DNA of 64,000 nt. Origin: Saccharibacillus sacchari DSM 19268. GTDB taxonomy: Bacteria > Bacillota > Bacilli > Paenibacillales > Paenibacillaceae. Positions within the stretch are counted from its first letter, which is position 1; each line of letters begins with the position of its first letter. Positions 1 through 64,000 of this stretch are shown piece by piece. Below the pieces are notes generated by a model, which made no database searches, was not told the DNA's origin, and saw only the letters and a list, made by a program, of their open reading frames with translations. A program made the translations under genes and the position numbers. Location of the stretch: assembly GCF_000585395.1 (NCBI RefSeq), contig NZ_KK073875.1, positions 907,311-971,310 of the forward strand. Direction: 5' to 3'.

Positions 1-66
1 CTTCTTTTACGACAAATTCTTCTTCACTCTTAAAAGAACCGGACGAAAACTATCCTTTTTGCCAAG

Positions 67-109
67 AAAAACGAACTCGCTCTACAGTTAAGTAGGGCGA
101 GTTCGTTCC
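67..109 (-). terminator. Intrinsic terminator of the thioredoxin-like gene
   Basis: An inverted repeat (AACGAACTCGC and GCGAGTTCGTT arms with CTAC/GTAG extending the stem) lies just past the stop of the minus-strand thioredoxin-like gene and is followed, on the minus strand, by a run of T. A second short palindrome (GTTCGATC-GT-GATCGAAC) lies at about 123-140. Bases 1-66 hold no gene that I can see. Confidence 0.7.
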
Positions 110-155
110 AAGTCGAGCGAAGTTCGATCGTGATCGAACGGCTCCTTTTACTTAT

Positions 156-476
156 TCACTTGCCGATCGACTCCAGGTATTCGGATACTTGAGTTGGAGT
201 TTTAGCGAATTTGCTGTGCAGGTGGGCGATTTTTTCGCCGTTTTTGAACACGAGCAGGCTCGGGATGCCGCGTACTTCGTTCGACTCGGCGATTTCCTGG
301 AACTTCTCTGCGTCCATCGCGAAGAATTCTTTGTCCTGGTTGTTTTCGATGATGCCGCCGATGAAACGGTCCAGGTTTTTGCAGTCCGGGCACCAGTTGG
401 TGTCGAACTTGATGACGGTCAGGCCGTCGCCGCCGATTTGTTCGTTATATTGTTCCAAGCTCTCGATTCGTTCCAT
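156..476 (-). CDS. Thioredoxin-family protein (WCPDC active site)
   Basis: This 106-residue protein has the thioredoxin length and fold signature. The redox motif is WCPDC with cysteines at about residues 29 and 32, and the cis-proline segment GIPSLLVFKNG follows about 40 residues later. It should act as a cytoplasmic thiol-disulfide oxidoreductase. The Pro-Asp pair between the cysteines differs from the Gly-Pro of classical thioredoxin, so it is better called thioredoxin-like, and its partner is unknown. There is no signal peptide. The start is supported by GAGAGGAG upstream of the ATG. It is probably co-transcribed with the DivIVA-like gene upstream on the same strand. Confidence 0.88.
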   Translation of the reverse strand: MERIESLEQYNEQIGGDGLTVIKFDTNWCPDCKNLDRFIGGIIENNQDKEFFAMDAEKFQEIAESNEVRGIPSLLVFKNGEKIAHLHSKFAKTPTQVSEYLESIGK

Positions 477-555
477 TTGTGCATTCTCCTCTCGGTTTCG
501 GGAAGGGGTCCGTCTACGCTGATCGGATTATTCGTAAAAGGTTACGCTCGTCGCT

Positions 556-969
556 TCAGTAAGGATCGTTGTGCAATTCGCCCGCACCCGGACGCATCCG
601 ACGTTTCGCTGCTTGAAGCGCGCGTTCCATGTCCTGTACCGCTTCATCCACGATGCGACGGTCAACCAGATAATCCTGCACTTTCGCTTTTTCCGCCAGT
701 CGCGCGATCTCGGCATCTTTCTTCTCCAGATCGTAACCTTGACGGCGCTGAAGCGCATTGTACTTGTCCAACAAGTCGGAAATCACCTGATAAAACCGCT
801 CGTAATCGAGAATGACATCGTCCAGAAACGCGTCGACGTCCTCTTTCGTATACCCGCGCATTTTGACGGGAAAGTCCTTCTCATGAATTTGCAAAGCGTC
901 GAGCTTGATGCCGAGCTGTTTGAACAGCCGCTTTTGCTCCTCAAGTTGGCGCTGATACTGCTCCTCCAT
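556..969 (-). CDS. DivIVA/GpsB-domain protein
   Basis: The N-terminal half carries the DivIVA/GpsB lipid-binding and dimerisation motif: the segment around FPVKMRGYTKEDVDAFLDDV matches the GpsB/DivIVA pattern F-x-x-x-x-RGY-x-x-x-DVD-x-FLD. A predicted coiled coil rich in Lys, Glu and Arg follows. Proteins of this type sit at the curved membrane or septum and organise cell-wall synthesis or division. At 137 residues it is longer than B. subtilis GpsB (about 98) and shorter than DivIVA (about 164), so I do not choose a symbol. An ATG lies two codons upstream (975) but abuts the AAGGAGGG ribosome binding site; the ATG at 969 has proper spacing and is preferred. Confidence 0.8.
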   Translation of the reverse strand: MEEQYQRQLEEQKRLFKQLGIKLDALQIHEKDFPVKMRGYTKEDVDAFLDDVILDYERFYQVISDLLDKYNALQRRQGYDLEKKDAEIARLAEKAKVQDYLVDRRIVDEAVQDMERALQAAKRRMRPGAGELHNDPY

Positions 970-1052
970 GCCCATCCCTCCTTCTTTTAATGTATCATAT
1001 TATTTCGTTCGATTGATGAATTTTTAATTAAAAGATTTTGCAAAATCAAAAT

Positions 1053-2285
1053 TTAAATCGTCCATTGCCCTGCGCGGAATACGGGTTCGACCGTGCCGTC
1101 CTGCAACTCGCCGTCGATGTCCATCTGATTCGAGCCGACCATGAAATCCACGTGGGTCAAGCTTGAATTGCCGCCGCGCGCCAGCAGTTGGTTTTGCGTC
1201 AGATCCGCTCCGCCTTTCATATTGACCGGATAGCAGCTGCCGAGCGCGAAGTGGCAGGACGCGTTCTCGTCGATTCCGGTATTGTAAAAGACCCGGTTCA
1301 GGTTCGAGATCGGCGAGTCGTACGGAACCAGCGCGACTTCGCCGAGATATTTCGCGCCTTCGTCGGTGTCCAGCAGCGACTCCAGATGCTCGCGTCCCGA
1401 TTCGGCGTCGAACGCGACGACACGGCCGTTTTCAAAAGTCAGCGACAGCTTTTCGACCAAGCGCCCGTTCAGGTTAAGCGGCATGGTGGACGTGACCGTT
1501 CCGTTGACGCCCGTTCGATTCGGCATCGTGTACACTTCCTCGGTCGGCATATTGGCTACGAAGTATACGCCAGCCCGGTTGGTGTCACCGCCTCCGAGCC
1601 ATAGATGATCCGGTGCCAATTCGACTTTAAGATCCGTGCCCGGCGCGCGATAGTGCAAGCTTTTGTAATTTTTCTCATTCAGCTTCGCTTGCATGTCTTT
1701 CAGCGTCTGGATATGGTTCTGCCAATTCTCTACCGCATCGCCTTCGCCAACCCGATTCATTCGGAAAATGGTTTCCCACATCGCGTCCACGCGCTCGTTC
1801 TCCGGCAGATCCGCAAACACTTTGTTCGCCCAAGCCCGGGTCGGCGCTTTGATCAGGCACCATGCCAGTTGATTGGTACGAACGAATTGCTGGTAACCTT
1901 TGCGCGCCGCAGCGGCCGCTTTGGTCGCCCGCGCCACGCGGGAAGAATCGATGCCGCGATACAGTTCCGGGTCCGGTACTTTGATATGCATGACCGCTCC
2001 GCCTTCGGCTGCCAGCTTTTCCAACGCTTCGGCTTTGAACGTCGGATAGTAATCGAACGTATCCTCCGATGCGTATTCGTAACGCAGGCGGGTCGACGCT
2101 TCGTCCTCCCATTCGATCTCGACATACTTCGCTCCCGCTTCGTATGCTTTTTGAACGACCAATCGCGTAAACTCTGCCGCTTCGATCGGGGATTGCAGAT
2201 GAAGAACTTGCCCCTTCTGAATGTTAACCCCTACCTTTACGACCAGCTCCGCATATTGTTCCAATTTCTTTGTAAATCCATCCAT
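1053..2285 (-). CDS. Aminopeptidase, peptidase family M29
   Basis: This 410-residue protein is a full-length M29 (AmpS/PepS/aminopeptidase T) metallopeptidase, which removes N-terminal residues from peptides in the cytoplasm with a two-metal centre. The conserved metal-ligand motifs are visible in order: PTEEVYTMP, LGEVALVP, CHFALG and HVDFMVGS, supplying the Glu, Glu, His and His/Asp ligands. There is no signal peptide or membrane segment. The start has a GGGGGTAG sequence about nine bases upstream. It stands as a single transcription unit; the divergent side is non-coding. Function in peptide turnover is a family-level assignment. Confidence 0.93.
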   Translation of the reverse strand: MDGFTKKLEQYAELVVKVGVNIQKGQVLHLQSPIEAAEFTRLVVQKAYEAGAKYVEIEWEDEASTRLRYEYASEDTFDYYPTFKAEALEKLAAEGGAVMHIKVPDPELYRGIDSSRVARATKAAAAARKGYQQFVRTNQLAWCLIKAPTRAWANKVFADLPENERVDAMWETIFRMNRVGEGDAVENWQNHIQTLKDMQAKLNEKNYKSLHYRAPGTDLKVELAPDHLWLGGGDTNRAGVYFVANMPTEEVYTMPNRTGVNGTVTSTMPLNLNGRLVEKLSLTFENGRVVAFDAESGREHLESLLDTDEGAKYLGEVALVPYDSPISNLNRVFYNTGIDENASCHFALGSCYPVNMKGGADLTQNQLLARGGNSSLTHVDFMVGSNQMDIDGELQDGTVEPVFRAGQWTI

Positions 2286-2590
2286 TTCTCTGCTACCCCC
2301 AAGTTTTCATCCTTATGTAAAATGAAAATTTCGAATATGAAAACATCTTCTCTTATCATAGTCAAAGATTTTGCAAAAATCCACATAGCGAATCGGTTAA
2401 GAGCTTTCGATCCCGGAAGCGATTCCGACTAGGGCGTGTCTTCAAACCTCGACGGAAGCAGATTTTGCCGAATTTTCGTGCTGAATAAGGAACTTTTCCG
2501 TAGTCGTGCCGGGTCACGTCAAGGGATACTGACGCAGTAGAGGGCGAAAAGGCGGCTAAAGATGCACGTCGTTAAGTTTGCGTGCACGAC
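2286..2590. other. Unassigned intergenic DNA, possible degenerate element
   Basis: About 300 bases separate the aminopeptidase promoter side from the pgaD-side terminator. I see no supported ORF. From about 2430 the composition resembles the ends of degenerate mobile or repeated DNA, and a small dyad (TGCACG ... CGTGCA, about 2560-2585) is present, but there are no matching terminal repeats or transposase fragments, so this stays unassigned. Confidence 0.3.
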
Positions 2591-2595
2591 CTAAA

Positions 2596-2643
2596 ATAGA
2601 AAAAGGGCCCGACAGCTTGTGAGATAGCCGTCGTTCCCTTTTC
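2596..2643 (-). terminator. Intrinsic terminator downstream of pgaCD-like genes
   Basis: AAAAGGG and CCCTTTTT arms with an inner GACGGC/GCTGTC pairing are followed by T-rich sequence on the minus strand, shortly after the stop of the PgaD-like gene. Confidence 0.65.
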
Positions 2644-2682
2644 GATGTAAGATGTTAGATTACGCCCGCATGATGCATGGGA

Positions 2683-3141
2683 TCACGGTTTTTTGCTTCC
2701 GAGCGGGGCAATAGGATTTGTTTCAAAAACGATGTAATCGTTAGCCTGCAACTTTTCGATGGTCTCCAGATCCAGCAAGCCCAAAGACTCGAGTTCCGGA
2801 TTATCGACATCAGCAGGATAAGTTCGTCTTTGCAAAGTGCCGAATCTTTTTTTATTGTATACGCGGTTGATATAAAGGATTGCGTAAAACAGAATGAAGA
2901 TGCCAAGCGCCAACATAACCAAATTACGAACGTCTTGATCCATCGTACGGAAGGAAGCATGCAACATTTCCGTCAAACCGTTATGCAGCCCGAAAGTAGC
3001 GGATACGAAAAAGAAAACCACCGCTAATCCATACGCCCAAAAAATCAAAGAAAAAAAGAAATCAAGACAGGCTCGAAACCAAGATCGGTTGCCTACGATC
3101 AGGAAGCTTTCTTCTTCATGCCGCGGTCCGGACTGTTCCAT
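2683..3141 (-). CDS. pgaD: PgaD-like membrane protein
   Basis: This 152-residue protein lies directly downstream of the PgaC-like synthase and overlaps its end by 43 bases. It has two strong hydrophobic segments (roughly residues 24-50 and 75-95) followed by a polar cytoplasmic tail, matching the layout of PgaD, the small accessory subunit of poly-beta-1,6-N-acetylglucosamine synthase. The start is fixed by AGGAGG six bases before the ATG at 3141; a longer open frame extends upstream to 3237 but lies inside the synthase gene and lacks such a site. PgaD sequences vary a lot, so the symbol rests mainly on layout and neighbour. Confidence 0.7.
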   Translation of the reverse strand: MEQSGPRHEEESFLIVGNRSWFRACLDFFFSLIFWAYGLAVVFFFVSATFGLHNGLTEMLHASFRTMDQDVRNLVMLALGIFILFYAILYINRVYNKKRFGTLQRRTYPADVDNPELESLGLLDLETIEKLQANDYIVFETNPIAPLGSKKP

Positions 3142-4379
3142 ACGGCGTAACCTCCTTTCAGACGCGACGAGATAGCTCGAGGAACAGCAGCCATTACGAC
3201 AAATGTATTCACCATCCAGTAAATGGCCGGGTACCAAGCTGCCCAGAAATAATACTTCAACACGCGATTGTAATTGGAATCGATCAAAAGCGCGATCAAC
3301 AACTGAATCAAGCTAATGAACACCAACGCAAATGAGGTCAGCGTAAACCAGATGAGCATGTCCGTTACACTGTCGGCCGTAACCAACAATAATAGCGTAA
3401 CAAAAAGCCAACTGAATGCCCAAAAGATACTAATCCATTGTTCAAGGTAAATCAGCCACATTCTGCGTTGTTTCCAGCTGAACAAGATTTTCCAATGGCG
3501 AAGAATGACTTCTTGGCCGCCCTGCGCCCAACGCACGCGCTGTTTCCAAATGCCGGATAAAGTTTCCGGCACAAGCATCCAACAAATGGCCTGCGGTTCA
3601 TAGCGAACATCCCAAAAGCGTTTTTGGAGTTTCCAACTGACCGCAATGTCTTCAGTGATCATGTCGCGGTCCCATAAACCGACATCCACAAGCGCTTTTT
3701 TGCGGAAAGCGACCACGACTCCGGAGACCGTCATAACTTTTCCGAGAAGTCTTTGCGTCCGCTTAATCGCTCCGATAATCGAGGCGTATTCGACCAACTG
3801 CATTCGGCTGAGGAGATTGTTGCGGTTACGGATCGCCGGATTGCCGGTTACGGCACCGAGTCTTTCGCCGCCCTTAAAGAAATGGCGAATCAAATAATAG
3901 GGAGCCGTATCGGCAAGGAGGGCGTCGGAGTCGACGCAGATGAGGTATTCGGACCTCGAGGCGAACAATCCGACTTGCAAAGCATTGGCTTTGCCGCGGT
4001 TTTCATCCAATTGAATAGATCTGACAATCTCGTATTCTTCCGACAATCGTTTGATGATTTCCCCGGTTCCGTCTTTCGAACCGTCATTGATCAAAATAAT
4101 CTCTTTCTTGGGGTAAGAAAGTCCGTTCAGGTTACGCACGGTTTCTTCGATCGTCTCTTCTTCGTTATAACACGGAACCAATATGCTGATCATCGGCCAA
4201 TCGATTTCCTCGATGTTCAAAAGATTGCTTTTGGATTCTTTCGTTCTAAGAAACAGAAGAGAACCGGCCATCCAAAAAAGAGCCATAATAAACGGATACC
4301 AAAAAACAAATGCTGTTACAAGGCCATAAGGCCCAGAAAATAAATCAGGAAATCCCAATTCGGTTCCCTCCACTATCAT
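3099..4379 (-). CDS. pgaC: PgaC-like processive glycosyltransferase (GT2)
   Basis: This 426-residue membrane glycosyltransferase has an N-terminal hydrophobic segment, a GT2 catalytic domain and about three C-terminal membrane spans. The catalytic motifs are in order: VPCYNEEE, LINDGSKDGT, NRGKANAL, the DSD metal site (CVDSDALL), ITEDI and the processivity motif QRVRWAQGG. These fit PgaC/IcaA, which polymerise UDP-GlcNAc into poly-N-acetylglucosamine at the membrane, giving a biofilm matrix polymer. The partner PgaD-like gene overlaps its 3' end; no deacetylase (PgaB/IcaB) or outer export gene is in the window. The ATG at 4379 has no clear ribosome binding site, while an in-frame TTG at 4358 sits eight bases after GGAGG and may be the true start. 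The polymer is inferred from family. Confidence 0.85.
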   Translation of the reverse strand: MIVEGTELGFPDLFSGPYGLVTAFVFWYPFIMALFWMAGSLLFLRTKESKSNLLNIEEIDWPMISILVPCYNEEETIEETVRNLNGLSYPKKEIILINDGSKDGTGEIIKRLSEEYEIVRSIQLDENRGKANALQVGLFASRSEYLICVDSDALLADTAPYYLIRHFFKGGERLGAVTGNPAIRNRNNLLSRMQLVEYASIIGAIKRTQRLLGKVMTVSGVVVAFRKKALVDVGLWDRDMITEDIAVSWKLQKRFWDVRYEPQAICWMLVPETLSGIWKQRVRWAQGGQEVILRHWKILFSWKQRRMWLIYLEQWISIFWAFSWLFVTLLLLVTADSVTDMLIWFTLTSFALVFISLIQLLIALLIDSNYNRVLKYYFWAAWYPAIYWMVNTFVVMAAVPRAISSRLKGGYAVWNSPDRGMKKKAS

Positions 4380-4556
4380 ATATAGGCATTAATTTGTGAC
4401 TAAGTAACTATACATAGAATTTTAATGAAATGTCAATTTATTTTCTGGAAGAAACAGAACTTTTTCAAAGAGAATTTTTCTCCTGTTTTTGTACCTACTT
4501 TTGAAGGGTATTTGAAAAATTCATTTTCGATGTACCGACTCCTTTGCTGATCCGTT

Positions 4557-4585
4557 TTGCAAATCAAAGCGCTTTCTGTTATATT
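4557..4585 (+). promoter_or_regulatory. SigA-type promoter of the Eis-like gene
   Basis: TTGCAA (-35) and TATATT (-10) are separated by exactly 17 bases, about 38 bases before the start codon of the downstream gene. Confidence 0.6.
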
Positions 4586-4622
4586 CGCGGCAGATATCGA
4601 CCCGCCAAAGGAGCCTTGATCA

Positions 4623-5798
4623 ATGACTACTTTTCGCTTGCTGAAAGCCCATGAGCTGCCTAATGCCGCGCAGCTTTCGAATTCCGTATTCCGTCCGAAC
4701 ATGAAACCGACGATGGCCGACATGTTTCCCCGTCTGTTCGCGCCGGGTATTGTGCAATCCTACGGCGCATTTACCGAAGAAGGTACACTGGCCGCGTTCA
4801 TGGGGCTTGCTCCTTCGACGCTGCGCATAGGCGGAGCAGCCTCGCTTCGCGCTTTCTCGATGGGTTCGGTCTTTACCGCACCGGAGCATCGGGGAGCCGG
4901 ACTAGCGGGTGAATTGCTGAATCTTTGTATCGCGCATACGCAAAAGGCCGAAGCCCCGCTGCTGTTTATCTCCGGCGAACGCTCGTTGTACACCCGCGCA
5001 GGAAGTACCTATTTTGGACGCGCCACAAAAGCGATCCTTCGCCGCTCAATCCATGATTTGTCCGCTGCAACCGATTCATCGGTTCCGGCGCAGCCATCGA
5101 TTCGCCTTCGCCTGGCCGAACCGCAAGATTTGCTGCGTCTACATCATCTTCATGAATCAAATCACACGCGATTCGAAGAAAGCGCGGCAGGTATCGGCGA
5201 GCTGTTGGGCGCCTCTGCCTATTGCAACGTGCTGGGGCTGGCGCAACTTACAATCGTGGCTGAAAACGAACAGGGGCTTGCCTCCTATGCGGTACTAGGC
5301 GTGCCGCATCACGTGCAATCCGCGCTCCGGAACGGTTCCGCGCCTTCATTGAATGTTGAATCTGAAAAAAGCAATCCTGCAACGTTCATCTCCTACGGCG
5401 GCAAGGCTCAAGACACCGCTAACCTGATCCATGCCTTGCCCGACTTCTGCCGCTTGGACGAACTGCATGTCGATATTCCCTGGCAAGATCAAGATCTGGA
5501 AACGCTGCTCGAACAAAAAGGAGCCGAACTTCAATCGATCCGCAACGGCGGCACCCTACTTGTAACCGACATTCGCCTTCTGCTGGAACAAGCTTACGAT
5601 CTCTGGCCGCTGCCTTGGGAAGAAGCACTCCGCGTCGATCCCGACGGTCGCGTATTCGCCGCAACCAGCAATCGCGAACTCAGTCGGGCGGAATGGTACG
5701 GCACGCTGTTCGATCCGCACTACCCTCGTCCCGGGGACATCCCAATTTGGTTCGACCCCATACCACTTCCGAATCCTTACGGATTGCATTACATCTGA
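4623..5798 (+). CDS. Eis-like GNAT acetyltransferase
   Basis: The N-terminal domain is a GNAT fold with the acetyl-CoA loop around residues 80-95 (VFTAPEHRGAGLAGELL, containing the R/Q-x-x-G-x-G/A pattern). The 391-residue length and long C-terminal half match the Eis group, in which two GNAT modules and a sterol-carrier-like domain form one chain and which acetylate amines, including aminoglycosides in some cases. The substrate here cannot be read from sequence. The ATG follows AAAGGAGCC at good spacing. The gene stands alone downstream of its own promoter and is divergent from pgaC. Confidence 0.8.
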   Translation: MTTFRLLKAHELPNAAQLSNSVFRPNMKPTMADMFPRLFAPGIVQSYGAFTEEGTLAAFMGLAPSTLRIGGAASLRAFSMGSVFTAPEHRGAGLAGELLNLCIAHTQKAEAPLLFISGERSLYTRAGSTYFGRATKAILRRSIHDLSAATDSSVPAQPSIRLRLAEPQDLLRLHHLHESNHTRFEESAAGIGELLGASAYCNVLGLAQLTIVAENEQGLASYAVLGVPHHVQSALRNGSAPSLNVESEKSNPATFISYGGKAQDTANLIHALPDFCRLDELHVDIPWQDQDLETLLEQKGAELQSIRNGGTLLVTDIRLLLEQAYDLWPLPWEEALRVDPDGRVFAATSNRELSRAEWYGTLFDPHYPRPGDIPIWFDPIPLPNPYGLHYI

Positions 5799-5893
5799 TA
5801 TCCGGACCTTGGACTTTCCTTCCTCTCCTTTACGCGTTTGCGTTCTCCAGCTAAGGGTAATATGTATATGATGAAATAGGAGATTAACCTCCC

Positions 5894-6109
5894 GTGAACG
5901 CGACCCATGAAAAGGCAAGCTCAGTGAATCTCGAAGAAGAGGCAAAGCGAAGACGTGCAGCATGCGCCTACGCTCTGCCTCTTCGTCACCTGCGCGCTTT
6001 CCGTCATCTCACTGAAAACTTGCATTGCCGGAGACGATCCCCGTGTTCACCCATGATTCCACCCTATTTCCGACCCGAGCGGCCAGCACTGCGGCGCGGC
6101 TTCGTCTAA
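5894..6109 (+). CDS. Possible leader ORF ahead of the ABC exporter
   Basis: A GTG-started open frame of 71 codons follows AGGAG at a slightly long distance and stops 44 bases before the TTG start proposed for the first ABC gene. The product is basic and resembles no family I know. Its frame covers a strong hairpin (5936-5984). In B. subtilis the related bmrCD operon is preceded by the small regulatory ORF bmrB, and the position here suggests the same role. Coding status is uncertain: the residue composition is unusual and could be chance. Confidence 0.3.
   Translation: MNATHEKASSVNLEEEAKRRRAACAYALPLRHLRAFRHLTENLHCRRRSPCSPMIPPYFRPERPALRRGFV
5936..5984 (+). promoter_or_regulatory. Long hairpin in the ABC exporter leader
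   Basis: GAAGAGGCA-AAGCG and CGCT-CTGCCTCTTC pair over 13 of 14 positions with a 21-base loop. No T-run follows, so it is not a simple terminator, but it lies inside the putative leader ORF and could take part in attenuation. Confidence 0.45.
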
Positions 6110-6153
6110 GCTTCGTAGGTTGCCGGGCGGTCCGAAAGAGAGTTGAAGAGGAC

Positions 6154-7905
6154 TTGAAAGGCAAAGAACTGCTCAAGGATTATGTTACGGCGCATATCCC
6201 CGGGTATATGACGGCCGTGCTGCTTATCGTCGTCGCCAACGTCATCCAGTCTGCACTCCCCCTCGTTTTAGGAAACTTTACCGATGATCTTCAGGCCGGA
6301 ACGCTCAATTACCATTCCGTGACGCAATTCGCTCTGCTGCTCCTAGGCATCGGCCTATCGTACGGCGTGCTGTTCGGGCTTGGCCAATACCAGGTCATGC
6401 GGCTGGGCCGGCGCTTCGAATTCGAAGTCCGTCAGAAGCTGTTCAGCAAGTTCGCCACGCTGAGCGAGCACTTTTTTTCCAAGCAAGGCACGGGCAAGCT
6501 GCTCAGCTACGTCACCAACGATGTGCAATTCGTGCGCGAATCGATCTCGAACGGCGTGACCCAGACCACCAATGCCGTCGTGCTGCTGCTGTCTTGCATC
6601 GTCATGATGGTGATCGGAGACATTCCGCTGTCGCTGATCTTGATCTGCATCAGCCCGCTTGTTTTGATTCCGCTGATTGTCGTCCGCATCGGCCCTCAAG
6701 TACGGGAACGTTCGATGCACGTGCAGGAATCGCTGGCCGGAATGACGGAATCGGCAGAAGAACAATTCGGCGGCATCCGCGTGACGAAAACATTCGGAAC
6801 GGAAGATATCGCAGGCCGTCGGTTCGGCGAAAAAGTAGACTTGATTCGCAGCGCGCAACTGTTCCTCGTCCGGCTGTCTTCGCTGTTCCAGGCGGCGATC
6901 CCGTTTCTCGGCGCTCTGTCGTTGGTGCTGGCCCTGCTGGTCGGGGGCGCGCAAACGCTCAATGGCGCAATCACGCTCGGCAGCTTCGTTTCGCTGACGC
7001 TGTACATGCGCATTATCGTCGGCCCGCTCCAACAGATCGGCAACGTCATCAATATGATGCAGCGTTCCGGCGCTTCGCTCGAACGGGTCAACCGCCTGAT
7101 GAACGAAGAACCCGACGTGCAGGACGAAGAGAATGCGCGCACCCTGGATCAGCCGAAAGAGATTCGTTTCGAGGATCTGACCTTCTCGTACCCCGGCAGC
7201 CGCGAACCCGCGCTGAAAGAGATCAACCTTACGATCGAGCCCGGAAAAACGATCGGCATCGTCGGACGGACCGGCAGCGGCAAAACGACTCTGGTCAAGC
7301 TGCTGCTGCGCATCTACGAACCGCCCCGCGGCTCGCTGTTCTTCGGCTGCACGGATATTCGCGACCTGTCGCTGGAAAGCTTGCGCAGCCGCCTGGCCTA
7401 TGTCCCGCAGGACGGTTTTCTGTTCAGTACGACCATTCGAGACAATATCGCGTTCAGCGACCGGGAAGCTCCGATGGAAAAAGTGGAAACCGGCGCGAAA
7501 CGTGCCATGATTTACGACAATATTTCGCGCTTCCCCGAAGGTTTCGAGACCCGGCTCGGCGAACGCGGCGTAACGCTCTCCGGCGGACAACGCCAGCGGA
7601 CAAGCCTTGCGCGCGGATTGACCAAAAAAGCCCAGGTACTGATCCTCGACGACAGCATGAGCGCCGTGGATGCCGTGACCGAAACCGGCATCCTCGACAA
7701 TCTGGTGCGCGAGCGCCGCAGCAAAACCACGCTTATCATTTCGCACCGGATCAGCGCCGTCAAGCATGCGGACGAGATCGTCGTATTGAGCGAAGGACGT
7801 ATCGTTCAGCGCGGAACGCACGAAGAGCTGCTGCGGCGCGAAGGCGCGTACGCGACGATGCACCGGCTTCAAGAGGAGGGACTTCAGCATGACGAACTTG
7901 AATAA
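6154..7905 (+). CDS. BmrC-like ABC exporter, fused membrane and ATPase domains
   Basis: This is a half-size exporter with six membrane spans in the first 310 residues and a C-terminal ATPase. The Walker A motif is GRTGSGKTT, the signature is TLSGGQRQR and Walker B is VLILDDSMSAVD. The Asp after Walker B, in place of the catalytic Glu, marks the degenerate nucleotide site typical of one subunit of heterodimers such as BmrC/YheI. The frame is open from 6025, but the TTG at 6154 gives 583 residues, close to B. subtilis BmrC (585), and removes an N terminus without similarity; no strong ribosome binding site decides it. It overlaps the next gene by 17 bases, implying coupled translation. Likely role is multidrug or peptide export. 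Confidence 0.85.
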   Translation: MKGKELLKDYVTAHIPGYMTAVLLIVVANVIQSALPLVLGNFTDDLQAGTLNYHSVTQFALLLLGIGLSYGVLFGLGQYQVMRLGRRFEFEVRQKLFSKFATLSEHFFSKQGTGKLLSYVTNDVQFVRESISNGVTQTTNAVVLLLSCIVMMVIGDIPLSLILICISPLVLIPLIVVRIGPQVRERSMHVQESLAGMTESAEEQFGGIRVTKTFGTEDIAGRRFGEKVDLIRSAQLFLVRLSSLFQAAIPFLGALSLVLALLVGGAQTLNGAITLGSFVSLTLYMRIIVGPLQQIGNVINMMQRSGASLERVNRLMNEEPDVQDEENARTLDQPKEIRFEDLTFSYPGSREPALKEINLTIEPGKTIGIVGRTGSGKTTLVKLLLRIYEPPRGSLFFGCTDIRDLSLESLRSRLAYVPQDGFLFSTTIRDNIAFSDREAPMEKVETGAKRAMIYDNISRFPEGFETRLGERGVTLSGGQRQRTSLARGLTKKAQVLILDDSMSAVDAVTETGILDNLVRERRSKTTLIISHRISAVKHADEIVVLSEGRIVQRGTHEELLRREGAYATMHRLQEEGLQHDELE

Positions 7906-9718
7906 GCAGCAGACAGCGGAAACGGCTTCCAGTTCTCCACAGGAACACAAGCCGTCGACTTCCTCCACGTTAAAGCTGCTGCTTGGTTATGCCAAACCGC
8001 ACCGGATGGCGTTTCTCGGCGTCACGGTCTGCGCGCTGCTGGGCATATCGGCGGAACTGCTTCAGCCGCTGATCGTCCAGATCGCGATCGACGACCATCT
8101 GGCCAAAGGCGAAGGCGGAAGCTCGCTGCTCCGGCTCGGCCTGATCTATCTGGGCATTGCCGTGATTAGCTTCTTGTTTACCTATTTACAAAACAATCTG
8201 CTGCAATACGCGGGACAAAGCATTATCGCCCGGATTCGCAAAGACCTGTTCGGGCATATTTCGAAAATGTCGATGTCGTTTTTCGATCGGACGCACAGCG
8301 GCAGTCTCGTGACCAACGTCTCCAACGACACCGAAACGATCAGCCAATTTTTCACCCAAGTGCTGCTGAGTCTGGTGCGCGACGGCATGATGCTGGTGCT
8401 CATCCTTGTTCTGATGTTCAGCCTCGACCCGCAGTTGGCGATGTTCTCGATGCTGATTCTTCCTGTCATTTTCATCGTCGCGGCCTTTTTCCGTTCTTAC
8501 TTGCGCAATACGTATCAGCAGGCGCGCAGCCGATTGTCCCGCCTGATCGCTTTTACCGCAGAAAATCTGTCCGGCATGGGCTTGATTCAGTCTTTCCGTC
8601 AGGAAGAAGAACAATTAGGGCGCTTCACCGAGCAGAACCGCAACTACTGGAACGCCAATCTGCGGCAAATTCGTTCCAACGTGCTGTTTAACCGTACCTT
8701 CGATATTCTGGGCAATGCCGCGCTCGTGCTGATGGTCTGGCTCGGCGGACGCGCGGTGCTCGGGCAAAGCATGGAAGTCGGCGTGCTGTACGCGTTCGTC
8801 AGCTATATCCGCCAATTTTTCCAGCCGATCAACCAGATCACCATGCAGTGGAACACGTTCCAATCGACGACGGTCGCCGTTGAGCGCATTCAGCGGGTGT
8901 TGGAGACCGAACCGGACGTAAGCGAGCCTGGACAAAAAGAACAAATCCGACTCCGGTCCTCTTCTCTGCGCGGCGAAGTGAATTTCAACAATGTGACATT
9001 CGGTTATCGCGCAGATCGTCCCGTGCTGAAAAATCTCAACCTGCATATCCAGCCCGGCGAAATGATCGGCGTCGTCGGAACGACAGGAGCCGGCAAAAGC
9101 ACGCTGATTAGCCTGTTGAACCGCTTTTACGACGTGGATACCGGCACAGTGGAAATCGACGGCGTCGATATTCGAAAAGTGACGCAAAACGATCTGCACG
9201 CGGCCGTAGGATTGATTCAGCAAGATCCTTATCTGTTCGCCGGCTCGATCATCGAGAATGTCCGCCTGTTCCGCGACGACATCACGCGGGAGCAGGTGAT
9301 CGAAGCGTGTCGTTTCGTAGGCGCCCATCCGATGATTCTTCGTTTGCCGAACGGTTACGATACGCATTTGTCCGAACGGGGCAGCGGATTGTCGGCCGGG
9401 GAACGGCAGTTGATCTCCTTCGCCCGCATCGTCGTATTCCGGCCGAAAATTCTGATTCTCGACGAAGCGACCGCCAACCTCGATTCGGAAACGGAGAAGC
9501 TTGTCCAACAAGCCCTCTCTTCCGTCGCTCAAGGCCGAACCACGATCGTGATCGCCCATCGTCTATCGACGATCATGCATGCCGACCGTATTTTGGTCAT
9601 GCAGGACGGCGAATTGACGGAACAAGGCACGCATGCCCAACTGCTGGCGCGCGGCGGCCATTATGCGGAGCTGTACCGACACGCAAGACAATCGGGACGC
9701 GAGCAATTGCCCGGTTGA
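7889..9718 (+). CDS. BmrD-like ABC exporter, fused membrane and ATPase domains
   Basis: This 609-residue partner has six membrane spans followed by an ATPase with Walker A GTTGAGKST, Q-loop, signature LSAGERQLIS and Walker B ILILDEATANLD, which keeps the catalytic Glu. It thus supplies the active site complementing the degenerate one in the preceding subunit, as in BmrCD/YheHI-type heterodimeric multidrug exporters. The ATG at 7889 is 10 bases after GAGGAGGGA inside the end of the upstream gene. An N-terminal Ser/Thr/Gln-rich tail of about 30 residues precedes the first span. The substrate is not evident; no drug-specific regulator sits nearby apart from the possible leader ORF. Confidence 0.9.
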   Translation: MTNLNKQQTAETASSSPQEHKPSTSSTLKLLLGYAKPHRMAFLGVTVCALLGISAELLQPLIVQIAIDDHLAKGEGGSSLLRLGLIYLGIAVISFLFTYLQNNLLQYAGQSIIARIRKDLFGHISKMSMSFFDRTHSGSLVTNVSNDTETISQFFTQVLLSLVRDGMMLVLILVLMFSLDPQLAMFSMLILPVIFIVAAFFRSYLRNTYQQARSRLSRLIAFTAENLSGMGLIQSFRQEEEQLGRFTEQNRNYWNANLRQIRSNVLFNRTFDILGNAALVLMVWLGGRAVLGQSMEVGVLYAFVSYIRQFFQPINQITMQWNTFQSTTVAVERIQRVLETEPDVSEPGQKEQIRLRSSSLRGEVNFNNVTFGYRADRPVLKNLNLHIQPGEMIGVVGTTGAGKSTLISLLNRFYDVDTGTVEIDGVDIRKVTQNDLHAAVGLIQQDPYLFAGSIIENVRLFRDDITREQVIEACRFVGAHPMILRLPNGYDTHLSERGSGLSAGERQLISFARIVVFRPKILILDEATANLDSETEKLVQQALSSVAQGRTTIVIAHRLSTIMHADRILVMQDGELTEQGTHAQLLARGGHYAELYRHARQSGREQLPG

Positions 9719-9744
9719 CCCAGAAAGACCTTATACGCTCGCAG

Positions 9745-9788
9745 CAAAAAAAGCCTCTGAAACCGATCATTCGGTCTCAGGGGCTTTA
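9745..9788. terminator. Terminator between convergent ABC and kinase genes
   Basis: AAAGCCTCTGA-ACCG pairs with CGGT-TCAGGGGCTTT. On the minus strand the stem is followed by seven T, so it terminates the hybrid kinase transcript well; on the plus strand only a short T-run follows. Confidence 0.75.
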
Positions 9789-9842
9789 ACTTCATCTACA
9801 ATTAGAATTCCTATTCACTGCCATTATGTTGAGCCAAACTAT

Positions 9843-12737
9843 CTAATCTGCGATTCGGCCCGAAACATCCAACAATACTTTCATTCGCTCTACGACCAAA
9901 TTCATATCAAGCGGTTTGGTCAGGTAATCGGAAGCTCCCGCGTTCAGGCATTTATCCCGATCCTCCTTCATTGCTTTTGCAGTGAGGGCCAAAATGGGGA
10001 TGTGCGCAAGTTCCGGTTCCAAACGAATACGGCGCATCGTTTCGAACCCGTCCAACTCCGGCATCATAATGTCCATGAAGATCATGTCGAACGGTCCTTC
10101 CGCGTTCAACTTATCCAACGCGTCCAACCCCGTCAAAGCGACGATAATCTCCACGCCGTGCTTCTCCAACATACTCGTCAACGCATAAACATTACGAATA
10201 TCGTCGTCCACGATCATCATCCGCATGCCTTCAAACGGCATTTCCGGCTCATGCAGAGTCGGCGGGAATAACATCCCGCCCGCATACGAACCCCCGCCTT
10301 CTCCTCCTGCGGAATCCGGTACGATTCGAATAAATCGTTGGGAATCGGGAGTCGATAATTCGATAGGAGCTTCCTTTTCTTCTTGGGCGGTTACCGCCGA
10401 CTCGGCTTCCTCCGGCAACAACGCTTCTTTCAGGGATGCGCTGCTTGACCAGGATCGGCGAGCGTTCAACGGCAGGAACAAGTCCGCCAACTCCCCGTCA
10501 TCCTTGACGCATGGAACGTACAGACAGAATGTGCTGCCTGCACCGTAACGGCTATCGAGCGTAATTTCACCGCCCAGCAAGGCCGCCAACTGTGTCGAGA
10601 TCGACAAGCCGAGACCCGTACCGCCATATTTGCGGGCAATCGTTCCGTCCGCTTGTTGGAAAGCCTGGAAGATTAACTGACGATTCTCCTCGCTGATGCC
10701 AATCCCCGTATCGCTCACGCTGAACGCCAACTGGTCGTACGCCGCGCCTTCCGGATTCACCCGTTTGCCCGGTACGCGGCCGATTCGAAGCACCACTTCC
10801 CCGCGTTCCGTAAACTTGAAAGCATTCGAGAGCAAATTGCGCAGAATCTGTTGAAGCCGCAGTTCATCCGTGAAAATGTAACCCGGCACATTTTCTTCGA
10901 CCTCGATTCGGAAATCAAGCTGTTTGCGGATCGCGATTTCGGCAAAGTAACGATCCATATCGGAAGCTACTTTTGCCAGATCTACGGCAGCAACCTCAAT
11001 CTGCATTTTGCCGGCTTCGACTTTGGACAGATCAAGAATGTCATTAATCAGATTGAGCAGATCCTTACCGGACTCGTGAATACTGGAAGCATACTCCTCT
11101 TCTTTCGCCGTTAACGTTCGATTCTCGTTTTCGGCAAGGATCTGCGAAAGAATCAACATGCTGTTAAGCGGCGTGCGCAGCTCATGCGACATATTGGCCA
11201 AGAATTCCGATTTGTATTTAGAGCTGATCTGCAATTCTTGCGCATACTTCTCCGTCTCTTCCACCGCGATTTCGGCTGCGTGCTTCTGTTCGCTGAGCTG
11301 TTCGTTGATACTTTCCAACTCGTCGCGCTGCGTCATCAGCTCCTGCGATTGCACCTGAAGTTCTTCCGATTGCACTTGAAGTTCTTCGGATTGAGCTTGG
11401 AGTTCTTCATTGAGCGACTGCGATTCCCGGTACAGACGTTCGATCTCCTGCCTTGCTTCCACCGTCTGAAGCGTACTGCCGAGCAGTTCGGCTTTTCGCT
11501 GCAAGCGTTCCACCTCGCCTGCTTCGAAAGCTTTCGGCGACGCCCATTCGATAACGGCTTTCACCCGGCCTCCGTACATTACCGGAATCAGCAGCACTTC
11601 GGCCGACGACGCAGAACCAAGCGCGGAAGAGATTTTGACATAGTCCGCAGGCACATCCTTCAGATGCAGTATTTTTCCTTCAAGAGCGCAGCGCCCGATC
11701 AAGCCTTCGCCGAATCGAATATCGACCGATTCGGTTCGTGCCGCATGCTCGGCGTCTTCGGCCAGAGCCGCGATTTTCGACAGCGTCTTGCGTTCGGGGT
11801 CCACCACGTAGAAAATACCGACCGGAATTTCCGTCGTCTCGGACACTTTCGACAAGAACGCGTCGGCAAGCTCGGAACTTGAACCGGAAGACTTCTCCTG
11901 AAGCAATTCCGCCAGGCGAATCAGACGTTCTTTATGCCGATCTTCGGCCTCGATCTTCGCGAGCAGAAGATTGGTCGAATCGCCCAGGTCGCCGACTTCG
12001 TCTTGGGAACGAACATCGATCCGTTCGCGCAAATCGCCGCCGACGGTGATCGAACGAATCGCGTCCGTCACTCGGGAAATCGTTTTTGAAATATTGCCTG
12101 CAATGGCGAGCGCCGCCACGATGGACACGATCCCGACCAAGGCCCACAGTCCGATCATCGCATAGATCATCCGATCGCTGTTCGCTTTCAGCTCGGCTAC
12201 TCTCGCATCGGTCAACCGCTGCTCGGTATCGCGAAACGCATCGAATTGAACGCGCAGCTGATCCATCTCCCGCTTGCCCGCGTCGCCCGTGTAGTAAGCC
12301 AATACGTCAGCTTCCTTGCCTTCGGTTTTGAGTTCGATCGTGCGGTCGCCCATCTCCGCAATCCAGCTCTCGATATTGGAACGGATAAGCCCGAGGCTCT
12401 GCTGCTGGGACGCATTGTCGCCGACCAGCTCGTACAACCGGCTGTAGGTCGTCTCCCACTCGGTGCGTCCGCTCGTGTAAGGCTGCAGATAATCGCGGTC
12501 TCCGGTCAGCAGATACCCCCGCTGACCGGTCTCCATGTCCAGCACGTTTTTTTGCAGCGCGCTCAGTTCGTCATGCACCGCAATATCATGATCGCTGATA
12601 AACGCATTGGCTTCCTGAAGACTGCGCACTTGTGCGGATACCGCGAGCAGCGATAATCCCAAGCAGACCAAAATAAACAAATATCCGGCCAGTATTTTCG
12701 CGCGAATGTTAAAACGTCTTTTTTTCGGCACTTCCAT
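9843..12737 (-). CDS. CHASE3-HAMP-GAF hybrid histidine kinase with receiver
   Basis: This 964-residue membrane sensor has, in order, a first membrane span (about residues 12-35), an extracellular CHASE3 domain with the ETGQRGYLLTGD signature, a second span (about 190-212), HAMP, a GAF domain, a Gln/Glu heptad linker (EELQAQSEELQVQSEELQ), a HisKA domain with the phosphoacceptor His near residue 518 in MSHELRTPLNS, an HATPase with DTGIGI and GTGLGLSI, and a C-terminal receiver with its Asp in IFMDIMMPELDG. It should autophosphorylate and pass phosphate to its own receiver and then to an unseen phosphotransfer protein. The frame opens upstream at a GTG (12794) that overlaps the preceding gene; the ATG at 12737 after GCGGAGG is preferred although its spacing is short. 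Confidence 0.9.
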   Translation of the reverse strand: MEVPKKRRFNIRAKILAGYLFILVCLGLSLLAVSAQVRSLQEANAFISDHDIAVHDELSALQKNVLDMETGQRGYLLTGDRDYLQPYTSGRTEWETTYSRLYELVGDNASQQQSLGLIRSNIESWIAEMGDRTIELKTEGKEADVLAYYTGDAGKREMDQLRVQFDAFRDTEQRLTDARVAELKANSDRMIYAMIGLWALVGIVSIVAALAIAGNISKTISRVTDAIRSITVGGDLRERIDVRSQDEVGDLGDSTNLLLAKIEAEDRHKERLIRLAELLQEKSSGSSSELADAFLSKVSETTEIPVGIFYVVDPERKTLSKIAALAEDAEHAARTESVDIRFGEGLIGRCALEGKILHLKDVPADYVKISSALGSASSAEVLLIPVMYGGRVKAVIEWASPKAFEAGEVERLQRKAELLGSTLQTVEARQEIERLYRESQSLNEELQAQSEELQVQSEELQVQSQELMTQRDELESINEQLSEQKHAAEIAVEETEKYAQELQISSKYKSEFLANMSHELRTPLNSMLILSQILAENENRTLTAKEEEYASSIHESGKDLLNLINDILDLSKVEAGKMQIEVAAVDLAKVASDMDRYFAEIAIRKQLDFRIEVEENVPGYIFTDELRLQQILRNLLSNAFKFTERGEVVLRIGRVPGKRVNPEGAAYDQLAFSVSDTGIGISEENRQLIFQAFQQADGTIARKYGGTGLGLSISTQLAALLGGEITLDSRYGAGSTFCLYVPCVKDDGELADLFLPLNARRSWSSSASLKEALLPEEAESAVTAQEEKEAPIELSTPDSQRFIRIVPDSAGGEGGGSYAGGMLFPPTLHEPEMPFEGMRMMIVDDDIRNVYALTSMLEKHGVEIIVALTGLDALDKLNAEGPFDMIFMDIMMPELDGFETMRRIRLEPELAHIPILALTAKAMKEDRDKCLNAGASDYLTKPLDMNLVVERMKVLLDVSGRIAD

Positions 12738-12756
12738 GCCCTCCGCTTCGCTCAGT

Positions 12757-13068
12757 TTACTCTTCGATGTTTGGCGGATCGAGCCGCCGCGCACGCTGTT
12801 CGAACAACTGGTTTTCCAGCATTTCCATACGCTTGCGTTCCCAATCCGCTCTTTGCTCGGCGAATCGTTCGGATGTCTCGTCTTCGCGGATCGTCCAGAG
12901 GTCGCTCAGCAGATACCCTTCCACCTTCACAAGACGATCCGCATAAGGCCCAGTTATCCAAGCCAAACCTTCCGGAAGCAGCCTGACCCGCCGGTGCCCG
13001 TCAGCCGCTTCCGCTAATTGTCCGAGCTTGATCGCGTTCAGCATCTGACCAAACGTATACCAGTTCAT
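12757..13068 (-). CDS. Hypothetical protein, 103 aa, between cupin and kinase
   Basis: I do not recognise this small soluble protein. It has no signal peptide or membrane segment; its N-terminal half is mixed (pattern NWYTFGQMLNAIKLGQ, LLPEGLAWI) and its C-terminal half is a charged helix rich in Glu and Arg. It starts one base after the stop of the cupin gene and ends 19 bases before the kinase start, so the three genes look like one operon with coupled translation. A weak ribosome binding site fits coupling. A TTG at 13083 inside the cupin gene is an alternative start. Confidence 0.65.
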   Translation of the reverse strand: MNWYTFGQMLNAIKLGQLAEAADGHRRVRLLPEGLAWITGPYADRLVKVEGYLLSDLWTIREDETSERFAEQRADWERKRMEMLENQLFEQRARRLDPPNIEE

Positions 13069-13069
13069 G

Positions 13070-13537
13070 CTATTTACGTTCAATCATTTTGAAGTCGTCA
13101 TAGTGGAAGCCCGGCGCTACGATACAAGTGACCAATACCGGTTCATCGCCAATCGGACGAGCCTTCTGCCAATGCTTGCCCGGAACCAGTCCCTGGAAAT
13201 TCTGACCGTTAGCCGTATCGGGACCCAAGATCATTTCTTCGCCTTCAACCGGTTCTTCTCCGTCGCCGCCCAGCGTTAGAGCCAGCGGACCGCCCGTATG
13301 CCAGAGCCACAGCTCGTCGGAATGCACGACATGCCATTCCGATGCTTCGCCCGGATGCAGCAGAAAATAGATCGAACTTGCCGCAAAACGGTCTCCCGCG
13401 TATTCTTCCGGCAGCACGCTCTGCGGAATCTTAAACGAAGATTTCCAAAGTTCTTTATGCCATCCGCCTTCTATGTGACCTTCAAGCCCCAACAGTTCAA
13501 CGAGCGGGGAAAGTTGGAATGGGTGTTCGGAATTCAT
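13070..13537 (-). CDS. Cupin protein, DUF985 family
   Basis: This 155-residue protein carries the DUF985 cupin layout: LEGHIEGGW near the N terminus, then SSIYFLL, the metal-type histidines in EWHVVHSDELWLWHTGG, and the C-terminal APGFHYDDFKM. Proteins of this group (related to yeast YML079w) are beta-barrel cupins of unknown or sugar-epimerase-like activity. The ATG at 13537 follows GGAAGGAAG at suitable spacing; an upstream TTG at 13561 is less likely. It is the first gene of a likely operon with the small unknown protein and the hybrid kinase. No substrate can be read. Confidence 0.85.
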   Translation of the reverse strand: MNSEHPFQLSPLVELLGLEGHIEGGWHKELWKSSFKIPQSVLPEEYAGDRFAASSIYFLLHPGEASEWHVVHSDELWLWHTGGPLALTLGGDGEEPVEGEEMILGPDTANGQNFQGLVPGKHWQKARPIGDEPVLVTCIVAPGFHYDDFKMIERK

Positions 13538-13734
13538 GGGTAAGGTTCTTCCTTCCTTCAATGAAGATTTTCGAGTAAAGATTTCTGATTTCCAGCATAC
13601 TATACTATCGGCTTTTCAACCAAACGATTTTTGCGCGTTAGGCTCGGCGAGACTGTATAAAATGTTACGGGCGCGACGTCTAATTTACGGGTATATAAAG
13701 GCAGGAAGAAAAACGTGCCGGAAGGAGAAATTTC

Positions 13735-14658
13735 ATGCAACTATCCGTCGAAACAAGGCGCGAAATGCAGCGCGCATTCGAAGCCTGCCGGGAGACGATC
13801 GGAGGCTTCCCGCAGCCCTTCGCTCAGCTCGGCATTCGTTACTTGGATCGATTCGATCCAGGACTCGGAAACGGCCCCACCAATTATATCTGCTGCCTGC
13901 TCCCCTATTGGCTGCGCGAGGCGGCAGGAGCCACGCTTGAACACTGTCGGGAAATCGCCGAAGCTAACATCTTCGGTATGCTGCATTTCCATCTTCAGGA
14001 CGAACGAATGGATCGTCAGTCCGGTCTGGATCGCCCTCACATCGCACTGTCCCAACTACTAAACGCAGAGATGACCGTTCGATATGCCGCGCTGTTCCGC
14101 TCCGCGAGCCTCTTCCGCGAAGCGCTGGTCTCTTGCACGGGCGAATGGGCAGCAGGACTTGCCGCCGAGCGAAATACCGATCCCTTTTACGAACATCCGC
14201 CCGATATTGCAGCCCGATCCGCTCCGCTACTGCTATGCCCGTTAGCCTTATTCTCTGATCATGAAGCTTTGCAGACGCGTGCGCTGCATGCGGTTCGCGA
14301 GACCCTCATCACCCTCCAAATGGCCGACGATTGGGCAGACTACACAGACGATCTACAGGACGGCTCCTACAACTGCCTCGTCTCGCTCTATCGCAAAGAA
14401 TACGCAAACACAATCGAAACCCCGATCTCCCCCCGTGATATTGAAGCTGCCGTTTATGAAAAAGGCATGCTTGGACGCTATGCGGAATTTTCGGCTGACA
14501 GACAAGCTGAACTCGAGGACTACCGTGCAGACTTCCCTGGCTTGATCGGATTTCATGCTGCTCTGGCAGGTGATCTGGAGCGCATCGCAGCCCGGATCGA
14601 AGAAGAAAAGCAAAGGCTGTCACTGGGCGGACTGAACTATTGGCTCCTCGGTCAATAG
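13735..14658 (+). CDS. Class I isoprenoid-synthase-like enzyme
   Basis: This 307-residue, mostly alpha-helical protein has two Asp-rich motifs at the spacing of class I isoprenoid synthases: DERMD at residues 89-93, and at 198-213 a second motif with Asp198-Asp199, Asp202, Asp205-Asp206 and Asp209 ending in GSYN. These would bind magnesium and a prenyl diphosphate. It has no membrane segment or signal peptide. Enzymes of this fold make or cyclise terpenes or transfer prenyl groups; ComQ, which prenylates ComX, belongs to the same superfamily. The ATG follows AAGGAG at good spacing. It is followed on the same strand by the NHLP-leader peptide gene. The substrate is unknown; assignment to the superfamily rests on motifs and helix content. 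Confidence 0.7.
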   Translation: MQLSVETRREMQRAFEACRETIGGFPQPFAQLGIRYLDRFDPGLGNGPTNYICCLLPYWLREAAGATLEHCREIAEANIFGMLHFHLQDERMDRQSGLDRPHIALSQLLNAEMTVRYAALFRSASLFREALVSCTGEWAAGLAAERNTDPFYEHPPDIAARSAPLLLCPLALFSDHEALQTRALHAVRETLITLQMADDWADYTDDLQDGSYNCLVSLYRKEYANTIETPISPRDIEAAVYEKGMLGRYAEFSADRQAELEDYRADFPGLIGFHAALAGDLERIAARIEEEKQRLSLGGLNYWLLGQ

Positions 14659-14696
14659 CATTCTTTTCTCCTCTTTTCAAAACGTTGCTTTCCCGC

Positions 14697-14725
14697 TTGC
14701 TATCTCCTTTTATCCGTGTTATGAT
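14697..14725 (+). promoter_or_regulatory. SigA-type promoter of the NHLP peptide gene
   Basis: TTGCTA and TATGAT are separated by 17 bases. It would give the peptide gene its own transcript with an untranslated leader of about 125 bases, which contains a TCGATCG/CGATCGA dyad at about 14755-14785. Confidence 0.5.
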
Positions 14726-14855
14726 TTTCCATAAAAACAAAACCTTCTCAGTTCGATCGCGATTCCATGAATTTTCGATCGACCTCGGATGGACCCAACG
14801 TCACTTGTCCTCCTGTTCAACAATCATGAATTCGCACGCGAAAGGATGATGTTCA

Positions 14856-15128
14856 ATGGCACACCTGACAACGGAAACTTTGATCAAAACCCAAGTGATT
14901 CAAAAAGCATGGGAAGATCCCGAATTCCGGGCCCGTCTGCTGGCCGATCCGAAGAACGCTCTGCGCGACGCTTTCGGCATCGAACTGCCTGACCATATTA
15001 ACTTGACTGCGGTTGAAGAGTCGGCGAACGACTTCTATCTGGTCATCCCTCCGAACCCTTCCGACATTATTCCGAAAGCCGAGCGAATCACCATTGAGCC
15101 GGCAGCCATGTGGGGAACAGGCGGCTAA
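14856..15128 (+). CDS. NHLP-leader (nitrile hydratase-like) RiPP precursor-like peptide
   Basis: This 90-residue peptide resembles the NHLP leader family throughout residues 4-70: an N-terminal helix with AWEDPEFRARLLADP, then ALRDAFGIELPDHINL, then the DFYLVIPPNPSD end of the leader. In known cases such leaders, derived from the nitrile hydratase alpha chain, guide modification of a C-terminal core peptide. Here only about 20 residues follow (from residue 71), ending MWGTGG, with a single Trp at 86 and no Cys, so lanthionine or cyclodehydration chemistry on cysteine is ruled out; Ser is also absent and Thr is present twice. The ATG follows AAAGGATG. No YcaO, radical SAM or LanM gene is in the window; the only enzyme candidate is the isoprenoid-synthase-like neighbour. 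Confidence 0.8.
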   Translation: MAHLTTETLIKTQVIQKAWEDPEFRARLLADPKNALRDAFGIELPDHINLTAVEESANDFYLVIPPNPSDIIPKAERITIEPAAMWGTGG

Positions 15129-15199
15129 ATCGCAACGACACGCATCCATCCTATTCACCTAACAAAAGCAAGGAGCGGGACCTCCGCGACCTCGATCTG

Positions 15200-15228
15200 C
15201 CGGAAGCCTCTTACTCAGAGGCTTCCGG
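15200..15228. terminator. Hairpin between convergent peptide and kinase genes
   Basis: An 11-base perfect stem (CCGGAAGCCTC and GAGGCTTCCGG) with a 7-base loop covers the last codons and the stop of the minus-strand kinase gene. It lacks a T-run on either side, so it may act as a transcript-end stabiliser or a weak bidirectional terminator. Confidence 0.55.
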
Positions 15229-17115
15229 TAAACGAATGGTTGCTTCGGTTCCCGCTCCTTTTTCGCTGCTGAATCTTAATGTTCCCTGCATCGCCTCGAT
15301 GATCCGGAAGGTGACCATAAGCCCAAGGCCTGTTCCTTTTGTCTTATTGGAGAAATAAGGTTCGCCGAGCCGCTTCAACTCCTCCGGTCCCATGCCTACC
15401 CCGTCGTCGCGGATGCGGATCACGATCTCGCCGTTTTCTTTGGCTGCCGTGATCGTAATCTGACCTTCGTCCTGAAACGCCTCGATGCTGTTTTTGATCA
15501 TATTGATTAATGCCTGTTTGAACTTGGACGAATTGCCTTTGACATAAAGATCGGGAGCAATGTCCAGAACCATTTTTCCGTGATGGATGCTGGCCAGCGG
15601 CGTCAATACCCCTTCGATATGACGGAATTCTTCGGCAATCGACAAGGTTTTTATATTTTCCGCACCCGGCTTGGCAAAGGTCAGAAAATCGGTAATGATT
15701 CCCGAAGCCCGATCCAGTTCGTCCAGCGCCATATCGATGTACGCTTTGTCCGACGAAGCCGAGCGCTCGCCCAGCAGCTGCAAAAACCCGCGGGTCACTT
15801 GAAGCGGATTGCGTACCTCATGGGCAACCGATGCCGCCAGTTCGCTGATAATCTCCATTTTCTCCGCGTGTTGCAGTTCATTATTAAACATTTCGAGTTC
15901 CTTCGAATATTGGAGCACCTGGTTGTGCGTCTCGGCAAAGCGTCGACCCAAGACCACGATTAGCGAAATAACGAAGACGACCATGCCCCATTTCCACCAG
16001 TATAGATCATATTGCTCTTCGGTCGCATAGTAGCGGAACAATTCGAACACTCCGACTCCCGCAAAAACAGCCAAGCCCGCGTTGAAAATCCAGGCATCTT
16101 TGTTTTTTTGCAGGCTGTATACCACCGAACCGATCAACATCGTCAGCAGTTCCACGATCATCAATCCCCCGAGCACCGTCGTTGTCAGGAGATAATAGAT
16201 GGAGAAAAAGCGCTCGTTCGTCAACACGTTTCCGAATAAAAGAAGCAAACAGAAGAACGAGTAACCCAATTGTAACCGACTTAGATACAAGATAGAGTTT
16301 TTGTATCCTTTTCCGAAGATAAGCTGGAAAAAGTACAGGAAGGAAGGCAGAAGCGCGAAGAGTCCGACATCGAACAACAACTGAAGCATTCGTCCGTATT
16401 CGGGGTAAAGCGTGAATAAGAACGGAGAATACGTCGCGACGAGCAGACCGATCGACAAAATGACGAAGCTGAGCGACAGCCAAGCCTGAACATAACTTCG
16501 ATGCAAAAACAGCGCGCAAATCAGCATGACCACCCCGATTAGCACAAAAGAGCCGCCGAGCATGATATCCAGCATGTCCTTGGTCAAGTATACGGTCAGC
16601 AGTTCGTAAAAGCTTCCGAATACGATGTTCTGGACGATTCCCGAACGCTCCTCCGTAAGCTGAAGGCGAATATAGACAGAGCCTCCCGCATCTTCCACGC
16701 GAAGCGGCAGCAGCAGTTCGTTCATCGCGTAACGGTATTGCCGATGCGAATCGAACAGCTCCCGGTATTCGGTATACACCACCACGTTGCGGGCGTGCGC
16801 CTTTTCGATCAACACGGCGGGAATCGGCCATTCGAGATGAGGGATATCGATTCTCACCCAGGCCCAAGCCGCTCCGAGCGGTCTGGACGGCGGCATCGAT
16901 TCCTCGTCCATCGCGATCCAATCCGGCGAATGCAGTACCCGTTCGGGCGGCGTGACGGAGCCTTGCTCCCAACCGCCCGGATCCCATAAAAATTGCCATG
17001 ACCCGACTTCGACCGCTGCCGCTTCGTCTTTTTCGCCGGGGAAAGCTTTTATGCACAAAAAAATAATGATCATAACTCCGATTAGAACGGCTATTGTTTT
17101 CGGTAAAGTTCGCAT
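15211..17115 (-). CDS. 7TM-type sensor histidine kinase
   Basis: This 634-residue kinase starts with one membrane span (about residues 5-22), an extracellular domain of about 150 residues, seven further spans (about 180-395), then HisKA and HATPase domains. The layout matches the 7TMR-DISM class of extracellular-signal receptors. The phosphoacceptor His is near residue 432 in SVAHEVRNPLQVTRGFLQLL, a box also typical of KinB-like sporulation kinases, and the ATPase has GLGLMVTF and DDGVGMG. GGAGG five bases before the ATG at 17115 fixes the start; longer frames lack this. No response regulator gene is adjacent. It is convergent with the NHLP peptide gene. The ligand is unknown. Confidence 0.88.
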   Translation of the reverse strand: MRTLPKTIAVLIGVMIIIFLCIKAFPGEKDEAAAVEVGSWQFLWDPGGWEQGSVTPPERVLHSPDWIAMDEESMPPSRPLGAAWAWVRIDIPHLEWPIPAVLIEKAHARNVVVYTEYRELFDSHRQYRYAMNELLLPLRVEDAGGSVYIRLQLTEERSGIVQNIVFGSFYELLTVYLTKDMLDIMLGGSFVLIGVVMLICALFLHRSYVQAWLSLSFVILSIGLLVATYSPFLFTLYPEYGRMLQLLFDVGLFALLPSFLYFFQLIFGKGYKNSILYLSRLQLGYSFFCLLLLFGNVLTNERFFSIYYLLTTTVLGGLMIVELLTMLIGSVVYSLQKNKDAWIFNAGLAVFAGVGVFELFRYYATEEQYDLYWWKWGMVVFVISLIVVLGRRFAETHNQVLQYSKELEMFNNELQHAEKMEIISELAASVAHEVRNPLQVTRGFLQLLGERSASSDKAYIDMALDELDRASGIITDFLTFAKPGAENIKTLSIAEEFRHIEGVLTPLASIHHGKMVLDIAPDLYVKGNSSKFKQALINMIKNSIEAFQDEGQITITAAKENGEIVIRIRDDGVGMGPEELKRLGEPYFSNKTKGTGLGLMVTFRIIEAMQGTLRFSSEKGAGTEATIRLPEASE

Positions 17116-17468
17116 AAGCCCTCCTATAAGGTCCATTCGATCTTCGACCCCTCCGGGCAAGAAGATCGAATGAACCCGCGACAAGCGATTCTATTCAAAC
17201 GATCTTGATCTCTTGACTTTGATCTCTTGACCTTAATCTCTTAACCTCTTGATCTATTAATCCTTTAACCTTCATTCTTCGTCCCTTGCCCTTATCTACA
17301 CATTCGCCGCCGTGCCCCCGGTTCCCTGCCGTCTTTCTTCTTCCTTTTGGAATTGCGGGTAAAAAGCCCTTGTTTCAAGGTACGGGGGTCCTGTGTATAA
17401 ATTATCATCTCAACAGATCCCAGGCGTGCGACTAAGCGAAATCACGATCGATCAAGGAGGAATTCAAC

Positions 17469-17633
17469 ATGAATAATTCGCATAGAGACGTGGATGTCGA
17501 AGAACGCAGAATCGAGAAAAAGTCGGACTCGAGCATGGTCGCTTCAACGTTCATCAAGTATGCCGCGTATATCATCATCACGTTCGGCATCTTGTATTTC
17601 CTCGTTCGTTATGTCTTCCCGATGTTCCAATAA
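17469..17633 (+). CDS. Small single-span membrane protein, 54 aa
   Basis: A short ORF follows a very strong AAGGAGGAA ribosome binding site eight bases before its ATG. The product has a charged N terminus (VDVEERRIEKKSDSS) and one C-terminal hydrophobic span (about residues 29-50), ending in a Phe-Pro-Met-Phe-Gln tail. This is the layout of small bacterial membrane peptides, with the N terminus likely inside. I do not recognise the family. It is followed directly by a strong bidirectional terminator, so it is probably a monocistronic gene. Confidence 0.75.
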   Translation: MNNSHRDVDVEERRIEKKSDSSMVASTFIKYAAYIIITFGILYFLVRYVFPMFQ

Positions 17634-17670
17634 CCGTAAAGCAGGGTCATTCAAACGTCCCGATATGTAA

Positions 17671-17717
17671 AAAAACGGATTTCCTTGGCGATTGCCCCGG
17701 AAATCCGTTTTTTTGTC
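17671..17717. terminator. Bidirectional terminator between the small membrane gene and pdxK
   Basis: AAAAACGGATTTCC and GGAAATCCGTTTTTTT form a long stem with T-runs on both strands, between the convergent 54-aa gene and pdxK. Confidence 0.85.
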
Positions 17718-17763
17718 GTTTTATCAATCGGTGTTACGAAATTGCAAGTCCCCGGACCTGTTC

Positions 17764-18573
17764 TTAATCGCGATGCAACCGGTGAGCCGCATGCAGGGTA
17801 GGTCCCACGAAGGAGTTAATCGGGAAACCGTGACGAATGGCTGCGGTCACGAATGCTTTGGCATTTTTGACTGCGGTACGCACATCTGCGCCTTTTGCCA
17901 GTTCAGCCGTAATCGCCGCCGAGAACGTGCATCCCGCACCGTGAATGTAATTCGTCTCGATGCGATCGGACTCCAGCAGCTCGAATTCTTGACCGTCGTA
18001 GATCAGATCGACCGCTTTCTCGTGCAGCAGCTTGCCGCCGCCTTTGATTACGACGTGTTTCGCGCCAAGTTCGTGAATTTTCGCGGCTGCGTTCTTCATA
18101 TCTTCTACCGTGCGGATCGGCGCCGTCTTCGCAAGCTGGGAAGCTTCGAACAGGTTCGGCGTGACGACCGTCGCTTTGGGAACCAGCTTTTCCAAGATGG
18201 CTTCCGCCGTATCCGGGTTCAAGACTTCGTTCTCGCCTTTGCAGACCATAACCGGATCGACCACGAAATGATCCAAAGGACGTTCTTCGATCTTGCGCGC
18301 AACCGCGTCGATGATCGCTACGGTGCTGAGCATGCCCGTTTTGGCTGAAGTCACCCCGATGCCATTCAGCACGGTGTCCAATTGGCTCTCGAGCAACTCC
18401 GCCGACATCGGCGTTACATTATGGCTCCACAGCTGCGGGTCCATCGTAACCACGCAAGTCAGCGCGGTCATTCCGTATACGTTCAGCTCCTGGAATGTTT
18501 TCAGGTCAGCCTGAATGCCTGCGCCCCCGCTTGTATCGGAACCGGCAATCGTCAAAACTTTAGGTATCGTCAT
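17764..18573 (-). CDS. pdxK: Pyridoxal/pyridoxine kinase, ThiD-like fold
   Basis: This 269-residue ribokinase-fold enzyme matches B. subtilis PdxK closely in layout: LTIAGSDTSGGAGIQADLKTFQE at the N terminus, VVDPVMVCKG in the middle, VVTPNLFEAS, VVIKGGGKL and the ATP/anion-hole motif HGAGCTFSAAITAEL near the C terminus. It phosphorylates pyridoxal or pyridoxine (and in the ThiD group hydroxymethylpyrimidine). The MVCKG stretch and the overall resemblance to PdxK rather than ThiD support the symbol; a distinct thiD is present at the end of the window. The ATG is preceded by GGAGGCG. It is a single gene, convergent with the small membrane protein. Confidence 0.88.
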   Translation of the reverse strand: MTIPKVLTIAGSDTSGGAGIQADLKTFQELNVYGMTALTCVVTMDPQLWSHNVTPMSAELLESQLDTVLNGIGVTSAKTGMLSTVAIIDAVARKIEERPLDHFVVDPVMVCKGENEVLNPDTAEAILEKLVPKATVVTPNLFEASQLAKTAPIRTVEDMKNAAAKIHELGAKHVVIKGGGKLLHEKAVDLIYDGQEFELLESDRIETNYIHGAGCTFSAAITAELAKGADVRTAVKNAKAFVTAAIRHGFPINSFVGPTLHAAHRLHRD

Positions 18574-18753
18574 CTTCCAAACGCCTCCTGGGTCTATATT
18601 GTAAGCCTGTTGGCAGCGCGAATCGAAGATCCGAACTGCCGGCCTGCTTGTCTATTCACGCTGCGCCGAATTACCGAAAAGCATCGCAGCCTTCGGTAAT
18701 CGTAAGACGAAGCGTCTGTCTTGTCAACCGCTTGCCAAAGTTGATTTATCCGC

Positions 18754-19980
18754 TTATTCGGATTCCCCGTCCGCGATTTTCGTGCGCCGAAACGGAGCCG
18801 TCTGGTCGATCTTTTTATAATGGGCGATAAAGGCGCAAGCCAGCAGCGCCACGCCGTTGATCACGAAGATCCAGTGGATCGGAATGACCGCGCCCAGAAC
18901 GCCGCCGATCAGCGGTCCGGCCATCGTGCCGAGCTGCGTCGCCGACTGATTCAAACTGAAGGCCCGGCCGCGGAATTCAGGCTTCGTAACTTGAACAATC
19001 ATCGCGTTAACCGCCGGGAATACAGCCGCGAAGAACAATCCGTACACGAAGCGCAAAATGCCGAAGCCGACATAACCGGTGACAAAGAATTGCAGCAGAT
19101 TCCCCACCGCGCCGCCGATCAAACCGATCATCAGCACTTTGCCGTAACCGATCTTCCCGCCGATTCTGCCCCAACGCGGCGCCATGATGACGGTCGCCAC
19201 CCCCACCGCGGAAAAGACGACGCCCGAGATCAACGAGATTCGATCTGACGCGATATCCATGCCTTGCACGTAGATCGTAATGAGCGGTTCCAGAATCATA
19301 ACCGAGAAGTTGCTCATCGCGACGAGTCCGAGCAAAGCGAAAAATACCGGAATGCCTGCCGCCTGCTTCAGATCGTCTCGCACCCTCGAACGAACCTTCG
19401 GCCGTTTGAATTCTTTCTCGTGCACCAGGAATGTCGCGACTAACGCCGCGATCAGTACGATCGCGCTGGAGAACAGGAAAGCATTCCGGTTGCCCAGCGT
19501 AAAGCTGACCACGCCGCCGATCAGCGGTCCGATGATGTTGCCTGAAGCGCTGGCCGTAGCCATGATGCCGAGCGCGTAACCCGTCTTCTCCTCCGGCGTA
19601 TTAGTACCGACCAAGGCAATCGCTGCCGGAATGAATCCGGCAAGCAGCCCCTGGAACAAACGCAGCGCTACAAGCTGAACCGGGTCCTGCACGAAAAAGT
19701 TGATCAAATACAAAGCTGCCAAGCTATAGCCTGAGCGAATCAACATCGGCTTGCGTCCGTACTTGTCCGCCAAAGATCCCCAGAACGGAGAAATCAACGC
19801 GCTCGACAGAAACGTAATGCCGAATGCCACGCCTGCCCAGATCGATAAATACTGGTTCCCTACGCCAAGCTCGTCATGCATGAAAATCGGCAGAAAAGGG
19901 ATCGAGATCGAATAGGCCATGCTGCAAAAAAATACGCCGGCCCATAACACGATCAAGTTTTTTTTCCATGAAAATTCCAT
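18754..19980 (-). CDS. MFS transporter, drug-efflux type
   Basis: This 408-residue protein has twelve predicted spans and the major-facilitator loop motif FWGSLADKYGRKPMLI between spans 2 and 3. A second copy of the half-motif appears in the C-terminal half (APRWGRIGGKIGYGKV). It is most like the 12-span proton-antiport drug exporters of Firmicutes, for example the TetA/NorA group. The ATG at 19980 begins MEFSWKKNLI right before span 1; the frame is open to 20127 but the added residues are Arg-rich and look non-coding. The ribosome binding site is weak (AAAGGGCG). Substrate unknown. Confidence 0.88.
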   Translation of the reverse strand: MEFSWKKNLIVLWAGVFFCSMAYSISIPFLPIFMHDELGVGNQYLSIWAGVAFGITFLSSALISPFWGSLADKYGRKPMLIRSGYSLAALYLINFFVQDPVQLVALRLFQGLLAGFIPAAIALVGTNTPEEKTGYALGIMATASASGNIIGPLIGGVVSFTLGNRNAFLFSSAIVLIAALVATFLVHEKEFKRPKVRSRVRDDLKQAAGIPVFFALLGLVAMSNFSVMILEPLITIYVQGMDIASDRISLISGVVFSAVGVATVIMAPRWGRIGGKIGYGKVLMIGLIGGAVGNLLQFFVTGYVGFGILRFVYGLFFAAVFPAVNAMIVQVTKPEFRGRAFSLNQSATQLGTMAGPLIGGVLGAVIPIHWIFVINGVALLACAFIAHYKKIDQTAPFRRTKIADGESE

Positions 19981-20370
19981 CCGTCCGCACGCCCTTTCGC
20001 ATGCAAGACGACGTACGCTCCTATAAGGATATCGCCCGATGATCCGAAAGCGATCCGAAGAGATCGGTCCGCCGCCTTGCCGAAGTCGACGTTCGCCACA
20101 ATGCGTGCGATACCTCCGCCGGCCCAATCGCCACGCCGCAAACGCCCGTTGTTTCTAACTTATTAATTTTACTCCTATTCGATAAAAATTCCCAATCGAA
20201 CCCGGAGGGTTCTAGCGAAACTAAACCCGATTTTAGGTCATATGACGCAGCAAGCTCCGCAAAGCGCAAAAGCATGACAGATCGCGGCCGGATGCTCGGA
20301 TTCCCCTTTTCAAGATTGGGCAACCGTCTATCTTTTCCTGCTCGAAAACCATGCCTCGAATCAGGAAAGA
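19981..20370. other. Divergent intergenic region, no gene seen
   Basis: This stretch separates the MFS gene from the acidic protein gene. It probably holds the MFS promoter near 20150-20200, where the sequence becomes AT-rich. I find no supported ORF or strong hairpin. Confidence 0.4.
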
Positions 20371-20396
20371 GGTTACAACAACAACCTTTCGGGTAA
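20371..20396 (+). promoter_or_regulatory. SigB-like promoter of the acidic protein gene
   Basis: GGTTAC and GGGTAA are separated by 14 bases, resembling the stress-sigma pattern GTTTAA-N12-15-GGGTAT. It lies about 48 bases before the start codon. Whether this organism has a SigB-type factor is unknown. Confidence 0.4.
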
Positions 20397-20443
20397 ACGT
20401 ATGTATACAACGAATACGATGAACACGAAGGAGAGATGACATC

Positions 20444-21022
20444 ATGGCTTTCGATCCGAGAAACGAATCCGACCGCGCGCACGAGCGTTTTCAATTGGAA
20501 CGGGATACCCCTTACTCCGAGGAACGCGGCATTCCTGACGAAACGCTGGAATATGTCGACACGGTTCAAGAAGGCGCACCCGTCGATGCCGATCAGGCAA
20601 TAACCGACCCGGAAGCGTACCCGAACCGCACGGAAGAAGATCCGCATCTGGACTCTCCTCTATTGGAAGACGTACCGGACGCCGACGATCTGCACCCGGA
20701 CAGCCCCGTTGATCCGGCTGCTCCCGCTCAGGACGAACCTCACGGAACGGACCTGCTTAACGGCGCGGGCGGAGAAGAAGGCCGTGCGGAACTCGCTGCC
20801 GAATCCGAAGACCCGGACCGTCCCCTGATTACCGACGGCGACCGCGAGACGGTGCATCATCAGGATAATCTGGTGACCGAACGCGATACCGATCCGGAAA
20901 ACGGGTTATTCCGCGAAGGTTCTTTCCCTTCTTCCTTGCCGGACGAAGTTCAGAAGAATCTGATCGATTCCGAGACGGACCAAGGATATCGCGATGAAGT
21001 TTATACGGACGAAGACGAATAA
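20444..21022 (+). CDS. Acidic, probably disordered protein, 192 aa
   Basis: I do not recognise this protein. It is very rich in Asp, Glu and Pro, nearly free of hydrophobic clusters, has no Cys and no membrane or signal segment, and probably is intrinsically disordered. Short acidic phrases recur, such as PDETLE, PDADD and SEDPDRP. Similar hydrophilic, disordered proteins in Bacilli are often general-stress or desiccation proteins, and the SigB-like promoter upstream fits that, but this is inference. The ATG follows AAGGAGAGATG. It ends in a clear terminator and is monocistronic. Confidence 0.75.
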   Translation: MAFDPRNESDRAHERFQLERDTPYSEERGIPDETLEYVDTVQEGAPVDADQAITDPEAYPNRTEEDPHLDSPLLEDVPDADDLHPDSPVDPAAPAQDEPHGTDLLNGAGGEEGRAELAAESEDPDRPLITDGDRETVHHQDNLVTERDTDPENGLFREGSFPSSLPDEVQKNLIDSETDQGYRDEVYTDEDE

Positions 21023-21053
21023 ATTTGGATTGAAACAGATTGTTTGTATAAGA

Positions 21054-21106
21054 AAACGCACCGGATCAATGGCTTCCCCGCGAAGCTGTCGCCCGGTGCG
21101 TTTTTG
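21054..21106 (+). terminator. Intrinsic terminator of the acidic protein gene
   Basis: AAAACGCACCGG and CCGGTGCGTTTTT pair around a loop of about 29 bases, followed by a T-run. Confidence 0.8.
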
Positions 21107-21125
21107 CGTCCGCGTCAAAATAAGC

Positions 21126-21154
21126 TTGACCGGTTTGAACCTCCGCTTTATGAT
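21126..21154 (+). promoter_or_regulatory. Strong SigA-type promoter of a long structured leader
   Basis: TTGACC and TATGAT are separated by exactly 17 bases. No protein gene starts until 21789, so the transcript would begin with about 630 untranslated bases. Confidence 0.7.
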
Positions 21155-21159
21155 GAAGA

Positions 21160-21403
21160 TAACTTTGAGTGCAAAGGGGAAATTTTGATGACGGGGTATG
21201 TTCTTAACTAATTAATTCCATACAGGATAGTCTTTCATCGGGAACGATCGAAAAATCGCGTCAAGCGGTTTTATTTCGTGTTGCCTGTTTGAAACTGTCC
21301 GGAATTCAGTTAAGAACAGCGAATCATTTCTCCATAAACTTGAGGCGGGTATTTTACTCTTTCGAGTTTTCGGGCCGCGCTGTAGCTGAAGCGCGGCCCT
21401 TTT
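21160..21403 (+). ncRNA. Candidate structured RNA with seven-codon ORF and terminator
   Basis: After the promoter, a tiny ORF (21188-21211, encoding MTGYVLN) follows AAAGGGGAA. Its last codons form the 5' arm of a long-range helix: GTTCTTAACT (21200-21209) pairs perfectly with AGTTAAGAAC (21308-21317), extended by AATTCC/GGAATT (21214-21219 with 21301-21306) and ACAGG/CCTGT (21222-21226 with 21284-21288). An inner hairpin CGAT/ATCG follows. The domain ends in a GC-rich hairpin with four T (21372-21403), an intrinsic terminator. Such a layout suits ribosome-controlled attenuation or an independent small RNA. I do not recognise a known RNA family. Confidence 0.5.
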
Positions 21404-21410
21404 GGCGTCT

Positions 21411-21707
21411 GCGCGCAAGAAAGGACCAGCGGCTCGGGGCCGTCTCCTTCCTTGCGCGCCGAACGCCCGCTCCGCGCGGACGCTGCGGAGTGCGGACGAA
21501 TCTTTGAAAGAAACGAACGTGTTGCGGCTTTCGGTGCGAAAATTCGGCGAAACGCCGAACTTGCACGATAAGCATCGCGTTCGGAGGCACGGGAGTGCCG
21601 GAACCAGACCTCGGAAGACGGAAGATAAGCTGATCAGAGCGTCTTCGAAATCGAACCATCGATTTCGAAGACGCCGACTGGATCGGCCTGTCTTCCGTCT
21701 TTTTTTG
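21411..21707 (+). ncRNA. Second structured leader domain ending in a branched terminator
   Basis: Several stems follow each other: 21411-21425 with 21445-21459 (14 of 15 paired, GCGCGCAAG...), TTCGGCG-AAA-CGCCGAA near 21542-21558 enclosed by GTGC/GCAC, GGCAC-GGGA-GTGCC near 21588-21601, and then a branched structure. In the latter, GACGGAAGA (about 21617-21625) pairs with TCTTCCGTC before seven T, enclosing a 16-base perfect hairpin (21639-21654 with 21658-21673) and CCGA/TCGG. This is a strong, unusually elaborate terminator 80 bases before the MutS2-like start. Confidence 0.5.
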
Positions 21708-21788
21708 TTTTCCGGCTATGTCCGATTCAACACTGCGCACGCTAGGGCGTACACGCCCCAATGCCAATACAAAGGAGCGATTCCGATC

Positions 21789-23879
21789 ATGACCACCTTT
21801 TCGACAATTCAACCTCAAACGCTGGAGCGCCTCGAATACGAGCGCGTCAAACATGAATTATCCGTCTACGCCGTTTCTTATTTGGGCAAAAGACACATCG
21901 CCGAACTCCAGCCGATCACCGACGCCCGAATTCTGCGGCGACGCCTGGACGAGACCGACGAAGCTACAGGCGTACTGCGCCGCGGAGCCAGCATTCCGCT
22001 GCCGTCGCTGACGGGCATGGAGCAGATCCTCGATTTGCTCGGCTCCGGTTATGTCTTCCAAGAACAGGACTTCACGCATTTGCATCAATTCCTGCGCAGC
22101 TGCACCCAGTTGATCGACTATATGCGCGCAAAAGCCGATTGGGCACCCAACGCCGCCTCTTATGCTTCGGGCATGCATCGGCTGGAACGGCTGCAAGAAG
22201 AAATCGAGCGCTGCATTCGCAACAGCCGCGTGCTGGATTCCGCCAGCCGCGAATTATCGAAAGTCCGCCGCCGCATGGCGACCGTCGAAGAACGCAGTTC
22301 GCGCAGGCTCGCCGAACTGATGGCCAAGCACCGCTCGATCTTGCAGGAAAGCCTTGCCGTGCAGCGCGGAGGCCGCTCCGCGATTCCGGTACGCAAGGAG
22401 TATCGCAAAATGGTGAAAGGATCGGTATTGGACGAATCCTCCAGCGGCCAGACCGTCTATATCGAACCGGAAGAAATCCGTCAGTTCCACGACGAATTGG
22501 AGCTGCTGCGAACCGAGGAGGCACGCGAAGAAACGAAGATTCTCAGCGAGCTGACCGGGCTTGCCGAAGAGTTCCGCGGCGAGCTGGTCGTCAATGCGCA
22601 GCTGGTCGGCGAATATGATTTCCTGTTTGCCAAAGCCCGTTACGCGCTGGCGCTGGATGCCGTCAACGTCAAATTGAACGAGCACGGAATCATTATTTTG
22701 CGCGGCGCCCGCCATCCGCTGATGGGATCGAAAATGGTTCCGCTGAATTTCGAACTGGGCGAACGATTCCGCATGCTGATCGTGACCGGACCGAATACGG
22801 GCGGCAAGACGTTGGCGCTGAAAACGGTCGGTTTGCTTACGCTGATGGCGCAATCCGGTTTATTGATTCCTGCTGAGATCGGCGGCACTATGGCCATATT
22901 TACAGGCATCGAAGCCGATATCGGCGACGGACAAAGTATCGAACAAGCGCTCAGCACCTTTTCCGCCCATATACGCCGAGTCAAAAGCATTCTGGAAACG
23001 GCCGACCGCCGCTCCCTGGTACTGATCGACGAAATGGCCTCCGGCACCGATCCGGGCGAAGGCGTCGGCTTATCGATCGCGGTGCTGGAAGAACTGCGAA
23101 GACGCGATTCCTGCGTAGTCGTCACGACTCATTTTACCGAAATCAAAAACTTCGCTTCGGCGACGCCAGGTTGCGAGAATGCCCGAATGGAATTCGACGC
23201 CGAGACGCTGCAGCCGCTCTATCGCTTAACGATCGGCGAAGCCGGGCGCAGTTATGCTTTCGCCATCGCCAAAAAGCTCGGCATCCCGGATGCCGTGACG
23301 CAGCGGGCAGAGGAATTGACCCGGCGCGCGAAGGCATTGGAGGTCGATCCGTCTCAGCAGATGGCGGCAGCGACGACGGAGAACCTTTGCGATTCCGGGG
23401 AGCTAGTTTCCAATGATCTGACTACTGCGCCCCGTAACCTCGTACGCGAAGATCCAGCGCTTTTGCCGGGAGCCTCGCTGCGGCGTACAGAACCCGAAGC
23501 TGCAACGCCTTCAAAATCAACAGGGGTGACAAGCGACGGGATTTCCGATGCCGAAGAAGCCCTTTCGAAACCCGCAGCCTTTCGTATCGGGGACAGCGTC
23601 TTGATTCCTTACCTTGGGAAGACGGGGATCATCTATGCGGAGGAAGACGGCATGGGCAATATCGGCGTACAAATTCAAGGCAAAAAAATACGCATCGCCC
23701 GCAAACGTCTCCAGCCGCATATTGCTCGCGAGTCGCTGTATCCGGACGATTATGATCTCAGCATCGTGCTGGACTCCAAAGAGAACCGCAAGAAACGCAG
23801 TAAAATGGAACGCAAACATATGGAAGGCGTAACGATTGAGCAGTCCCCCGACGAGCGCGGCGAAACTTGGCGGCGATAA
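21789..23879 (+). CDS. MutS2-like ATPase lacking the Smr domain
   Basis: This 696-residue protein is a MutS2 (MutSB) relative. It has the N-terminal MutS2 core (LERLEYERVKHEL), a helical clamp region, and an ABC-type ATPase with Walker A TGPNTGGKT, the MutS STFSAHIRR segment, Walker B LVLIDEMASGTDP and VVTTHFTEIK. A KOW-like stretch follows near residues 595-640 (FRIGDSVLIPYLGKTGIIY), but the C terminus ends in a basic tail without the Smr nuclease domain, so it is about 90 residues shorter than B. subtilis MutS2 (785). MutS2 in B. subtilis senses collided ribosomes; in other bacteria it limits recombination. The ATG follows AAAGGAGCG. The frame is open upstream to 21402 but that part is the structured leader. 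Confidence 0.82.
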   Translation: MTTFSTIQPQTLERLEYERVKHELSVYAVSYLGKRHIAELQPITDARILRRRLDETDEATGVLRRGASIPLPSLTGMEQILDLLGSGYVFQEQDFTHLHQFLRSCTQLIDYMRAKADWAPNAASYASGMHRLERLQEEIERCIRNSRVLDSASRELSKVRRRMATVEERSSRRLAELMAKHRSILQESLAVQRGGRSAIPVRKEYRKMVKGSVLDESSSGQTVYIEPEEIRQFHDELELLRTEEAREETKILSELTGLAEEFRGELVVNAQLVGEYDFLFAKARYALALDAVNVKLNEHGIIILRGARHPLMGSKMVPLNFELGERFRMLIVTGPNTGGKTLALKTVGLLTLMAQSGLLIPAEIGGTMAIFTGIEADIGDGQSIEQALSTFSAHIRRVKSILETADRRSLVLIDEMASGTDPGEGVGLSIAVLEELRRRDSCVVVTTHFTEIKNFASATPGCENARMEFDAETLQPLYRLTIGEAGRSYAFAIAKKLGIPDAVTQRAEELTRRAKALEVDPSQQMAAATTENLCDSGELVSNDLTTAPRNLVREDPALLPGASLRRTEPEAATPSKSTGVTSDGISDAEEALSKPAAFRIGDSVLIPYLGKTGIIYAEEDGMGNIGVQIQGKKIRIARKRLQPHIARESLYPDDYDLSIVLDSKENRKKRSKMERKHMEGVTIEQSPDERGETWRR

Positions 23880-23930
23880 AGTCGAAGAGTTGATGAACTT
23901 TCAGCAACAACGATGACGGAGAAGATTGGT

Positions 23931-24103
23931 GCATATAAGCAACAATTCAGGTGGCAAAACAACGAAACGACGATCATTGCTGCATATAAGCAACAATTTC
24001 AGCGAAAAATACCGAAAAGCGCTCTACGGAGCAATAATTGTTGCTTTTTCGCATAAATGAAAATGAATTCTGGCGAATTACGTAAAATTGTTGCTTTTTA
24101 GCA
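23931..24103. repeat. Four short repeats in two orientations (AAGCAACAATT type)
   Basis: GCATATAAGCAACAATT occurs at 23931-23947 and again at 23982-23998; the inverse form AATTGTTGCTTTTT-GCA occurs at 24036-24056 and 24086-24103. The inverted copies can form hairpins. The region just after the MutS2-like gene has no ORF. Confidence 0.6.
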
Positions 24104-24204
24104 AGATTGCCGAGTCCATTTTTTTCGGAAGCGACAATCGTCCAACGTACGCGTTAGTACGTTTCGTGAAAGTTCAGTTCATTCACATCATTTGAAAAAA
24201 ATTA

Positions 24205-24233
24205 AGCGCTCCCGCCTTTAAGCAAGAGCGCTT
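24205..24233. repeat. AAGCGCTC hairpin, left flank of repeat element copy 1
   Basis: AAGCGCTC and GAGCGCTT arms enclose 14 bases. The same hairpin recurs on the other side at 24429-24458, so the palindromic element at 24263-24396 is bracketed by two related hairpins. Confidence 0.5.
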
Positions 24234-24262
24234 GCAAGTGTGGAGAAAACCCAACGTAGCTA

Positions 24263-24396
24263 GAAGCGAGAAGACGGAGAGAGAAATTCAGTGAAAGACG
24301 CCTTTGAACTTGGAAAACTTCCATAATAAAATTCAAATCCAGTTTTCCAAGTGAGACAGCGACTTGAACGAATTTCTCTCGCAGTCTTCTCGCTTC
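24263..24396. repeat. Dispersed palindromic element, copy 1
   Basis: Outer arms of 13 bases match perfectly (24263-24275 with 24384-24396). Inside, GAGAGAAATTC (24279-24289) pairs with GAATTTCTCTC (24370-24380) and ACTTGGAAAACT (24308-24319) with AGTTTTCCAAGT (24341-24352). The element is nearly the reverse complement of the copy at 63198-63331. Confidence 0.75.
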
Positions 24397-24428
24397 CCCC
24401 ACCAAAGCGACTTTCTCGAAGACATCCC

Positions 24429-24463
24429 GAAGCGCTCCCGTTTTCAGCAGGAGCGCTTTTTTA
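24429..24463 (+). terminator. Intrinsic terminator before the mannosidase end
   Basis: AAGCGCTCC and GGAGCGCTT pair and are followed by TTTTTT on the plus strand. It would stop readthrough from the MutS2-like gene. Confidence 0.65.
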
Positions 24464-24496
24464 AAACTTTTTATATAGCCGCAACCAGCAGTAACC

Positions 24497-27424
24497 TCAC
24501 AATACCTCTATCGCATTAACCGCACTCACCCGCAAATGCTCCAGCACGAAAGCAAGCGCCAATTCCGATTCGTCCAACATCGACAGCTCAATCGTACGAC
24601 TTTCGCCCGGCAGCAGATCAAAGTAGTTGTCGCTGAAGCGAACGCGCCCGAGCGGCAGTTCCAGCTTGACCATGCGCGCGAATGAACCCGAAGCTTTTAC
24701 GGTAACTTGGCAGCGAGCCGCTTCGTGTTCGACATGCTTTTCCCCTGACTGAATCGTCGCTTCGGCCAACGGTTCGTCCATCAGCCAAGCCGCCCGAATA
24801 TCCCGTTCTCCCGCCTGCCGTTCCTGCGGGGCCGCGATATGAACTTCCCATGCAAGCTCCGCCGCTCCAAGCTTCAGCTCCCGATGATCGCGCAGCATGT
24901 ACGTTTGTTCGAACCCGGCCGCTCCCCCGCTGATCCAGCGCAGCCGAATCACCGCTTCAGATGCATCCGTTCCATTCAACGCCTCTGCTTCGCCGATCTC
25001 CCCAAGCATCTTAGGCCCGCGCAGCGCGCCTTCCGAGCGGAAACGATACTCCCCAACCTTTTCCCCGTCAAAATGCCACACTTCCAGCACGGCTTCTACT
25101 TCGATCGGCTCAAGCCCGTCGTTGACCGCCCATACTTTCAACGGTTCGCCCGGCTCGTGTTCCAGCGACAGCAGCAGCGGATGATAGAACTTTTTCGCGT
25201 AATAATAGGAAGCTTTCGGCAACAGTTCGTAGTCGATCATCGCCCAGCTCGTTCCCGGCCAACTGTCGTTGAGTTGCCAGATCAGACTGCCTCCGCTGCG
25301 CGGGTTGCGCCGATAATGCTCGACCCCGTAACGCAGCCCTTCCGCTTGGGTCAGCATCGAAAAGTTCATGTATTCCTCGATATCGCGCGGGATGCCGGTA
25401 TAACCTTCCATCAGCAGAATACCTTTAAGATGATTGGTGTCCTTGTTGCGGTACGCCATTTCTTCTCCGCCCCAGACCAGTTCGCCCGGCGGCATGTTTT
25501 TCTCCAGCGTGTAACGGTTGGCCGAAGCGTGCATGCCGAATTCGCTGCTGAAGAGCGCCATGTCCTGCTTGTAATTTTTGAACGTGACACCTTGAATGCT
25601 GTAATCCAGAATCGGCGCTTCGCCGAATTTTCGCGGATACACGGAGCCATGCCACACCTGCCAGTTATGCCGGTCGCCGACTTCCGGATCGTTGGCGTCA
25701 TTGCCTCCGAACGGCGAAGACGGCCAGTAGGGACGGTTCGGGTCGAGCAGCTCCAGCACTTCCGGGATCAGCTCGTGGTAGATCAGCTCGCCGTAAAAGT
25801 CGCTTTTGATATCCCCGCCCGCCGTCTTCATATCGTACAGCCAATCAATCTCGTTGTTGCCGCACCAAAGCGCGAGCGAAGCTCGTCCGCGCAGCCTTTT
25901 CACATTGTATTCCACTTCGGCGCGCACATTGTTCATAAAGTCCTGATTGAAGTCCGGGAACAACGCATTGGCGAACGCAAAGTCCTGCCAGACCAACACC
26001 CCTTGACGGTCGCATTCCTCGTAAAAGACTTCCTTTTCATAAATGCCTCCACCCCAGATCCGCAGCATGTTCATCCCGGACTCCGCCGACAGCGCGATCA
26101 ACTCCCGGTAACGGGAATCCGGAATCGCCCCGATCATATTATCGGCGGGAATCCAGTTGGCGCCCCGAGCGTAAACCGGTTGATTGTTGAGGAAAAAGCG
26201 GAACGCCGCGCGGCCCTCTTCGTCTTCGGTCCGCAGTTCGATCGTGCGCACCCCGACTGCCTGTGTCATCGTATCGATCAGCGCGTCTCCCGCATGCAGC
26301 TCCGCCGTCAGCGTGTAGCGATGGGGATCGCCCAGATCGTGCGTCCACCACAGCTTGGGGTCGGGCAGCACGACCGACGCAGCGAACGACGCTTTGCGGC
26401 GGTTTGCCGGACGAAGATGCGGAGCTTGAGCGCTGCGCACGCTTGACGCGCCGAAGAATGTCTCGGATCGGGTTACGGAGAAAGGCGAAGTCTGTGGATT
26501 CGACGATTGCAGCGCATGCGGCGAGGTACTGGAACCCGCACCGTCGCTTGTCGAGCGGTCGAATGATGGCTTTTCGTCAAAGGCCGCCTCGGTCGAACCA
26601 TTCGCGCAATAGGCGCCGGGCGCCCCTTGCTCCGTCACTGCCGCTTCGTAGACCACATTTCCGTCTGAGTCTTCCAACTTCAATTGCAACGTAAGAGGGA
26701 CATCTTGCATGCCGCGATACGTCTGGATCTCGGCCGAAATATTCAGCTTGGCTTTCTGTTCCGTAATCGAAAGAGTTTCAACGAATACGCTTTCGATCTT
26801 GGCCTGCAAGTGTCGCTTCAATCGCACGCCGCCCCAGATCCCGACCGTGACCAGACGCGGACCCCAATCCCAGCCGAAGTTCATCGCCGCTTTGCGCAGC
26901 CAAGGACGTTCTTTCGTATACGAAGACCAGTCGAAGCGTTCCTTATCCTTCTGATGCGGAAGCAGCGGGTCGAAACGGACGGCGACCATGTTCCAACCGG
27001 AGCGAATTACCCTCGTTACGTCAAAAGTATGCGCCATCAGCATATTGCTGCTCCGGCCGATTTCGTGTCCGTTGACGAAGATCGTCGCGAAGGTATCCAG
27101 TCCGCCAAAAGTCAGCTCGAACCGCTCGGCCGCGTCCTTCGTCAATTCGCCGCTATATTCGAAACCGCGTCGATACCACCATTCCCGGTCTTCGACCCAG
27201 CGGCTTTTCAGATCGTTATGTCCGAAATAAGGAGGATCGATCACCCGACGCTGCGTCAACGCGCTATGTACGTCTCCCGGCACTTGCCCCGTCATCCAGT
27301 ACCGATCGTCCAATCCGGGCGCCGCATTCTCCTGCGAAGGCGCAGCCCCCGGCGCGAAGTCTTTGATTCTCCAGTTTCCGTTCAATTCCGTTATTCCGGC
27401 TGCGTTACTGACATTCGTGCCCAT
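24497..27424 (-). CDS. Beta-mannosidase, GH2 family
   Basis: This 975-residue enzyme has the GH2 five-domain plan: a jelly-roll sugar-binding domain (WRIKDF, VPGDVHSAL, YFGHND), an immunoglobulin-like domain, a TIM barrel and two C-terminal sandwiches. The acid/base Glu is in LALWCGNNEIDWLYD and the nucleophile Glu in FSSEFGMHAS. It removes terminal beta-mannose from manno-oligosaccharides; the lack of a signal peptide suggests cytoplasmic action on imported sugars. About 80 residues (roughly 266-345) form a Ser/Ala/Pro-rich insertion in the second domain. The ATG at 27424 after AAAGGGGAA is preferred to the upstream ATG at 27460. It is divergent from a GmuE-like kinase, which supports a mannan-utilisation locus. 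Confidence 0.88.
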   Translation of the reverse strand: MGTNVSNAAGITELNGNWRIKDFAPGAAPSQENAAPGLDDRYWMTGQVPGDVHSALTQRRVIDPPYFGHNDLKSRWVEDREWWYRRGFEYSGELTKDAAERFELTFGGLDTFATIFVNGHEIGRSSNMLMAHTFDVTRVIRSGWNMVAVRFDPLLPHQKDKERFDWSSYTKERPWLRKAAMNFGWDWGPRLVTVGIWGGVRLKRHLQAKIESVFVETLSITEQKAKLNISAEIQTYRGMQDVPLTLQLKLEDSDGNVVYEAAVTEQGAPGAYCANGSTEAAFDEKPSFDRSTSDGAGSSTSPHALQSSNPQTSPFSVTRSETFFGASSVRSAQAPHLRPANRRKASFAASVVLPDPKLWWTHDLGDPHRYTLTAELHAGDALIDTMTQAVGVRTIELRTEDEEGRAAFRFFLNNQPVYARGANWIPADNMIGAIPDSRYRELIALSAESGMNMLRIWGGGIYEKEVFYEECDRQGVLVWQDFAFANALFPDFNQDFMNNVRAEVEYNVKRLRGRASLALWCGNNEIDWLYDMKTAGGDIKSDFYGELIYHELIPEVLELLDPNRPYWPSSPFGGNDANDPEVGDRHNWQVWHGSVYPRKFGEAPILDYSIQGVTFKNYKQDMALFSSEFGMHASANRYTLEKNMPPGELVWGGEEMAYRNKDTNHLKGILLMEGYTGIPRDIEEYMNFSMLTQAEGLRYGVEHYRRNPRSGGSLIWQLNDSWPGTSWAMIDYELLPKASYYYAKKFYHPLLLSLEHEPGEPLKVWAVNDGLEPIEVEAVLEVWHFDGEKVGEYRFRSEGALRGPKMLGEIGEAEALNGTDASEAVIRLRWISGGAAGFEQTYMLRDHRELKLGAAELAWEVHIAAPQERQAGERDIRAAWLMDEPLAEATIQSGEKHVEHEAARCQVTVKASGSFARMVKLELPLGRVRFSDNYFDLLPGESRTIELSMLDESELALAFVLEHLRVSAVNAIEVL

Positions 27425-27591
27425 TCTTGAATTCCCCTTTCGAGATAACGCTTTCAACATGCTCCCTTAAAATATCATAACGCGCGAAACAGGTACAGAC
27501 GCAACTTCGCGACATGCTATACTGGATCTGGAGCATAGGCGCAAGAAGCGTGAATGATACAACGAAACCACAAACGGAGAGGACGATTCGG

Positions 27592-28473
27592 ATGATCATC
27601 GGAGCAATCGAAGCAGGCGGAACGAAGTTTGTTTGCGGAATCGGCAATGAACGCGGAGAGATTTCGGATCGGATCAGCTTTCCTACGGAAGAACCGGAGA
27701 AAACGACGCAAAAAGCTGCCGATTACTTCAAGGATAAAGGAATCGAAGCACTCGGCGTCGGTTCGTTCGGTCCGCTCGATCTCGACACAAACAGCAAGGC
27801 TTACGGCCATGTGACGACGACTCCCAAGCCGGGCTGGGCGAACTACGATCTGCTCGGGCATTTGAAAAAAGAGCTGAACGTTCCTGCCGGATTCGATACG
27901 GACGTCAATGCCGCCGCTTTCGGCGAAGCTCGCTGGGGTGCGGCTCAAGGCTTGGACAGCTGCTTGTATTATACCGTCGGTACCGGAATCGGCGTAGGCG
28001 TCTATGCCGGAGGTCAATTGATCCACGGGCTGGTGCACCCGGAAGGCGGACACGTGCTCGTTCGGCGCCATCCGGACGATACGTTCGCGGGCGCATGCCC
28101 GTACCACGGCGACTGCCTGGAGGGCATGGCCGCAGGCCCCGCGATCGCCAAGCGCTGGGGACAAAGCGGCGACAGCCTTCCCGAAGATCATCCCGCTTGG
28201 GACATCGAAGCCCATTATCTGGCCGAAGCGATCACCGGAGCGATCCTGCTGTTGTCGCCGAAAAAGATTATCCTCGGCGGCGGGGTTATGCACCAAAGCC
28301 AACTCTTCCCGCTGATTCGTCAAAAGGTGGCGAAGAACCTGAACGGATATGTAGCTTCTTCGGTATTGGACGATCTGGACAGCTATATCGTGCCTCCGGG
28401 TTTGGGCGACAACGCCGGCTTGGTCGGCTCCATAGCGCTGGGCGTGGAAGCGGCTGGACGGTTTCGAGCTTAG
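27592..28473 (+). CDS. gmuE: ROK-family fructokinase, GmuE-like
   Basis: This 293-residue sugar kinase has the ROK plan: IGAIEAGGTKFVCGIG as the phosphate loop, GFDTDVNAAAFGEA, the ATP-site YYTVGTGIGVG, the zinc-binding CPYHGDCLEG and the C-terminal ILGGGVMHQ. It is very close in layout to B. subtilis GmuE, which phosphorylates fructose made from mannose-6-phosphate or mannose itself during glucomannan use. The start is ATG 27592 after GGAGAGG; the open frame upstream to 27514 has no similarity. It is divergent from beta-mannosidase, about 170 bases apart. The symbol is by closest resemblance; scrK would be an equal name. Confidence 0.85.
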   Translation: MIIGAIEAGGTKFVCGIGNERGEISDRISFPTEEPEKTTQKAADYFKDKGIEALGVGSFGPLDLDTNSKAYGHVTTTPKPGWANYDLLGHLKKELNVPAGFDTDVNAAAFGEARWGAAQGLDSCLYYTVGTGIGVGVYAGGQLIHGLVHPEGGHVLVRRHPDDTFAGACPYHGDCLEGMAAGPAIAKRWGQSGDSLPEDHPAWDIEAHYLAEAITGAILLLSPKKIILGGGVMHQSQLFPLIRQKVAKNLNGYVASSVLDDLDSYIVPPGLGDNAGLVGSIALGVEAAGRFRA

Positions 28474-28483
28474 GTGACGCTGT

Positions 28484-28593
28484 GGGAGAAATTACCAGCA
28501 TAGGCTTCCGAAGTGCATTTCTTCGAAATGCTTCACAAAATGCTGTCTCGCGCAAAGAGCGCGCTCAAAGGCATTTTGACCTGAATTTCTCCC
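28484..28593. repeat. Dispersed palindromic element, copy 2
   Basis: GGGAGAAATT (28484-28493) pairs with AATTTCTCCC (28584-28593). Inside lie GCATTTC-TTC-GAAATGC, AAAATGC/GCATTTT and GCGC/GCGC hairpins. The outer boxes match other copies; the inner sequence is different but still folds. Confidence 0.6.
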
Positions 28594-28730
28594 TCCGCTG
28601 CTGCCCACCGTGCAGGCGCTTCTTTAAATAAATTAATTAAAAAGATTAACAATAAGGACGGTTTGCAGGCCGTTTTAGATGTTTGGTAGATAGATAAAGG
28701 CATGAATAAATTGCATATATGCGCCAAACT

Positions 28731-28763
28731 AAAAGGCACAGCCCCATAATCGGCTGTGCCTTT
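28731..28763 (-). terminator. Intrinsic terminator of the three-gene membrane operon
   Basis: AAAAGGCACAGCC and GGCTGTGCCTTT pair around 8 bases; on the minus strand the stem is followed by TTTTAGTTT. Confidence 0.7.
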
Positions 28764-28834
28764 ATCTTGCTGTTGCTTTTCTTTTGCCCTTGTCCTTTAA
28801 AACCTACCATCCACGTGCTGAGGTGAGCGGAGGG

Positions 28835-28970
28835 GTGAAGGAGTCGTAGAAGCGAAGCGTTCGCCTTTGAAAATGGGTTTCCTACCTCCAGCTTGTTTTA
28901 TACAATCCGAGGAAACCCATTTTCAACACGCGATCGAAGACCCTTCAGCCCGCAGCGCCTCCCACCTCAA
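28835..28970. repeat. Palindromic element, possible copy 5 (divergent)
   Basis: A 16-base perfect arm pair lies at 28867-28882 and 28911-28926. Flanks include CGCCTTTGA and CAGCG, boxes found in copies 1, 3 and 4, but the GAAATTC/GAATTTC arms are missing, so membership is tentative. Confidence 0.4.
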
Positions 28971-29191
28971 GAACGTCTCCCCCTCCGCCAATATCGGTAC
29001 CCGATCCGAAACATGCTGTTGAGCATGATCAAGCCGAACAAGATGAAATAGATGATTTTGTTGTCCATGACAAGCTCGTCATTCAACAAATACACGATGG
29101 CGGCGGCTGCAAGCAGGAAAAAGACGAAGTCCGCGGCAGTCATGAGCTTGATCAATCGTTCCGTACCCGGATTGCTTGGATGCTTGTCCAT
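28967..29191 (-). CDS. Small two-span membrane protein, 74 aa
   Basis: The product has two hydrophobic segments (about residues 20-38 and 45-62) and a basic tail (YRYWRRGRRS). I do not recognise it. The ATG follows AAGGAGGAAG, and the gene begins 11 bases after the stop of the DUF1232 gene, so it is the last gene of a likely three-gene operon with a membrane metallopeptidase-like gene. Confidence 0.7.
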   Translation of the reverse strand: MDKHPSNPGTERLIKLMTAADFVFFLLAAAAIVYLLNDELVMDNKIIYFILFGLIMLNSMFRIGYRYWRRGRRS

Positions 29192-29202
29192 TAGCTTCCT
29201 CC

Positions 29203-29745
29203 TTACTTATTCTCGTTCTTGTCCTCCAGCTTCGCTTCCACTTCGCCCAGATCGAGCGTGGCGCTTTCGCCGAACCAGGAGACCAGCTTGACACGGGCTT
29301 TGCCGCGCGTGTCGTCGTTGATCAGCTTCGCGACGACGGCGACGGCCGCGATCAAGGTGCCGAAATCGTCCGTGTACCCCACCACCGGAATAAAGTCGGG
29401 GATCAGATCGATCGGGGCGATGAAGTAGGCCAGTGCGCCGACGATGACCGATTTCGCCCACGGCGGAACGTCTGCGTCTTTGAGCGTGTAGAACAGCAGT
29501 AAAGCTGCATAGACGACTTTGACGCCTGCTTTTTTGCCGAACTTTTTGACTTTTTCCCAGAACGAGCCTTCCGAATACTGCTTGCCATAGCCTTTGATGC
29601 GTTCGTTCAATTCAGCTTCGTTGATCGGATCGCCTGCTGACTCTATTACTGCGGCTTCTGCCGGATCTTTGGCATTCACGCCGATTCCGAGCTTAACGCG
29701 GCCGTAATCGGACACGCGGTCTTTCCAGGTTTTTTTGTCCGCCAT
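29203..29745 (-). CDS. DUF1232 (YkvA-like) protein
   Basis: This 180-residue protein carries the DUF1232 segment near residues 105-155: KSVIVGALAYFIAPIDLIPDFIPVVGYTDD, with the characteristic SPIDLIPD-like box and the GYTDD end. YkvA-type proteins have one or two short membrane-associated helices and no known activity. A charged linker precedes it. The ATG at 29745 is preferred to the upstream one at 29823, which overlaps the previous gene; GGGAGG lies 11 bases upstream. It sits between the membrane metallopeptidase-like gene and the small membrane gene. Confidence 0.8.
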   Translation of the reverse strand: MADKKTWKDRVSDYGRVKLGIGVNAKDPAEAAVIESAGDPINEAELNERIKGYGKQYSEGSFWEKVKKFGKKAGVKVVYAALLLFYTLKDADVPPWAKSVIVGALAYFIAPIDLIPDFIPVVGYTDDFGTLIAAVAVVAKLINDDTRGKARVKLVSWFGESATLDLGEVEAKLEDKNENK

Positions 29746-29819
29746 ATCGGCATGACCTCCCTTATGCGATGTTTCGGGCGACCGTTTATACGCGAGCGCC
29801 CGGATGCTATTTTTACCCT

Positions 29820-30539
29820 TCAAGCTCTCATCTTCGATCGCCGCGAGCCGCTGTTCGAACTGCGGTTCGCCGAGCGTCCCTCATGCGTTTTGGCGAACAA
29901 TCGGATGCACCAGTTGGCGCACAGCAGCGAGAACGCGACGAACAGAATGGACCAGCCGATTGCCGGCACGAAGGTGTCCTGCGCCAGCAGCGCCGCATCG
30001 CCCGCCGCTCGCGGAGAAGTGATCGACACCCAGGCCAAGTAGAGGGAACTCGTAATCGACTCCTCCAGCGTCAGGAAGCAAAGAAGCATGTAGTAGAACT
30101 TGCGCAGCGGCTCCCAGACGAAGTACATCAACACGTTTAATGCGATAAATCCAATCAGCCAGACTACGCCGAAGCCGTCATGCACGTACAGGATCAACAT
30201 GATCAAAGCAACGGCCGTCATCAGGATCAAGCCTTGCTTTTGCTGTTTTTTGTAATAGCCGTAGAACAGCAGGACGGCAAACAGCGAAGCGGACATGTAT
30301 CCGGCCAAGGAGACAAGAATCGAACTCCAGGTCGAATACGTCATGACGTAGGTGGCTCCGCTGTGGTTCGCGTTCAAGTCGATCGACGAGACATGACCCG
30401 ACGTGGCGAGCGCGACCACCGCGTGACCGAATTCATGGATCATCGTGTTCAGATTGCGAAATAACGATGAAAAAGGAATCAGTCGGGTCAGCACCGCCGC
30501 GACCAGCAGATACAGCACCAGTTTTGCCCATTTTGGCAT
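29820..30539 (-). CDS. M50-like membrane metallopeptidase
   Basis: This 239-residue membrane protein has about six spans and the zinc-protease motif HEFGH (MIHEFGHAVVAL, around residues 34-45), typical of the M50B-like group in Firmicutes. Further downstream the motif NxxPxxxxD of active site-2 proteases is not obvious, so activity is uncertain. The start at 30539 is supported by GAGGAGG six bases upstream; an ATG at 30605 is only a longer frame. It is the first gene of the operon with the DUF1232 protein and the 74-aa membrane protein. The substrate is unknown. Confidence 0.75.
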   Translation of the reverse strand: MPKWAKLVLYLLVAAVLTRLIPFSSLFRNLNTMIHEFGHAVVALATSGHVSSIDLNANHSGATYVMTYSTWSSILVSLAGYMSASLFAVLLFYGYYKKQQKQGLILMTAVALIMLILYVHDGFGVVWLIGFIALNVLMYFVWEPLRKFYYMLLCFLTLEESITSSLYLAWVSITSPRAAGDAALLAQDTFVPAIGWSILFVAFSLLCANWCIRLFAKTHEGRSANRSSNSGSRRSKMRA

Positions 30540-30730
30540 GAAACAACCTCCTCGAACGGATCGCGAACCGCCGCCTTGCCTGAACGGTTCGCGGTGACTT
30601 TCCAAAACTTTTATATCATTTTATGCGTTCAACGCGTTCTCGTTATGTTACGACCAAGCACAGGGCAAGGTTCCGGCTTATCGGATTTTCGCTTAAAAAA
30701 GTAGGGCCTATGCTCACCCCGCTTGGCGTT

Positions 30731-32842
30731 TCAACTCTCCGACACCTTTTCAATAACAATCAGGCAGGTGCTGTCCGGCAGCGAAAGCTCATGGCCTGCG
30801 TCGTCCGTCACCTTTACTTTGTCTTGCAGCGCCAGCGTGTACCCTTCCTGTAAAAAGTAGCGGCTTACCACGATTTTCGCCTGCTCTCCGAACAACTCCG
30901 CGATACAAGCTTCATACTGCGACGGCGTCATATACCCGAATTGCTCCTGCACCTCGTGCACATACGCTTCCTCGCCCCAGGTGTAGGTGTACAGAAACTC
31001 CATCGCGTCGTTGACCGGCATGCGGACTTCGTTCGGGCCGAGCTGCTCAAACTTGATCTCCCGCCCGACAAAGTCTTCGGCGTATCGCGCAAGCTTCTCC
31101 GGCGCTTCCGGGTCGGAGAACGTCAATCTTCGCGTCTGCTCCTCAGGTTCCGTCATGATCCCGTCTCGAATAAGGATACGCCCGCCGACGGGGATCAGTT
31201 CGAACGCGCTTTGCAGCGCCGCCCGGACGGTTTCCAGATTAAACTTTTGCCCGTTGAACGGAATATACGAATACAATTCATGCAAAATGGAGGAAAACAC
31301 CACCGTATCGATACTGCCCGGCTCGATGCTTTGCTTCAGATTGAGCGCGTCGCCTTTGAGCACCCGCCAGTTGCGGTTCTCCAATCGTCTGCGCCGCTCC
31401 AACGCTTCCACCACGTTTTCGCTGATATCGACGCCGATCGCTTGTTTGTCCGGCAGTTCCTGTTCGATCAGGTCGAGCAGCACGCCGCCGCCCGGACCGA
31501 TATCGAGCACGCGCGAGCCGGAAATGTACGAAAGCAGCACTTTTTTGTCGTCCGCCGAACTGTTCATCGATTCCAGATACTCGTCTTCGTTGTGGAAACG
31601 GTCATACGCGTCGCGCCGCAAGCCGAACAGATCCATCAGCATGAGCACGGCGCGTTCGTACAGCGGCGATTTCTCGGCTTCCACGCAGAAATCGATCAGC
31701 TTTTCCGCGGCCGGAGAGAATACGAAGCCGAAAAAGCACGTATCCGTATTGCCTTTTTCCCGGCTGACCCGATGATGCAGATGCGGACTGTTCGCGTGCC
31801 GCCCGCCTTCCAGCACGGCCGCCCAATCCAGCTCGCGCAGATACTTTTCGATGATCCGTTTTTTGTACAGATTGATCTTTTTGACGCCTTTATAATCGTA
31901 GTACAAGCCGTGCATCAAGCGCTCGAAGCTGATATGCCGGGCTTGAGAGCCTTCGTCCGCGCCGCGCAGGGCGAGCAGCATCATTTTGACGAACTCCTCC
32001 AACGAAAACTCGCTCAATGCCGCCTCGACGTACCAGAGCGTTTTATCGTTTAAGCGTGCAAAAGCCTGCTCCGACCCGTTTTCGACGCCGGATGCTTGGA
32101 GCGCTTGATCCACTTCTGCCAGCCCGCCGTCAAAATCCTCGCCGCGCCGGATCGACTCCGTGCGCAACCGCCGCAATCGTCGCCGCAATCCGTCGCCCTC
32201 CGGCACCGTGCCGAGCGAGACATGCAGCACGCAAGCTTCAAGCTCGGCGGCCACGGCTTCCCACAGATCCTCCGACACGGCCCCGATTACGCAGCGGTTG
32301 AGCGCCATCAGCAGCCGGGCAAGTTCGGTCTCGGTCAACAGCCCTTCGTCTACCGGACCATGCAGCGGCATATTCGCGGCAAAAGGCACTTCGCCCCGCA
32401 AATATTGGCCGAGCAGCCCGTGCGTGCGGATCAATAGCGCGGTCAAGCGGCGGCGGTCCCCGGCGCTATCCGTCGACTTTTGCAGATACAAATCCGCCGA
32501 ACCTTCATTATGTACAAACACGTTAATGCCCTGGCGCTGCCAGCCGATCCGATCGAGCCTGCTGCCGCCTTTTGCCGTCTCGCTCCAAGCCAGCACTTCT
32601 TCGAGCAGCTCTTTCATCCAAAAGGACATGCGCTCTCCCTGCAAAAGCTCCAAACTTCGCTCCACGTAAGCCAGTACCGGATTCAACTGCTCCAGTTCGC
32701 CGATCGAGCCGATCCGTTCGTAATTGACGATGTACTCTTCGGCGGACGCCAAAATATTCAGCCACGCCGGAAGGTCGATTCTGCGGGCTTCTTCCTCTTC
32801 TTTTTCCATATAGCTGCGGATCTGTTCCAGGGCGCTTGGCAT
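30731..32842 (-). CDS. Large SAM-dependent methyltransferase with unknown N-terminal half
   Basis: The C-terminal third is a class I methyltransferase: motif I VLDIGPGGG at residues 445-453, the acidic IGVDISENVV that follows, LKGDALNL and VFSSILHELYSY. The first 430 residues are mostly helical and I do not recognise them; a conserved-looking stretch is residues 305-380 (RLMHGLYYDYKGVKKINLYKKR and NTDTCFFGFVFSP). There is no membrane segment. The total of 703 residues is far larger than single-domain enzymes. The ATG follows GAGAGGAG. It is divergent from the ECF sigma gene, 160 bases apart. What it methylates is unknown. Confidence 0.8.
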   Translation of the reverse strand: MPSALEQIRSYMEKEEEEARRIDLPAWLNILASAEEYIVNYERIGSIGELEQLNPVLAYVERSLELLQGERMSFWMKELLEEVLAWSETAKGGSRLDRIGWQRQGINVFVHNEGSADLYLQKSTDSAGDRRRLTALLIRTHGLLGQYLRGEVPFAANMPLHGPVDEGLLTETELARLLMALNRCVIGAVSEDLWEAVAAELEACVLHVSLGTVPEGDGLRRRLRRLRTESIRRGEDFDGGLAEVDQALQASGVENGSEQAFARLNDKTLWYVEAALSEFSLEEFVKMMLLALRGADEGSQARHISFERLMHGLYYDYKGVKKINLYKKRIIEKYLRELDWAAVLEGGRHANSPHLHHRVSREKGNTDTCFFGFVFSPAAEKLIDFCVEAEKSPLYERAVLMLMDLFGLRRDAYDRFHNEDEYLESMNSSADDKKVLLSYISGSRVLDIGPGGGVLLDLIEQELPDKQAIGVDISENVVEALERRRRLENRNWRVLKGDALNLKQSIEPGSIDTVVFSSILHELYSYIPFNGQKFNLETVRAALQSAFELIPVGGRILIRDGIMTEPEEQTRRLTFSDPEAPEKLARYAEDFVGREIKFEQLGPNEVRMPVNDAMEFLYTYTWGEEAYVHEVQEQFGYMTPSQYEACIAELFGEQAKIVVSRYFLQEGYTLALQDKVKVTDDAGHELSLPDSTCLIVIEKVSES

Positions 32843-33001
32843 GATGTTCGCTCCTCTCCATTCTCCATCTTTTCGCGATGATCGCTATAATCTCTATTAT
32901 GATACCCCAAATCAGGGCGGTAAAAAAATCGGAAGACGAAGCGAGAGAACTTCGAAGCAGCATGCGTCTTAGCAGTAAATCGTCACGGAGGAGGAAAAGG
33001 A

Positions 33002-33595
33002 GTGGAACTGCCGGATGACCGGATCATCGTGGATGCCGTACTCGCGGGCGACAAGCAGGCTTACGCGGACATCGTGGATCGGTATAAAAATAAATTGTAC
33101 GGATTATTTCGGAAAATGGGACTGAGTGAAGCGGATGCGCAGGATCTGACGCAAGAAACGCTGTTCAAAGCTTACCGCAAGCTGGATTCGCAGCGACCCG
33201 AACAAAGCTTTTCCGCCTGGATGCATACGATCGCGCTTAATTTGTTTCGGGATCGCGGGCGAAGAAAAGTTCCTGTTCCGCATGAACCGATCTTGGAGAC
33301 TCCCGCACCGAAAAAAGACACGCCGGAAGAAAGTCTCATGCGGACTGAATTGCGCGAAGAATTGGATCGACTGCTCGATATGCTGCCGGAACATTATCGA
33401 TTGGCGATGGTGCTGCGTTATGTCGGTCAACTGAGTCACGAAGAGATCGCGGAGCTTATGGGCATGAACGTCAGTCAGGTGAACAACGCGCTGTATCGGG
33501 CAAAATGCAGCTTACGCGGCAAGATCAAAGCGAAGGAGGGAATGCGCTATGAATTTCCGATCGCAGTCGACAACGGCAAAAGTTCTGCACGATAA
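33002..33595 (+). CDS. ECF-type RNA polymerase sigma factor
   Basis: This 197-residue protein has sigma region 2 (IVDRYKNKLYGLFRKMG, DAQDLTQETLFKAY, FSAWMHTIALN) and region 4 (LDMLPEHYRLAMVLRYVGQLSHEEIAELMG, followed by NNALYRAKCSLRGK). It should direct polymerase to a small regulon, usually including its own operon. It begins with GTG after GGAGGAAAAGG. The anti-sigma-like gene overlaps its 3' end by 47 bases, the usual pairing for ECF factors. Its promoter target could not be determined from the region. Confidence 0.93.
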   Translation: MELPDDRIIVDAVLAGDKQAYADIVDRYKNKLYGLFRKMGLSEADAQDLTQETLFKAYRKLDSQRPEQSFSAWMHTIALNLFRDRGRRKVPVPHEPILETPAPKKDTPEESLMRTELREELDRLLDMLPEHYRLAMVLRYVGQLSHEEIAELMGMNVSQVNNALYRAKCSLRGKIKAKEGMRYEFPIAVDNGKSSAR

Positions 33596-35282
33596 ACGCA
33601 GTTCGGAAGGGAACGGAAGCGGGCAGGTTGGCGGTGAGAATTCGAATGAACATTTTTCGGATAAACAGCACCCGTACGCTAATGAGGATGCACGCAAAAA
33701 TGACGAATATACCGCTCGCGAAGACGCGCAGTGGACATCGCTCTTCTCGCAGGAAAAGCTGCCGGATGATTTTACGGAGCGGTTTATGGCTGAACTGGAA
33801 GGGGTCGATATGGATTCGGTGCCGGAGGTCCCTGTCGAACAGGCGGATAACGATAAACAGGACCCGGAAGCGCCGACAACCCTTGAAGATCCCGGCAGCT
33901 CTCCCGAACGGAAAGTTCCAAAAAAACGAAAAAGTCGTAAGCCTTTGTGGATAACAGCGGCCGTCATCGTATTCCTTGCCGGAGGCATCCTGCTGTCTAC
34001 CCATCCCACGATCGCCGAGCATGTACGCTCTCTTTTCTCCAAAGACTCCATGGCCGATAAAGGGATGTCCGAAGCGAGAGACGCTGGATTTTTGACCAGC
34101 ACCAACGTTTTTGCTACGGACGAAGCGAGCGGGTACACGGTCAAGGTCGAAGAGCTGATTGCGGATTCCACCCGGTTGGTTGTCGGGCTTACTGTATCGG
34201 ACAAGCACGGTAATTCAGTTGCGGGTCAGTTGACCCAAGGACAGGGTAATCAATTTCGGATTCGGGACAGTCAGGGAGAGGTCGCATATACCAGCTCGAT
34301 CGGCGGGAACTCGAGTCTTGACCAGATCGAATTCAGGTTTGGGCGTCCCGCTGTCGGCCAAAGCCTATCGTTGGAAATTGACGCAAGAGAACTTCTGATC
34401 AGTCCCGGCGAAGCATTGAGCGATTCCAAACGACAGAAAGTCGGCGGCCTTTGGACGTTAAACGTCGACATCGACCTGACCAAGGCCGCAGACGTTTCCA
34501 TAATAACCCGTTTGAACGAATCTTACGAAACGCCTGCCGGCGTGAAAATCAATATGCTCGGAGCAACTCGCACGCCCAGCGGAGGTGCGCTCGAATTCGA
34601 AACCTCATTGACACCGGAAGCGCAAAAGCGAGGAACGGAAGGCATCCAAAGCAAGCACGAGGTCCTGTACCGAATCGAACGGACAGACGGCGAAGAATTG
34701 CCTTGGAATTACGGCTCTTACGATTTCGCTTCGCCCGTTTTCGATCGTTGGACCGGCATCAATCGCTGGTTTTATCGGTTCAGCAATTTCTCTTACACTA
34801 CGGAACCGCTGCGCTTTGTACTGGAAGGTTATATGATTCGGGAAAAAAGCGACGCCTCGGTCAGCTTTGACCCGTCTTCCCTTTCTGCCCAAAATCCTGC
34901 GGTGTTCAAGGATTCCGGGGACGAGTTCGAACTGACCGGGATGACCGTCGGGCCCGACCCCAACAGGGAGGGTAGCGGAGCTGCCGATATCCCTTCTGCC
35001 GGGATCATCACTTTCGGAGGAAGTTATAGCAATCCTGGCTTCCCGACCGACGATTGGATCGCTTTGGACGATGCCGGAAACGAGTATCGCGTCCAATTCC
35101 GCGGAGCCTTAACCATAGGAGATCCGAAATTGGAAGGTAGCCAGACGTTCATCGTCGAGGGTCTGGAGACCATGCCAAGCAAGCTGACGCTCAAACGTAC
35201 CGAAGTGCAGCATCTATACCGCGACGGGGAATGGTCTTTCGAGATTCCGCAGACCGGAACGCCGGGCGTAGTGCCGGAATAA
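33549..35282 (+). CDS. DUF4179-type anti-sigma membrane protein
   Basis: This 577-residue protein has a long acidic N-terminal cytoplasmic part, one membrane span at about residues 133-150, and a large extracellular part that starts with the DUF4179 region (GFLTSTNVFATDEASGYTVKVEELIADSTRLVVGL). Such proteins downstream of ECF sigma genes hold the sigma factor inactive at the membrane until an outside signal. It begins inside the sigma gene with its own AAGGAGG site, which implies translational coupling. The N-terminal 130 residues are unusually long and charged, with a GxVGGENSNE-rich start. Function is inferred from arrangement. Confidence 0.85.
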   Translation: MNFRSQSTTAKVLHDKRSSEGNGSGQVGGENSNEHFSDKQHPYANEDARKNDEYTAREDAQWTSLFSQEKLPDDFTERFMAELEGVDMDSVPEVPVEQADNDKQDPEAPTTLEDPGSSPERKVPKKRKSRKPLWITAAVIVFLAGGILLSTHPTIAEHVRSLFSKDSMADKGMSEARDAGFLTSTNVFATDEASGYTVKVEELIADSTRLVVGLTVSDKHGNSVAGQLTQGQGNQFRIRDSQGEVAYTSSIGGNSSLDQIEFRFGRPAVGQSLSLEIDARELLISPGEALSDSKRQKVGGLWTLNVDIDLTKAADVSIITRLNESYETPAGVKINMLGATRTPSGGALEFETSLTPEAQKRGTEGIQSKHEVLYRIERTDGEELPWNYGSYDFASPVFDRWTGINRWFYRFSNFSYTTEPLRFVLEGYMIREKSDASVSFDPSSLSAQNPAVFKDSGDEFELTGMTVGPDPNREGSGAADIPSAGIITFGGSYSNPGFPTDDWIALDDAGNEYRVQFRGALTIGDPKLEGSQTFIVEGLETMPSKLTLKRTEVQHLYRDGEWSFEIPQTGTPGVVPE

Positions 35283-35287
35283 AACAA

Positions 35288-35335
35288 CAAAGACGCAGGC
35301 GACCGGAACCGATCCGAACCGCCTGCGTCTTTGTT
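35288..35335. terminator. Bidirectional terminator of anti-sigma and Lrp-type genes
   Basis: ACAAAGACGCAGGCG and CGCCTGCGTCTTTGT form a 15-base stem with an 18-base loop; it serves both convergent genes. Confidence 0.85.
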
Positions 35336-35352
35336 CTTCCTTTTCACACTGC

Positions 35353-35895
35353 TCAACCTTTCAATCTCCCCATCGACAGATTCACCCGATAGTTCCCGTA
35401 ATTCAACATATCCTGCAAAAATCCGTTCAGTTCCTCCATCGTACGCGTACGCGTCAACAGCAAATAACACCCTTCGCCGTTCGTCCGATCCATTCGCACA
35501 ACGCGTTCATCACCTTGAGCGAACGCGAGAAACGCGGCGTGAATCGTCCCCGCATCCAGAAAAACGGTCACGTATGCTTCGACCGCCAGCCCGACTTTCG
35601 CCGGATTCCAACGCAGCGTATACCCTTCGATCACGCCGCTTTCGCGCATTCGCCTTACTCTTGCGCCAACGGCCTGTCCGGTTAAATGAACCTCTTCCCC
35701 GATTTCTTTGTGCGTACGGGTAGAGTCTTCTAGCAACAAATCCAAGATGCGCAGGTCCGTGTCGGCAAAAGAGGCGTCGGCAACCGATGACCTATGCTGT
35801 TCGCTCATCAATCTGTCGCTATGCCGCACGCTTGCCGCTTTGCGTTCTTGCCGTATCCGTTCACGCTCCGTCTGCGGATTTTCATCGTTAATCAT
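35353..35895 (-). CDS. Lrp/AsnC-family regulator
   Basis: This 180-residue protein has an AsnC-type winged helix (DLRILDLLLEDSTRTHKEIGEEVHLTGQAVGARVRRM) and a C-terminal ligand-binding ACT-like/RAM domain with VEAYVTVFLD and NYRVNLSMGRLKG. The DNA-binding domain lies about 45 residues in, because of a polar N-terminal extension that is longer than usual. It should act as an amino-acid-responsive DNA-binding dimer. The ATG at 35895 follows GGAAGGAAG; an upstream ATG at 35961 or the internal ATG of MSEQHRS are alternatives. Its targets are unknown. Confidence 0.85.
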   Translation of the reverse strand: MINDENPQTERERIRQERKAASVRHSDRLMSEQHRSSVADASFADTDLRILDLLLEDSTRTHKEIGEEVHLTGQAVGARVRRMRESGVIEGYTLRWNPAKVGLAVEAYVTVFLDAGTIHAAFLAFAQGDERVVRMDRTNGEGCYLLLTRTRTMEELNGFLQDMLNYGNYRVNLSMGRLKG

Positions 35896-36071
35896 GTCGC
35901 TTCCTTCCTTTTCGTCATCCTTATTTTCACGCCGAAAACATAAAGCCCCGGATCGTTTCACCGAAGCGTGTCCTGGCGGATTTGGCGTCTTTATAATGAA
36001 AAGTATATCACGGCCTACCGCTCTCGGCCTCTTTTGAGATCGCGAGACAAGCGGCCATCAGGAGGTTCATC

Positions 36072-36839
36072 ATGAAAATCACCCTTATCCGCAATGCGAC
36101 ATTATGGCTGGAATACGGCGGCCTGAATTGGCTCGTCGATCCCTCTTTCGCCGACCAAGGCTCTACTCCGGCAATTCCGCATGTTCCCGATTCCCGTCCC
36201 AACCCGCTCGTCCCGCTTCCGGTGACGTCCGAAAGCCTTTCCTCGCCCGACGTACTGCTGTTGACCCATCTGCATCCGGACCATTGGGACGAACCTGCGG
36301 CCAAAGCTCTGCTTGCGGGACGCGGCGGTTCGGAGCTTCCGATTCTGGCCCAACCGGGCGACCTTGAGCGAATCGCGTCATTCGGCTTCTCGCATGTGAC
36401 CGAAATCGAAGACGCGCTGGCGTACCGAGGCGTTACGATCACGCGCACCTCCGGTCAACACGGCATCGGCGAGATCGGGCAAAAGATGGGACAAGTCTCC
36501 GGTTTTGTTTTCCGTGCTGACAACGAACCGACGCTGTACATCGCGGGCGATACGATCTGGTGCGACGACGTCGTTCAGGCGCTCGACGCGCACCGCCCCG
36601 ATGTCACAATCGTCAACGCCGGCGGCGCGCAATTCGGCGAAGGCGATCCGATCATCATGACACCGGAAGACGTTGCGTCGGTTTGCCGCCACGATACGCA
36701 TACCGCCGTAGTCGCCGTGCATCTGGAAGCGATCAACCACTGCCGGACGACGCGGGAAACGCTGGCGACCGAAATGAAGCAGCAGGGGCTTCAAGATCGG
36801 GTACGCCTCCCGGACGACGGGGAAACGTTGGCTTTTTAA
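36072..36839 (+). CDS. Metallo-beta-lactamase-fold hydrolase
   Basis: This 255-residue protein is an MBL-fold hydrolase of the UlaG/YtkL-like group: the strand IRNATLWLEYGGLNWLVDPSF, the zinc motif LTHLHPDHWDE (HxHxDH), the further metal ligands near TSGQHG and AGDTIW, and AVHLEAINHC. There is no signal peptide. Two zinc ions would catalyse hydrolysis, perhaps of a phosphodiester or lactone, but the substrate is not readable. AGGAGG lies five bases before the ATG. It is monocistronic with a strong terminator and divergent from the Lrp-type gene. Confidence 0.87.
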   Translation: MKITLIRNATLWLEYGGLNWLVDPSFADQGSTPAIPHVPDSRPNPLVPLPVTSESLSSPDVLLLTHLHPDHWDEPAAKALLAGRGGSELPILAQPGDLERIASFGFSHVTEIEDALAYRGVTITRTSGQHGIGEIGQKMGQVSGFVFRADNEPTLYIAGDTIWCDDVVQALDAHRPDVTIVNAGGAQFGEGDPIIMTPEDVASVCRHDTHTAVVAVHLEAINHCRTTRETLATEMKQQGLQDRVRLPDDGETLAF

Positions 36840-36859
36840 ACGGAACGTCAAACGACATA

Positions 36860-36903
36860 AAAAGACGCGCACGGGGAAAATTTCCCTGTACGCGTCTTTT
36901 TTG
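36860..36903. terminator. Bidirectional terminator after the MBL-fold gene
   Basis: AAAAGACGCG and CGCGTCTTTT with an inner GGGGAAA/TTTCCCT stem and T-runs on both sides. Confidence 0.85.
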
Positions 36904-36926
36904 CTGAGTCGGCCTGCTGGATTGAT

Positions 36927-37391
36927 CTATTTCGGCTCCACGTATTCCTGCATGTCGCGCAAGTTGGAGATCGGCGAAAACCAGCCTTGCTCGCCCTCGT
37001 TGAACCGCACGCCGTACAGACCCGACTTTTCGATCTCTTGAAGCCAATTGATCATCGGATCGACCTGCATTTTGGCAATCAACACCTGCCCGCCCGGCGT
37101 CATCAACTGATTGTTGCGCGCGAACACCTGGGCATGCATCGGATCGGTAAACAGGAAAGCCCAGCCTTGTCCGTCGACGTTGCCGAAAAACGGCTCCGGC
37201 TGCTGCGGATTGTCGCTCGGCTGCATCAGAATCAACCAGCTGTCCAGCTTGAATGCTTCGGCCCAGATCAACGTCTGTCCTTCCGCGAACGGAAGCTCTC
37301 TCGCTTGCTCTACCGTCACGTCAAAGTGCGCAGCAAGATCGGCCGCCTCGCGCACCTGCTGCTGTTGTTGCGGATTTTGTTCTTCAGTCAT
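36927..37391 (-). CDS. SseB-like hypothetical protein, 154 aa
   Basis: The segment WAFLFTDPMHAQVFAR around the middle resembles the FTxxxxAxxFA box of the SseB N-terminal domain, but similarity is weak, so this is tentative. The protein is soluble, starts with a Gln-rich tail (QNPQQQQQ), and has no signal or membrane segment. AAAGGAG precedes the ATG; a GTG 13 codons upstream is possible but less likely. It is monocistronic and convergent with the MBL-fold gene. I can give no function. Confidence 0.65.
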   Translation of the reverse strand: MTEEQNPQQQQQVREAADLAAHFDVTVEQARELPFAEGQTLIWAEAFKLDSWLILMQPSDNPQQPEPFFGNVDGQGWAFLFTDPMHAQVFARNNQLMTPGGQVLIAKMQVDPMINWLQEIEKSGLYGVRFNEGEQGWFSPISNLRDMQEYVEPK

Positions 37392-37653
37392 GATAAAAAA
37401 CTCCTTTCGATACTGCTCGGTAATGAACACTTCTATTCATTGTACCGAATCGAGGAGGAGAATGCGAAGCGGAAGTCAATTATAGTCCGATTCGAATAAG
37501 TAGGTCTCGGTCGCCCACGTGGTGCTTTCTGCGAATGAACGACTAAGAAATCTCTTTTGAAGATACTTATCTTCACCCGGCTTACGCTGATACGCAGCTT
37601 TTTACCGTATATATTTTAACTTTTCCTTCTATTAATAATAGCAAGCTGTTTAC

Positions 37654-38811
37654 TTATAAAATATGTTCGAACATCTTCACGACTTCTTCCTTCGTCGGTT
37701 GGAACGGATTGCCCGGAGCGCAGGCATCCTTCATCGCGTTATCCGCCAGCAGGTCAAGGTCCGGATCATCCACGCCCAGCTCCGACAGCTTGGACGGAAT
37801 GCCGACTTCGCGGGACAGCTCGGAGATTTTGTCCACGACGTAGCGTGCGCACTCCGTATCGCTTTTCCCGGAATCGTCCAAACCGATCGCCCGAGCAATC
37901 GCACGGAACTTTTCCGGTACATGCTTGGCATTTTCCGCTTCGACGAACGGCAGCAGCATCGCGTTGCACACGCCGTGCGGCAGATCGTAGACGCCGCCGA
38001 GCTGATGCGCCATCGCATGCACGTAACCCAATCCGGCGTTGTTGAAGGCAAGGCCCCCAAGGAAGATCGCATACACCATCTGCTCGCGGGCTTCGATGTC
38101 GTTGCCGTCCTTCACGGCGCGCGGCAGATAATCGAAGATCAGGCGAACGGTAGCCAGCGCCGTCGCGTCCGTAACCGGATACGCGCCCGGCGTGACCAGA
38201 GCTTCGACCGCATGCGTCAGCGCATCCATCCCCGTAGCGGCCGTCAGGTCGGCAGGCTTGCCGGTCATCAGCTCCGGATCGTTGATCGAGACGGAAGCCA
38301 GCGCATTTTTATCCACCATGACCATCTTCACTTTGCGCTCTTCGTCCGTAATGACATAGTTGATCGTGACTTCGCTGGACGTGCCTGCCGTGGTATTCAC
38401 CGCAACGATCGGCATCGACTTGGCTTTGGATTTGTGAACGCCTTCATATTCCGTGATATGGCCGCCGTTCGCTGCGATAATCCCGATGGCTTTGGCTGCA
38501 TCCTGCGGCGATCCGCCGCCTACCGAGACGATGATGTCGCAATTTTCTTTTTGCAGCAGCTCCGCGCCGTCGTGAACATTTTTGCAGGTCGGATTCGGGC
38601 GGACATCGCTGTAAACGACGGATTCGAAACCTTCTTTTTTCAATACGTCCAGCACTCGATCCGCAATTCCGCTCCGAAGCAGGAATTCATCCGTCACAAC
38701 GAGCGCCTTGCGGCCGCCGAGTTGGTGAATATGCGGGCCGGCCTCGTTCAGGCAGCCTCGGCCCATTAGATTAACGGGAGGAACATAATAGACATGCGTA
38801 GTCAAATTCAT
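37654..38811 (-). CDS. Iron-containing alcohol dehydrogenase
   Basis: This 385-residue enzyme has the group III dehydrogenase signature: GGGSPQDAAKAIGI for NAD binding, NTTAGTSSEVT, and the iron ligands in MDALTHAVEA (Asp, His), GYVHAMAHQLGG (His) and LPHGVCNAMLLP (His). It interconverts alcohols and aldehydes with NAD(H), typically supporting fermentation. The start is the ATG at 38811, with GGAAGG a few bases upstream. A 20-base palindrome resembling a Rex/FNR site sits just upstream (38879-38898). It is a single gene. The exact substrate, ethanol or a diol, cannot be read. Confidence 0.92.
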   Translation of the reverse strand: MNLTTHVYYVPPVNLMGRGCLNEAGPHIHQLGGRKALVVTDEFLLRSGIADRVLDVLKKEGFESVVYSDVRPNPTCKNVHDGAELLQKENCDIIVSVGGGSPQDAAKAIGIIAANGGHITEYEGVHKSKAKSMPIVAVNTTAGTSSEVTINYVITDEERKVKMVMVDKNALASVSINDPELMTGKPADLTAATGMDALTHAVEALVTPGAYPVTDATALATVRLIFDYLPRAVKDGNDIEAREQMVYAIFLGGLAFNNAGLGYVHAMAHQLGGVYDLPHGVCNAMLLPFVEAENAKHVPEKFRAIARAIGLDDSGKSDTECARYVVDKISELSREVGIPSKLSELGVDDPDLDLLADNAMKDACAPGNPFQPTKEEVVKMFEHIL

Positions 38812-38878
38812 CTTCCTTTCTCGTTCGCTTGTTTGGTTACGACTTGAAAAGGTTCATGCTTCAATGTCCACATTATCA

Positions 38879-38898
38879 TTAGTGATTATTTTCACTAA
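38879..38898. promoter_or_regulatory. Rex/FNR-like palindrome upstream of the alcohol dehydrogenase
   Basis: TTAGTGA-N6-TCACTAA is perfectly palindromic. It differs from the Rex pattern TTGTGA-N6-TCACAA by one base per half (TAGTGA). It lies 68 bases before the start codon on the minus strand. Confidence 0.5.
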
Positions 38899-39154
38899 AT
38901 AATAAAAGTCACATTTATTTGTGGTTTTTTGTTTATTCTTTTTGTAAAAAAAGGAGTCGTTCCGGTCAATTATTGTCAGCCCGTCCGCTAAATTTGCATC
39001 AAGGGTGGTTTTTGGGTAACAATATTGAAGAAAGGATTTTTTTGCGGAACGACGGATGCGGCTTTTGGTTTTCCGAACCCTTGTTTCTAAAGGCTGCCGA
39101 CTGTGTAACTTTTAATAAACTCAAGCGTATAACCTTTTGGAGGTGTTTGATTGT

Positions 39155-39811
39155 ATGAATAAAATGAAATCTTTATCCGTTTTGGCTCTTACCCTGATGC
39201 TGACCGGCGTGTTGGCCGCATGCGGCAACGACCAAGCGGCTTCGCCGTCCCCGTCGACGTCTTCGGATTCCCAGGCGGATAGCTCGGCGAACGACCAATC
39301 CAGAGAAGACAACGACGCGCACCCGACAGACGAAGTGGACATTGACAAAGAAAACAGCACGGAGTCCCCTACCGATTCGGCGATCGGCGAAGCTCAGGAA
39401 GAAACGGACCTCGACGCGACGACAGGCGATCCTGTTCCTGCGGACGACGAGTCGAAGGATAACGCGGAAACCGACAGCACGCCTGCCGAAACGAAGCCGG
39501 ACGAGTCCGCTTCCGATTCGGTAAGTTCGACGAACAGCGGAACGACCGGAGGAACGACCGGAACCGCTCCCGCGACTACGCCTGCGGCGGACGAGCAAAG
39601 CGGCAAAGGATCGTACGTCGGCCTTGCCGACGCCCACAGCGCGGAGATCGAAGTAGACGGCGAGCCGGTCATGTACCAGTTGTCCGAAGAAGCCCAAGCG
39701 CAGCTCGGTCAAATTCCGGCGGATGCTCAAGTGACGTTCACGTATACGGAAGAAGACTTTGATTCCGAGACGAAGGTACTGACGATCACGGACATCAAAG
39801 AAGCCAAGTAA
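39155..39811 (+). CDS. Acidic Ser/Thr-rich lipoprotein, 218 aa
   Basis: The N terminus is a lipoprotein signal: Lys-containing start, hydrophobic core LSVLALTLMLTGVL and lipobox LAAC. A long Asp/Ser/Thr/Pro-rich spacer follows, then a folded C-terminal part of about 70 residues with GSYVGLADAHSAEIEVDGEPVMYQL, probably a small beta domain. It should be anchored to the outer face of the membrane. Its function is unknown. The ATG at 39155 follows TTGGAGGTG; a longer frame from 39137 adds six residues. A strong terminator follows. Confidence 0.8.
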   Translation: MNKMKSLSVLALTLMLTGVLAACGNDQAASPSPSTSSDSQADSSANDQSREDNDAHPTDEVDIDKENSTESPTDSAIGEAQEETDLDATTGDPVPADDESKDNAETDSTPAETKPDESASDSVSSTNSGTTGGTTGTAPATTPAADEQSGKGSYVGLADAHSAEIEVDGEPVMYQLSEEAQAQLGQIPADAQVTFTYTEEDFDSETKVLTITDIKEAK

Positions 39812-39857
39812 CCGAACCTTTTACCCGACTTGAATAGCATGCTTGCGTAAGCACTGC

Positions 39858-39898
39858 GCCCTCTCTGCCCGGCTTCCGCCGGACAGGAGGGCTTTTTA
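39858..39898 (+). terminator. Intrinsic terminator of the lipoprotein gene
   Basis: GCCCTC-TCTG-CCGGC and GCCGG-CAG-GAGGGC pair around TTCC and are followed by TTTTT. Confidence 0.8.
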
Positions 39899-39974
39899 AG
39901 GTCTCCGGACCTGACGGTTCGCTGCACGGGGCTTTTTGAACGACGCCGAAATTTTGCCAAAAGGAGATGCGGAT

Positions 39975-40724
39975 ATGTATCGGGTAGTGATGATCAGACA
40001 CGGACAAAGCGAATGGAACCAAAAGAACCTGTTTACCGGCTGGACGGACGTTAACCTGACCGAGCACGGAATCGAGGAAGCGAAAGACGCCGGACGCATT
40101 TTACGGGAATCGGACTATACCTTCGATATCGCGTTCGCTTCGGTGCTTCAACGCTCGATCAAGACGCTGCACTATGCGCTGGACGAGTTGGGGCTGTTAT
40201 GGATTCCCGAAGAGAAGTCGTGGAAGCTGAACGAACGTCATTACGGCGCGCTTCAAGGATTGAGCAAACCCGAAACGACCGAAAAATACGGCGAGGAGCA
40301 AGTGCATCTGTGGCGGCGCAGCCTTTCCGTACGCCCGCCGATGCTTGAACCGGGCGACAAACGGCTTCCGAATTCAGATCCTCGCTATGCCGATGTACCG
40401 ACGGAGCAGCTTCCCGCCGGCGAAAGCCTGCAAGATACGATCGAGCGCGTAGGCGAGTTTTGGGACGAAGAAATCGTGCCGCTGGTGCAGGACGGCCGCC
40501 ATATCTTGATCGCGGCGCACGGCAATACGATTCGCGCGTTGATCAAATTCATGGAAGATCTTGAAGAACACGAACTGCTGGATCTGAATATCCCGACCGG
40601 CGTTCCGCTCGTCTATGAACTGGACGACGACGTGAAACCGCTCCGCCGCTTCTATCTCGGCCATCCGACGCACGTCGAAGAGAAAAAGCGTCAAGCCGCC
40701 GATCCGAACCACGATCCCGATTGA
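39975..40724 (+). CDS. gpmA: 2,3-bisphosphoglycerate-dependent phosphoglycerate mutase
   Basis: This 249-residue enzyme has the classic histidine-phosphatase signature RHGQSEWN (phospho-accepting His), the downstream ERHYGALQG and the second catalytic His in IAAHGNTIRAL. The full length and pattern with NLFTGWTDV fit dPGM, which interconverts 3- and 2-phosphoglycerate in glycolysis. The ATG at 39975 follows AAGGAGATGC. A GNAT gene follows 32 bases later on the same strand and is probably co-transcribed. The presence of other mutases elsewhere is unknown. Confidence 0.93.
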   Translation: MYRVVMIRHGQSEWNQKNLFTGWTDVNLTEHGIEEAKDAGRILRESDYTFDIAFASVLQRSIKTLHYALDELGLLWIPEEKSWKLNERHYGALQGLSKPETTEKYGEEQVHLWRRSLSVRPPMLEPGDKRLPNSDPRYADVPTEQLPAGESLQDTIERVGEFWDEEIVPLVQDGRHILIAAHGNTIRALIKFMEDLEEHELLDLNIPTGVPLVYELDDDVKPLRRFYLGHPTHVEEKKRQAADPNHDPD

Positions 40725-40755
40725 TTACTATCCAAGCCAGAAAGGAGTGTTCAAC

Positions 40756-41334
40756 ATGACCGGCAACTTTACCGTTCGCCCTGCCGTGCCGACCGATGCA
40801 AGAGCGGTCTCGCTGCTCATGTACGAAGCAATCGGCGATATCGCCCACACCATCGCGGGAACGACCGACCTTCCCGATACGCTGGAAGTACTGGAAGGGC
40901 TGTTTCAACTTCCGGGCTGCCGCCTCGGCTACGATAACGCCCTGGTCTGCGAAGACCAAGACGGCGGCATCGCGGGCTTCGTCCTGAGTTATCCCGGCGA
41001 ACAAGCCGCAGCCCTCGATATCCCTTTACTGCGTCGCCTGCAAGAACGCGGTCTGCCGACAGACGGATTGGTTCCCGAAGCCAATCCGGGCGAATACTAC
41101 CTGGATTCTTTAGCCGTCAGCGGCGCCTACCGAGGCGCAGGCCTTGGTACCCGCCTCATCGAAGCCTTCGAACAACGCGCGGCAGACCTCGGCCAATCCC
41201 GAGCCATGCTCCTCGTCGAAAGCGAAAATACCAAAGCCAGAGCCCTCTACGAACGTCTAGGCTACTCCCCCGACGGCTGGCTCGACCTGAGCGGTCATCG
41301 ATACCAACGTATGATCAAAGCGATCCCAGCCTGA
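40756..41334 (+). CDS. GNAT-family N-acetyltransferase
   Basis: This 192-residue single-domain GNAT has the N-terminal FTVRPAVPTDARAV strand, the acetyl-CoA loop YRGAGLGTRLIEAFE and the last strand with ENTKARALYERLGY. It should transfer acetyl from acetyl-CoA to an amine or protein N terminus; the acceptor is not readable. AAAGGAG lies nine bases before the ATG at 40756. It follows gpmA by 31 bases and ends in a clear terminator, so the two form a likely operon. Confidence 0.85.
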   Translation: MTGNFTVRPAVPTDARAVSLLMYEAIGDIAHTIAGTTDLPDTLEVLEGLFQLPGCRLGYDNALVCEDQDGGIAGFVLSYPGEQAAALDIPLLRRLQERGLPTDGLVPEANPGEYYLDSLAVSGAYRGAGLGTRLIEAFEQRAADLGQSRAMLLVESENTKARALYERLGYSPDGWLDLSGHRYQRMIKAIPA

Positions 41335-41389
41335 ACGCAATGCTTGGAAGCAACCGCAAGCACGTCCATATGCTCAACCTTTATACGAA

Positions 41390-41424
41390 GGAATAAGTCC
41401 AGCAGAGCTGGGCTTATTCCTTTT
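41390..41424 (+). terminator. Intrinsic terminator after the GNAT gene
   Basis: GGAATAAGTCCAGC and GCTGGGCTTATTCC pair with a three-base loop and are followed by TTTT. Confidence 0.85.
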
Positions 41425-41533
41425 CTGCTTACTGGATGTACTGATCACAACTATGTCTTTTATTCTTTTATCCTTTTCCCCCCTTTCATCCATCACGATG
41501 CCGGGAGCCTTTTCGGCGGAAGCGCCGAGCGGA

Positions 41534-41616
41534 GGGAGAAATTCAGTGAGGGACGCCTTTGAGCTATAAAGTCGGAGACTTTATAAGCGAAACAGCGGCT
41601 CGAACGAATTTCTCCC
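41534..41616. repeat. Dispersed palindromic element, copy 3
   Basis: GGGAGAAATTC (41534-41544) pairs with GAATTTCTCCC (41606-41616); TATAAAGTC (41565-41573) pairs with GACTTTATA (41577-41585). The box AGTGAGGGACGCCTTTGA lies on the left and ACAGCGGCTCGAACGAATTT on the right, as in copies 1 and 4. Outer AAGCG/CGCTT arms extend the stem. Confidence 0.75.
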
Positions 41617-41674
41617 GCAGCGCTCCCTCGCTTACCAGCCGAACCCAGTCTCCCGCCATCCTCCGCCTATCCCC

Positions 41675-41728
41675 ATTATCCCCGTCGTCCACAATCGACC
41701 GCCCTGAATTATCCCCGCCATCCACAGT
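41675..41728. repeat. Short direct repeats resembling split DnaA boxes
   Basis: ATTATCCCCG-C-TCCACA occurs twice (41675-41695 and 41708-41728) 33 bases apart. TTATCC and TCCACA are each parts of a DnaA box, but no intact box is present. The stretch from 41617 to 42033 otherwise has no gene that I can see. Confidence 0.4.
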
Positions 41729-42033
41729 TTGTGCCGCTCGAATCTATCGGTTTTCCACGGCTTGTCCCCATCCTTTTCCCGCATAACTAACTTTTTATCA
41801 CTTTGTTCAAAAAAATTAATTTGCACTTCTTGTCGACTGAAGACCTTCTTTCTGTCTTGATCAATCCCGTACCCCGCACCATTGCGGCATTTCCGAAAAA
41901 GCCTCCTTACTCTTTTGTCCGTCAATCCCCGTTTAGGGAAAGTTCCGTTGCAAAAACGTCTTTTTTCCCTTAATTGCTCTCGTTTTCGCCTTTTCTCCCA
42001 CTTCCGACTCTTTTATTTTCTAAAATTTGTGCT

Positions 42034-42062
42034 TTGACAAACCCCATATCTGGTTATAAAAT
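42034..42062 (+). promoter_or_regulatory. Promoter of nrdI with NrdR-like site
   Basis: TTGACA and TAAAAT are spaced by 17 bases. The spacer itself contains AACCCCATATCTGGTT (42040-42055), a 16-base dyad with a central ATAT like NrdR boxes. A second similar site is at 42084-42099. Confidence 0.55.
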
Positions 42063-42083
42063 GAGTAACACTGACCCGGATAA

Positions 42084-42099
42084 AACTAGATATAGATTT
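42084..42099. promoter_or_regulatory. Second NrdR-like box upstream of nrdI
   Basis: AACTAGATATAGATTT shares the ATAT centre and, on the opposite strand, TATATCTAGT, with known NrdR boxes. Centres of the two sites are 44 bases apart, rather more than the usual 31-32. Confidence 0.4.
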
Positions 42100-42128
42100 A
42101 ACCGGGCAATCAAGGAGCGTGAAAGAAC

Positions 42129-42488
42129 ATGGTGATCGCTTACGATTCCAGAACAGGAAACGTGCGGAGGTTTATCGAAAAACTGGATCTCCCCGCGGTT
42201 CAAATCGACGAAACGATGAAGCTGGAAGAGCCTTTCATCCTCGTCACTTATACAACGGGCTTCGGTCAAATACCGGACAAAGTCAATCAGTTTCTCCAGA
42301 ACAACGGCCAGCAACTGCGCGGCGTATCCGCCAGCGGCAACCGCAACTGGGGACTTTCTTTTGCCAAAAGCGCAGACACGATTTCCCAAACTTACGGCGT
42401 ACCGGTATTGTGCAAATTCGAATTATCGGGAACGAATAAAGACATTCTACATTTTAAAGAGGAGCTGAACACCCTTGCGGCATATTGA
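42129..42488 (+). CDS. nrdI: Ribonucleotide reductase stimulatory flavodoxin NrdI
   Basis: This 119-residue protein is NrdI: VIAYDSRTGNVRRFI for the flavin phosphate loop, LVTYTTGFGQIP and GVSASGNRNWGLSFAKSAD for the isoalloxazine loop. It supplies the oxidant that assembles the dimanganese-tyrosyl radical of NrdF. The ATG follows AAGGAGCG. It overlaps nrdE by 14 bases. Expression is likely under NrdR through the two boxes upstream, and probably higher in low-iron or growth conditions, which is family knowledge rather than visible. Confidence 0.93.
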   Translation: MVIAYDSRTGNVRRFIEKLDLPAVQIDETMKLEEPFILVTYTTGFGQIPDKVNQFLQNNGQQLRGVSASGNRNWGLSFAKSADTISQTYGVPVLCKFELSGTNKDILHFKEELNTLAAY

Positions 42489-44559
42489 ACTGAACAACCA
42501 ACTGATGCTGAGAAACGCCGACGGATTTTTCCGTCTCGAGAAAGATAAAGAAGCGGTAGCCGCATTCATGGAAGAAGTACAGCAGCGCAGCCTGACTTTC
42601 CCGGACTTCGGTTCTCAAGTGGATTACATGATCGAAAACGACTACTACGAGAACGTGTACGCGAATTACACCCGCGAGGAAGTCGTTTCGGTATTCGAGA
42701 CTTCGCACAACGTGCCGTTCGAATTCGCTTCGTACATGGCCGCTTCGAAGTTCTACACGGACTACGCGATGAGAAGCAACGACAAAGCGCAGTACCTCGA
42801 GACGTACGCGGACCGTTCGGCGATCGTGGCGCTGCACCTGGGCGGCGGCAACGTGGAAACGGCGAAATCGCTCGTGACCGCAATCATGGAGCAGCGCGTG
42901 CAGCCTGCGACGCCGACGTTCCTGAACGCGGGCAAAAGCCGCCGCGGCGAACTGGTATCGTGCTTCCTGCTGGAAATGGACGATGCGCTCAACTCGATCA
43001 ACTACGTGCTGTCGACCTGCATGCAGCTGTCGAAAATCGGCGGCGGCGTAGCCGTCAACCTGTCGAAACTGCGCGGACGCGGCGAGCCGATCAAAGGCGT
43101 CGAAGGCGCGGCCAAAGGCGTTATGCCGGTACTGAAATTGATGGAAGACGCTTTTTCGTATGCCGATCAAATGGGTCAACGCAAAGGCTCCGGCGCGGCG
43201 TACTACAACATTTTCGGCTGGGACGTGCTTGAATTCCTCGACAGCAAAAAAATCAACGCCGACGAAAAATCCCGTCTGAAGACGTTGTCGATCGGCCTGA
43301 TTGTTCCGAACCGCTTCTACAAGCTGGCGGAAGAGAACAAACCGCTCGTGGTATTCGGACCGTACTCCGTGTACAAAGAATACGGCAAACACCTCGACGA
43401 CCTCGATATCGACGAGATGTACGACGAACTGCTCGCCAACGACAAAATCAAGAAAAAAACCGTGATGAGCGCGCGCGACATGCTGGTCAAAATCGCGATG
43501 GTTCAGCTGGAATCCGGTTATCCGTATATCATGAACAAAAGCAACGCCAACAACAATCACGCGCTGAAAGATCTGGGCATGGTCAAAATGTCCAACCTGT
43601 GCACGGAGATCTACCAGCTGCAAGAAACGTCGACGATCGGCGATTACGGACAAGCCAACGATATCCGCCGCGACATCAGCTGCAACCTGGCTTCCCTGAA
43701 CATCGCGAACGTGATGGATCACGGCAAGCTGCAGGAGTCGGTACACGAAGCGATGCTCGGACTTACGGCCGTCAGCGACATGACCGAAGTGCAAAACGCT
43801 CCGGGCGTGGCCAAAGCGAACCGCGAGATGCACTCCGTCGGCCTCGGCGCGATGAACCTGCACGGCTACCTGGCTAAGAACAAAATCGCGTACGAAAGCG
43901 ACGAAGCGATCGACTTCGCGCGCACGTTCTTCATGATGATGAACTACTACTCGATCGAAAAGAGCATGGAAATCGCGCGCGATCGCAACGAAACGTTCGC
44001 AGGCTTCGAGCAATCCGAATATGCAAAGGGTACATACTTCGACAAGTACGTACAGACCGATTACAGCCCGCGCACGGATAAAATCAAAGCGCTGTTCGGC
44101 GACATGCACATCCCGACGACTGCCGACTGGGCGCACCTGCGTACTTTGGTCCAAGCAAACGGCCTTTATCACGCTTACCGTCTGGCAATCGCGCCGACGC
44201 AAAGCATCTCGTATATCCAAAACTCGACGTCGAGCGTAATGCCGATCGTCGACGCGATCGAGACGCGTACGTACGCCAACTCGACGACATACTTCCCGAT
44301 GCCTTATTTGGCGCAGGATAACTTCTTCTACTACAAATCGGCGTATCAAATGGACCAATTCAAAGTCATCGACATGATCTCGGTCATTCAAGAGCATATC
44401 GACCAAGGCATCTCGGCGATCCTGCACGTCAACAGCAACGTGACGACGCGCGAACTGGCACGTTACTACCTGTACGCGGCACGCAAAGGCCTGAAGGCTC
44501 TTTACTACACGCGTACCAACCACTTGAGCGTGGAAGAGTGCATCAGCTGCGCGATCTAA
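42475..44559 (+). CDS. nrdE: Ribonucleotide reductase class Ib, alpha chain NrdE
   Basis: This 694-residue chain has the hallmarks of class Ib alpha subunits: PATPTFLNAGKSRRGELVSCFLLE with the redox cysteine, NLCTEIYQL with the radical-site cysteine, MNLHGYLAK, and the C-terminal redox pair in EECISCAI. It reduces ribonucleoside diphosphates together with NrdF. Absence of an N-terminal ATP-cone fits NrdE. It starts with TTG inside the end of nrdI after GAGGAG, giving coupled translation. Terminator-like sequence and a long gap separate it from nrdF. Codons are strongly biased, as in highly expressed genes. Confidence 0.95.
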   Translation: MRHIELNNQLMLRNADGFFRLEKDKEAVAAFMEEVQQRSLTFPDFGSQVDYMIENDYYENVYANYTREEVVSVFETSHNVPFEFASYMAASKFYTDYAMRSNDKAQYLETYADRSAIVALHLGGGNVETAKSLVTAIMEQRVQPATPTFLNAGKSRRGELVSCFLLEMDDALNSINYVLSTCMQLSKIGGGVAVNLSKLRGRGEPIKGVEGAAKGVMPVLKLMEDAFSYADQMGQRKGSGAAYYNIFGWDVLEFLDSKKINADEKSRLKTLSIGLIVPNRFYKLAEENKPLVVFGPYSVYKEYGKHLDDLDIDEMYDELLANDKIKKKTVMSARDMLVKIAMVQLESGYPYIMNKSNANNNHALKDLGMVKMSNLCTEIYQLQETSTIGDYGQANDIRRDISCNLASLNIANVMDHGKLQESVHEAMLGLTAVSDMTEVQNAPGVAKANREMHSVGLGAMNLHGYLAKNKIAYESDEAIDFARTFFMMMNYYSIEKSMEIARDRNETFAGFEQSEYAKGTYFDKYVQTDYSPRTDKIKALFGDMHIPTTADWAHLRTLVQANGLYHAYRLAIAPTQSISYIQNSTSSVMPIVDAIETRTYANSTTYFPMPYLAQDNFFYYKSAYQMDQFKVIDMISVIQEHIDQGISAILHVNSNVTTRELARYYLYAARKGLKALYYTRTNHLSVEECISCAI

Positions 44560-44636
44560 GCTTTTTTCGAATCAAAGTCGATCCGATCTTGATTCATCAT
44601 GCGAGATCAGTTCCACCTCAACATTAACCAGAACCC

Positions 44637-44698
44637 GCGGGGCGCCTTTTCACGATCCGGTTTGCCGGTCCAACAAAAACGCCCCGCTTTACTTTTGC
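44637..44698 (+). terminator. Hairpin between nrdE and nrdF
   Basis: GCGGGGCG (44637-44644) pairs with CGCCCCGC (44680-44687), followed by TTTACTTTT. It may reduce or separate transcription into nrdF, which has AT-rich promoter-like sequence of its own at 44780-44820 and a dyad ATTGTTG/CAACAAT at 44761-44778. Confidence 0.6.
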
Positions 44699-44844
44699 AA
44701 TTTTATCGCTCATAATAAGTAACTTGTGCGCCGTTCTGTTAGGAATGGTCATTATCTGCGATTGTTGCAACCAACAATAGACAATTAAACTTTTTATATA
44801 CATTCGATTTATATAGACTCCACGAGAGAAAGGGATGACCGAAC

Positions 44845-45837
44845 ATGATTAAAGCCGTGAACTGGAACCGTCCTGCCGACGACTTCACCCTGATGTTCTG
44901 GAACCAAAATATTATGCAATTCTGGACGGACGACGAAATCCCGCTGTCCGACGACAAAATGTCCTGGATTACGTTGACGCCGGACGAGCAAGAAGCGTAC
45001 ATGCAGGTCCTGGGCGGCCTGACGCTGCTCGATACGGTACAAGGCGGAGTCGGCATGCCGCAAATCATGGAGCACGTCGAGAACCTTCAACGCAAAGCCG
45101 TTCTGGCTTTCATGGGCATGATGGAGCAAATCCACGCCAAATCTTACAGCAGTATCTTCACGACGCTCGCGTCCACCGAAGAGATCGACAAAGTCTTCCG
45201 TTGGGTCGAAGAAAATCCGCTGCTTCAGAAAAAAGCGTCGATCATCTCGAAGTATTACCAAAACATCGAGACGCAAAAAGACCTCTATCTGGCTATGGGC
45301 GCTTCGGTTATGCTGGAAAGCTACCTGTTCTACAGCGGCTTCTTCTACCCTCTCTACCTGGCCGGACAAGGCAAAATGACGAGCAGCGGCGAGATCATCG
45401 ACTTGATCCTCCGCGACGAAAGCATCCACGGCCTGTACGTCGGCGTGCTGGCTCAGGAAATCCTGCGCGACCTCCCGGCATCGGAAGCCGAAGCGGCGAC
45501 GAAGGAATTGTACGAGCTGCTGCACACGCTGCAAGCGAACGAAGAACAGTACACCGAGCAGCTGTACACGAAGATCGGCTTGACGGAAGAAGTGAACAAG
45601 TTCGTCCGTTACAATGCCAACAAAGCAATGATGAACCTCGGCCTCGAGCCGCAGTTCGAAGAAGACGACGAAAGCATCAACCCGATCGTCCTTAACGGTC
45701 TGAAAACGCAAACCAAGCAGCATGACTTCTTCTCCAAAAAAGGCAACGGTTATGTGCGCACGGTTCACGTGGAGCCGCTGCGCGACGAAGACTTCCTGTT
45801 CGACAGCGCGGAAGCGCCGGTAACGAGCGGACTGTAA
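44845..45837 (+). CDS. nrdF: Ribonucleotide reductase class Ib, beta chain NrdF
   Basis: This 330-residue diiron/dimanganese protein has the ferritin-like core with metal ligands in MEQIHAKSYSSIF (Glu/His), MLESYLFYSGFFY and DESIHGLYVG. The tyrosine that carries the radical is expected near MEQIHAKSYS. It supplies the radical to NrdE. Length and sequence fit the class Ib beta subunit. The start ATG 44845 follows GAAAGGGATG; 285 bases separate it from nrdE, an unusual distance for this operon, so it may be separately regulated. The sequence is strongly codon-biased. Confidence 0.94.
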   Translation: MIKAVNWNRPADDFTLMFWNQNIMQFWTDDEIPLSDDKMSWITLTPDEQEAYMQVLGGLTLLDTVQGGVGMPQIMEHVENLQRKAVLAFMGMMEQIHAKSYSSIFTTLASTEEIDKVFRWVEENPLLQKKASIISKYYQNIETQKDLYLAMGASVMLESYLFYSGFFYPLYLAGQGKMTSSGEIIDLILRDESIHGLYVGVLAQEILRDLPASEAEAATKELYELLHTLQANEEQYTEQLYTKIGLTEEVNKFVRYNANKAMMNLGLEPQFEEDDESINPIVLNGLKTQTKQHDFFSKKGNGYVRTVHVEPLRDEDFLFDSAEAPVTSGL

Positions 45838-46000
45838 GTTCGGTATTTCTTTTATCCCTTTCCTGTTCAGAAGTTTCGTTTACGTTCGGCATTCCGGTTT
45901 CGATCGGAGTTCCGTCGTCAGCGAAGCTTCTTTTTTAATCGGAAAACGGGTATGATCGAGTCGTACGCAGAAAGTCGACAGAAAGCGGGCGATTCCAACC

Positions 46001-46951
46001 ATGAAAGCAGCAGTGATCACCAAGTACGGCGGACCCGACGCTTTTCAGATACAAGACAGACCGGAACCCGAACTCCGCGCAGGCGAACTCAAAGTGCGCA
46101 TGCAGGCTACCTCGATCAATCCGATTGATTTCAAAGTGCGCAAAGGGTATATGTTTTTCTTGTCTGGCTTTCGTTTCCCCAAGATTCTGGGCTCCGACTT
46201 TTCCGGGATCGTAGAGGCGTGCGGCGAAGGGGTAAGCGGATTTGCAGCAGGCGATGAAATCTACGGATTCACGAACGGCGCTTCGCAGGGCGGAGCATCG
46301 GCGGAGGTGCTGTGCTGCAAAGCTTCGGTCGCTTCGAAAAAGCCGGCGTCGCTCAGCTTCGAGGAAGCCGCTGCCGTTCCGCTGGCGGCCTCGACGGCTT
46401 ACCAGGCGCTGATGCGCGAAGGCGGCTTGAAGCCCAGCATGAAGGTGCTCGTGATCGGCGCTACGGGCGGCGTCGGGCATTATGCGGTGCAGCTGGCCGC
46501 GATCGCGGGCGCTCACGTGACGGGCGTTTGCCGGTCTTCCGGCGCATCGACGGCCAAAGCGCTCGGCTGCGACGCCGTGATTGCTTACGATCAAGAAGAC
46601 TTCCGGCAGAGCGGACAGGCATTTGACGTCATTTTCGACGCGGCGGGCAAATCCGGGTTCGGCGAGTGCCGTTCTCTTTTAAATGAGCAAGGTACTTACG
46701 TGACGACGATACCGGGTCCTTCCGTGATGCTTCGACGCGCGCTGACCGGATCAAAAGGCCGCAAAGCCCGTTTCTTCATGGCGAACTCCAACGATACCGA
46801 CCTGAGCCTAATGCGAAAATGGTGCGACGAAGGCAATCTGAGACCGCTGATCGAAGCCGTGTTTCCGCTGGACGAAACGCGTCAGGCGTACGAGCTTGCG
46901 GAATCCGGGAAAACGCGCGGGAAAGTCGTGATCCGGACGGCGCCGGAGTAA
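46001..46951 (+). CDS. Quinone oxidoreductase-like MDR dehydrogenase
   Basis: This 316-residue medium-chain reductase has the N-terminal GroES-like domain (MKAAVITKYGGPDAFQI, VRMQATSINPIDFKVRKG, ILGSDFSGIVEACG) and the NAD(P)-binding loop VLVIGATGGVGHYAVQL. It lacks the catalytic and structural zinc cysteines of alcohol dehydrogenases, so it belongs to the quinone oxidoreductase (zeta-crystallin) branch. It should reduce quinones or alkenals with NADPH. The ATG has only a weak ribosome binding site. It is a single gene with a terminator after it. Confidence 0.87.
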   Translation: MKAAVITKYGGPDAFQIQDRPEPELRAGELKVRMQATSINPIDFKVRKGYMFFLSGFRFPKILGSDFSGIVEACGEGVSGFAAGDEIYGFTNGASQGGASAEVLCCKASVASKKPASLSFEEAAAVPLAASTAYQALMREGGLKPSMKVLVIGATGGVGHYAVQLAAIAGAHVTGVCRSSGASTAKALGCDAVIAYDQEDFRQSGQAFDVIFDAAGKSGFGECRSLLNEQGTYVTTIPGPSVMLRRALTGSKGRKARFFMANSNDTDLSLMRKWCDEGNLRPLIEAVFPLDETRQAYELAESGKTRGKVVIRTAPE

Positions 46952-47016
46952 CGTTATGCGGATAAAATCTGTTTAAGCGGCAGCTTTTTTCGACTCGCAA
47001 TAGATGCAATGCAAAG

Positions 47017-47055
47017 AACCGATTCTAAGCAACGCGGCTTAGAGTCGGTTTTTTT
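47017..47055 (+). terminator. Intrinsic terminator after the MDR gene
   Basis: AACCGATTCTAAGC and GCTTAGAGTCGGTT pair around six bases and are followed by TTTTTT. Confidence 0.85.
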
Positions 47056-47061
47056 TATATG

Positions 47062-48111
47062 TTAGGATCGCTTCGCAAGTTCATGCAGCACGGCATCCAG
47101 CATGCGGTTCATTGTCGGCTGATCATGCAGGAAAAATACGCCTTGCGGAATCTCTCCGTTCTTTTCATGATTGAATTCTTCGAACGCAACTCCCTCGTTG
47201 CGCAAATACACCGACCGACCCTCGATTTGTTCCCAAGCCGTCAGCTTCTCCGTTTTCGCTTTTTGCTCCGCCGCCTTCAGATCGACGACCTTAACCAATT
47301 GCTGTCCCATATCAAAATAGAGATGATCTTGATGCACGCGCGGCTCGGAAGGCTTGGTCCGATTCAATTTAAGCACATGCGTCATGGAAGAAAACGACAT
47401 CAATACAAAATCAACCTGATTGCTTGCCGCATCCACGTACAGCTCCAGCGTGGGCACGAAGCTTGCGAAAAAACGCAAAGCCGGCGAGTGTTTCAAGTCA
47501 TCGTCCAACGTCCAGCCGAGCGGCGTTACTGCGTACTCGGGCGGTTCCCGCTTATCGAAAAACGTCATGCGCAGGAACTCCTTCAGCGGGGTTAGATCGG
47601 TCAATAACGAAACGGGACAAGGTTCAAGCTGCGCCGGATCGATACGGAAACGGATCGAGGGCTGCGACCTTCCTTTTTCCATATAAGAGTCGTCGAAATT
47701 ACGATGGCGATATATGTCTTTCAGGAGCGACAGAGCCGCAGTTGGCGTCTGTTCGAATAATTCCAAAGACTCCGGCCTAAACTGCTTCAACGACAGGTTC
47801 CACTGAGTTATATGCTCTTGCGATTCTCCTGCCTCCGCGCCTGCCATGACCTTCTCGAAATGAGGGGCAATTTCCTTCATGATGATGTTTCTGGATTCTT
47901 CCGAACGATAAACGATCGACGATTGCATCGACGCGTTCCACCAAGCCTGATTTACCGAAAAAAACTGTCCGATCAAGCTCATTTGTTTCACAGGTGAAGT
48001 CTCGATTTTTTCCCAACTGATCTGCGGGAATGCCGTACCCGGATTAAACCGTTGCAAAGGACGTTCCGGTTCGTACTCCAGTTCGCTGTAGTTTCTAAGC
48101 CACGCATACAT
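47062..48111 (-). CDS. Hypothetical protein, 349 aa
   Basis: I do not recognise this protein. It is soluble, without a signal or membrane segment, with mixed alpha/beta composition. Noticeable features are MYAWLRNYSELEYEPE at the start, a Trp-containing segment NQAWWNASMQSS near residue 55, RSQPSIRFRIDPAQLEP in the middle and a charged C-terminal half. A start at 48111 with AAGGAGGGAA is clearly better than the upstream ATG. It is monocistronic, between the MDR gene and the protease on opposite strands. Confidence 0.65.
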   Translation of the reverse strand: MYAWLRNYSELEYEPERPLQRFNPGTAFPQISWEKIETSPVKQMSLIGQFFSVNQAWWNASMQSSIVYRSEESRNIIMKEIAPHFEKVMAGAEAGESQEHITQWNLSLKQFRPESLELFEQTPTAALSLLKDIYRHRNFDDSYMEKGRSQPSIRFRIDPAQLEPCPVSLLTDLTPLKEFLRMTFFDKREPPEYAVTPLGWTLDDDLKHSPALRFFASFVPTLELYVDAASNQVDFVLMSFSSMTHVLKLNRTKPSEPRVHQDHLYFDMGQQLVKVVDLKAAEQKAKTEKLTAWEQIEGRSVYLRNEGVAFEEFNHEKNGEIPQGVFFLHDQPTMNRMLDAVLHELAKRS

Positions 48112-48189
48112 CCGTCTTCCCTCCTTTTTCCTTCTATATAAACTGAACGAAAAACAACTCGATTTCCTCACTCTCCGCGCAAAAGAAAA

Positions 48190-48219
48190 GCGCCTTTGCG
48201 GATAATCCCGCAAAGGCGC
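48190..48219 (-). terminator. Intrinsic terminator of the S8 protease gene
   Basis: GCGCCTTTGCGG and CCGCAAAGGCGC pair around six bases; on the minus strand TTTTCTTTT follows. Confidence 0.85.
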
Positions 48220-48238
48220 CCGAATCTTCAGCTACCTT

Positions 48239-51200
48239 TTACTTCTTCGGCAGCAGCGTCACCGGTACGGTGAACGTCTCGTTGATTCTGGAATTTTTCT
48301 TGTAGGAAGCCGTAACCTCCAGGTTCACGACCGTCGGCTCATTCGGCAGGGCGCGCAGGGCTCCCTTGCTGTTGATGAGGTTCGGATGGTCGCTGCCCGT
48401 CACTTGGAATTTGACTTCGCTTGTCGATTTCAATTCCAATACGTTAGGTCCGATGCGGGTCGTGTTGACTACAGCGGCTTGCTTGTCGAACGCGGCGATC
48501 GCTTCGTCGACCAGCAGCTCTCTGCGATCCGCGATGCGGTAGCTGGAGTAAGCCAGGTATTCGATCTCGTCGACCACGTATCCGGCATCATCCAGTTGGG
48601 TAGCCAAAATCTCGAGCTGATACGTTCCCGGAGCGAGCTGGCCGACCTTGCCGGTATTCTCGTTCAGGTAATAATCGTCCAGGTCTTCGAACGTATAGCG
48701 ACCCGGTTCCAGCAGCGCCAGGCTGCCGTTCGCGTCTTCGTTGTAAATCTGATCCAGCAGGCCGATATACTTGTCGTCGATGCCGTATACCGCGATCTGG
48801 ATATAGTTCACGTCATCCGCCGACAACGTGAAGGATACATCGGTCGTATCGCGATTACCGTCGCCGTCAGGCGTAATAATGCGTTCCGACAGTTCGATAT
48901 CCTGGATGCCGAAGCCGGTCGAAGGTTTCTCGTCTCCGATATGCACCGCGAACGGCAGATGCAGATCGGGTCCGTTTGCCGATTGCAGAAGCACTTCGCC
49001 TTCGTACACGCCTTGAGCCGCATCGGATGCCGGATCAATCGCCAGTTCGAACGTTCCCGGCGCTCCCGCGGAAGCCGTAACCGTGTTGCCTGTTCCGAGC
49101 CCTGTCAGTTCCGCCGAAATTTTGCTCGTATCCGGCGTAGCGATCGGGTTCGTCGGATCGGAAGTTACATTATCGTGCCATACTACGCTTGCCGAGTAAG
49201 AAACAGGCGCTCCCGTCACGCTTTTCAGCTGCAGTTCGCGGCTAACCTCTTCGCTGTCCGCGCTCAGTACGCCGAACGCCGTCGAGGAAGCATAGTTCGT
49301 CACCGGAACTTCAACCAGATCCGTGTTCAGAATCTTGATTTCTTCGACAGCTTGCAGCAATGCCGGAGTATCCAGCGCATCCGCTACATAAGCGCGTCCC
49401 GCGCCTTGGGAATACACATCGTAAGGCGTTCCGTCTTCATCGGAAATGGTATCCGCCGTATTCGCCAGCGCTGCGCGAACATCGAACGGCGTCCACTCCG
49501 GATACTTTTGTTTCAGCAGCACGGCAAGTCCCGCGACATGCGGCGAAGCCATGCTTGTACCGCTGGAACGGGCATAAGCTTCATCATAGCTGACGCCGCT
49601 ATCGAATTTGCCGTATTCCGGATAAGTCGACAACAGATTGACGCCCGGCGCCACAACGTCCGGCTTGATGCTCAGATCGTCGTCGCCGTTCGGGCCGCGC
49701 GAGCTGAAGCTTGCCATCCGGTCGCCTTCGACGACGGTCTTCGGATACTCGCTTCCGAATGTGATGTCGAATTCAGGCGAACCCGATTCGACCAATTCGC
49801 GAGCCAGCTTGCGGCCCTCGACCCCGCTCATGTCGAAGTAAGGCACATAATCGAAGCTGTCTCCCAGAAATGCGAGCGAACCGACCGGTTCATCGCGTCC
49901 CGGAAGCGATTCGGACAGATCCGCTTGATTCGGGTTGCCGGCTAACGTGTTGCCATTGAAGATTACGATTGCTTTGGCTCCGTGTGCCGCAGCTCCGCGC
50001 ACTTTGGCGTCAAACGTCAGGTTGCCGCGGGAAACCACTACCACTTTGCCTGTTACGTCGATGCCGTCGTCAGCCAACTTGTCATAGTCCGCGTCGGTGC
50101 CGAGGTTTGCATAGACCGCATCGTTCGGCTCCGTGCCGAGCAGCGACGCGAAGTCTTCCTGACCGAGTTTCCAAGCCAGAATGTCTTGCGTGTACGGACC
50201 GTATACTGCTTGGGATACCGTATCGGCAGGTTGCTGTTCTTGCGTTGCAGCCGGAGCCGCGTCCTCTGCTGCCGGTTCATCAGCCGCAGGTTGTTCGGAT
50301 ACCGGAGTCGCTGCTTCTTCCGCATTCTCTGCGTCTGCCGCAGGAGCTTCGAGAGCCGCGTTTTCTGCCGCCGATTCATCAGCCGCAGGTTGTTCGGATG
50401 CCGGCGCCGCTGCTTCTTCCGCATTCTCCGCGTCCGCCGCCGGAGCTTCCGGTTCTACCGCTTCTTCCGGAGCCGGTACAGTATCCGGTGCTTCTTCCAC
50501 AGGCGTCTCTTCCGCCGGAGCTTCGCCGACCGAAGCCGAGAACGTGCCCGTGTAGTGGCTGCTCTCGCTTGTCGTGGCACCGACCGAGATCGCCAATTGC
50601 GACGAAGCCGGGGAACCCATCGAATAATAGTAAGGACCCGAGTCAGCCGCATTGCCGTTGGCAATGACCGCCGTTACGCCGGATAATACGGCATTGTTGA
50701 TCGCCACCGCATCCGGGGAGTTCGGATCTTTGTTCGAATCCGAGCCCAACGACAAGTTGATGACGTCCATGCCGTCTTTTACCGCGTGCTCGATGCCGTC
50801 GATGACCTGAGCGGACGAACCGGAAGCGCGTCCCGTCTCGATATTGCGGCCGAGCACTTTATACACGTACAGATCGGCTTCGTACGCGACGCCCTTTTGC
50901 ACGAGTTCCGACGTCGAGTTCGTTCCGCGTCCGACGATCGTGCCGGAGACGTGCGTGCCGTGGCTCGTTCCCGCGTAAGACGTGCCGTTAATTTCGACCG
51001 GCGGCTCCTCGTACGGATCGTTATCCTGCTCGAAGGAGTCGTAACCGCCTTTGTAGGCGTCTTTCAGATCCGGGTGCAGATAATCGACGCCGGTATCGAT
51101 GACACCGACCTTCAATCCTTTTCCGGTAAATCCGTCCGCCCAAGCTTCATCGACGCCCATCTGTTTCAGCGGCTGAATCTCGAAGTTATCCCCCGCCGAA

Positions 51201-51757
51201 GCTTCCGTCTCGTCGATCGGAATTTCGTAATACGTCTGGTTCTCGTCGATCGCGACCACGTTCGGAATCGAGGCCAGCGTTAACAGATCTTTCGACGACA
51301 CCGTCACCTCAAGTCCGTTCAGGACCGTATTATATTGATAGTTGACCTTCACGTTGATGCCCAGCGCCGCGGCTTGACTCAGGAAGTCGGCTTGCTCGCT
51401 GTCGACCAACTGCTCCGTCGCGGTTGCGGAAAAACTTCGCAATCCGGCTTCGCTGGCGGACGATTCGGCAGCGGCTACCGGTTCCCGGCTGAGCTGCACG
51501 ATCGCACGCACGGTATGTAGAGACTTGGTGTCCAGTTTAGGCGAAATGATCGAAGCCGGATCCCGGCCTTTGAGGGAGAACGTGCTGATCGCGCCGTCCG
51601 CGGCCCCGTTATTGATCGAATCTTTGGATAGGTTGAACGGAACGAGCCCGCTCGGCGATTGCGCGGAGGCTGCGGTCGGGAGCGCTGCACCCAAGACCAA
51701 AGCGAGACTTAACGATACTCCAGACAGTTTACGGAACAGATGCTGCTCTTTTTTCAA
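48239..51757 (-). CDS. Secreted subtilisin-family (S8) protease, Vpr-like
   Basis: This 1172-residue protein starts with a Sec signal (VSLSLALVLGAALPTAASAQ), an inhibitor-type propeptide, and a subtilisin domain split by insertions. The triad is visible: Asp near residue 221 in GVIDTGVDYLHPDL, His near 269 in TSHGTHVSG and Ser near 735 in SSGTSMASPHVAGL. A PA domain (VVVSRGNLTFDAKVRGAAAHGAKAIVIF) lies between His and Ser, as in Vpr. About 100 residues rich in Ala, Glu and Pro (roughly 410-510) are inserted before the PA domain. Beta-rich domains and a possible wall-linked C terminus follow. The TTG at 51757 with GAGGGGAAG is the best start. It digests proteins outside the cell. Confidence 0.92.
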   Translation of the reverse strand: MKKEQHLFRKLSGVSLSLALVLGAALPTAASAQSPSGLVPFNLSKDSINNGAADGAISTFSLKGRDPASIISPKLDTKSLHTVRAIVQLSREPVAAAESSASEAGLRSFSATATEQLVDSEQADFLSQAAALGINVKVNYQYNTVLNGLEVTVSSKDLLTLASIPNVVAIDENQTYYEIPIDETEASAGDNFEIQPLKQMGVDEAWADGFTGKGLKVGVIDTGVDYLHPDLKDAYKGGYDSFEQDNDPYEEPPVEINGTSYAGTSHGTHVSGTIVGRGTNSTSELVQKGVAYEADLYVYKVLGRNIETGRASGSSAQVIDGIEHAVKDGMDVINLSLGSDSNKDPNSPDAVAINNAVLSGVTAVIANGNAADSGPYYYSMGSPASSQLAISVGATTSESSHYTGTFSASVGEAPAEETPVEEAPDTVPAPEEAVEPEAPAADAENAEEAAAPASEQPAADESAAENAALEAPAADAENAEEAATPVSEQPAADEPAAEDAAPAATQEQQPADTVSQAVYGPYTQDILAWKLGQEDFASLLGTEPNDAVYANLGTDADYDKLADDGIDVTGKVVVVSRGNLTFDAKVRGAAAHGAKAIVIFNGNTLAGNPNQADLSESLPGRDEPVGSLAFLGDSFDYVPYFDMSGVEGRKLARELVESGSPEFDITFGSEYPKTVVEGDRMASFSSRGPNGDDDLSIKPDVVAPGVNLLSTYPEYGKFDSGVSYDEAYARSSGTSMASPHVAGLAVLLKQKYPEWTPFDVRAALANTADTISDEDGTPYDVYSQGAGRAYVADALDTPALLQAVEEIKILNTDLVEVPVTNYASSTAFGVLSADSEEVSRELQLKSVTGAPVSYSASVVWHDNVTSDPTNPIATPDTSKISAELTGLGTGNTVTASAGAPGTFELAIDPASDAAQGVYEGEVLLQSANGPDLHLPFAVHIGDEKPSTGFGIQDIELSERIITPDGDGNRDTTDVSFTLSADDVNYIQIAVYGIDDKYIGLLDQIYNEDANGSLALLEPGRYTFEDLDDYYLNENTGKVGQLAPGTYQLEILATQLDDAGYVVDEIEYLAYSSYRIADRRELLVDEAIAAFDKQAAVVNTTRIGPNVLELKSTSEVKFQVTGSDHPNLINSKGALRALPNEPTVVNLEVTASYKKNSRINETFTVPVTLLPKK
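50228..50530 (-). repeat. Tandem Ala/Glu/Pro repeat inside the S8 protease
   Basis: Two near-identical units of 33 residues (beginning EAPAADAENAEEAA) lie in tandem with a related Glu/Pro-rich lead-in. At DNA level the region is a direct repeat, so it could expand or contract by slippage. Confidence 0.75.
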
Positions 51758-52290
51758 TGCAACTTCCCCTCTCTTATTCGTAAAATATGAATCGCGTTCG
51801 TGGAGCTTAAGCACACTTCCTGTCAGCTATGTTTACAGGTCATCCAATAATACGTTTTAAAACGGTCCTCCTTCCTTCCCTCGTCAAAAAGCTTGCCACC
51901 TATGCTAGCATCAGCCAAAAGAGTTGACCACCTGTAAATTTTTAAGGAAAAGTGTTTCAAATCTTCCAATCGACAAAATTTGTCGAAAATTTAAAGTGTT
52001 TTTATGCTTTTTCTTGAACTGAATTCCTTTTACAGTAAGCAAAAGTCTCACTCGTGTTATGCATCTGTCAGATTTAAATAAACTTGAATAAGGCTTTTGG
52101 TTACTATTACTCTCTTGCTTATGAGTAAAAAGACTTAAAGTTTCGACAATATGCAACCTTTTGGAATTTAGTTATAACCAAACTCTGTACATTTCGCTTT
52201 ACACGAGACTCAAAATTTCGTTTTTGGAATTTGATTATGTTTTATTTCGCAGTTTTTTAGTCGGAATTAATTCTGTTTCCGTACAATGCT
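51758..52290. other. AT-rich intergenic region, no gene seen
   Basis: This is the upstream region of the S8 protease gene. It becomes markedly AT-rich from about 51890 to 52280. I see no supported ORF or terminator; it probably holds the protease promoter and regulator sites that I cannot name. Confidence 0.4.
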
Positions 52291-52313
52291 TGTTTGACTG
52301 CGGATGACATAGC

Positions 52314-52348
52314 AAAAAGCACGGCATCCGAGAAAGATGCCGTGCTTA
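52314..52348 (-). terminator. Intrinsic terminator of the YcdB/SLH gene
   Basis: AAGCACGGCATC and GATGCCGTGCTT pair around seven bases; on the minus strand TTTTTG follows. Confidence 0.85.
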
Positions 52349-52379
52349 AGCGTCAAGCGGTCGAGAAAGTCTTCTCGCT

Positions 52380-54677
52380 TTACCACGAATTCCAATTCAT
52401 GAACGTGTCGGTCTTCCCTTGCAAGTCCGTAAGCTTCGTAAGCACGACCGCCGCGTCCGCTTTGGTGACGGTTTGTTGAGGCAGGAAATTGCCGTCGACT
52501 GCCGGCAGCAGACCGAGCTTGATCGCCAGCGCGGCGTCGCCTTTGTGCGAGATGCCGGCAGCATCCGCGATTCCCGGCAGATCGACCGTCGAATTGTAAT
52601 AGAAGGCCAGCTTATCGTAATTCAATACCCCCATCAGGACATGCGCCATCTCGTCGCGAGTCAGCAGCGTATCCGGCAGGAAGTCGGCCGACTTGTCGGG
52701 TCTCAGCCAATTTTGACTGACGAGGAAGCCGATCGCCGCCTGATAAGGGCTATCCGCGCTTACATCCCGGAACAAAGACATCCCTGCATAAGCATTGTAG
52801 GTCGAATAATCCGGCTGCATCGCGCGTGCCAACATGTCGGCCCATTCGCCGCGCGTCAACTGGGCGTCCGGATTCACTTTGCCCGACTCATCCGCGACAA
52901 GCACGGCATGATCCAACATCTCTTCCAATGCAGCCTGATGTTCATGTCCCGAAATATCCGCCGTCGCGGCAGACGGACGCTGTAGCGAGTTTGCCCCGTA
53001 TAGATTCTTCCATGTTCCGTTGGAAGCATCCAACACGTTAAAGCCGTTTAACTGACCGCCTGTTTTGAGCATCGGCTGATACGTTAATCCAATCTCCGAC
53101 TCGCCCTTTTCAGACTTGTCCGTCGATTGGCGGTCAAAACGACTATAGTACAATTCCGGCGTTACGGCTTCCAGGAACTTCGCTTTGGCTTCGGCAGCCG
53201 TAAGGTTGATCGTATTGGCCGAAGGGAATTGGCCCGTCATCGAAACGGAAGGTTCGCTCGTATTGAATTCGGTCAGCATGCCTTCGCCATCGACGGTAAC
53301 GCTAGCCGTGTCTCCCATGACCGGAATATCCGATTCATACCGCAAGAACGTATACGTCAGGTTCCAATCCCCTTCTTTCGGCGCAGAGATCAATCTCCAC
53401 TCGCCTGCATTCGGAAGCAACTTGGAAGCCCAAGCTACAGCCCGCGATTGATCCGCTTCCGTCGGCTTCACGGGTTCTCCCGTCGGCGCATCCTGTTCGT
53501 ATAAATAGTAATTGTACACTTGACCCGTCTGGGCATTCAGCTGCACGTTGATGTTTCCAAGATTGCCTTTGACCGTACGGTTCAAATCCAGCACCCAGAC
53601 CTTGGTGTTCTTCTCCGGATAGTCCTGCGTATACGTCTGCTGTCCCGTCAGCTTGTAACCGGAAGGAATCAAGTCCAGTTTCTTCAACTGAAGTTGTGCC
53701 GCCTCTTCCGTGCGAAGAGCAGCCGGAGCCGGAGAGCTTCCGGTCTTAAGCGCGACGCCTTCCCGGGCAATCGATTCGGTATACGGTAGGCCGGTCAGCG
53801 GATCAAGCAGCTTGCCGCTATTCGCGTCGATCGGTGCTAACGAAGCATCATAAGGGACGTAACCGAGGTAATAACCGGATGAAGGCGCGCCCCAGCCGTT
53901 AATAGGCAGATAGGCCAACTGCAGAGCAAACTCCGATTCGAAGATTTGCTTGGCTTGGGTCGCGGATAGCTTCGGCATTGCCGACGGGTAAGGGAGCCGA
54001 TTGATGCTTCGCGTATATCCGGTCACATCGCCGCTTTGACCCAACGACAGAAAGACCGTTTCACTTTGCGACGGGACGCCGTTTACTTTAATTCGGAAGG
54101 AGAACGAATAGCTCGGGCTGCCAAAAAGCGGAGTAACGGACGCGCCCTCGTGATAAGCATAGGAAAGGCCTTCTTTGACAAAATCAGAAGCTTTTCGCTC
54201 CGGCATCGCCCGCAGCAAGAACGCAATCGCCTGCTCGGATGCCTGCTCTGCGGTCAATTCGCGGTCCGATTGTCCGGGAGCTGGAGTCGGCAGATAGGCA
54301 TCCGTCACGATTCCGCTCACGGCATCAACCGACACCGACGCACTCGCGTTTTCCCGATCGGATAGTACATATGTAAGTCTCCATGCCTTGATCGGGCTGC
54401 TGTCTGCCTCGTAATAGGCGCTGTAATCCGCAGTGGTCACTTGAGCCGACGCGAGCGTCGGGAACAATTTCTGTACGGCCGCTGCCGCTTCGGCTGACGA
54501 GACTTTCGCGCCGTCAGGCACGGCCCGAGTCAACGCTGACGTCGTAAAATTCATTGATTCGCCGGTTTCTGCCGCCGCTGCCGGAGTCGCCAGTACAGGC
54601 GAACACAACATGGCCGCTGCCAATACGGCAGCCGCCGTTTTTCTCGAAGCCGGGAATTCCCGTTTGATTGTCTTCAT
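52380..54677 (-). CDS. YcdB/YcdC-repeat protein with S-layer homology domains
   Basis: This 765-residue secreted protein has a signal peptide (residues 1-36, ending ATPAAAA), two or more YcdB/YcdC (PepSY-like) repeats, for example SAEAAAAVQKLFP, LTAEQASEQAIAFL and LSATQAKQIFESEF, each followed by a beta-rich part, and a C-terminal S-layer homology region with RGEWADMLARAM, FRDVSADSPYQAAIGFL, LLTRDEMAHVLMGVL and VTKADAAVVLTKL. SLH domains bind pyruvylated wall polymers, so it should be cell-surface attached. The role of YcdB repeats is unknown; related proteins are thought to modulate other extracytoplasmic proteins. GAGAGGAG precedes the ATG. It is a single gene. Confidence 0.85.
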   Translation of the reverse strand: MKTIKREFPASRKTAAAVLAAAMLCSPVLATPAAAAETGESMNFTTSALTRAVPDGAKVSSAEAAAAVQKLFPTLASAQVTTADYSAYYEADSSPIKAWRLTYVLSDRENASASVSVDAVSGIVTDAYLPTPAPGQSDRELTAEQASEQAIAFLLRAMPERKASDFVKEGLSYAYHEGASVTPLFGSPSYSFSFRIKVNGVPSQSETVFLSLGQSGDVTGYTRSINRLPYPSAMPKLSATQAKQIFESEFALQLAYLPINGWGAPSSGYYLGYVPYDASLAPIDANSGKLLDPLTGLPYTESIAREGVALKTGSSPAPAALRTEEAAQLQLKKLDLIPSGYKLTGQQTYTQDYPEKNTKVWVLDLNRTVKGNLGNINVQLNAQTGQVYNYYLYEQDAPTGEPVKPTEADQSRAVAWASKLLPNAGEWRLISAPKEGDWNLTYTFLRYESDIPVMGDTASVTVDGEGMLTEFNTSEPSVSMTGQFPSANTINLTAAEAKAKFLEAVTPELYYSRFDRQSTDKSEKGESEIGLTYQPMLKTGGQLNGFNVLDASNGTWKNLYGANSLQRPSAATADISGHEHQAALEEMLDHAVLVADESGKVNPDAQLTRGEWADMLARAMQPDYSTYNAYAGMSLFRDVSADSPYQAAIGFLVSQNWLRPDKSADFLPDTLLTRDEMAHVLMGVLNYDKLAFYYNSTVDLPGIADAAGISHKGDAALAIKLGLLPAVDGNFLPQQTVTKADAAVVLTKLTDLQGKTDTFMNWNSW

Positions 54678-54857
54678 GATCGATTCTCCTCTCGAAGATG
54701 GTTGTTAAGGAATGTCAAGTTCGCAAATAGCCGGTTTCCCGGCCTCGACATCATCTTATCACCGGATATGCCAAGAGAAGTTACGTATCGGATACGAAAA
54801 TATGACAAAATAAGGGCCTGCCCGATCTGGACGATTGAAAAGTCGAAAAGCAAAAAT

Positions 54858-54889
54858 AGCGCCCGATTCAAATGAGTTCGAATCGGACG
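54858..54889 (-). terminator. Intrinsic terminator of the AIM24 gene
   Basis: GCG-CCGATTC and GAATCGG-CGC pair, and TATTTTTGC follows on the minus strand. Confidence 0.7.
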
Positions 54890-54985
54890 CCGAAGCTTTC
54901 TTTTTCAATTCATGCCAGATGTTTAGCTTTCGCTTATGTAGATTTCTGACGAATCATGACTCGTACCTCGTCAACGTCAGAGATC

Positions 54986-55669
54986 CTAACTGCGCCCGCC
55001 CGGAATATAAGGTCTGATCCATTCGCCGAACGACTTCGGACTGCGAGTCTGGATCAATACGACGCCTTCGCCGCGGAAACGGCAGACCAGACCTTCGCCG
55101 CTGGTAAAGCTGGATACCCAACCTTTGGACGCTTTTTCAATATCGTAACGCATGTAATCCGGCCAAGCGACCAGATGCCCGTTATCGACGACGACTTCTT
55201 GCCCCGCTTGCAGATTGATCGCGTGAATGCCTCCGTACGAAGACAGGAACACCGTGCCTTTGCCGCTGATTTCGACGATGAAAAAGCCTTCGCCCGACAT
55301 CAGTCCCCGGCTCAAATTCTGCATTTTCGTGTTCACCTGGATGCCCGCAGTCCCTGCGAGGAATCCGTCTTTTTGCACGAGCAAGCTGTAGGAACCGTCA
55401 AGCTCCACCGCTTCGATCGCGCCCGGGCTTGACGGAGCCAATGTGGCTTCCCCGTTACGCCCCATCGCCAATAGTTCCTGGAAGAAAAACGACTCTCCGC
55501 TGAGCATCCGTCCCAAGCCGCGCATGATGCCGCCTTCCGTCGTGCCTTTCAACTCGATATTCGGCGACATCGATACCATCGCGCCGGACTCGGCTTTGAT
55601 GCTTTCGCCGCTATCAAGCTGTACCTGAAGCAGCGGAAAAGCGCCTTGATACAAAATTTGATATTGCAT
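54986..55669 (-). CDS. AIM24-family (TIGR00266-type) protein
   Basis: This 227-residue protein has the AIM24 double beta-barrel pattern: LDSGESIKAESGAMVSMSPNI at the start, GLMSGEGFFIVEISGKGTVFLSSYGGI in the middle and SGEGLVCRFRGEGVVLIQTRSP at the end, with the repeated SGEGF/GEG signatures. Family members in bacteria are cytoplasmic proteins of unknown function; yeast AIM24 is mitochondrial. There is no signal or membrane segment. It is a single gene, divergent from the cyclophilin lipoprotein. Confidence 0.9.
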   Translation of the reverse strand: MQYQILYQGAFPLLQVQLDSGESIKAESGAMVSMSPNIELKGTTEGGIMRGLGRMLSGESFFFQELLAMGRNGEATLAPSSPGAIEAVELDGSYSLLVQKDGFLAGTAGIQVNTKMQNLSRGLMSGEGFFIVEISGKGTVFLSSYGGIHAINLQAGQEVVVDNGHLVAWPDYMRYDIEKASKGWVSSFTSGEGLVCRFRGEGVVLIQTRSPKSFGEWIRPYIPGGRS

Positions 55670-55814
55670 GTCTGATTGCCTCCTCTCCCCTCCATCTTAA
55701 TGAGATTTTACCTACTGCGCAATGGAGTTCGTACAAGGCTGTGCTATAATCAGATGCAGCGATACGCAAAAAGGCGAAAGATCGCCGACAATTACAATCA
55801 AGGGGGCAACATCC

Positions 55815-56543
55815 ATGCACAAAAACGGGAGAGCCGGACGCAAATCCGCGCTGGTCGTACTCCTGATGCTGACCCTGCTTCTGCTGGCCGCTTGCGGCAC
55901 CCAGACACCTCAGCAGCAAGCCGACCCGGCAACAGAAACGACCCAAACACCAACCCAGACCGAAGAAGGTTCGACAAGTACCACCCCGGCAACCTCCAGC
56001 ACTTCTGCCGACGGCACGCAAAATCCGGTGGTTACCATTGAAATGGACAACGGAGGCCTGATCAAGTTGGAGCTGTATCCGGACATCGCGCCGAATACCG
56101 TCAACAATTTCATCGCGCTGGTCAAATCCGGTTTTTATGACGGAGTAGGCTTCCACCGCATTATTCCGGGCTTCGTTATTCAAGGCGGCGATCCGGACGG
56201 CACCGGAGGCGGCGGACCCGGCTACGCGATCAAAGGGGAATTCACTTCCAACGGCTTCACCAACGATCTAAAACACACCGAAGGCGTTCTGTCGATGGCC
56301 CGGACATCCGAACCGGATTCGGGCGGCTCGCAATTCTTCATCATGCTGGCTGAACAACCGAGTCTCGACGAGCAATACGCGGCATTCGGCAAAGTAATCG
56401 AAGGTATGGAAGTCGTCAATGCCATCGCGGCACTGCCGACGGACGGCGCCGATAAACCGACCTCTTCCGAAGGAGCGACTATGAAGACGGTAACGGTGGA
56501 CACCTTCGGCAAAGAGTATCCGGAGCCGGAGAAAATCCAGTAA
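55815..56543 (+). CDS. Cyclophilin-type peptidyl-prolyl isomerase lipoprotein
   Basis: The N terminus carries a lipoprotein signal with lipobox LLAAC, followed by a Thr/Gln/Pro-rich spacer of about 40 residues and a cyclophilin domain: [45 protein letters not shown] and SQFFIML. It should help fold secreted proteins on the outer face of the membrane. The ATG at 55815 follows AAGGGGG; the longer frame has no signal. It is followed after one base by a small YkgJ-like gene, so the two genes are probably translationally coupled. Confidence 0.92.
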
Positions 56544-56544
56544 G

Positions 56545-56811
56545 ATGAGCACCGATTTCGAATGTCGCGAAAGCTGCGGAGCCTGCTGCACGGCCGTCTC
56601 GATCGCTTCGCCGATTCCCGGCATGCCGAACGGCAAACCCGCCGGCGTGCCTTGCGTGCAGCTCAACGAGAAAAAACGCTGCAAGCTGTTCGGAAGTCCC
56701 GAACGCCCGGCGGTCTGCGGCGGCCTGCCGCCTTCGCTTGAAATGTGCGGAACGTCTACCGAGGAGGCTTTTGCTTACCTTGAATGGCTGGAACGCGAAA
56801 CGACACCGTAG
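56545..56811 (+). CDS. YkgJ-like cysteine-cluster protein
   Basis: This 88-residue protein has the YkgJ-type cluster C-x3-C-x2-CC near residues 7-15 ([10 protein letters not shown]), then PCVQL, KRCKLF and RPAVCGG with further cysteines, a pattern expected to bind zinc or an iron-sulfur cluster. It starts one base after the stop of the cyclophilin gene and probably is translated by coupling. The function is unknown. A strong terminator follows. Confidence 0.8.
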
Positions 56812-56831
56812 TTCAATTCCGTCATTGCTGT

Positions 56832-56862
56832 GAAAACCGTCCGTTACCGGGCGGTTTTTCTT
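56832..56862 (+). terminator. Intrinsic terminator of the cyclophilin/YkgJ-like operon
   Basis: AAAACCG-CCG and CGG-CGGTTTTT pair around TTAC and are followed by a T-run. Confidence 0.75.
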
Positions 56863-57021
56863 TTGGAAAAGCAGGGATATTCCAGGGTAAATCTACTTCG
56901 AACCGAATCTTCGTTTCCCGCTCCAAATTGTGGCCGGGTTTTGTACGGGTGTGAACTATTTCGCGAAATCGGGTATAGTTAGAACGTGAATTCGGATGAG
57001 GAAAAGGAAGTGGCGAGTTTG

Positions 57022-57774
57022 ATGAATCAATCGGAACAGTCTGCAAAAAAAATTCGTGTTCGTTGGCCGATGCTGCTTCTGCCTTTGGCATTGGGAATTT
57101 TGTTGAGCGCGTGCGCGCAAGGAGAAATTGACGTGACGGTCAAGACGGACGGCACTGCTGATATTAAAATGAACGCCACGATTGACGACTCTGCTTTGAA
57201 CACGCTGGGACAAGGGAATTTGCCGGAGAAGATTGCTGCAAGTTTGCGGGAGCAAGGGCTGGAGGCTCAGGCAATTCGGCAAGACGGGCAATCCGGCATC
57301 AGCGCTTCGCGAACGGTAGAGTTTGACGGCGGACCTCTTCCCGAGATGCCGGACGGGATTACGGTTGAAGATCGCAAGGAGGAGAAGTTATTTTCCACAA
57401 CCCATCATTTCGTAATCGTGGCCGATCCGCCGGAGTTGATTCCGCGCGAGTCTTCGTCGCTCACGGGGTTTCTCGGATCGAAGCTGTTGGGAGGATTTGT
57501 TGAAAACGAATTCGATTTCCGTTTCAAACTGACATTGCCGATCAAGCCTGGTGAGAACAATGCGGATATCGTGTCGGATAACGGACGCACGTTGACTTGG
57601 AATCTTGCGGCTACCCGCGAGAATCGGATCGAGCTTACGCTGGACGTACCGAATGTAACGCGAATTATCTATGCGGCATCTGCGGGGTTGATTCTGGTAA
57701 TCGGAGGAATCGTGTTCTGGTTGGTTCGCCGTAAACGGAAAAAGAAAGAATTGCCTTCCGCTCCGACTTCTTGA
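57022..57774 (+). CDS. LppM-like (DUF3153-type) membrane-anchored lipoprotein
   Basis: This protein of 250 residues has a lipoprotein signal (LLLPLALGILLSAC), a beta-rich LppM-like domain (DVTVKTDGTADIKMNATIDDS, ASRTVEFDG, FDFRFKLTLP and the closing TLTWNLAATRENRIELTLDVPN), then a C-terminal membrane span (about residues 213-235) with a basic tail. It is thus anchored twice to the membrane. Function is unknown. Upstream GTG (56986, 57010) starts are possible; ATG 57022 begins just before the signal. It is monocistronic with a terminator. Confidence 0.75.
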   Translation: MNQSEQSAKKIRVRWPMLLLPLALGILLSACAQGEIDVTVKTDGTADIKMNATIDDSALNTLGQGNLPEKIAASLREQGLEAQAIRQDGQSGISASRTVEFDGGPLPEMPDGITVEDRKEEKLFSTTHHFVIVADPPELIPRESSSLTGFLGSKLLGGFVENEFDFRFKLTLPIKPGENNADIVSDNGRTLTWNLAATRENRIELTLDVPNVTRIIYAASAGLILVIGGIVFWLVRRKRKKKELPSAPTS

Positions 57775-57826
57775 GTTGGGATGTTCGCTTGTTCGTTAGG
57801 CAGGAATTTTTCAAGCTTAGCATAGA

Positions 57827-57879
57827 AAAGAAACGGGGACGGTTTGTCTGCTGACAACGGTCTCCGTTTCTTTTTTTAA
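57827..57879 (+). terminator. Intrinsic terminator of the LppM-like gene
   Basis: AAAGAAACGG and CCGTTTCTTTTTTT with an inner GACCGTT/GTTGTC-like stem; T-run on the plus strand. Confidence 0.8.
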
Positions 57880-57975
57880 TAAGAAGTCGGCAAAATCGTA
57901 CTCTAACCGCGCTCGAACAGACGCTTGAGAAAATCTAACGGAAACCGCAGACCCTTAGAGGCCCAAATAGCACGT

Positions 57976-58692
57976 TTAAGATATGCCTCTCCGCCACGTC
58001 CGCCGCGTAATCTCCCGACTGCCGCAGTTATACACCGCATACTCTCCGCCCGTCAGATCCACCAACGCAAGTCCCCGCGACTCCGCGATCGCATACGTAT
58101 GCGATCCCAGGTCACAGTTCAATCTCGCCCCGTCAAAGCAAATAAACTCGCACGGCGTATGGCCATGCACGACGATCTTACCGCCCGTCGCGTTCAGCAC
58201 GTCTTCGACTCCGTACGCATAAAACTCGTTTTCCGACATCCATAAAATATCTCGGCTCTGCGTATACAACGGCTGATCCGGCATAAATCCCGCGTGAACA
58301 TACACGTATTCTTCATCCTCCGCCACCATCGGCAGGTTCAGCAGCCAATCCAAATTCTCCTTGCTCTCCGCGTCATCTTCAAAGGTACGTTCAAAACTTT
58401 TCAACGCCTCCGCCCCGCCGTGGATCAGCCACATCTTGGTTTGGCCTTGCCGATACCAGCGCAGCATCTCCTCGTGATTCCCGGTCAATACCACCACGTT
58501 ATCCGGGTGCATCCGCTGAAGCGTACGCAGATAACGAATGACCAGCGCGCTGTCCGGTCCCCGATCAATCAGATCGCCGCCCACGACAAGCTGATCGGTG
58601 AAGGCGTCATAATCCATTTCCCTCAACAGCTCGATCAGTCCTTGATACTCCCCGTGAATGTCCGTAATAAATAACTTCCTGCCTTCGCCCAT
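57976..58692 (-). CDS. Metallophosphoesterase, PPP-type
   Basis: This 238-residue enzyme has the serine/threonine phosphatase metal motifs in order: ITDIHGEYQGL (GDxHG-type), VGGDLIDRGPDS (GDxxDRG) and LTGNHEEM (GNHE), then HAGF and HGHTPCE. Such proteins hydrolyse phosphoproteins or dinucleoside polyphosphates (PrpE-like). There is no signal peptide. GGGGAAAG precedes the ATG. It is a single gene. The exact substrate cannot be read. Confidence 0.87.
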   Translation of the reverse strand: MGEGRKLFITDIHGEYQGLIELLREMDYDAFTDQLVVGGDLIDRGPDSALVIRYLRTLQRMHPDNVVVLTGNHEEMLRWYRQGQTKMWLIHGGAEALKSFERTFEDDAESKENLDWLLNLPMVAEDEEYVYVHAGFMPDQPLYTQSRDILWMSENEFYAYGVEDVLNATGGKIVVHGHTPCEFICFDGARLNCDLGSHTYAIAESRGLALVDLTGGEYAVYNCGSREITRRTWRRGIS

Positions 58693-58984
58693 CGCTTTCC
58701 CCTTCCCCGGAAACCGCTAAAGAAACGCTAACCTTTTATCCTCATTTTACCGCGACTAACCAGACGCGTCCAAGCCCCGAATCCTCTTCTGACAGCGCAT
58801 TTGGTAAGGAATACATAAAGCGCTCCCCAAAATGATGCACTTCCGTCAAACCTCAACGAAAAAGCCCTCATTTTGATTGACAGCTTTCATTGCGTAGTCT
58901 ATCATCTTCACCAACCGACACATGGATTTCATCCTCGCCCCGCTCCGGATTCCGGCCAATTTTACATGCAAAGGACTCGATGCC

Positions 58985-60019
58985 ATGAAACCGAAGAAAC
59001 GCTTAACCGTCAAAGAAATCGCCGAAGAAGTCGGACTCTCCGTCGCTACCGTGGATCGCGTGCTCAACAATCGGGGAAACGTCAAGCCGAAGACCGCGGA
59101 ACTTGTCATGAACAAGGTTCGCGAGATGGAGTATACGCCGAATCTCTCCGCGAGCTTTTTATCCAAAGGACGCAGCATCTCTTTGGCCGTCGCTTATCCG
59201 GAACTGCCGGCGTATTTCTGGAATCAGGTAGAGACGGGCATCGATGCGGCGGTACGCGAATTTCGCGATTTCGGTCTTCGGGTCCGCACGATTCGTTCCA
59301 AAGACTATGACCTCACGGATCAGAAAAAGACGATGCTTCAACTTGTCGATTCCGGCGAATACGATGCCATTGCGATATCTCCCAATGATCCTCAAGAAAT
59401 GACAGACGTAATCGATCATGCGGTAAGCCGCAATCTGACCGTCGGCACCTTCAACAGCGATTCGCCACTGAGCTCGCGCATGTTCTATGTCGGCTGCGAT
59501 TATCGGGTGGCCGGGCGTCTCGCCGCGGATACGTTATGCAGGCTTGCCGGACGCCGCGGTCGGATCGGTCTGATCATGTCTTACACCAACTTTCAGATGC
59601 AGCAAAAGGTGACCGGATTCCGTGAGGTGATCGGCAATTACCCGGAAATCCAACTGCAAGCGCCGCTAAAAGTCGACCAAGAAGAATATACGTCTTTCGA
59701 GACGTTCGCTGAATATTTCGAAGGCTTGGACGGCGTTTACGTGGCCAGCGCTAAGCTGCATATCATTGCCGGGCATCTGGAGACGGCAGGACTTGCGGGA
59801 CGCGTCGCTTTGATCGGGCACGATATGAACGAAGAAATTCATGACGGGCTTCAACGCGACGTGGTGACGGCCACGATCTGCCAAGACCCTTTTAACCAAG
59901 GCTATCTGATCGTAAAGTCGCTGTTTGAGTATCTGTCTTCAAGAAAACTGCCCGACACGCGCGAAAATATCACCAAATTAGAACTAGTGACTAAGGAAAA
60001 CGCACGCTACTACATCTGA
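58985..60019 (+). CDS. LacI-family regulator next to alpha-xylosidase
   Basis: This 344-residue regulator has the LacI-type helix-turn-helix (LTVKEIAEEVGLSVATVDRVLNNRGNVKPKTAELV) and a periplasmic-binding-type ligand domain (FYVGCDYRVAGRLAADTL, VALIGHDMNEEIHDGL). It should repress or activate sugar genes and respond to a sugar ligand. The ATG at 58985 is preferred, after AAAGGAC; upstream in-frame ATG at 58922 would add 21 residues. The alpha-xylosidase gene begins 186 bases after its stop on the same strand, so it likely controls that gene. Confidence 0.87.
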   Translation: MKPKKRLTVKEIAEEVGLSVATVDRVLNNRGNVKPKTAELVMNKVREMEYTPNLSASFLSKGRSISLAVAYPELPAYFWNQVETGIDAAVREFRDFGLRVRTIRSKDYDLTDQKKTMLQLVDSGEYDAIAISPNDPQEMTDVIDHAVSRNLTVGTFNSDSPLSSRMFYVGCDYRVAGRLAADTLCRLAGRRGRIGLIMSYTNFQMQQKVTGFREVIGNYPEIQLQAPLKVDQEEYTSFETFAEYFEGLDGVYVASAKLHIIAGHLETAGLAGRVALIGHDMNEEIHDGLQRDVVTATICQDPFNQGYLIVKSLFEYLSSRKLPDTRENITKLELVTKENARYYI

Positions 60020-60205
60020 ATGCACGCCCAAACCAGCCGAAATTCGCTTTTGGAGTTCCGTACCTGACGGACACTCCTCTTTTTCAAGAAAAAATGATGT
60101 ACGTACGTCATTTCGATGAATCGACTCTTTTTCCTTGTTTGAAGCCGTATCGGCAGTCTCTTTTCATTTTTTTCTACTATTATATATAGGATGGTGTATA
60201 GCCCG

Positions 60206-62611
60206 ATGAAGTTCACCGACGGTTACTGGCATGTCCGCCCGGGCATGACGCTCAATATCGCTACGGAGGTTCGCGATTTGCACGCCCATGAGGAAGACAT
60301 CGAAGTCTTTGCCGCCTCCAAAAAGATCATCTCCCGCGGCGATACGCTCAACAACGCCATACTCACTTTTCGCTATTCCTCTCCCCTGCCCGACGTGATC
60401 TGCGTCGAGTCCGTGCATCACGAAGGCAAGCGGGTACTCGGTCCTCATTTTGAAAAAGCAACCGATCCGACGACCCAAATCCGCATTGCAGAAAATGAGT
60501 CTTCCGCGATCCTGACTAGCGGCGACTTAAGCGTGCATATCGATAAAAACAACGGCTGGAGCACGCATTTCCACTACAAAGGCAGACGGCTCACCGGAAG
60601 CGGGTACAAAGGCCCTGCGCATATTCGCACTCCCGACGGCGACGTCTATATGCGCGACCAGCTTGATCTCGGCGTCGGCGAACGGATTTACGGATTGGGC
60701 GAACGCTTTACTCCTTTCGTGAAAAACGGTCAGGTCGTCGATCTCTGGAACGAAGACGGCGGGACGTGCAGCGAGCAAGCGTACAAAAACGTCCCTTTTT
60801 ACCTATCCAGCTTCGGCTACGGAGTCTTTGTCGATCATCCGGAAAAAGTCTCGTACGAGGTCGGTTCGGAACAGGTGGAAAAGGTGCAGTTCAGCGTGCC
60901 GGGCGAGCGGCTGCGTTACTATATCGTCGGCGGCGACACGCTGAAGGACGTACTGAAAAACTATACCGCGCTCACCGGACGCCCCGCGCTGCCTCCTGCT
61001 TGGTCGTATGGGCTGTGGCTCAGCACTTCGTTTACCACTTCCTATGACGAGCAAACGGTAAACAGCTTCGTGGACGGCATGTTCGAACGCGGCATTCCGG
61101 TGCACGTGTTCCACTTCGACTGCTTCTGGATGAAGGAATTCCAATGGTGCGATTTCCGTTGGGACGAGTCGCAGTTCCCGGACCCGCAAGGCATGCTGGA
61201 TCGGCTCAAAGCCAAAGGACTGAATATCTGCGTATGGATCAATTCGTATATCGGGCAAAAATCGGTTCTGTTTCGGGAAGGCATGGAGCACGGTTATTTG
61301 GTCAAAACGCCGGAAGGCGACGTATGGCAATGGGACCGTTGGCAGGGCGGCATGGGGCTGGTGGACTTCACGAACCCCGATGCGACGGAATGGTTCAAGT
61401 CCAAGTTGCGTCCGTTGATTCGCATGGGCGTCGATTGCTTCAAAACCGACTTCGGCGAGCGGATTCCGACGACGGGCGTGGCGTATCACGACGGCTCGGA
61501 CCCGGTCAAGATGCACAATTATTACACGTTCCTGTACAACAAAGCCGTGTTCGAAGTGCTGGAAGAGATCAAAGGCCGGGATCAGGCGCTGGTGTTCGCG
61601 CGTTCCTCGACAACTTGCGGCCAGCAGTTCCCGGTGCACTGGGGCGGCGACTGCACGGCGTCCTACGTCTCGATGGCCGAAAGTTTGCGGGGCGGGTTGT
61701 CCCTGGGGCTGTGCGGATTCGGATTTTGGAGTCACGATATCGGAGGGTTTGAAAATACGGCTTCGCCGGATATCTATAAGCGCTGGAGCGCATTCGGCCT
61801 GCTTTCTTCGCACAGTCGCCTGCACGGCAGCCAATCGTACCGAGTGCCGTGGTTGTTCGACGACGAAGCGAGCGACGTGCTGCGGCATTTTACACGGCTC
61901 AAAATGCGGCTCATGCCGTATCTGTTCGCCGCTTCGATCGAGGCCGTCCAAGGCGGTCTGCCGATGATGCGGGCGATGCTGCTGGAATTCGGCGAAGACC
62001 CGGCGGTCGAGGAACTGGATCGCCAATATATGCTGGGCGGATCGCTACTGGTCGCGCCGATCTTCAACGAGCGCGGCGAAGCCTTGTATTACCTGCCGGA
62101 AGGGCGCTGGACGCATCTGCTGACCGGCGAAGAGGTGCATGGAGGCCGCTGGCAGCGCGAGCAATACGATTACTTCGGTCTGCCTCTGTTCGTCCGTCCG
62201 AACACCCTGCTTGCGCTCGGCAGCGAAGAATCCCGTCCGGATTACGATTATCTCGACGGCGCGCAGCTGCACTTGTTCGCGCTGGAAGACGGTTATACGG
62301 CGAGCGCGGAGATTTACGCGGCTCGAACGGATCAATCTTTGCCGGATCGCGATCCGGGAGAATCGGTTTCGAGCCGGCAACCGCAACTCGCCGTTCGGGT
62401 GCGCCGAGAAGGTCAACTGTTGACCGTTACTGCCGAATCGGAAGGCAGCCGGCAGCAGCCGGCACGTCCATGGACGCTGGTCCTGCGCGGAATCGAAGAA
62501 ATCGCTTCGGTTGAAGGCGCCTCGATTCTGGATAGCGGCGATGCTGCGCAAGGCTTGGCGCTTATTGCGAACGAACGTCAGGGCACTTTTACGGTCACAT
62601 TGAAATCGTAG
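60206..62611 (+). CDS. yicI: Alpha-xylosidase, GH31 family (YicI-like)
   Basis: This 801-residue enzyme has the GH31 plan. The N-terminal beta domain begins MKFTDGYWHVRPG, as in E. coli YicI; the TIM barrel has the nucleophile Asp in DCFKTDFGERIPTTG and the acid/base Asp in HWGGDCTASYVSMAESLRGG, both with the YicI-type surroundings. It removes terminal alpha-xylose, for example isoprimeverose units from xyloglucan, in the cytoplasm; no signal peptide is present. ATG 60206 after AGGATGGTG is preferred to ATG 60191, as it matches the YicI start. The LacI-type gene upstream is its likely regulator. Confidence 0.92.
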   Translation: MKFTDGYWHVRPGMTLNIATEVRDLHAHEEDIEVFAASKKIISRGDTLNNAILTFRYSSPLPDVICVESVHHEGKRVLGPHFEKATDPTTQIRIAENESSAILTSGDLSVHIDKNNGWSTHFHYKGRRLTGSGYKGPAHIRTPDGDVYMRDQLDLGVGERIYGLGERFTPFVKNGQVVDLWNEDGGTCSEQAYKNVPFYLSSFGYGVFVDHPEKVSYEVGSEQVEKVQFSVPGERLRYYIVGGDTLKDVLKNYTALTGRPALPPAWSYGLWLSTSFTTSYDEQTVNSFVDGMFERGIPVHVFHFDCFWMKEFQWCDFRWDESQFPDPQGMLDRLKAKGLNICVWINSYIGQKSVLFREGMEHGYLVKTPEGDVWQWDRWQGGMGLVDFTNPDATEWFKSKLRPLIRMGVDCFKTDFGERIPTTGVAYHDGSDPVKMHNYYTFLYNKAVFEVLEEIKGRDQALVFARSSTTCGQQFPVHWGGDCTASYVSMAESLRGGLSLGLCGFGFWSHDIGGFENTASPDIYKRWSAFGLLSSHSRLHGSQSYRVPWLFDDEASDVLRHFTRLKMRLMPYLFAASIEAVQGGLPMMRAMLLEFGEDPAVEELDRQYMLGGSLLVAPIFNERGEALYYLPEGRWTHLLTGEEVHGGRWQREQYDYFGLPLFVRPNTLLALGSEESRPDYDYLDGAQLHLFALEDGYTASAEIYAARTDQSLPDRDPGESVSSRQPQLAVRVRREGQLLTVTAESEGSRQQPARPWTLVLRGIEEIASVEGASILDSGDAAQGLALIANERQGTFTVTLKS

Positions 62612-62654
62612 GTATTCATGCATCGGTCATTGACGAAGATCGGGCCGATTCATC

Positions 62655-62697
62655 GAAAAAAGCACGCTTCTCGTTGACCGGGAAAGCGTGCTTTTTC
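62655..62697 (+). terminator. Intrinsic terminator of the alpha-xylosidase gene
   Basis: AAAAAAGCACGCTT and AAGCGTGCTTTTT pair around the loop and a T-run follows. Confidence 0.85.
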
Positions 62698-62990
62698 GGC
62701 TATTGCTCCAGATTCGTACGGCTTTCGCGATAAAACTTTACTGCTTTCACACAAAAAAGAGAAGGAAATCATAGCTTTACTCGCGAACCTGTTTTAGAAT
62801 AGAACAAAATTGAAGGTTTTTCGTCGTCATTTTGGAATACGTCTCATACGCAAGCGCCGTATCGGTCTGCCGGGCATGTACCCGGCTTTCGTGCTGTGCA
62901 CGGGATACGATAAAAATCGGAATCTGCGGCGACATCCGGTCGGTTTGAGTAAATGCCGTGCCTCAACATTTTGGAAAAAGGAGGTCTCCC
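62698..62990. other. Intergenic region upstream of the 48-aa gene
   Basis: No ORF is supported here. An AT-rich stretch (62740-62830) including TAGAAT near 62797 may hold the promoter of the small gene. Confidence 0.3.
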
Positions 62991-63137
62991 ATGCCGAACC
63001 GCAACAAAAACAAATGGCTGGTGGTTCTAGCTGCCGGGCTTTTGATTATCAGTGCCTGGACGTGGGGCAACGATGCCGCTTCATTGGCTGTTAACATGCC
63101 CTCGTCGCCTTCGTCGATCCTGTCGTTCCTTGATTGA
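62991..63137 (+). CDS. Small peptide with one hydrophobic segment, 48 aa
   Basis: A short ORF lies behind an excellent AAAAAGGAGG ribosome binding site eight bases before its ATG. The product begins with a basic segment (MPNRNKNKW), followed by a hydrophobic stretch (LVVLAAGLLIISAWTW) and a Ser/Pro-rich tail ending FLD. It resembles a signal peptide or a small single-span membrane peptide. I do not recognise it. It is monocistronic, with the palindromic repeat copy 4 shortly after. Confidence 0.7.
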   Translation: MPNRNKNKWLVVLAAGLLIISAWTWGNDAASLAVNMPSSPSSILSFLD

Positions 63138-63197
63138 TGGTCATCGACGCATAAAGACGAATCGCAGATTGTTTGTGGCATACATAAGGTGGGTGGG

Positions 63198-63331
63198 GGA
63201 AGCAAGAAGACTACGAGAGAAATTCGTTCCATTCGCTGTCTCACTTGGAAAACTGGATTGGAATTTTTAGTGGAATTTTTCCAAGTTCAAAGGCGTCTGG
63301 AACGAATTTCTCTCTCCGTCTTCTTGCTTCC
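63198..63331. repeat. Dispersed palindromic element, copy 4 (inverted)
   Basis: GGAAGCAAGAAGAC (63198-63211) pairs with GTCTTCTTGCTTCC (63318-63331) over 14 bases. Inner AGAGAAATTCGTTC and GAACGAATTTCTCT arms, then CACTTGGAA/TTCCAAGT, follow. The element is nearly the reverse complement of copy 1 (24263-24396), with several paired differences. Confidence 0.8.
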
Positions 63332-63357
63332 AGTTACGGTAGAGTTTTTGGATAAAT

Positions 63358-63387
63358 AAAGGCGGACGATATTGTCCGCCTTTTTTG
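63358..63387. terminator. Bidirectional terminator at the thiD end
   Basis: AAAGGCGGAC and GTCCGCCTTTTTT pair around six bases between the small gene and thiD; T-run on the plus strand, A/T-rich on the minus. Confidence 0.8.
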
Positions 63388-63415
63388 CGTGTATCCAGCA
63401 AATTTCACAAGGCTA

Positions 63416-64000
63416 TTATCTTTGAAGATCGGCATGCTGCTTTCGATACGCCCAATGTGCGGTAGGGCCGTGGCCGGAGCCTAGGGCGAGTTCCGGGGCG
63501 CCTTCTATGGCGGCTTGAATGAAATCGCGGGCGGTTCGTACGGCTTCTTGCAAATCTTGGCCTACGGCTAGTCGCGCAGTGATGGCAGCGGAGAAAGTAC
63601 AGCCCGTACCGTGCGTGTGCGGGGTTGCGATTCGCGCTCCCGACAGTTCCTCGAATTTCCGTATCTGTGCGTCGTAGACCAGATCAACCACTCTCTCGGA
63701 CTCTGTCGGCTTCGAATCCGTAAAGTGCGCCTCGATCGCTTGGCGCTTCAGATCGTCCGCCTCAGCCTGTGGCTTCGCCGCTTCGGCTTTATCTATGGCA
63801 TGGCCGCCTTTGATCACTACGACTTTAGGGCCAAGACCGGCAATGCGCCTCGCGGCTTCCCGGCGATCGTTCATTGTGATAATTTTCATCCCGGTCAATG
63901 CTTCGGCTTCCGGGATGTTCGGCGTGACCACGAGCGCCAGCGGCAGCAGATGTCTTTTCAACGCTTCCACCGCTTCGGCGCGCAGCAGTTCGGCTCCGCC
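63416..64000 (-). CDS. thiD: Hydroxymethylpyrimidine kinase ThiD, partial (5' end beyond window)
   Basis: This frame runs into the window edge; only about the last 195 residues are visible. They hold the ThiD C-terminal half: GGAELL, ALVVTPNIPEAEALTG, VVVIKGGHAID and the anion-hole motif THGTGCTFSAAITARLAVG. ThiD phosphorylates hydroxymethylpyrimidine and its phosphate in thiamine synthesis. A Lys/Glu-rich insertion of about 35 residues (63692-63799) lies between GGH and the DLVYD strand, where typical ThiD has a short loop. The start codon lies outside the window. Confidence 0.88.
   Translation of the reverse strand, partial: GGAELLRAEAVEALKRHLLPLALVVTPNIPEAEALTGMKIITMNDRREAARRIAGLGPKVVVIKGGHAIDKAEAAKPQAEADDLKRQAIEAHFTDSKPTESERVVDLVYDAQIRKFEELSGARIATPHTHGTGCTFSAAITARLAVGQDLQEAVRTARDFIQAAIEGAPELALGSGHGPTAHWAYRKQHADLQR

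Follow-up and report, generated by a model that had tools for sequence, protein, structure and literature searches.

PalQ, PalX and PalP of Paenibacillus alvei, described by Miyata, Ito and Fujinami in 2023 (PMC10853753), are an enzyme, a precursor peptide with an NHLP leader, and a histidine kinase. Prenylation of Trp by P. alvei PalQ has been proven in vitro and is enhanced by the leader, both being experimental for P. alvei only (PMC10853753). The enzyme demands a Trp at the very C-terminus of its substrate, and activity is lost on peptides extended beyond this Trp (PMC10853753); a review reports low PalQ activity on an internal Trp with flanking glycines (PMC13290415). In ComQXPA of Bacillus subtilis, which has an isoprenoid-synthase-like enzyme, a peptide Trp near the C-terminus and a membrane kinase, ComP contains PF07730, comA is adjacent, and signalling proceeds through ComP and the regulator ComA (PMC4008528).

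The window analysed here, a 64,000-nucleotide stretch from the soil bacterium Saccharibacillus sacchari DSM 19268, contains a set of three genes, for an enzyme with the isoprenoid-synthase fold, a peptide with an NHLP leader and, in convergent orientation, a membrane histidine kinase. Judged by its catalytic residues and gene order, this is a PalQXP locus, homologous in all three genes to that of P. alvei, with the same arrangement and the same predicted roles. The enzyme and peptide very probably yield a terpene chain on the tryptophan of a small peptide, a product probably read by the membrane kinase, and we place the probability that the whole reading is right in outline, if not in every step, at roughly 0.55. 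The original prediction proposed that the enzyme may prenylate the peptide or otherwise attach a terpene to it, and that the kinase may sense the product; prenylation with the kinase as reader remains the best explanation. Its view that the arrangement is convergent or new, with no described example known, has been overtaken by the 2023 report (PMC10853753). It correctly placed the peptide and kinase outside the ComX and ComP types, as the matches to TIGR03793 and PF00512 show. Unlike ComQXPA, the locus has an NHLP leader rather than a ComX-type precursor, a HisKA kinase (PF00512) rather than a PF07730 ComP, a convergent kinase gene, and no adjacent ComA-like regulator. Relative to the open-licence literature, the new elements are the PalX tail, the KinB-like PalP core, the Wntless-like sensor match, and the occurrence of PalP without palQX; going by the figure references in its text, the supplement of PMC10853753 contains sequences of PalQ homologues as well as a cluster figure, and some of the tails may already appear there.

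PalQ and its coupling to palX

The rightwards-transcribed palQ homologue (13735..14658, + strand) encodes a putative peptide tryptophan prenyltransferase of 307 aa, assigned from its open reading frame, motifs, predicted fold and homology. It has no match to Pfam or NCBIfam models at E<=1, and as a profile against PDB sequences its best hit is a polyprenyl synthetase (E 0.083). The AlphaFold2 model (pLDDT 90, pTM 0.89) has as its best PDB matches the prenyl-diphosphate-synthase structures 4jyx, 5jfq and 3n3d (E 3e-4 to 9e-4), and the sequence contains the two Asp-rich motifs, D89ERMD93 and D198DWAD202, bearing out the class I isoprenoid-synthase-like assignment made from the sequence. The FARM D89/D93, the Gln195 that precedes the SARM, and the SARM pair D198/D202 align with D89/D93/Q197/D200/D204 of P. 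alvei PalQ, and all five are invariant in 216 of 216 PalQ rows (the 226 distinct PalQ minus 10 with no palX, no Trp or insufficient length). The invariant Gln is common to PalQ and Trp prenyltransferases. The P. alvei type is represented by genome G258, in which PalQ carries exactly the published residues (K39, D89, D93, Q197, D200 and D204) and PalX reads TDNVRRF, matching the published peptide; the window enzyme is 35% identical to this PalQ over 299 aa. It differs further in sitting on a long branch and in having E90 and Y203 at positions occupied by D and W in almost every W-terminal relative.

PalQ occurs in 327 of 394 genomes of the same family, and PalX homologues are present in 218 of the 226 loci with distinct PalQ. 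Of 195 distinct pairs, 192 have palX downstream of palQ in the same orientation, more than expected by chance; two pairs in the full set are uncertain, one being a weak match and the other truncated where its contig ends. The original prediction had proposed co-occurrence of the two genes as a check, and the association is very strong.

The C-terminal tail of PalX

The palX homologue (14856..15128, + strand) encodes the 90-residue precursor, with a leader at approximately residues 1–69 and a C-terminal segment at approximately 70–90; its predicted leader type is confirmed at 63 bits against TIGR03793 (leader_NHLP; cut-off 50.9). The likely prenyl acceptor is Trp86 (codon at 15111..15113, + strand), a Trp being present within the last 12 residues of 231 of 232 peptides and the sole exception running off its contig. 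Prenylation of Trp86 by PalQ is highly likely. However, the window peptide ends MWGTGG, such that the acceptor is the fifth residue from the end and is followed by a four-residue tail, Gly-Thr-Gly-Gly (15114..15125, + strand), unlike the terminal Trp of P. alvei PalX. Neither the tail nor the KinB-like kinase core was remarked upon in the original prediction.

Family-wide, the Trp is at the very C-terminus in only 119 of 231 peptides and is followed by 1–6 residues in the other 112, so the strict form belongs to the characterised member and not to the homologous family. Mapped onto the PalQ tree, the peptides switch between tailed and untailed about 14 times. All ten window-type Saccharibacillus, the window genome included, have a four-residue tail after EPAAMW; the codons for EPAA and Gly vary synonymously, and Gly is kept at tail positions +1 and +3 in nine of the ten. 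Conservation of the tail, like the homology, catalytic residues, gene order and kinase similarity, was computed directly for this locus.

Because P. alvei PalQ loses activity on an extended Trp, PalQ may be unable to act directly on tailed peptides, and either position specificity differs among PalQ homologues or the tails are trimmed. Acceptance of the tail as such by the window PalQ is somewhat favoured, and the low activity of PalQ on a glycine-flanked internal Trp fits the window WGTGG. The competing reading is trimming, in which a carboxypeptidase or endopeptidase of the cell first removes the residues beyond Trp86, leaving PalQ a strictly terminal Trp to prenylate as in P. alvei; it is possible though the less probable course. 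It has the direct biochemistry of P. alvei PalQ behind it, the variation of tails even between close relatives (WGTGG, WGSGT, WNSPA) is as expected of a discarded end, and tailed and untailed states interchange easily (14 changes); yet the repeated Gly at +1 and +3 and the CGPWR[STDN] kept by one clade of genus g5 reflect more constraint than such an end needs, and the only peptidase among the scanned window proteins is an M29 family gene (1056–2285) more than 11 kb away.

A column scan controlled for relatedness, which after filtering scored 135 of the 307 window PalQ positions, reveals no position that separates tailed from untailed enzymes. The leading positions are 179 (+3.3) and 90 (+3.0), with equally strong opposite leans in other columns (285: -3.4); at position 90, 12 independent pairs give a mean of 3.0 in the same direction versus 0.0 in the other (sign test, median p 0.25; not significant). 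Residue K39 of PalQ, proposed to touch the C-terminal carboxylate, was considered as a determinant of terminal specificity and rejected, since K or R at position 39 does not discriminate (62 of the 114 untailed rows, 68 of the 102 tailed ones).

The PalP kinase and its predicted output

The palP homologue (15211..17115, - strand; longest open reading frame to 17184) is transcribed convergently with palX and encodes a membrane histidine kinase with a putative sensor (approximately aa 1–400) and a KinB-like core (approximately aa 405–634), assigned from HisKA and HATPase_c domains, PDB matches and a structural model. The sensor model has one N-terminal helix, a beta domain at residues 35–168 and then seven long helices, in agreement with the convergent seven-span kinase first proposed. 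The 7TMR-DISM receptors combine an extracellular beta domain, seven transmembrane helices and a kinase; that architecture is seen in the PalP model, but no DISM Pfam model matches PalP at E<=1. The best Foldseek match of the predicted sensor is human Wntless (WLS), which shares a beta-sandwich on a multi-helix membrane bundle and has a lipidated protein as ligand, being a carrier of lipidated Wnt, but this match is weak (TM 0.24–0.40; 11–13% identity) and may be convergent. PalP probably senses the prenylated product.

Of 120 loci spanning 8.9 kb or more (a set not deduplicated by organism), 114 contain a PalP-like kinase gene, which is convergent and downstream in 110. Strict co-occurrence with PalQ fails as proof of a receptor, for of 67 genomes that lack PalQ, 35 have PalP (three of the 35 are partial matches, and that in G283 is weak); all 20 such loci examined have neither palX nor palQ within ~5–6 kb. 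PalP or a paralogue must therefore also serve some purpose independent of the peptide.

Among PDB sequences, PalP best matches 3d36, the catalytic core of the sporulation kinase KinB (201 bits versus 105 for the next), with 50% core identity, compared with 33% for the next kinase in the window genome; in reciprocal fashion, 3d36 as a query of that genome gives PalP at 204 bits and the next of 40 matches at 116. The H-boxes are similar (LAASVAHEVRNPLQVTRGFLQLL in PalP, LAASISHEIRNPLTAARGFIQLI in KinB), and among 61 sampled kinases mean identity is lowest in the ectodomain (28%), 63% in the core and highest in the H-box (84%). As with KinB, a regulator is rarely adjacent: two of 144 loci have a REC-domain open reading frame no more than 1 kb from PalP, and 16 of 144 have one anywhere in the locus. 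The window itself encodes a receiver-containing hybrid kinase ~2.4 kb from palP. PalP differs from KinB in its beta-sandwich ectodomain and seven predicted transmembrane helices, and the likeness of the core falls short of proving a Spo0F partner. Output of the core to the sporulation phosphorelay is about an even prospect. Kin1377 and Kin1038 of P. polymyxa, reported as sporulation kinases (PMC6429003, PMC7538429), are possible counterparts of PalP.

PalP could instead read the peptide and signal to a dedicated unlinked response regulator in a quorum circuit like that of ComP and ComA, an option we consider doubtful. The action of ComQXPA through ComP and ComA in B. subtilis (PMC4008528) and the retention of PalP outside PalQX in many genomes favour it, whereas 142 of 144 loci have no REC open reading frame within 1 kb, a count that an unlinked regulator would escape, and the KinB-like core of PalP stands well clear of all other matched kinases in the genome.

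Neighbouring genes, proposed mechanism and significance

The 17 neighbouring proteins scanned (1056–32842, a part of the open reading frames) include no member of the YcaO, lanthionine-synthesis or radical SAM families, as the original prediction had stated. The NHLP leader is shared with RiPPs that have an NHLM exporter, but a TIGR03796 search of the window genome gives nothing over cut-off and no listed match before model position 128; 14 control genomes likewise give 0, so this search has no positive control. A PHROGs search gave no match, and counts in the promoter and terminator scans are no higher than in shuffles. Between the convergent palX and palP ends, and overlapping the latter, is a 12-bp perfect inverted repeat with a 5-nt loop (15200..15228) that could act as a shared terminator; it has no T-run on either side and is absent from the terminator-like sites of the scan. 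None of 11 other window genes sought in the 120 long loci is found in more than 29, so among the window genes there is no conserved immunity or export partner.

This survey of window genes counts against the idea that the prenylated peptide is mainly antimicrobial, with PalP a self-sensing or immunity regulator, and although antimicrobial peptides prenylated by PalQ gain activity (PMC13290415) and NHLP-type models often name bacteriocin-like precursors, such a role is improbable as the main one. That PalQ is an ordinary terpene synthase on free terpenes, with peptide and kinase as chance neighbours, draws on its isoprenoid-synthase fold and a former annotation (PMC10853753) but is rejected as extremely improbable on the near-universal coupling to palX, together with the invariant Gln before the SARM that is common to Trp prenyltransferases and the in vitro proof for a homologue (PMC10853753).

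In the favoured PalQXP reading, we infer a pheromone that acts on sporulation. PalQ would bind the NHLP leader of PalX and transfer a prenyl chain, likely C10–C15, to Trp86; the leader would be cut off and the short prenylated peptide would exit the cell. There, the beta-sandwich and seven-helix sensor of PalP would bind the lipidated peptide, and PalP would signal through its KinB-type core, without a dedicated response regulator, into the Spo0F-Spo0B-Spo0A phosphorelay. The Saccharibacillus-clade PalQ would have gained the ability, like ComQ, to act on a Trp with a short glycine-rich tail, as opposed to a strictly terminal Trp. A still broader, speculative and rather unlikely view extends this to the whole order: a prenylated RiPP pheromone is read by a Wntless-like lipid-binding sensor with a KinB-type core, the sporulation phosphorelay is thereby gated by a lipidated quorum signal, PalQ moves repeatedly between terminal and internal Trp, and Saccharibacillus converges on ComX-like chemistry with a glycine tail.

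Relatives with and without a tail offer a natural comparison in which to seek the determinants of position specificity. If the reading is true, the locus would provide natural enzymes for prenylating a non-terminal Trp, where PalQ at present falls short as a lipidation tool, and a bacterial receptor for studying recognition of a lipid-modified peptide. It would also give a function to a widespread and little-explained RiPP family: the population control of spore formation.

The locus and its relation to PalQ/PalX/PalP of Paenibacillus alvei

The palQ homologue (13735–14658, + strand) encodes a 307-residue enzyme and is followed, after a gap of 197 bases, by the palX homologue (14856–15128, + strand), which encodes a 90-residue peptide. 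The palP homologue, a histidine kinase gene (15211–17115; longest ORF to 17184), lies on the opposite strand and converges on both. The enzyme has no match to Pfam or NCBIfam models at E≤1; its AlphaFold2 model (pLDDT 90) is all-helical, and the best PDB matches in a structure search are prenyl-diphosphate synthases. The peptide exceeds the TIGR03793 (leader_NHLP) cut-off (63 versus 50.9 bits), and the kinase contains Pfam HisKA and HATPase_c domains. The structure match, TIGR03793 and Pfam bear out the original prediction of a three-gene locus with an isoprenoid-synthase-fold enzyme, an NHLP-leader peptide and a convergent histidine kinase. The enzyme of S. endophyticus is 93% identical to that of the window.

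The mechanism first proposed, in which the enzyme prenylates the peptide and the kinase senses the product, is largely right, but the system is not undescribed: the locus is a member of the PalQ/PalX/PalP system reported in P. alvei by Miyata, Ito and Fujinami in 2023 (PMC10853753). There PalQ, helped by the leader, prenylates the NHLP peptide PalX on its C-terminal Trp, at C3, and PalP is a histidine kinase of putative role (PMC10853753). One compared genome (G258, locus L212) encodes a PalQ with exactly the published P. alvei residues (K39, D89, D93, Q197, D200, D204), to which the window PalQ is 35% identical over 299 residues; D89, D93, Q195, D198 and D202 (window numbering) are invariant across 216 PalQ rows. 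The PalX of G258 reads TDNVRRF, like the published core, and its frame (L212:5888–6271) continues past the expected Trp, which reflects a frameshift or an assembly error. As far as our searches of the open-licence literature show, the tailed precursor and putative KinB-like output of the window system are apparently undiscussed.

Two other genes are situated nearby. Homologues of a 54-residue protein with one hydrophobic stretch (17469–17633, + strand), upstream of palP, occur in 28 of the 120 long loci; it is not confidently assigned to any family (Pfam E 0.07 at best). A CHASE3-HAMP-GAF-HisKA-REC hybrid kinase (9843–12794, − strand) is matched in 15 of the 120. No NHLP exporter (TIGR03796) scores over the cut-off in the whole window genome, where the best match below it, an ABC transporter (7955–9676), is barely above others.

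Distribution and gene order

The window enzyme as query finds matches in 327 of 394 genomes of the same family. A 20-row PalQ profile matches none of the 67 genomes that the first query left unmatched; among 80 genomes re-searched, G236, a weak match within the 327, was lost. Matches occur in 272 of 392 genomes drawn from the order, representing 23 of 49 genera. The 251 loci encode 226 distinct PalQ proteins, for which palX is present in 218 and absent from eight, four of these having flanks of only 1.5 kb. The proposed co-occurrence of the two genes held, with palX downstream of palQ on the same strand in 192 of 195 distinct pairs of an earlier set. Of the 120 loci that span 8.9 kb or more, 114 have a PalP-like kinase, which is downstream and convergent in 110; in four genomes of the window genome's genus (G377, G379, G382, G390) it is ~15 kb from palQ. 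In another family of the order (f6), all three genes are present in 20/20 fetched loci. These were taken from the better-scoring of the 48 genomes that matched in the order draw but belong to other families, and five are apparently from organisms already in the first set.

Two or more palX genes are present in 11 of the 226 loci, and one (L124, G297) has five consecutive copies downstream of palQ with different cores, ending WT, WL, WI, WF and WV. Two loci, L041 and L151 (G026), have palQ with neither palX nor a PalP-like kinase nearby; G026 has such a kinase on another contig.

Residues following the predicted acceptor tryptophan

A Trp is present among the last 12 residues of 231 of 232 peptides, the exception being truncated by a contig end. 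The number of residues past the last Trp is 0 in 119, 1 in 60, 2 in 36, 3 in 3, 4 in 10, 5 in 1 and 6 in 2, such that 112 of 231 peptides do not end in Trp; this share overstates the independent cases because a single clade of near-identical peptides (CGPWR[STDN]) supplies 23 of the 112. Mapped onto the PalQ tree, the tailed state requires 15 changes with 180 rows, of which well-supported branches make at least 12 necessary, or 14 changes with 216 rows. Peptides of f6 end exactly in Trp in 19 of 20 instances (WP in the other), which suggests that the tail is derived, on a tree that is not rooted.

Ten Saccharibacillus genomes with window-like PalQ and PalX, among them the window genome itself, form a single fully supported clade, and all ten have four-residue tails: GTGG (4), GTGS (2), GSGT, GSGV, GNGG and NSPA. 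Six further genomes of the genus have divergent PalQ proteins and peptides ending in W. In the ten, EPAAMW is constant with synonymous changes around it, and Gly codons at +1 and +3 (9/10 each) differ in the third base alone; from these codons, compared by eye, coding selection appears to extend through the reading frame of the tail.

P. alvei PalQ loses its activity when alanines are added after the Trp (PMC10853753). A 2026 review repeats this loss with residues after Trp, and states that PalQ has low activity on an internal Trp when glycines occupy positions −2 to +2 (PMC13290415). Natural glycine-flanked examples include WGTGG, WGNGG and WGSGT. We favour, with a probability of roughly 0.55, that the PalQ enzymes of these peptides would, like ComQ, act on an internal Trp. 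Trimming of the tail before or after prenylation is a less likely explanation, given the constraint on the tail and the position of the sole peptidase gene among the scanned window proteins, an M29 member more than 11 kb from the locus.

Two PalQ positions were considered as determinants of the tail, and neither is supported. Position 90, in the first Asp-rich motif, is Asp in 112 of 114 PalQ proteins with untailed peptides, 58 of 102 with tailed peptides and none of the ten window-type enzymes, and its association with the tail is not significant when relatedness is controlled. Position 203 (Trp in 113/114 untailed, Tyr in 10/10 window-type) is outside the leading columns of the relatedness-controlled scan.

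PalP sensor, proposed output and solitary relatives

The first 400 residues of PalP are modelled (pLDDT 79.5) as one helix, a beta-sandwich and seven long helices. The four best Foldseek PDB matches are human Wntless (E 2e-5 to 1e-4), although these are weak (TM 0.24–0.40, rmsd >12) with uncertain relative domain placement; beta-sandwich domains of GH2 enzymes follow. Since Wntless carries lipidated Wnt, it is attractive to read the sensor as a lipid-peptide receptor, albeit from a weak match.

The PalP core, by sequence search of solved structures, best matches the sporulation kinase KinB (3d36, 201 bits), followed by ZraS (105 bits). With the KinB core as query, PalP is the first of 40 matches in the window genome (204 bits, 50% identity) and the second scores 116 bits (33% identity). 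A home-made REC profile, applied to 144 loci that span at least 10 kb, finds no REC-domain ORF closer than 1 kb to PalP in 142 of them and one anywhere in the locus in 16; in the window the receiver-domain hybrid kinase is ~2.4 kb from palP. Mean identity among 61 sampled kinases declines from the H-box region (84%) through the core (63%) and transmembrane part (37%) to the ectodomain (28%), which fits an output partner that stays the same and a ligand that changes, though such a gradient is common among receptors generally. Saccharibacillus is described as an endospore former (PMC9867790), and PMC12826061 reports a conserved phosphorelay in Paenibacillus with a membrane-bound Spo0B, its authors suggesting reliance on membrane kinases. 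We infer, at about even odds, that PalP may signal to the sporulation phosphorelay.

Two full-length PalP-like kinases are present in 23 of 149 loci having at least one (L040, L042, L043, L049, L148, L172, L181, L196–L198, L201, L204, L206, L207, L209, L213, L214, L234, L238, L243, L245–L247), and in several clades these are distinct subfamilies beside a single palQX.

A PalP sensor profile matches all 13 PalQ-bearing genomes given to it but also 35 of 67 PalQ-less genomes (three by partial matches), which argues against a simple role as PalX receptor; neither palX nor palQ is near the solitary kinase in 20 fetched loci (flanks ~5–6 kb). On the kinase tree 21 solitary kinases lie among linked ones, requiring eight changes, a count that does not separate gain from loss. 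Because some nest with PalX-linked kinases (L310 and L311 with L159; L316 with L130), these read as loss of palQX with retention of the kinase. The 12 of 21 that fall in clades otherwise composed mostly of kinases from two-kinase loci may instead be a paralogue that does not read PalX. Whether by loss or as a paralogue, a PalP-like kinase is useful in its own right, perhaps as a sporulation kinase or perhaps in listening to others.
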